Below are positions 1-18,974 of a stretch of 18,974 nt of DNA, one piece after another. A program made the position numbers and the translations under genes. The notes under the pieces were generated by a model, which was given only the letters and a program-made list of their open reading frames with translations, did no database searches and had not been told where the DNA came from. The stretch is from Calditerrivibrio sp. Its GTDB lineage: Bacteria; Chrysiogenota; Deferribacteres; Deferribacterales; Calditerrivibrionaceae. Each line of letters starts with the position of its first letter. Within the stretch, counting starts at the first letter, position 1. The stretch lies in NCBI GenBank assembly GCA_020217115.1, contig JAIWOA010000084.1, positions 1 through 18,974 of the forward strand, in the 5' to 3' direction.

Positions 1-198
1 TATTTTTTGACCTCTGGAGAGGAGTATGCCCTCGCCTTTACCGTTGATGGTGAAAGGGTGGAGGAGTTTCAAAGCAGTTTGAAAAATTTTCCCGATGTAA
101 TGATGATTGGTAAGGTTTTTGAAGGTAATGGGGTATTTTTAATGGGCAGTGATGGTAGTCTTATAGATATATCAAAATATGGCTATGAACATTTTTAA
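1..198 (+). CDS. thiL: Thiamine-monophosphate kinase, C-terminal fragment (5' end outside window)
   Basis: The frame is open from the first base, so this is the last 65 residues of a longer protein. The peptide begins YFLTSGEEYALAFTV and ends GYEHF. This matches the C-terminal part of ThiL, where a (S/G)GEDYELLFTV-like segment leads into a glycine-rich turn (here GKVFEGNGVFL) and a final GYDHF-like end. ThiL is a cytoplasmic enzyme that phosphorylates thiamine monophosphate to thiamine diphosphate with ATP, the last step of de novo cofactor synthesis. The catalytic N-terminal half is not in the window, so activity cannot be judged. The gene converges on the alkyltransferase gene with only 7 bases between stop codons, and no clear terminator hairpin is visible there. 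Another member of the PurM/SelD-like fold is possible, but the GYEHF end favours ThiL. Confidence 0.72.
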   Translation, partial: YFLTSGEEYALAFTVDGERVEEFQSSLKNFPDVMMIGKVFEGNGVFLMGSDGSLIDISKYGYEHF

Positions 199-205
199 TT
201 ATTTT

Positions 206-664
206 TTATAAAAAACCCTCTTTTTTCAGTAGCTCTATTTTTAGCTGGATATCTGGTGTAAATCCCCCTATTTTATTACTTCCTACAACCCTATGGCATG
301 GTATGATCAACGGGTATCTATTTTTTCTCAATGCTGAGCCTACAGCCCTCGCTGCTTCTGGATAACCTGATATTTTTGAAAGCTCTCTGTAGGACAATAT
401 ATCTCCCATTGGCACTCTGGACAGGGTAGTGTAAACCTTTTTATAAAATTCTGAAAATCTCTCCATTGGTAAAATATCTTTTATCTCATAGGTTGGTTTG
501 CTGTAATAATTATCAAATATTAATAGAATCTTTTTAACCTTTTCAGGGTATGTTGCTAATTCTTCAGGTTCTTTTGTAAATTCTATCTTCTCAATATCTC
601 CCATTATGTTCCATACTATTTTCAGATTTGTTATCTTTTTGAAGTTTATAACTATACTGTTCAT
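206..664 (-). CDS. ogt: Methylated-DNA--protein-cysteine S-methyltransferase (O6-alkylguanine repair)
   Basis: This 152-residue protein is a suicide DNA repair enzyme that moves the alkyl group from O6-alkylguanine onto its own cysteine. The C-terminal half has the family hallmarks in order: a winged-helix segment VPMGDILSYRELSKISG (residues 84-100), the arginine-finger region AARAVGSALRKN (104-115), the active site IPCHRVV with nucleophile Cys123 (121-127), then GGFTPD and the end LLKKEGFL. The N-terminal domain is short and weakly conserved, as is usual in Ogt proteins of about 150-180 residues. No Ada-type regulatory domain is present. No Shine-Dalgarno sequence precedes the ATG, and a TATAAT box lies only 6 bases upstream, so the message may be leaderless. 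It diverges from the histidine kinase gene across 75 bases. The family call is firm; the choice between Ogt and an Ada-C type name is not. Confidence 0.93.
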   Translation of the reverse strand: MNSIVINFKKITNLKIVWNIMGDIEKIEFTKEPEELATYPEKVKKILLIFDNYYSKPTYEIKDILPMERFSEFYKKVYTTLSRVPMGDILSYRELSKISGYPEAARAVGSALRKNRYPLIIPCHRVVGSNKIGGFTPDIQLKIELLKKEGFL

Positions 665-670
665 GTCGAT

Positions 671-699
671 ATTATATAAAATGTGGTTGAAAAATGCAA
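671..699 (-). promoter_or_regulatory. Possible sigma70 promoter of the alkyltransferase gene
   Basis: Read on the minus strand there is TTGCAT (694-699), a 17-base spacer and a perfect TATAAT (671-676). The -35 box matches the consensus at only three of six positions. Transcription would start at about the ATG at 664, giving a leaderless or nearly leaderless message, which agrees with the absence of a ribosome binding site. The setting is very AT-rich, so chance is possible. Confidence 0.35.
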
Positions 700-739
700 T
701 ATAGTTTGATAATGTCCAATATGAAAATAATACCTTTGA

Positions 740-2611
740 ATGTTAGCTATGTGGAAAAAGCTTTTTAAATACCTTAGCCCTTTTGAATTGGTTCTTGTGG
801 TTTCAATGCTTGTTATTCTTTTTATAAGTTTGATTATTTACATAGATAAAAAAAGTAATGAAAAGCTAAAGTTCTTTGTCTATAAAACTCAGGAAAAATC
901 TATTTTGAGGCTTATTTCTCAGATTGAGGATGAGCTTGCAAGGCAAGACTCTTTTTTGAATAAGATCTACTTTAATTACAATAGCAAACTTGATCATCTG
1001 TCTGGAAATCTTTTGATATTTGAAAATGGAGAGATCCTTTTTTCCAATGTAGATTCCAATAAAAATTATGTAATAAAAAATGCCATTACAAAATCTCAAG
1101 GTGTATTTTTTGCATCTGACAATGATATCTCAATCTTAGGCTCCTATATTTTGAAAGATGGGAGGATATTTGCTACATTTGTAAACCTTGAGAAGATAAT
1201 AAAGGAGTCTATCTTTGGTGAGAATATTTTGATAAATTTTCGTGATGGTTCAATTGTTCATGCTTCAGAATACAAAGATTTTTTTAATATTATAAGAAGG
1301 GATCTTACTAATAGACAGTTTTCAGTTATAAATGGTGGTGAGGAGATAGCTATTACCTCTGTGAAGTTTTATGACGATTTTATTATTTCTATCTATGCCC
1401 CTTTTAAATATTATTACTCTGGACTTGTTGATAAGGATGTTAGGATAGGTGTTCCAGCTTTTATTTTCGGTGTAGTTATACTAAGTTTGCTTTTTATAAT
1501 AAAGATGTCTGTAAATAGGTTTGTATCGGAAAAGGAGAAGTATGAAAAATTATTTCAGCTGGAGCATGAAAAATTTCAAAAAATAGTTCAGTCTATAGAT
1601 GAGGGGGTAAATCTTATAAGTAGCGACTATGATATTTTGTGGGGTAACGATTATATTACTAAAAAATTGCCTGATATAAAAGTTGGGAAATGTTACCATG
1701 AACTTACTGGCTTAAACAACAGGTGTAGTTTTTGTATGTTAGATAAAGTATTTAACGAGAAAAAGACTCAGAGCATTACAACAAAGGATTTTTTGAAGGG
1801 TTACCCGGGATTTTACGATGTCATATGGGTTCCGTTATTGGATGAGAAGGGGGAGGTTACATCCTGTGTTGAGATTATAAGAGACATTACTCCCATAGTT
1901 GAAATGCAGAATAAAATTATTCAGTCTGAAAAGCTTTCTGCCCTTGGTTTATTGGCAGGTGGTGTTGCCCATGAAATAAACAATCCACTTGTGGGTATTT
2001 TGAATATGTCACAGTTACTTGCAAGGAGATTTGAGGAAAAAAGTAAAGAGCGGGGAATGATAGATCTTATAATAGAAGCTGGAAAAGAGACAAAAAATAT
2101 AGTTCAAAGTCTTTTAGACTACTCAAGACAGGGAAGTGAAAAGATGGAGAAATTTGACATAAGGGAGTCGATCAATTTTGCCATAAAGATCTTTGGTAGC
2201 AGGATAAAGGATAAAAAGATAATTGTGGAAAATAGGATCGATTCCCCCATTTTTGTTAAAGCAAGTAAGGGGAAGATGCACCAAGTGTTTATAAATCTTA
2301 TAGGTAATTCCATAGATGCCATTGAAAGTAATGGCAGAATTATTCTTGAAAGTGAATCATCAGATGAAGTCACGAAAATAAAGGTTATCGATAATGGGAA
2401 AGGGATAAAGAAAGAGGATGCTGATAAAGTATTTGATCCATTTTTTACAACAAAAGAGGTTGGAAAAGGCACTGGGTTGGGTCTTTCGATCACTCAAGGG
2501 ATAATAAATGATCTGGGTTGGAGTATCAGTTTTCAGTCTGAGCCTGATCGTTTTACATGTTTTGAAATAAAAATTGTCAATTCAAGAAGTTTGGAGGCAC
2601 ATGATGGATAA
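740..2611 (+). CDS. Membrane sensor histidine kinase with PAS domain, partner of the downstream NtrC-type regulator
   Basis: This 623-residue inner-membrane kinase would autophosphorylate and pass phosphate to the regulator encoded next. Segments in order: a first membrane helix (about 14-34), an extracytoplasmic sensor of about 200 residues, a second helix (about 235-256), and a cytoplasmic PAS domain (about 278-385). The PAS domain carries a cysteine group at 318, 329 and 332. A HisKA domain follows, with GGVAHEINNPL and phosphoacceptor His411. The HATPase_c domain has its N box NLIGNSIDAI, DNGKGI, DPFFTTK and GKGTGLGLS. The HEINNPL type is typical of NtrB/DctB/AtoS kinases that work with sigma54 activators. 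The outer domain looks like a Cache-type ligand sensor by size and position only. ATG 740 and ATG 749 are both possible starts and neither has a good ribosome binding site. The stop overlaps the next gene by 8 bases. The ligand is unknown; context suggests a carboxylate. Confidence 0.9.
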   Translation: MLAMWKKLFKYLSPFELVLVVSMLVILFISLIIYIDKKSNEKLKFFVYKTQEKSILRLISQIEDELARQDSFLNKIYFNYNSKLDHLSGNLLIFENGEILFSNVDSNKNYVIKNAITKSQGVFFASDNDISILGSYILKDGRIFATFVNLEKIIKESIFGENILINFRDGSIVHASEYKDFFNIIRRDLTNRQFSVINGGEEIAITSVKFYDDFIISIYAPFKYYYSGLVDKDVRIGVPAFIFGVVILSLLFIIKMSVNRFVSEKEKYEKLFQLEHEKFQKIVQSIDEGVNLISSDYDILWGNDYITKKLPDIKVGKCYHELTGLNNRCSFCMLDKVFNEKKTQSITTKDFLKGYPGFYDVIWVPLLDEKGEVTSCVEIIRDITPIVEMQNKIIQSEKLSALGLLAGGVAHEINNPLVGILNMSQLLARRFEEKSKERGMIDLIIEAGKETKNIVQSLLDYSRQGSEKMEKFDIRESINFAIKIFGSRIKDKKIIVENRIDSPIFVKASKGKMHQVFINLIGNSIDAIESNGRIILESESSDEVTKIKVIDNGKGIKKEDADKVFDPFFTTKEVGKGTGLGLSITQGIINDLGWSISFQSEPDRFTCFEIKIVNSRSLEAHDG

Positions 2612-3947
2612 AATATTTGTTGTGGATGATGAGATATATACTCTGGAATTTTTTAGTGAATTGCTATCAAATGAGTTTGAAGTGTATAAATTTAAATCAC
2701 CAATTGATGCATTATCAAAGATGGATAAAATCTATCCTGACCTTGTTATATCGGATAATTTAATGCCTGAAATGTCTGGAAGTGAGTTTCTCGATATAAT
2801 GAACAGTGAGTATCCTGATATTACATTTATTATGATGACTGCCTATGGAAGCATAGATGCTGCAGTAGAGGCTATCAAAAAAGGGGCTTTTGATTTTATT
2901 ACCAAACCCTTTGATAACATTGATGAGCTTTTGATAAAAATAAAAAAGAGCATAGAAAATTCAAAATTAAAGACAAATTTGAAGATATTACAGGACAATA
3001 TCAATGAACTTTTTGGGATCTCTAATATTATAGCTAAAAGCAAAAAGATGGAGGATCTCCTTTCTGTAGTAAAAAAGATTTCTATGATAAATAGTAATAT
3101 CCTTATATTTGGTGAGTCAGGGACTGGTAAAGAGCTTATTGCAAGGGCAATTCACAATTTAAGCCCCAGAAAGAACAATCGTTTTCTTGCTATTAATTGT
3201 GCAGCTATACCGGAGACACTTGAAGAAAGCTTATTTTTTGGGTATGAAAAGGGGGCTTTTACAGGTGCAAATAGCAACAAAAAAGGGTATTTTGAGGAGG
3301 CTAATAATGGTACTATTTTTCTGGATGAGATAGGTGAGGCAAGTATTAATCTTCAGGCAAAGCTTTTGAGAGTTATCCAGGAAAGGACTGTTAAGAGGGT
3401 TGGCTCTTCTGAATCTATAAATGTTGATGTTAGAATAATTTCTGCAACCAATAGGGATCTTTTGAAAGAGGTTGAAGCCAAACAGTTTAGAAATGATCTC
3501 TACTATAGGATAAATGTAATTACCATAAAGATCCCTCCTTTAAGGGAAAGGTTGGAGGATATTCCATACCTTGTTGATTTTTTTATAAAAAAGTATTGTA
3601 AAGAGTTTAACAAGGGTGAAATAAAGGTTTCATCAGACTTTATGAAGGCTTTATACAGCCATTCATGGCCGGGAAATGTAAGGGAATTGGAAAACTTAAT
3701 TGAGAGAGCTGTGGCTTTTGTCGATGGGGATATTCTGAAAGTTGATCTGATAAATGATCAGATCTTTGGAGATATTGTTGATGGAGTTAATATTGACAGC
3801 TATAAAAATGCAAAGGAGAAATTTGAAGCTGAATATCTTCGTAAGCTCTTACTTGTATCAAACAACAATATAACAACTGCGAGCAAGATTGCTGGTATCG
3901 ATCCTGCAACAATACATAGAAAAATAAATAGATACAAAAATGGTTAG
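2604..3947 (+). CDS. NtrC-family sigma54-dependent response regulator
   Basis: This 447-residue cytoplasmic activator remodels sigma54 RNA polymerase with ATP once phosphorylated. The receiver domain (1-120) has the acidic pair at 8-9, phosphoacceptor Asp51 in LVISDNLMP, and the conserved lysine in TKPF. The AAA+ domain shows Walker A GESGTGKE from residue 170, the sigma54-contact loop GAFTGA at 217-222 and the Walker B region GTIFLDEIGE. Further on are the arginine-rich SATNRDL, FRNDLYYRINV and the WPGNVRELENL motif. A Fis-type helix-turn-helix ends the protein (TTASKIAGIDPATIHRKI). The start was set at 2604 because GGAGG at 2593-2597 lies 6 bases away and MDKIFVVDDE is the usual receiver beginning; ATG 2601 is an alternative. 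It overlaps the kinase stop by 8 bases and the next gene by 8 bases. The sigma54 promoter at 9338-9354 before dctP is a probable target. Confidence 0.93.
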   Translation: MDKIFVVDDEIYTLEFFSELLSNEFEVYKFKSPIDALSKMDKIYPDLVISDNLMPEMSGSEFLDIMNSEYPDITFIMMTAYGSIDAAVEAIKKGAFDFITKPFDNIDELLIKIKKSIENSKLKTNLKILQDNINELFGISNIIAKSKKMEDLLSVVKKISMINSNILIFGESGTGKELIARAIHNLSPRKNNRFLAINCAAIPETLEESLFFGYEKGAFTGANSNKKGYFEEANNGTIFLDEIGEASINLQAKLLRVIQERTVKRVGSSESINVDVRIISATNRDLLKEVEAKQFRNDLYYRINVITIKIPPLRERLEDIPYLVDFFIKKYCKEFNKGEIKVSSDFMKALYSHSWPGNVRELENLIERAVAFVDGDILKVDLINDQIFGDIVDGVNIDSYKNAKEKFEAEYLRKLLLVSNNNITTASKIAGIDPATIHRKINRYKNG

Positions 3948-4914
3948 AATTTTGTTTTTTATCTTTATTTTCTCTTTTAATATGGCTTACTGTGAGGTGA
4001 TAATACGATTTAGTCATGTCGTCAGTGATGATAGTCCAAAGGGTAAGGCAGTTCATTTTTTTAAAAATGATCTTGAAAAGAGTTCATCTGGTGAAATTAA
4101 AATTTTGATTTATCCTCAAGGGATATTGTTTGATGATATCCCTGTACTTGAAGCGCTAAAGACTGATGTTGTACAGATGGCTGCCCCAAGTTTTTCAAAA
4201 TTTAGCGGTAGGATAAAGGATTTTCAGGTATTTGATATCCCATATTTATTCAAAAATATAGATGATGTACATAATTTCTATGAATCTGAGCCAGTTAAAA
4301 TATTATCTAGGGAAGCTGAGAAGATTGGTATAAAGATAATAGCTTTCTGGGATAATGATTTTAAGCATGTCACTTGCAGTAGCAAACCTATAAAATATCC
4401 AACAGATATGAAAAATATGAAGGTAAGAAGTATGGGCAGCCCTATAATAAATAAACAGTTTTCTATCATGGGGGGTAAAGCCTTTACCTATCCATTTAAT
4501 AGCTTAAAAAATCTCCTTTCAGAGAAGATTGTTGATTGTCAGGAGAATACCTTTAACAATATATATTCTCAAAAGCTGCATCTTTATCAAAATTTTCTTA
4601 CGATCTCTTCCCATGGTTATCTTGGCTATGCTGTTGTCATATCAAAAAAATTCTGGGACCATTTACCTGACAGATATAGAACAATGATATTAAACTCCAT
4701 GAATAATGCCACTGAATATGAGAGAAAAATAAGTATGGAAAATAATGCACAGGATCTTTTCAGATTAAAGAAAAGTAAGTTGATAAATATATATGAACTT
4801 AGTGCAAGGGAAAAAGATGAATGGGAGAATTTTTTCAAACTCAGATACCCTTTATTTATAAGTTTATTGAGTGATAAAATGAGGGAAGAATTGAAGAAGA
4901 TGGGTATGATATGA
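3940..4914 (+). CDS. DctP-type TRAP substrate-binding protein encoded in the two-component operon
   Basis: This 324-residue periplasmic protein has a signal peptide (about 1-18, hydrophobic core ILFFIFIFSF) and a DctP fold. Visible DctP features are RFSHVVSDDSPKG near the mature N terminus, VLEALKTDVVQMAAPSFSKF, the ligand-binding arginine region MKVRSMGS with Arg163, and DCQENTFNNIY. It aligns along its length with the canonical DctP at 8318-9298 but is clearly more divergent. For example, CSSKPIKYPTDMKN stands where the other has NNKREIVKPEDAKG. The retained Arg163 and Glu-Asn pair suggest it still binds an organic acid. The ATG overlaps the regulator stop by 8 bases and has no Shine-Dalgarno sequence, so translation is probably coupled to the regulator gene. 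Co-synthesis with a kinase and regulator suggests a role in signal perception. A second transporter receptor is the main alternative. Confidence 0.88.
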   Translation: MVRILFFIFIFSFNMAYCEVIIRFSHVVSDDSPKGKAVHFFKNDLEKSSSGEIKILIYPQGILFDDIPVLEALKTDVVQMAAPSFSKFSGRIKDFQVFDIPYLFKNIDDVHNFYESEPVKILSREAEKIGIKIIAFWDNDFKHVTCSSKPIKYPTDMKNMKVRSMGSPIINKQFSIMGGKAFTYPFNSLKNLLSEKIVDCQENTFNNIYSQKLHLYQNFLTISSHGYLGYAVVISKKFWDHLPDRYRTMILNSMNNATEYERKISMENNAQDLFRLKKSKLINIYELSAREKDEWENFFKLRYPLFISLLSDKMREELKKMGMI

Positions 4915-5216
4915 GTTTATTTTTAGTTGGATTAATGATTTTTGGGGTTAGCAGATTGCTAAATTATTTCTTTTCTGTGGAAGGATTTTTGATTTCAAAC
5001 AATATATTTTTTCTGTTGAGTCTTTCCTTAATTATATACCCATTTTCTATGGGTAAAGGTTATAAAATAAATAGTAAATTTGTGAAATACAACATTACAT
5101 CATATGAACTGATAATAATGATTGTATTCTTTTCTATTCTGTTGATCTATAGAAATCATCTTATTATGTTTATATTTTTAATAATAAGTTATTTGTCATA
5201 TAGGAGAAAAATTTGA
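4911..5216 (+). CDS. Small four-helix membrane protein, DctQ-like by position
   Basis: This 101-residue protein is almost wholly hydrophobic, with four likely membrane segments (about 2-20, 27-46, 66-79 and 82-97) and a basic end YRRKI. DctQ proteins, the small TRAP membrane subunits, also have four helices but are usually about 150-180 residues; the partner at 7733-8254 has 173. I see no clear sequence match to DctQ, such as the conserved tryptophan-containing WAGE segment seen in the canonical copy. The identification rests on topology and on lying between DctP-like and DctM-like genes. Its start is an ATGA overlap with the previous stop, and its own stop overlaps the TTG start of the next gene. 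It may be a shortened DctQ that only scaffolds the large subunit, or an unrelated membrane protein. Confidence 0.6.
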   Translation: MSLFLVGLMIFGVSRLLNYFFSVEGFLISNNIFFLLSLSLIIYPFSMGKGYKINSKFVKYNITSYELIIMIVFFSILLIYRNHLIMFIFLIISYLSYRRKI

Positions 5217-6415
5217 TACTGTATATCATATTTGCATTTGTTTTGGTATTTTTTTCCTATCTTGGTTTTAGTATAAATACTATTTTAATGTTTATTGCAG
5301 TTATCTATGCATTAATCTCCGGCTTTACCCTTGATTCATCTATATTTGTTTTCTCAGAAAAATTTTATGAGATTATTTTTATGCCTGAAATAGTTGCTAT
5401 ACCATTTTTTGTTTTGAGTTCTGAGTTGCTCATAAACAGTGGAATAACAAAGAAATTTAAATGCACAATTTTTTATATATTTGGTAATACTATATTTGGT
5501 TTTATTCTTTATTCAATTTCTATTATGACAACTGCTACTACAAGTATGATTTTTAACAGTTCCTTTGAAACAGATTTTTCGACGGATGAATTTAAGGATG
5601 AAAAGGTATGTATAAATACACAATTCTTACTTTCATCCGTTAACTATGTTGCCCCTATATCGGTGCCTATAATTATCATGGCTTCTTTATTAAAGGTTTC
5701 ATTAAAGACGGTAGTTTTCTATTCAATATTGTTGTCTTTGTTCATACTTATAGCTTACTATCTGATTTTTTTGAAGGGGAAACTAAGGGTTAAAAACTCG
5801 GGAATATTTCTTTTCCCACTGGTGGTAATAGTGGGATATATGTTAATTTTCTATTCCTTAATGTTTTTAATGTCTTATCCAATAGATATAATAGCTATTA
5901 TCCTATTTTTTTATGTAATTGTCATTGTTTTAATATTTGATTTTAATAGATTCAAAGAGATACTTTACTTATCACTTGATAGATCGCTGATGAGATCAGG
6001 GATAATCATGGGGGTAGTTTACTTTATATCTATGCTTGCTTTTTTCCATATATACACATTTTCAAATAGTGAGATAATAAATTATCTTACACTTTCTTTT
6101 TCAGAAGGTTATTATATACTTATCATTATGTATGTAATAGCTTTTTTTATGTCGGAGATTATAGATCCTCTGGGAATTATTTTGATACTTTTTCCTATTT
6201 ATGATACACTGATTCAGAGTTATAATATAGATCGTTATATATTTATACTATCTTTTTCACTGTTTTTGTCCATGGGGCTCTTCAATAATATTTCAGAATT
6301 AATGGGTGAAAGGATAAGGGGAAAATTTAATATCCCATCATCAGCTGTTTATGAAACAATCTATCAGGTATATATATTTATATGTTTTATATCTTTTGGG
6401 ATATATTTTTTATAA
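5213..6415 (+). CDS. Divergent DctM-like TRAP large membrane subunit
   Basis: This 400-residue polytopic inner-membrane protein has many hydrophobic segments and aligns loosely with the canonical DctM at 6451-7731. EIVAIPFFVLSSELLINSG matches the ALMAIPLFILAGNFLSQGG region, and IIDPLGIILILFPI matches MEPSSIVMILAPLIFP. Hallmark motifs are changed. The GSSPATVAAIG region is replaced by TTATTSMIFN (106-115), and the C-terminal TPPVG by FNNIS (about 357-361). In DctM/SiaM proteins these regions contribute to sodium and substrate handling, so ordinary transport may be lost. The start is TTG at 5213 with AGGAG at 5202-5206, 6 bases away, overlapping the previous stop as TTGA. It closes the five-gene operon, followed directly by a hairpin at 6413-6439. 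It could be a transporter of unusual specificity or a membrane anchor for signalling. Confidence 0.75.
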   Translation: MILYIIFAFVLVFFSYLGFSINTILMFIAVIYALISGFTLDSSIFVFSEKFYEIIFMPEIVAIPFFVLSSELLINSGITKKFKCTIFYIFGNTIFGFILYSISIMTTATTSMIFNSSFETDFSTDEFKDEKVCINTQFLLSSVNYVAPISVPIIIMASLLKVSLKTVVFYSILLSLFILIAYYLIFLKGKLRVKNSGIFLFPLVVIVGYMLIFYSLMFLMSYPIDIIAIILFFYVIVIVLIFDFNRFKEILYLSLDRSLMRSGIIMGVVYFISMLAFFHIYTFSNSEIINYLTLSFSEGYYILIIMYVIAFFMSEIIDPLGIILILFPIYDTLIQSYNIDRYIFILSFSLFLSMGLFNNISELMGERIRGKFNIPSSAVYETIYQVYIFICFISFGIYFL

Positions 6416-6439
6416 GGATGGGTTTTTAGCCCATCCTTA
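6413..6439. terminator. Hairpin between convergent DctM-like and dctM genes
   Basis: TAAGGATGGG pairs perfectly with CCCATCCTTA (10 base pairs) around a 7-base loop. It begins inside the stop codon of the DctM-like gene and lies 12 bases beyond the stop of the canonical dctM on the other strand. No strong T tract follows on either strand, so termination efficiency is uncertain. The position between convergent operons supports a shared terminator. Confidence 0.55.
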
Positions 6440-6450
6440 AATTTGTATGA

Positions 6451-7731
6451 CTATCCGTAGATCAGATTTGGTAGCCATGTAGACAATATTGGTATATATG
6501 TTATTATTATCAATCCTATTAATAGTGCAAAAATCCAGGGAAGAGTTGCTTTTATAACCTCTTCTATGCTTTTCCCTGTGATACTTGATGAAACAAAGAG
6601 ATTTAAGCCAACAGGGGGTGTAAGCATACCCACTTCAATGTTAACAGTAATAATTACACCAAGGTGTATAGGATCTATCCCCAAAGTCATTGCAACAGGG
6701 AAAATAAGGGGAGCAAGAATCATAACAATACTTGATGGCTCCATAAAGTTTCCTGCTATTAAAAGAAGAATATTTACAAAAATAAGGAATGTGTATTTAT
6801 TAAAATTCATGTCAATAATCCACTGAGCTAAATTTTGAGGAATTTGTAGATAGGTGAGGACAAATGCAAATAGCATAGCATTGGCAATGATGAACATTAC
6901 CATTGCTGTAGTAGTTGCAGACATTTTTATTATATTTGGTATATCTTTCCATGTAATATCTTTGTAAACAAAAAGTGAAATAAAGAAGGCATACACAGCT
7001 GATGCTGCGGCAGCTTCAGTTGGAGTGAAAATTCCACCATAAATTCCTCCAATGACTATTACAATGACAAGCAATCCCCAAAAAGCATCCATTAAACTTC
7101 CAAGAATCTCCTTTAACGAAGCCATCTTTTCCCTTTTAAAACCTGCTCTTACTGCTGCAATATATGTTACCAGCATCAATCCACCACCAAGGAGCAGTCC
7201 CGGGATCACTCCTGCCATAAAAAGCTTACCTATAGACTGGTCAACTGTTACACCATAAACTATCATTACGATTGAAGGTGGGATAAGTATACCTAATGAA
7301 CCAGCACATGTTATTGCTCCTATTGAAAATTTATCATCGTAGCCAGCATTTCTAATTGCTCCCATCATAATAGAACCGATAGCAGCAACTGTAGCAGGTG
7401 ACGAACCACTTACTGCAGCAAATATTATACATGCAAAAATGGCTGACATGGGAAGACCACCTGGTAGATGACCAACCATAGCCCTTGCAAACCTTATTAT
7501 TCTTCTTGCTGCTCCACCCTGTGATAAAAAGTTACCAGCTAATATGAAAAGTGGTATTGCCATAAGTGCAAATTTATCTATTGAGGTAAACATCTTTTGT
7601 GGTATAACGAGTGTAGGCATTGTTGTGAAAAATATTATTACAATTGTGCTTGCTAATCCAAGTGATATGGCTATTGGCACTCCTATAAAAAGTAGAATAA
7701 ATAAAAGTCCAAAAAGAATTGCTGTGACCAT
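6451..7731 (-). CDS. dctM: TRAP transporter large membrane subunit (canonical)
   Basis: This 426-residue inner-membrane protein is the ion-coupled permease of a tripartite TRAP transporter. It shows the family signatures: FALMAIPLFILAGNFLSQGG (54-73), AVSGSSPATVAAIGSIMM (106-123), LGILIPPSIVMIVYG, TPTEAAAASAVYAF, the glycine and proline-rich NFMEPSSIVMILAPLIFP, and EVGMLTPPVGLNLFV with TPPVG at 371-375. Length and helix density are normal for DctM. Transport is driven by the sodium or proton gradient and needs the periplasmic DctP and the small DctQ subunit. It follows dctQ after a single base, with GGAG upstream of its ATG, so the two are translated together. It is much better conserved than the DctM-like protein at 5213-6415, and this is the working transporter of the window. 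Confidence 0.96.
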   Translation of the reverse strand: MVTAILFGLLFILLFIGVPIAISLGLASTIVIIFFTTMPTLVIPQKMFTSIDKFALMAIPLFILAGNFLSQGGAARRIIRFARAMVGHLPGGLPMSAIFACIIFAAVSGSSPATVAAIGSIMMGAIRNAGYDDKFSIGAITCAGSLGILIPPSIVMIVYGVTVDQSIGKLFMAGVIPGLLLGGGLMLVTYIAAVRAGFKREKMASLKEILGSLMDAFWGLLVIVIVIGGIYGGIFTPTEAAAASAVYAFFISLFVYKDITWKDIPNIIKMSATTTAMVMFIIANAMLFAFVLTYLQIPQNLAQWIIDMNFNKYTFLIFVNILLLIAGNFMEPSSIVMILAPLIFPVAMTLGIDPIHLGVIITVNIEVGMLTPPVGLNLFVSSSITGKSIEEVIKATLPWIFALLIGLIIITYIPILSTWLPNLIYG

Positions 7732-7732
7732 T

Positions 7733-8254
7733 CTAATGCTCCTTCATTACAAGATCATAGGAGAACTCTTCTGCAGGTATTTTTATGATCTTTATAATTT
7801 TAAGTAATATTTGATACGAGGCGACAATCATAGTTATTGGTACGCAAAGATAGATAATCCAGAATTGTATATGAAGATCTACTGAAACCTGTTCAAGTTC
7901 ATAGTTGAATTTAACGAAATCGTAACCCCATTTTATTAATATTAAAATGAAAATAAATACTATAGAAAGACTAAAAGTTAGTAATCTTTTAGCTGTTTTA
8001 GGTCTTAGCCTCTGTATGAGAGCTGTAACACCGAGATGCATACCGATTTTAAAACCATAGGCTGTTCCAAAAAGCACTGACCATATGAATAGATATGATG
8101 TAAGTTCTCCTGCCCAGGTCAAAGACATATTAAAAACATAACGTAAAACAACATTTATAAATGCTACAAATGTAGCAACACCCATCATTACTGACATTAT
8201 AAAAATATTAATTCTGTCTAATATATTATCGAATAATTCAAAAATTTTAAGCAT
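7733..8254 (-). CDS. dctQ: TRAP transporter small membrane subunit
   Basis: This 173-residue protein has the four-helix layout of DctQ: helices at about 17-37, 50-68, 89-109 and 130-150. It also has the characteristic MSLTWAGELTSYLFIWSVLFGTAYGFK stretch, with the conserved tryptophan and acidic residue, followed by HLGV. DctQ pairs with the large subunit and helps the loaded binding protein dock on the membrane. GGAG at 8261-8264 sits before the ATG. A stem-loop at 8278-8304 separates it from dctP, which suggests that dctP message is made or kept in excess over dctQM. It ends one base before dctM. Confidence 0.94.
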   Translation of the reverse strand: MLKIFELFDNILDRINIFIMSVMMGVATFVAFINVVLRYVFNMSLTWAGELTSYLFIWSVLFGTAYGFKIGMHLGVTALIQRLRPKTAKRLLTFSLSIVFIFILILIKWGYDFVKFNYELEQVSVDLHIQFWIIYLCVPITMIVASYQILLKIIKIIKIPAEEFSYDLVMKEH

Positions 8255-8277
8255 TTTTTACTCCTTATAAAAGAATA

Positions 8278-8304
8278 AGCCCCACCTCAAAAAGAGATGG
8301 GGCT
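8278..8304 (-). terminator. Intercistronic stem-loop between dctP and dctQ
   Basis: On the minus strand, AGCCCCATCTC pairs with GAGGTGGGGCT around a 5-base T loop. That gives 11 pairs including one G-U pair. The pairing is complete only in the minus-strand RNA, the direction in which dctP-dctQ-dctM is read. An interrupted T-rich stretch follows. It is best read as a partial terminator or a 3' end stabiliser of the dctP message, because dctQM have no other visible promoter. Confidence 0.65.
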
Positions 8305-8317
8305 ACTTTCTGTAAGA

Positions 8318-9298
8318 CTATTTTGTATTTAGTGCGGCATCTATCAGATCTTTTCCTATTACATCATAAAATTTAGGGTATATTTCCATCAATTTAGACT
8401 GCCACAATTTCTTTTCTTCTGGTTTGAGGGTGTAGATTTTGATTTTGCCGTAAGCTTTTACTTTATCAAAATATTCGTCATCAAGTTTTTTTGCCCACTC
8501 TCTTTCCTTAATTGTTGCTTGTTTTATACCTTCAGCTACTATCTTTTTATGCTCTGGTGAAAGACTATTCCAGAAAATTTTGTTTGTAACTACAAGGTAA
8601 CCAAGGTATCCATGTCCAGACTCTGTGTAGTATTTTTGAACTTCATGCATTTTTTGAGTGTAAAAGTTTGATACAGGGTTTTCTGCACCATCAACTACAC
8701 CTTGCTGAAGAGCTGAATATACCTCACTGAAAGGTAGAACCTGTGGATTTGCACCAAGAGCTTTGAACTGTTCTTCAAGTACTTTTGAAGACATGATTCT
8801 GAATTTAAGTCCCTTTGCATCTTCAGGTTTTACAATCTCCCTTTTGTTATTACTGAGATCTTTAAAACCGTTGTCCCAATATGCAAGACCTACCATACCC
8901 TTTTGTTCTACAAGTTTGAGCATATTCTGCCCATGGGGGCCATCAAGAAACTTATGAAGAGCTTCTGAACTGTTAAATAGAAATGGAAGATCAAATAACT
9001 GGAACTGTGGAACAAAACCTGTAAATTTTGAAAAGCTTGGTGCAATTATCTGTACTGCATTCATTTTTAATGCTTCCACTTCTTCTCTATCGCCGTAAAG
9101 TGTAGAATTTGGGAAAACTTCAACTTTTATTTGCCCCTTTGATTCTTTTTCCACGTAGGATTTAAAATAATTTGCTGCAAGACCCTTTGGAGTATCTGGA
9201 GCTACAACGTGGGAAAACTTGATAGTTACTGCTGCAAAAGCTGAGAAACTAAAGATAAGTATTGCTACTAAAGCAAAAAACATTTTAAAAATTTTCAT
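8318..9298 (-). CDS. dctP: TRAP transporter C4-dicarboxylate-type substrate-binding protein
   Basis: This 326-residue secreted protein has a signal peptide (about 1-22, KMFFALVAILIFSFSAFA). It is the periplasmic receptor that binds a carboxylate and delivers it to DctQM. The mature protein starts VTIKFSHVVAPDTPKG and continues with VFPNSTLYGDREEVEALKM, QIIAPSFSKF and the arginine region GLKFRIMSS. Arg167 there is the expected salt-bridge partner of the ligand carboxylate. After it come DGAENPVSNFYTQKM and SGHGYLGYLVVTN. The FSHVVAPDTPKG and YPNS/FPNS-type motifs resemble the malate, fumarate and succinate-binding DctP proteins, but the ligand cannot be fixed from sequence alone. A strong GGAGG lies at 9308-9312. 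A sigma54 promoter at 9338-9354 precedes the gene, so expression probably depends on an NtrC-type activator, most likely the one at 2604-3947. Confidence 0.95.
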   Translation of the reverse strand: MKIFKMFFALVAILIFSFSAFAAVTIKFSHVVAPDTPKGLAANYFKSYVEKESKGQIKVEVFPNSTLYGDREEVEALKMNAVQIIAPSFSKFTGFVPQFQLFDLPFLFNSSEALHKFLDGPHGQNMLKLVEQKGMVGLAYWDNGFKDLSNNKREIVKPEDAKGLKFRIMSSKVLEEQFKALGANPQVLPFSEVYSALQQGVVDGAENPVSNFYTQKMHEVQKYYTESGHGYLGYLVVTNKIFWNSLSPEHKKIVAEGIKQATIKEREWAKKLDDEYFDKVKAYGKIKIYTLKPEEKKLWQSKLMEIYPKFYDVIGKDLIDAALNTK

Positions 9299-9337
9299 AG
9301 GTATATACCTCCTTTGTATATTTCACGGTAGATAATA

Positions 9338-9354
9338 AGCAATTAAAATGCCAA
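9338..9354 (-). promoter_or_regulatory. Sigma54 promoter upstream of dctPQM
   Basis: On the minus strand the sequence is TTGGCATTTTAATTGCT. It contains the invariant GG and GC exactly 10 bases apart, with TGGCA at -24 and TTGCT at -12, a near-perfect match to the sigma54 consensus. Transcription would begin about a dozen bases downstream, near 9327, leaving a short leader containing the dctP ribosome binding site at 9308-9312. It is the only convincing site of this kind found by reading the window. Confidence 0.82.
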
Positions 9355-9484
9355 TGAACAGATTAGTATATGATGGCTAATTTAAAACGATTTGTTAAAA
9401 AAATAGGTCACTAACCCCTTGCAAAAGTGTTTGTTGTTTGGTGTTGTTTTGTTGTAATATATTAGTAAGATTGACTTTATTGGA

Positions 9485-9500
9485 ATTGCATTCTTGCAAT
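9485..9500. promoter_or_regulatory. Candidate upstream activator site (inverted repeat) for the dctP promoter
   Basis: ATTGCA and TGCAAT form a perfect 6-base inverted repeat with a 4-base centre, about 130-160 bases upstream of the sigma54 -12 element. That is the usual distance for an NtrC-type enhancer. A related half-site TTGCAA occurs at 9419-9424, and an AT palindrome TAATATATTA at 9455-9464. No binding motif is known for this regulator, so the role is inferred from symmetry and position. Confidence 0.33.
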
Positions 9501-9509
9501 AGTTTATGG

Positions 9510-9540
9510 TTGAAGGTAGGTTGATTCAACCTACCTTCAA
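9510..9540 (-). terminator. Long perfect hairpin downstream of the uspA gene
   Basis: TTGAAGGTAGGTTGA and TCAACCTACCTTCAA are perfect reverse complements, 15 bases each, separated by one base. The real loop would be a few bases wider. It lies 6 bases past the uspA stop and upstream of the dctP control region. There is no good T run on the minus strand, so it may protect a message end or insulate dctP rather than act as a simple terminator. Confidence 0.6.
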
Positions 9541-9546
9541 AAGTAA

Positions 9547-9987
9547 CTAATTTCTTACAACCAGAACAGATTTTTTAGATCTTCTAACAACCTTTTCTGT
9601 GGTACTGCCGAATAAAACATCCTCAAAGAAAGTTTTTGTGTGTGATGCTATCACTATGAGGTCTACTCCAAATTCATTCTCTGCTTTGAGTATTTCTTGA
9701 TATGCTATACCATCTTTAATAGCTTTTGTTACCTTTATTTCAGGCTTGACACACTCTTTTATCTGTTTTTCAAAATTACTCATTATATCAGAATTAGTTT
9801 TTTCTGCTAATTCTCTAATAATCTCTTCAGATAGATATTGTTCCACGATTGCAACATCGTTGACTTTTACATGCAGAAGTATTATCTCTGCATTAAATGA
9901 CTCAGCAATATCAGAAGCCTTTTTCAATGCTTTATAAGATTCATCAGAAAAATCAGTCGGAACTAATATTTTGCTTACATTAAACAT
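9547..9987 (-). CDS. Universal stress protein (UspA family)
   Basis: This 146-residue cytoplasmic protein has a single Usp domain of usual length. It begins MFNVSKILVPTDFSDESYKALKKA and ends FGSTTEKVVRRSKKSVLVVRN, the standard first and last strands. The start at 9987 was chosen because TCCTCC at 9992-9997 on the plus strand gives a strong ribosome binding site, and the Usp fold begins right there. An in-frame extension to 10146 has no similarity to the family and crosses the promoter. The nucleotide motif G-2X-G-9X-G(S/T) of ATP-binding members is incomplete. The first two glycines are replaced by alanine and threonine (ASHTKTFF...FGS), so ATP binding is doubtful. Such proteins are often induced by stress or growth arrest. 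It sits upstream of dctP on the same strand but is separated by a hairpin and the sigma54 promoter. Confidence 0.92.
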   Translation of the reverse strand: MFNVSKILVPTDFSDESYKALKKASDIAESFNAEIILLHVKVNDVAIVEQYLSEEIIRELAEKTNSDIMSNFEKQIKECVKPEIKVTKAIKDGIAYQEILKAENEFGVDLIVIASHTKTFFEDVLFGSTTEKVVRRSKKSVLVVRN

Positions 9988-10018
9988 AAAATCCTCCTTT
10001 TTGTGTAGTTCTACTATG

Positions 10019-10047
10019 ATTATAATACGTAATTTAGTAAAATACAA
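10019..10047 (-). promoter_or_regulatory. Possible sigma70 promoter of the uspA gene
   Basis: On the minus strand TTGTAT (10042-10047) is followed by a 17-base spacer and a perfect TATAAT (10019-10024). The start site would fall near 10012, giving a leader of about 25 bases with the AAGGAGG site. The -35 box is weak. Confidence 0.42.
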
Positions 10048-10165
10048 ATCTTTCTGAAAATATTTTAGTTGTGAATTTACCGATACTGTAAATTTGAATA
10101 TTAAAATATTTGAATATATATATGTAACTATCTGATATGTCAACATTTTTTTCTAATAAAAAATA

Positions 10166-10194
10166 TTGACACCACAAATTATATATATTATAGT
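10166..10194 (+). promoter_or_regulatory. Strong sigma70 promoter of the rhodanese lipoprotein gene
   Basis: A perfect TTGACA (10166-10171), a 17-base spacer and TATAGT (10189-10194, one mismatch) lie about 30 bases before the start codon. GGAGG at 10211-10215 follows. This is the closest match to the vegetative consensus seen in the window and implies high, perhaps constitutive, expression. Confidence 0.75.
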
Positions 10195-10224
10195 ACTAAT
10201 AACAAAAAAAGGAGGTTTATTTTT

Positions 10225-11511
10225 ATGTTTTTAAAAAAAATGTTATTATTTCTAATGCTGTCAATTTCGTTAATTGTTGTAGGTTGTGGTGGTACGACTA
10301 CTAATGCTAATCAGGTAGCAAAACCTGAGGCAAAAGAGGAAAAACAGGTAAAACAGGAAAAACAGGTAAAACAGGAATCTGTAACACCTGCAGGAAAGTC
10401 TATTAAACAGATTATTGAGGAAGATAAGTTTGAAATTGTTAATTACGATTATTTGCAATCTAAATTAGGTGACAAGCTCAGAAAGTTTAGCAAATTGGTT
10501 GTTATCGATGCAAGACCAGAGAGGAGTTATCAGGTAGGGCATATACCAAGTGCCATAAATATACCTGATACTCATATTGAGAAGTTTTTCCCACAGCTTG
10601 ACCAATATAAGGTTTCAAAAGATACAGAGATCATTGTATACTGTGGTGGAGTTAACTGCATAAAAAGCTATAACGTAGCTAAATTCCTCAGGGAGAAGGG
10701 GTATAAAAATGTCAAAATATATCTTGAAGGTGACCCAGAATATATAACAAAGTCTTTTATGGAAATAAGTACCCCTTATGCTGAGAAACTCCATAAAGAA
10801 GGGGTATTATTTATTGATGCAAGACCAGAGCTTACCTACAAAAAGGGTACTATTCCAGGTTCCGTAAATATACCTGATACAAAATTTTCACAAAATCAGG
10901 AACCTTATATGAAGCTAATACCTGAAAATAAAGAGACAAAGATGGTTGTATTTTGTGGTGGTTATGAATGTGTAAAATCCCATATTGTGTCTGAGATTCT
11001 CTATCAAAAAGGGTACAAAAACGTTTTGGTTTATTCTGCAGGGGAACCTGAGTGGAAAGAACTTGGTAAGCCTATAGAGATACCTGGACAGGGTGGGGCA
11101 GCAGTTAAAAAGGACACCGCTGCAGCTGCTACTGGAGGAGCAACATCTGGGGATATTAAGTCTGGTAAAGATGAAGGTACAGTTGATAAAGAATTTTTTA
11201 AAAGTATCATGGATTCAAGACCAGAAAATATTGTAATAATAGATGTCAGGACTCCAGCAGAATTTCAGAATGGGCATGTAAATGGTGCTATAAATATCCC
11301 TGTTGATTATATGTACAAAAAAGATAAAGGTTGCGATTATATAACTCAACAGCTACCCAAAAATAAAAATATAATATTTATGTGTGCTACTGGGGCAAGG
11401 GCTGGAGAGATGTGGTTTGGATTAAAAGATGATTGTAACTATAATATGAAGGGTTTATATTTCCTTGATGCGAGGATAGATTATTCAACTGGTAAGCCAA
11501 TTGTAAAGTAA
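10225..11511 (+). CDS. Lipoprotein with three tandem rhodanese domains
   Basis: This 428-residue protein has a lipoprotein signal: a hydrophobic core and lipobox VVGC with lipidated Cys21. A Lys/Gln-rich tether (about 32-50) and three rhodanese domains follow. Domain 1 (about 80-175) has VIDARPERSYQVGHIPSAINIP and the active-site loop CGGVNC from Cys140. Domain 2 (about 190-285) has FIDARPELTYKKGTIPGSVNIP and CGGYEC from Cys244. Domain 3 (about 325-428) has IIDVRTPAEFQNGHVNGAINIP and CATGAR from Cys387. Rhodaneses carry sulfane sulfur on the first loop cysteine. Here the first two loops end in a second cysteine rather than the usual arginine. Facing the periplasm or outside, it could bind or transfer polysulfide sulfur, but the substrate is unknown. 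GGAGG lies 9 bases before the ATG. The gene is monocistronic, with its own promoter and terminator. Confidence 0.92.
   Translation: MFLKKMLLFLMLSISLIVVGCGGTTTNANQVAKPEAKEEKQVKQEKQVKQESVTPAGKSIKQIIEEDKFEIVNYDYLQSKLGDKLRKFSKLVVIDARPERSYQVGHIPSAINIPDTHIEKFFPQLDQYKVSKDTEIIVYCGGVNCIKSYNVAKFLREKGYKNVKIYLEGDPEYITKSFMEISTPYAEKLHKEGVLFIDARPELTYKKGTIPGSVNIPDTKFSQNQEPYMKLIPENKETKMVVFCGGYECVKSHIVSEILYQKGYKNVLVYSAGEPEWKELGKPIEIPGQGGAAVKKDTAAAATGGATSGDIKSGKDEGTVDKEFFKSIMDSRPENIVIIDVRTPAEFQNGHVNGAINIPVDYMYKKDKGCDYITQQLPKNKNIIFMCATGARAGEMWFGLKDDCNYNMKGLYFLDARIDYSTGKPIVK
10341..10376 (+). repeat. Two exact tandem copies of an 18-base unit in the lipoprotein tether
   Basis: The unit AAAACAGGTAAAACAGGA occurs twice back to back, and each unit is itself two near-identical 9-base halves. 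It encodes the lysine and glutamine-rich linker (KQVKQE repeated) just after the lipidation site, so copy-number change would alter tether length without breaking the frame. Confidence 0.9.
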
Positions 11512-11531
11512 TATAAAATAGTTTAATTTAG

Positions 11532-11561
11532 AGAGCCTCATATATATGGGGCTCTTTTTTT
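11532..11561 (+). terminator. Rho-independent terminator after the rhodanese lipoprotein gene
   Basis: AGAGCCTCAT pairs with ATGGGGCTCT (one G-U pair) around an ATAT loop, followed at once by a run of seven T. It lies 20 bases past the stop codon and is the clearest intrinsic terminator in the window. Confidence 0.85.
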
Positions 11562-11632
11562 ATTTCTAATTCTCTTATAGGTATATTTTACACCAATCAA
11601 TAATCAATGGATTGTAATACTTTTACATTTTT

Positions 11633-11662
11633 TTGACAATACTATGAAAATTGTGTTACAAT
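11633..11662 (+). promoter_or_regulatory. Sigma70 promoter of the phoU-phoB-phoR group
   Basis: A perfect TTGACA (11633-11638), an 18-base spacer and TACAAT (11657-11662, one mismatch) precede phoU by about 40 bases. A perfect -35 box is unusual for a strictly PhoB-dependent promoter, and I could not make out a convincing Pho box. Confidence 0.6.
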
Positions 11663-11702
11663 ATTATCATAAAGATTTAAAAAAATAAAGTGGAGTGAGA
11701 AT

Positions 11703-12383
11703 ATGAAGCCATTGGAAAATCTACTTAATGAAATAAAAGTTCTGCTGGCAGAAATGACAGATAATGTAACAGATATGATATCTATGTGTATCAGAGCATT
11801 GGTAGAAAGAGAAAATGATACTGCAGACAAAGTGATCGACATGGATGAACATGTTGATGAGCTTGATAATAAGATTGAAGAGCTTTGTCTCAATGGGCTT
11901 GCTCTTTATGAACCGAAGGCAATAGATTTAAGGTATATCATTACTGCTTTAAGAATTATTACTGATTTAGAAAGGGTAGGGGATCATTGTGTAGATATAG
12001 CTAAGGAGATAATAAAATTAAATCAGATCCCGCCAATTAAACCTTATATAGATCTACCAAAGATGGCAGATTATTCATCTGAAATGGTTAAAGATGCCAT
12101 CAATAGTTTTTTTTCAAAAAACCATAAAGAAGCATTAAAGATAATTAGGAACGATGACTATATAGACAATCTCAATAATCAAATTCTTCGTGAGTTACTT
12201 ACATATATTGTTGAAGATTTTAGAAAAACAAAGGGTTGTCTGTCTCTAATATTTATCTCAAGAAGCCTTGAAAGGATCGCAGACCACGCCACAAATATAG
12301 CAGAAATGGTTTATTTCATGTCAAAAGGTGAGAATATAAGGCACAAAAACTATAACGATTTTGATGGGAATGATGATGAATAA
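11703..12383 (+). CDS. phoU: PhoU family phosphate-signalling protein
   Basis: This 226-residue helical cytoplasmic protein has the usual length and two PhoU repeats. The metal-binding ExxxD-type motifs appear as DLERVGDHCVDIAKEI in the first repeat and SLERIADHATNIAEMV in the second. PhoU normally links the Pst phosphate transporter to the PhoR kinase and keeps the Pho response off when phosphate is plentiful. GGAG at 11692-11695 lies just upstream of the ATG. Its stop overlaps the start of the following regulator gene by 8 bases, so the two are translationally coupled. No pst gene is present in the window, so the sensing partner must be elsewhere or the system may sense phosphate in another way. 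Confidence 0.95.
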   Translation: MKPLENLLNEIKVLLAEMTDNVTDMISMCIRALVERENDTADKVIDMDEHVDELDNKIEELCLNGLALYEPKAIDLRYIITALRIITDLERVGDHCVDIAKEIIKLNQIPPIKPYIDLPKMADYSSEMVKDAINSFFSKNHKEALKIIRNDDYIDNLNNQILRELLTYIVEDFRKTKGCLSLIFISRSLERIADHATNIAEMVYFMSKGENIRHKNYNDFDGNDDE

Positions 12384-13044
12384 AATTCTTGTAGTAGAAG
12401 ATGAAGAGTCTCTGAGGGAGCTTATATCTTTTAATTTGACAAAAGCAGGTTTTGATGTTGTAGATTCTGAAAATGCAAATGATGCTCTTATATTTATAGA
12501 GGAGATAACTCCAGATCTTATAATTCTCGATATTATGATGCCCGGACTTAAGGGTACACAATTTTTACAAATATTAAAGAGATCTCCAAAATATTCATCA
12601 ATACCTGTGATAATAATATCTGCAAGAAGCAGTGAGAGTGATATTGTGGATGGTTTGGAATTGGGTGCCGACGACTATATTACAAAGCCTTTTAGTATGA
12701 AGGTTCTCATTGCAAAGGTAAAAATACTATTGAGGAGAGTAAGTAAAAAAGAGGATAATGTAATTAACTACAAAGGTATATATGTAGACATTGACAAATA
12801 TAAGGTTTTTATTGAGGATAAGGAAATATCACTTACTTACAAAGAGTTTGAATTATTGTTATTTTTTTTGAAAAATCCTAAAAAAGTTTTTACCCGATCA
12901 CAGCTTTTGAGTAATATATGGGGTTATGATGCTGAAATATTTACCAGAACAGTTGATTCACATATCTCTTCACTTAGAAAAAAACTTGAGGATAAAGGTG
13001 AACTTATAAAATCTCTTCCAAAGGTAGGTTATGTATTGGAGTAG
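12376..13044 (+). CDS. phoB: PhoB-like OmpR-family response regulator
   Basis: This 222-residue DNA-binding regulator has a receiver with acidic Glu8-Asp9, phosphoacceptor Asp52 in LIILDIMMPG, and lysine in YITKPF. It is followed by a winged-helix OmpR-type effector (SLTYKEFELLLFFLKNP, SRSQLL-like TRSQLLSNIWGYD, RTVDSHISSLRKKLE, and an end VGYVLE). Several in-frame starts exist between 12361 and 12376. I chose 12376 because MNKILVVEDE is the standard beginning and the weak GGGA at 12366-12369 has proper spacing. The name rests on its place between phoU and a PhoR-like kinase and on the overall sequence; other OmpR members look similar. Confidence 0.85.
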   Translation: MNKILVVEDEESLRELISFNLTKAGFDVVDSENANDALIFIEEITPDLIILDIMMPGLKGTQFLQILKRSPKYSSIPVIIISARSSESDIVDGLELGADDYITKPFSMKVLIAKVKILLRRVSKKEDNVINYKGIYVDIDKYKVFIEDKEISLTYKEFELLLFFLKNPKKVFTRSQLLSNIWGYDAEIFTRTVDSHISSLRKKLEDKGELIKSLPKVGYVLE

Positions 13045-13050
13045 CATCAG

Positions 13051-14739
13051 ATGAAGTTATTTTTGAGATATTTCATCTTGATATCTATATCACTTATTAC
13101 ATTGATTTTGTTAGGTCTTTATTTTGTGGGTAGTTCAATATCAGAAACTGTTATTTCAGAGAAAAAGATGCTTTTGAAAAATTATAATAAGCTAATTCAT
13201 GTTGTTGCACCAAAAAAGTCAGATTTATCTATAGAAAACAATTATTTGAAAATTTTGGCAGAGAATCTTGAGATCAGGATAACGGCTATAGAAAAAGATG
13301 GTAGAGTATTTTACGACTCCACATTTTTTGATGATGTTTCTCTAAAAAATATAGAGAATCATCTCGGCAGAAAGGAAATTGATGATGCGATCTCTAAGGG
13401 TGAGGGAACTGATATCAGGGTTTCTTCAACGGTTGGTGTTAGCAGTCTTTATTATGCAAAATTAATAGATTCAGATTATGTTTTGAGAGTATCCTTTTCA
13501 TTTAGAAAGATTGAAAATTATATAGTAGATTTTAAGTACCATATAATTGCCATATTTACGATCCTTGTTACAGCAGTAATTGTGCTTTCCTATTATTTCT
13601 CCAAAAGACTTTCTCTGCCTGTAGAGAACCTAAACGATATGATTAATAAGATTGAAAAGGGTGATAATATAGAATTGGAAAATTATTATGTGACGAGTGA
13701 TGAGATATCAAAACTTATTTACAGGTTATATAATAATATGAATGCCAGAGAAAATGCACTCCTCGAAGAAAAAAAGAAGATGAATTTTATCCTTTCATCC
13801 CTAACTGATGGGGTTGCATTACTTACTGATAACTGGGTAGTTTTATATAGGAATGACAAGTATATTGAAATGTTTGGCAATGATGCCACCGATATTTTTA
13901 ATGAATTGAAGGATTTTGAAAGTCTAAAATTATTTAACGATCTTAAGCAAAAGGGTGACGGAAAGCATTTCATAAAATATAAGAATAAATTCTACGAAGT
14001 TATTTTAAAATCTTACAATAAGTATAAAATATTGGTTTTCCATGACTCCTCTGATCAGATGAGGTATCATGCCTTCAAAAGTGAATTAATAGCTAATATC
14101 AGTCATGAGCTTAAAACACCTGTTTCTATAATTATGGGCTACTCTGAAACACTAATGAATAGTGATATAGATGCTTCTACCAGAGAGAAATTTTCAAAAA
14201 AACTCTATGAATCTTCCTTAAGACTTGATAATCTTATTACAGATATAATACAGCTCCACTCCCTTGAGAGTTCTGGCAGAAATTTATTAGTGGAGAAGGG
14301 GATAAATATTGGTGAACTTAAACATGAGCTTGAGGAGATATACAAGGATTCTGTTAAAAATATAAGTTTTGCGTTCGATGATGCCTATGTGGGGGTACTT
14401 AAGGAGCATATTCTATCTATCTATAAGAATCTTATTGACAATGCCATAACATACTCTATGGGTGAAAATGTTTATGTAGGATTTAAAAAAGCTGGTGAAA
14501 AATTGATTCTTACCGTTGATGATGAAGGGCCAGTTATTTCAGATGATGAAAAGGGGAAAATTTTTGAAAGGTTTTACACCACTTCGAAATCAAGAAACAA
14601 GAAAAATTCAGGCACTGGTCTTGGACTTTCTATTGTAAAACATACATCAGAAATCTACAATGGTTATGTTGAATTAATAAAGGGGATTTATGGTGGCAAC
14701 TGTTTTAAGGTTGTATTAAGTGATAAACTATCATCCTAA
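13051..14739 (+). CDS. phoR: PhoR-like sensor histidine kinase
   Basis: This 562-residue inner-membrane kinase starts 6 bases after the regulator stop, with GGAG at 13038-13041. Segments in order: membrane helix (about 7-28), extracytoplasmic domain (about 29-164), second helix (about 165-187) and HAMP linker (about 188-238). A PAS domain follows (about 243-340). HisKA carries ISHELKTPVSIIMGYSETL with phosphoacceptor His352. The HATPase_c domain has N box NLIDNAITYS near 460, DDEGPVI, FERFYT and GTGLGLSIV. The layout of helix, outer domain, helix, HAMP, PAS and kinase is that of the Gram-positive and deep-branching PhoR type, which has a large periplasmic domain. The E. coli type lacks one. 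Its partner is the regulator just upstream. No terminator was seen after it. Confidence 0.88.
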   Translation: MKLFLRYFILISISLITLILLGLYFVGSSISETVISEKKMLLKNYNKLIHVVAPKKSDLSIENNYLKILAENLEIRITAIEKDGRVFYDSTFFDDVSLKNIENHLGRKEIDDAISKGEGTDIRVSSTVGVSSLYYAKLIDSDYVLRVSFSFRKIENYIVDFKYHIIAIFTILVTAVIVLSYYFSKRLSLPVENLNDMINKIEKGDNIELENYYVTSDEISKLIYRLYNNMNARENALLEEKKKMNFILSSLTDGVALLTDNWVVLYRNDKYIEMFGNDATDIFNELKDFESLKLFNDLKQKGDGKHFIKYKNKFYEVILKSYNKYKILVFHDSSDQMRYHAFKSELIANISHELKTPVSIIMGYSETLMNSDIDASTREKFSKKLYESSLRLDNLITDIIQLHSLESSGRNLLVEKGINIGELKHELEEIYKDSVKNISFAFDDAYVGVLKEHILSIYKNLIDNAITYSMGENVYVGFKKAGEKLILTVDDEGPVISDDEKGKIFERFYTTSKSRNKKNSGTGLGLSIVKHTSEIYNGYVELIKGIYGGNCFKVVLSDKLSS

Positions 14740-14810
14740 TTCTTTACATATTAAAAGATACTAAATTTACCTACCTTTTTAAATAATCTAACAATTTTAA
14801 GACATTTTTA

Positions 14811-14819
14811 TGTTAAACT
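14811..14819 (+). promoter_or_regulatory. Possible extended -10 promoter before the PIN-PhoH gene
   Basis: TGTTAAACT fits an extended -10 element (TG, one base, then TAAACT). The start would be near 14826, leaving a short leader with AGGAG at 14834-14838. No good -35 box is present. The gene could also be read through from phoR. Confidence 0.3.
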
Positions 14820-14843
14820 ATCGAAAACCTATCAGGAGTGTCT

Positions 14844-16205
14844 ATGAATAACAAAATATTTGTTTTAGATACAAACGTTATGCTTCACTCACCCAATTGC
14901 CTTGAAACATTTGACGATAATGATGTGGTTATACCTGCTGTTTGCATTGAAGAGCTTGATAAGTTTAAAAATATGTATGACTTAAAGGGTTTTTATGCAA
15001 GGGAATTTATTAGAAATTTTGAAAAGATAAGGGAAAATTTTGATGTATTAAATGGTATTTTGTTACCATCTAAAGGTAGGGTTTATATAAGATATCTTAA
15101 GAAAGATATACCTCTTCCATACGATTTTGAAGTGAATAAATCTGATAACCTTATTTTAAAAGTGGCTTTACAAACAAAAGATGAATTTAGTAGTGAGGTT
15201 ATTCTGGTAAGTAAGGATACTAACTTGAGGATAAAAGCTGGAATATTGGGGATAAAATCTGAGGATTACTACCATGATAAAAGTTCTAATAACTTCTTGA
15301 ATTATAATGATAGCCTGTTTGTAAAGGATGAAATAGTTGATCTATTTTACAAAAATGGCGAAGTGAGTGATTCTGTTTTGTTTGATATGGGGATTAGCCT
15401 TATGAATGGTAATAGAAAAAGGTATATACTTTTCAAATCGGATAGTAATGAGAAAAAAGGGGTTCTGGTAAAATATAATTACAGCAATAATAGTTACATA
15501 AAAATAGATAATTTTGAAAATTCCATTGGAATTATTCCAACAAATTATCAACAAAAGTTTTTCATTGATGCTCTATATGATAACAACGTAAAGATTATTT
15601 TTGCGATAGGAATTGCTGGGACAGGTAAAACTCTTTTGTCCATTGCATCTGGTTTGACTCAGGTTTTAAATAGAAAGTACAAAAAGCTTATTATAAGCAG
15701 ATCACCTGTTCCGATGGGTAGAGATATAGGTTATTTACCCGGTGATATAAACAACAAATTAGATCCATGGTTAAAACCTATTTATGATAACCTTGATCTA
15801 ATTATAGGTAATATTCAAAACAAATCCAATGATGAGAGATACGATGAAAAGATCTATAGTGACATTACCTTAGAATATCTAAGAAGTAGCAATTTGATAG
15901 AGGTTGAAGGGCTCACATATATCAGGGGCAGAACATTTCATAATTCATTTATCATAATAGATGAAGCTCAGAACTTGACTCCCCACGAGGTAAAAACTAT
16001 AATTACCCGTGTTGGTAAAAATTCAAAGATTATTCTCACTGGTGATATATATCAGATTGATAACCCATATGTGGATGAAAGAGATAATGGTTTGACCTAT
16101 GCAAGTGAAAAATTTAAGCAGGTTGATAGCGATCTTGCCGTTTCCGTTTACCTTACTAAATGTGAGAGAAGTGAAGTCTCCAAGATTGCTGCCAGTATCC
16201 TTTGA
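14844..16205 (+). CDS. PIN-domain PhoH family ATPase (PhoH2 type)
   Basis: This 453-residue cytoplasmic protein joins an N-terminal PIN nuclease domain (about 1-150) to a C-terminal PhoH ATPase domain (about 225-453). The PIN domain begins IFVLDTNVMLHSP, keeps acidic residues in CIEELDKFK, and has VSKDTNLRIKA near its end. The PhoH part has Walker A GIAGTGKT at 256-263, SRSPVPMGRDIGYLPGD, Walker B FIIIDEAQNLTPHEVK with Asp373-Glu374, and TGDIYQID. PhoH2 proteins of this layout are RNA-cleaving, ATP-dependent enzymes in some bacteria, and the family is often phosphate-regulated. The start is ATG 14844, since AGGAG at 14834-14838 is 5 bases away; a GTG at 14838 would overlap that site. Its place after phoU-phoB-phoR suggests a phosphate-starvation role, but this is context only. 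Confidence 0.92.
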   Translation: MNNKIFVLDTNVMLHSPNCLETFDDNDVVIPAVCIEELDKFKNMYDLKGFYAREFIRNFEKIRENFDVLNGILLPSKGRVYIRYLKKDIPLPYDFEVNKSDNLILKVALQTKDEFSSEVILVSKDTNLRIKAGILGIKSEDYYHDKSSNNFLNYNDSLFVKDEIVDLFYKNGEVSDSVLFDMGISLMNGNRKRYILFKSDSNEKKGVLVKYNYSNNSYIKIDNFENSIGIIPTNYQQKFFIDALYDNNVKIIFAIGIAGTGKTLLSIASGLTQVLNRKYKKLIISRSPVPMGRDIGYLPGDINNKLDPWLKPIYDNLDLIIGNIQNKSNDERYDEKIYSDITLEYLRSSNLIEVEGLTYIRGRTFHNSFIIIDEAQNLTPHEVKTIITRVGKNSKIILTGDIYQIDNPYVDERDNGLTYASEKFKQVDSDLAVSVYLTKCERSEVSKIAASIL

Positions 16206-16236
16206 TAGATTGGTTCGATTTTTATATAATTGTAAT

Positions 16237-16284
16237 TTTCCTGTAAATATTGTTTTTAAAACAGGAGGTTTATGTTTTTTTATT
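16237..16284 (+). other. Stem-loop with a strong ribosome binding site and a four-codon ORF, after the PIN-PhoH gene
   Basis: In the 189-base gap between the PIN-PhoH and CPBP genes, TTTCCTGT can pair with ACAGGAGG (six Watson-Crick and two G-U pairs) around a 16-base loop. The right arm is an excellent Shine-Dalgarno sequence, 3 bases before an ATG at 16272 that opens only MFFY and then a stop. A run of seven T follows the ATG. It may be a weak terminator for the upstream gene, a leader peptide or the remnant of a lost gene. The rest of the gap shows nothing recognisable. Confidence 0.3.
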
Positions 16285-16394
16285 AATTATAAATTTTATA
16301 TATATCAATAAAATACCTGACTGCCTTGTAATGGAAATGTAAAAAAATATTCAAAATGTTGCAATAATATTTTTTTTGTATATCTATTTAAAGT

Positions 16395-17057
16395 ATGGAA
16401 AAAGTTAAAATTTATGTAGAGAAGATCGATAGGTCTGTTTATCTGTGGTTGGAGTTAATGGTATTGTTTTTTGCATTTCCGTTACTCTTTTCTGTAACTA
16501 TAAAAACCAACCCACTCCCCTTTGTTCTTCTTGGTGGTTTGGTGGGATTTTATATTTTGTACAGTGATTCTGATTTTGACAGATCTTCTTTCTATAAGTT
16601 ACCATCTTTAAATCTTGAGTATGCAAGGATCTTTTTACAGGTATTATTTTTATCTGGTCTGCTTTATTATTTTATTTCTACCTATTTTCCTGAGCATCTT
16701 TTCATATTTTTAAGAAAAGATTTTTATCTCTGGTTGGATATTATACTGGTTTATACTTTTTTAGGAGTTTATCCTCAGGAGATAATTTACAGGGCTTTTA
16801 TATTTCACAGGTATAAGGATCTTTTTACAAAAGAAACAGGTTTGATACATATAAGTTCACTATCCTTTGCTTTTGGTCACATTATATATCTAAACTATAT
16901 ATCAGTTTTTCTTGCACTACTTGGTGGATATATCTTTTCAATAACATATTACAGAACACGTTCAGTATTTCTTGTCTACATTGAACATCTGTTATATGGT
17001 ACTCTTTTATATACAATAGGCTTTGGTAGCTATTTTTATTCTGGGTTTATAAAATAG
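16395..17057 (+). CDS. CPBP/CAAX-protease-like intramembrane protein
   Basis: This 220-residue polytopic membrane protein has about six hydrophobic segments. The motifs of CPBP (Abi/CAAX) intramembrane proteases are visible but altered. Motif 1, normally EExxxR, is QEIIYR, with Gln128 before Glu129 and Arg133. Motif 2, FxxxH, is intact at Phe158-His162. Motif 3, usually HxxxN/D, is HLLYG from His198, with glycine in the last place. The first glutamate is often catalytic, so activity may be changed or lost, but Glu129, His162 and His198 could still form a site. In bacteria such proteins take part in peptide processing, immunity to bacteriocins or regulated proteolysis; no specific role can be assigned here. 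No good ribosome binding site precedes the ATG. The gene converges on the Lgt-like gene with two bases between stop codons. Confidence 0.72.
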   Translation: MEKVKIYVEKIDRSVYLWLELMVLFFAFPLLFSVTIKTNPLPFVLLGGLVGFYILYSDSDFDRSSFYKLPSLNLEYARIFLQVLFLSGLLYYFISTYFPEHLFIFLRKDFYLWLDIILVYTFLGVYPQEIIYRAFIFHRYKDLFTKETGLIHISSLSFAFGHIIYLNYISVFLALLGGYIFSITYYRTRSVFLVYIEHLLYGTLLYTIGFGSYFYSGFIK

Positions 17058-17059
17058 TA

Positions 17060-18124
17060 TTATTTCTTTGTTATAACCTTACTGGATAGTCTGAAATTTG
17101 TTATACTGTAGGTTACAGAACTTATTCCTGTGTATATTAGTGTGAATAGAAATAGAACTGCAAATATTGTCATTGCTACAGGATTAAATACTCCTAACAA
17201 ACCTGTAGAAATTTTAGCTAATGGGTACAATGAACTTTTGAATATTATTGTGTAAAAAGTTATTAATATCACATTTATAATTGACATCTTCTGGTATGCA
17301 GATATTTTACCCTCCCCTCTGTAGTCGGCTCTCAGAAACTCTGAAAAAAATCTGTATAATTGACTAACAAAAGTTACCAGAATAAGGGAGAATATGTAAT
17401 ACCCTTTTATGAATAGTATAATAGATATTAATCCTGTTGTGTTGTATAGTATAATGCTCATGGCTTGCACTGGAACTGTTTTCTGTTCACATAAATTTGA
17501 GGCGTATGATGCTTTTTTTAGCCTACCTGTGTATACCGTATTCCATTTATCAAATATTTTTCTTAAGAAACTGTCTGACAAACTATCAACACTTTTACCA
17601 TAACAACATCCAAAACTCAGGCATCCTATTCTTCCAATACCTTCCCCCAAAATATAACCTATTGATAGAGATGCAAGTATTGGAATTATATAGCTTGTGT
17701 TTTGATCTTTAAAACCAGTGAGATACAGGCTTACAATGATGGCAATAGGTGATATCAAAACACCAATAAATACAGCTCCCCCTACTGTAAAACCTGATTT
17801 AGTTTTTTCTATAAAATAGGCAACGTACTTTGAGGATGGGATACATATAATAAATGTGAATAACATGATCAGGAATATTTGAATGATTTTTATATTTATC
17901 GATAGTAATAATATTGTAGTTACAAGAGAACCTAAAGTGTATGCAATCGCATTAAAAAGACCGTAGTACGTAAGGTTTAAAGATAGCCACTTTCCATCAG
18001 AAATCTGCTTGTACGGTATTGCAAGTAAAAATTGGAACCTTTCTGAGGGGAACTTTTTTATACCAAAATAGGATAGTAAAAATAAAATAAGCCCCAAAAA
18101 GATTAAAAATAAAAATTCATACAT
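17060..18124 (-). CDS. Lgt-like membrane protein (prolipoprotein diacylglyceryl transferase family)
   Basis: This 354-residue polytopic membrane protein has about seven to nine helices. Lgt-family features seen are the signature GRIGCLSFGCCYG (164-176), VPVQAMSIILY (217-227, equivalent to the P-x-Q-L-Y-E segment) and YRFFSEFLRADYRGEG (257-272) with Arg258 and Glu262. True Lgt transfers diacylglycerol from phosphatidylglycerol to lipoprotein cysteines. Here the essential HGG region reads VGG (114-116), and the asparagine in GRIGN is cysteine, so the reaction may differ. The double-cysteine GCCYG form is common in Lgt-like paralogues. GGAGG at 18134-18138 lies upstream, and the stop of the phosphatidylserine decarboxylase-like gene is one base before its ATG. 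The two therefore form a lipid-related pair. A standard lgt may exist elsewhere in the genome. Confidence 0.78.
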   Translation of the reverse strand: MYEFLFLIFLGLILFLLSYFGIKKFPSERFQFLLAIPYKQISDGKWLSLNLTYYGLFNAIAYTLGSLVTTILLLSINIKIIQIFLIMLFTFIICIPSSKYVAYFIEKTKSGFTVGGAVFIGVLISPIAIIVSLYLTGFKDQNTSYIIPILASLSIGYILGEGIGRIGCLSFGCCYGKSVDSLSDSFLRKIFDKWNTVYTGRLKKASYASNLCEQKTVPVQAMSIILYNTTGLISIILFIKGYYIFSLILVTFVSQLYRFFSEFLRADYRGEGKISAYQKMSIINVILITFYTIIFKSSLYPLAKISTGLLGVFNPVAMTIFAVLFLFTLIYTGISSVTYSITNFRLSSKVITKK

Positions 18125-18125
18125 T

Positions 18126-18974
18126 TTAGCTCCTCCTTTTTCCTATTCGTTCCCTTACCCTGACTTTGATTTCCACCAGAGGGATATTGAATCCAGAGGT
18201 GTACCTGCTGGTTATATCATTTTTTCTTGAGAACTCCAGAATATCACTATCAAAAGTTATCTTGTTCTTTTCAAAAATGACAATATCTGTGCTACTCCCC
18301 GGTTTATAAAGACTTTTGGGTTGCCCTTTCATGGCAAAATCACCTTCTTGAAGGGGTGTCGGATCATTATATTTCTCTGATGAATATTCCTGAGATATCT
18401 CTCCTATCATCATTGCAACTACTTCTACAAAGGCAACAATCCCTACATTGCTCCCATCTCTTACGTCAGTGTCTATAATAGTAACAATTCTTTTGTTCAT
18501 TGATAGAGGTGTAACGATTGATACTGTTGACGTTGGATTACAGGAGTGATATGCTCCATCAATCTCATATATATCAACAATTTCTCCAGAGACAGGTAGA
18601 TGGTTGTAGTGATATTCATCGGGGGTCAATCTAAATACAGCAAAATCGCCACCCTCAAATCTATTTACCCATTTTTCTTTTAATATAAGGTCGTCAAGGG
18701 AGAAGAATTTATCTTTTATGAAGATTGAAGAGGTCTCGCTAAAACTTCCAGGTATCATTTTTGAGTCAGCCGGTGACACTATTATATCAGGATTATCATC
18801 CATAGGTCTATATTCCCAATACTTTATTTTTCGCTGAAAAACATCTCCAACTGTTTTATACTGTGTTATATCATCATAGATTTCATCCATGTTAATATTC
18901 ATTTTTCTTAGATAATTCAATATTTCTCCATGGTTTATTCTTCTGGTGTAGTTGAAAAATTTTAGAAGTTTTGT
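18126..18974 (-). CDS. psd: Phosphatidylserine decarboxylase-like proenzyme, N terminus beyond window
   Basis: The frame is open to the last base of the window, giving at least 282 residues, so the start lies outside. A TTG or ATG near 18902-18920 is an internal codon, because conserved-looking helical sequence precedes it. PSD features in order are VFQRKIKYWEYRPMD (the FF-R-L-RPI region), IVSPADSK, FEGGDFAVFRLTPDEYHYNHLPVSG with the catalytic-type Asp and His residues at 18600-18620, NKRIVTIIDT, and KPGSSTDIVIFEKN near the C terminus. The Gly-Ser pair at 18294-18299 is the expected self-cleavage point, where the serine becomes the pyruvoyl group. The second residue set is GSS rather than the commoner GST; both forms are known in the family. 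It would make phosphatidylethanolamine at the membrane. The C-terminal tail after cleavage is longer than usual. It is co-transcribed with the Lgt-like gene. Confidence 0.85.
   Translation of the reverse strand, partial: TKLLKFFNYTRRINHGEILNYLRKMNINMDEIYDDITQYKTVGDVFQRKIKYWEYRPMDDNPDIIVSPADSKMIPGSFSETSSIFIKDKFFSLDDLILKEKWVNRFEGGDFAVFRLTPDEYHYNHLPVSGEIVDIYEIDGAYHSCNPTSTVSIVTPLSMNKRIVTIIDTDVRDGSNVGIVAFVEVVAMMIGEISQEYSSEKYNDPTPLQEGDFAMKGQPKSLYKPGSSTDIVIFEKNKITFDSDILEFSRKNDITSRYTSGFNIPLVEIKVRVRERIGKRRS

Follow-up and report, generated by a model that had tools for sequence, protein, structure and literature searches.

The window analysed here, the whole 18,974-nucleotide stretch of Calditerrivibrio sp. 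DNA, contains five open reading frames on the plus strand, arranged in tandem with end-to-start overlaps of 8, 8, 4 and 4 nucleotides, in agreement with the five-gene overlapping unit of the initial annotation. The first encodes a histidine kinase (HK, 740..2611) for which Pfam and a predicted model give two membrane spans, a dCache-like periplasmic domain, a PAS domain, HisKA (43.9 bits) and HATPase_c (73.8 bits). The second encodes an NtrC-type sigma-54 activator (RR, 2604..3947; Pfam/NCBIfam) with a receiver domain, a sigma-54 AAA+ domain (237.9 bits) and a Fis-type HTH; the GAFTGA motif is present in 10 of 11 RR orthologues. RR has a further in-frame ATG at 2601. The remaining three are P2 (3940..4914), a DctP-type solute-binding protein, Q2 (4911..5216), a membrane protein of 101 residues that occupies the place of a DctQ, and M2 (5213..6415), a diverged protein of DctM fold that lacks the canonical Na+-site and twin-proline residues. 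The initial annotation had suggested that these TRAP-like proteins act as a receptor or flux sensor for the kinase.

A terminator-like stem-loop of 12 pairs (6413..6439) separates the HK operon from a second, convergent operon on the minus strand. This operon encodes a canonical DctM (M1, 6451..7731), DctQ (Q1, 7733..8254) and DctP (P1, 8318..9298) with family scores of 426, 90 and 360 bits, respectively, and is thus the complete dctPQM set that had been noticed next door. A stem-loop in the P1-Q1 gap (8278..8304, minus strand) is predicted, without shuffle control, in all 11 genomes that carry both sets (see below); the overlap of P2 and Q2 leaves no room for a stem-loop of this kind. P2 thus does not appear to be arranged for excess production, which speaks for a receptor role of P2Q2M2 and against a role in transport.

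Upstream of P1 are a sigma-54-type promoter (TGGCATTTTAATTGCT, 9338..9353, minus strand, 39 nucleotides from P1) and a palindrome (TTGCATTCTTGCAA, 9486..9499) that is presumed to be the site of RR. Sigma-54-type site and palindrome TTGCANNNNTGCAA are found at all 10 readable P1 promoters, the palindrome pattern being derived from the very promoters in which it was counted; neither was found upstream of the HK operon. This arrangement is consistent with two-component control of the TRAP operon, with RR probably binding at the palindrome, and it favours P2Q2M2 as part of the signalling side. At least one copy of the palindrome is present somewhere in 34 of the 39 phylum genomes that lack the system, and ten carriers have 18 copies away from P1. 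Eight of these 18 were inspected: seven lie within open reading frames of at least 336 amino acids, one (L112) is intergenic, and no sigma-54 match lies within 1 kb of any of them; these copies were rejected as further targets. Because a backward-read control pattern is itself abundant in some genomes (158 copies in G001, 76 in G010), only the positions of the palindromes were used.

Distribution of the two TRAP sets

HK, P2, M2 and the P1 orthologue co-occur in 11 of 50 Deferribacterota genomes, spread over four families, and the combination is absent from the other 39. The P1 orthologue and the HK sensor region were each found in 11 of the 50 genomes, the latter as one copy per genome. The same gene order is seen in 11 genomes. 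The initial annotation had asked whether the divergent set always goes with a canonical TRAP operon, and it does so in every one of them. No divergent set was found without its regulators: the activator is adjacent in 11/11 and the kinase is in the genome in 11/11. Co-occurrence persists where HK (two genomes) or P1 (two genomes) is unlinked. This genetic association of the divergent set with kinase and target transporter (11/11 together, 0/39 otherwise) supports a receptor role, with the 11 carriers not counting as 11 independent cases because they are related by descent.

When, to look beyond the phylum, an alignment of the 11 M2 proteins was searched against 384 genomes, with scoring limited to four candidates in each, it returned the same 11 and one weak match, in G284. 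The latter was rejected as an M2: it is a canonical DctM with TPP motif and has its own DctP and DctQ alongside. Two further contig scans for M2 returned nothing in the first case and two MAG records in the second, apparently two of the 11.

M2 and Q2: fold, motifs and selection

M2 scores 13.5 bits against Pfam DctM (cut-off 23.8) and 22.8 bits against TIGR00786 (cut-off 268), in line with the earlier view that the signalling-linked copy is diverged. DctM matches at E <= 0.1 are found for 10 of the 11 M2 proteins (best 1.7e-8) and the M2 profile matches SiaM (7qha_B) with an E-value of 7e-12. The predicted model of M2 (pLDDT 82) has a TM score of 0.72 to the same chain, the SiaM of the TRAP transporter SiaQM (PMC9971032), and M2 thus retains the TRAP elevator fold. 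What distinguishes M2 from SiaM is the loss of Na+-site and twin-proline residues: six such positions are kept in 0/11 M2 proteins versus 20-21 of 21 canonical DctM proteins. The 21 comprise the 11 M1 and 10 others of 380-480 amino acids from loci at hand; two fused DctM of the same genome (L003, L005) are outside this length range and not among them.

These proteins are not decaying genes. M2 is full length in all 11 carriers across the four families and has 25 invariant columns of its own, and dN/dS values from three species pairs are 0.07-0.15 for M2 and 0.13-0.20 for Q2. We therefore reject the possibility of degraded pseudogenes, and the description of the set as degraded-looking was wrong. 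The loss of transport motifs in 11/11 M2 proteins, while fold and purifying selection persist, rather points to a function other than transport, as would suit a receptor.

It could be argued that P2Q2M2 does transport, but in an unusual way (with high affinity or coupled to another ion, for example), and just shares an operon with its regulators. Purifying selection acts on all three parts, P2 is intact, the elevator fold of M2 is kept, and so are an acidic residue at the substrate-site position (D318, invariant), a Ser/Thr-rich first hairpin tip and, in 9 of 11 M2 proteins, a glycine at the place of G366; because of these last three features, M2 may have some residual or odd transport activity. 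However, the PpSiaQM mutants T369A and S106-S108A retain only about 3% of transport (PMC9971032), and M2 has lost all six positions. In addition, Q2 is not recognisable as a DctQ and a canonical set is always present alongside. We regard a transporter function of P2Q2M2 as improbable. The loss of the Na+ sites also disfavours the flux-sensor half of the earlier proposal, since flux would need these sites.

For Q2, no Pfam match was found in any of the 11 orthologues and profile-profile comparison with DctQ detected no similarity. A crude scan gives Q2 three to four hydrophobic segments and canonical DctQ three. The earlier label of a four-helix DctQ-like protein is thus not supported, and Q2 is DctQ-like by position only. 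In 7 of the 11 Q2 sequences the junction has no ATG, GTG or TTG, which raised the possibility that Q2 is fused to P2 by a frameshift; this was set aside, as a basic loop and tail, judged by eye, suggest that the N-terminus of Q2 is inside, whereas P2 is periplasmic.

Candidate ligand-sensing components

P2 is clearly a DctP-family binding protein (261 bits, cut-off 23.4) and is more conserved than M2 and Q2. Across the 11 orthologues 68 positions are invariant, and 48 of these, including the presumed ligand arginine, are also invariant among 10 P1 proteins (the incomplete P1 of G022 was excluded from these counts and from the DctP tree). In this tree, which has 33 rows and long branches and was used solely for the grouping of P1 and of P2, each of the two forms one group. 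The nearest solved relative of both is PDB 4ovs; our literature search found no paper giving its ligand. The 48 common residues favour P2 as the detector of a receptor that induces the P1 transporter.

The kinase itself could be the sensor. In the predicted HK model (pLDDT 78) the periplasmic domain is flanked by two spans, and dCache folds are its best matches, with DctB among the matches, so that HK may bind a ligand itself. HK would then sense through its own domain, like DctB, and P2Q2M2, rather than detecting the ligand, would help to switch kinase activity, as E. coli DctA does with DcuS; PMC5703999 describes both DctA and DcuB as setting the state of DcuS. However, over the periplasmic domain (alignment positions 76-225) of the 11 HK orthologues only Y222 is invariant, and N100 nearly so, against the 68 invariant positions of P2, and DctA is a working transporter while M2 looks unable to transport. 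We consider self-sensing by HK unlikely; the near lack of invariant positions rather suggests that the detector is outside the kinase.

P2 alone might also serve as co-sensor of HK, as BctC does for BctE, with Q2 and M2 acting as an anchor or persisting as a remnant in slow decay. The stronger conservation of P2 would fit, and there is a precedent: BctC of Bordetella pertussis, a tripartite tricarboxylate binding protein, is required for the two-component signalling that induces the transporter (PMC5812351). Yet M2 is not eroding, given its length, its low dN/dS and its own invariant columns, and we give this explanation very little weight.

A proposed TRAP-derived receptor and its possible relatives

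The explanation that we favour, with some reservation, is that P2Q2M2 is a non-transporting, TRAP-derived receptor that controls HK, and that HK and RR switch on the real dctPQM. P2 would be loaded with a ligand, probably a C4-dicarboxylate or a similar organic acid, and would dock on Q2-M2 in the membrane. M2, not transporting, would relay to HK, through the spans or the periplasmic domain of the kinase, whether P2 is docked; HK would alter the phosphorylation of RR, and RR would bind TTGCANNNNTGCAA and activate the sigma-54 promoter of dctPQM. The TRAP docking step itself would be read out as the signal. The receptor half of the earlier proposal is thus partly supported: it is in accordance with the genome comparisons, with the signalling itself being putative. 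For the further-reaching idea, that all parts of a tripartite secondary transporter were duplicated and converted into a non-transporting three-part receptor (P2 as detector, M2 as relay to a two-span kinase) dedicated to inducing its own transport relative, we see an even chance.

In the literature searched, we came across no receptor made up of an entire TRAP set; BctC/BctE, UhpC/UhpB and DctA/DcuS are partial precedents by analogy. UhpC is a single major-facilitator-type protein, unlike the three-part TRAP-derived set with its periplasmic binding protein. In E. coli, this transporter-like membrane protein is the receptor for the sensor kinase UhpB, as named in PMC5703999. The same paper has DctA or DcuB set the state of DcuS for C4-dicarboxylates, similar to the role proposed for P2Q2M2, but DctA is an active transporter and the ligand site is in DcuS, whereas M2 lacks the transport motifs and ligand detection probably falls to P2. 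The likeness to BctC and BctDE is that of a tripartite-type binding protein tied to a two-component system that induces a transporter, which for P2 is deduced; BctC, however, belongs to another family and serves the transporter itself (PMC5812351), while P2 is diverged, distinct from the binding protein of the transporter and encoded in the signalling operon along with two membrane partners of its own. Pseudomonas CbrA, an SLC5 transceptor, likewise couples a transporter fold to a histidine kinase, but within a single polypeptide, which is of SLC5 and STAC type (PMC13022988); here the genes are separate and of TRAP type, and the HK model has just two spans around a periplasmic domain. Finally, a DctP of B. 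pertussis near BvgAS-controlled operons is kept and expressed though its membrane partners seem non-functional and are described as mutated (PMC5812351); here the membrane parts are intact, selected and co-operonic with kinase and activator.

If true, our explanation would caution that genes annotated as TRAP parts may not transport, and it would provide a candidate regulon (sigma-54 site and TTGCANNNNTGCAA) for dicarboxylate-type uptake in Deferribacterota. It would raise the directly testable question of whether a kinase can sense that a binding protein has docked on a TRAP membrane domain when nothing is transported. It would also mean that a receptor has been made out of a nutrient transporter, that the working set and the signalling set coexist within each of these genomes, and that eleven natural variants can be compared.

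Gene layout and distribution of the two TRAP sets

The five overlapping genes beside a canonical dctPQM that the initial annotation described are confirmed by their coordinates and by Pfam and NCBIfam searches: a histidine kinase (HK, 740-2611), an NtrC-type activator overlapping both of its neighbours (RR, 2604-3947), a clear DctP-type protein (P2, 3940-4914), a protein in the DctQ place (Q2, 4911-5216) and a diverged DctM-fold protein (M2, 5213-6415), all on the + strand. DctM is barely detectable in M2, and Q2, previously named DctQ-like, is assigned to no family by these databases. A stem-loop of 12 pairs (6413-6439) lies between this set and the canonical genes on the opposite strand (DctM, M1, 6451-7731; DctQ, Q1, 7733-8254; DctP, P1, 8318-9298). 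The genome (G000; 1.79 Mb, 171 contigs) has six DctM genes that exceed the Pfam cut-off; M2 is none of them. Elsewhere in the window, 10225-11511 (+) encodes three rhodanese domains in one protein with a lipoprotein-like start (signal judged by eye), and the row of PhoU, OmpR-type regulator, histidine kinase and PIN-PhoH genes at 11703-16205 (+) is a phosphate-type regulatory block.

An M2 alignment search gave matches at E <= 0.001 in 16 of 50 Deferribacterota genomes, but only 11 of these have a full-length M2 (E < 1e-120; 26-52% identity to the M2 of the window); the remaining matches are short, weak and to canonical DctM. Carriers are all four genomes of the same genus, 3/3 of genus g7, 2/3 of g2 and 2/2 of g8, and a wider search of 384 genomes recovered the same 11 plus one canonical DctM. 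The order RR-P2-Q2-M2 is kept in all carriers, with HK immediately upstream in nine and elsewhere in the genome in the other two (G001 and G002); the HK sensor region is present once in each carrier and in 0 of the 39 non-carriers. No diverged set was found without kinase and activator. It also always accompanies a canonical TRAP system, as a P1 orthologue (62-87% identity) is present in the same 11 genomes; five further genomes have a DctP at 30-35% identity. In G018 (88% complete), M2, HK and P1 are all missing together. Families f1 and f7 have the canonical operon next to the HK operon and convergent with it; in f2 some 3.4 kb separates it from HK, and in f8 it is unlinked. In a tree of 33 DctP sequences, P1 and P2 form one group each (98/99 support).

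Fold, cation sites and selection in M2 and Q2

The AlphaFold2 model of M2 (pLDDT 82) has SiaM of Photobacterium profundum as its top structural match (7qha_B, TM 0.72), which the M2 profile also finds at the sequence level (E 7e-12). According to the excerpted PpSiaQM study, Na1 is bound by the carbonyls of S103, S106, G145, V148 and P150 and Na2 by G325, G366, T369 and M372, with a twin-proline motif beside each site, and the mutants S106-S108A and T369A retain about 3% of transport (PMC9971032); an excerpt of PMC10942642 is the HiSiaQM counterpart. Six M1 positions (G147, P152, G327, T371, P372 and P373, equivalent to G145, P150, G325, T369, P370 and P371 of PpSiaM by profile alignment) are present in 20 or 21 of 21 canonical DctM proteins and in 0/11 M2. 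Several features count against a loss of transport: site 1 still has its first proline and its serine in 11/11 M2, the G366 place is G in 9/11, the tip of the first hairpin remains Ser/Thr-rich, and the acid D318, opposite PpSiaM E329, is invariant. Model and motifs together indicate that M2 has retained the fold while most of the cation machinery is gone; residual activity may persist. With these retained residues in its favour and the six lost positions against it, the idea that P2Q2M2 is an odd transporter is unlikely.

The term 'degraded' used in the initial annotation does not fit: dN/dS (Nei-Gojobori, three close pairs) is 0.07-0.15 for M2 and 0.13-0.20 for Q2 (P2 0.03-0.20; M1 0.02-0.08; Q1 0.05-0.25; P1 0.02-0.10), and M2 is full-length throughout the 11 genomes. 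Across more distant relatives, divergence is much quicker in M2 and Q2 than in their canonical counterparts: when the window is compared with the two f8 genomes, identity is 26-28% for M2 against 76-77% for M1, and 13-20% for Q2 against 70-72% for Q1. M2 and Q2 are not degraded, yet seem released from transport constraints.

Probable ligand binding by P2, and the sensor domain of the kinase

Across 11 P2 proteins, 68 of 324 positions are invariant, and 48 of these are identical and invariant in the 10 complete P1 (the G022 contig carries just the final 142 codons). The 48 include R163, which we take to correspond to the arginine that binds the carboxylate in TRAP binding proteins; the HGYLGY stretch is GFLGY in the two f8 P2. 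P2 looks binding-competent and, as P1 and P2 both have DctP chains as their closest solved structures, several of which bear the name C4-dicarboxylate-binding (4ovs, 4mx6, 9dsy), its ligand is probably a C4-dicarboxylate or similar acid.

HK has a periplasmic domain between two membrane spans that is modelled as dCache-like (pLDDT 78; Foldseek dCache matches, DctB included, E 7e-7 to 3e-4, TM ~0.3-0.56). Within positions 76-225 of the 11 orthologues (alignment A4, residue 1 = window 749), Y222 is the sole invariant residue and N100 is nearly so; D33, K35, S36 and K39, at the first span's outer end, form one cluster of invariant residues, and the cytoplasmic helix following the second span holds another. 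With the 68 invariant positions of P2 set beside this, a conserved pocket can be seen in P2 and not in HK. A model in which HK detects the ligand unaided and P2Q2M2 serves as a switch would agree with the dCache-like domain but not with its variability and is rather improbable. The PAS region of HK has a three-cysteine C-x12-C-x2-C pattern in the 11-orthologue alignment that might serve as a site for metal, haem or redox chemistry, and kinases of f2, f7 and f8 (L031-L037) have about 100 additional residues past the first PAS region that the own-genus kinases lack.

A stem-loop after the binding-protein gene is a common means of making binding protein in excess. All 11 genomes have a predicted one separating P1 from Q1 (8278-8304, - strand, in the window), with differing sequences and raw energies of -15 to -26 kcal/mol. 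Where Q2 has a standard start (four genomes), its gene shares 1-4 nt with P2; in the seven remaining genomes its frame likewise extends back into P2, the start being CTG, ATA, ATT or further in. This suggests near 1:1 production of P2 and its membrane partners. P2 acting alone as co-sensor is, given the low dN/dS of M2 and its full length in all 11 genomes, very unlikely. At the P2-Q2 junction itself (window 4911; L028-L030, L034-L037), 7/11 genomes have no ATG, GTG or TTG for Q2 (CTG 2, ATA 3, ATT 2) and the relative frame of the run-back is always identical; non-standard initiation or termination-reinitiation coupling could be involved.

Probable control of the canonical transporter and proposed role of P2Q2M2

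GAFTGA, the sigma-54 contact motif, is present in 10/11 RR. Scored against the sigma-54 consensus, a site of this type precedes the start codon by 35-45 nt in 10/10 readable P1 promoters (25.0-27.5 of 28.5; 1000 shuffled 350-base stretches: 99% point 23.5, maximum 26.5), while scores upstream of HK or RR, in thirteen regions, are 14-22. The palindrome TTGCANNNNTGCAA is found within 350 bp of P1 in 10/10 genomes, including f8, where P1 is unlinked. The copies at P1 are 1 of 3 in the genome for G000, 1/1 for G001, 1/2 for G002, 2/4 for G003, 2/4 for G004, 2/3 for G009, 2/5 for G010, 1/4 for G011, 1/3 for G016 and 2/4 for G017; this total of 15/33 (about 0.006 expected from chance placement by our own arithmetic) is for a pattern derived from these same promoters, which have common ancestry. 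G022 has 7 copies, with its P1 promoter outside the contig, and 34/39 non-carriers also have at least one. The HK-operon loci examined have none except at a neighbouring P1, and 8 of the 18 copies away from P1 were inspected and have no sigma-54 match within 1 kb. The backward control pattern AACGTNNNNACGTT occurs 158 times in G001, 76 times in G010 and 21 times in G017 versus 0-9 in most other genomes, perhaps as a repeat family such as CRISPR. The presence of site and palindrome at P1, not at the HK operon, points to the canonical transporter as the regulated operon, with the signalling operon apparently not under the same control. Such split control is what a receptor and its target would be predicted to show.

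No description of a TRAP set acting as receptor was found in the open-licence literature at the level of titles and abstract openings, and the excerpted part of a TRAP review mentions no TRAP-derived receptor. PMC12316311 lists Deferribacteres in connection with flagellar genes under sigma-54 control; the word TRAP is absent from its main text. Transporter-related proteins in signalling are described in excerpts on other systems: Bordetella BctC is required for signalling via BctE (PMC5812351), DctA controls which state DcuS adopts while UhpC and UhpB interact (PMC5703999), and CbrA is an SLC5 transporter fused to a kinase (PMC13022988). The initial proposal of TRAP-derived sensing, stripped of 'degraded' and 'DctQ-like', remains the best supported reading and is reasonably probable: P2Q2M2 would be a receptor, resembling UhpC or BctC in its way of working, not by evident membership of any described family.
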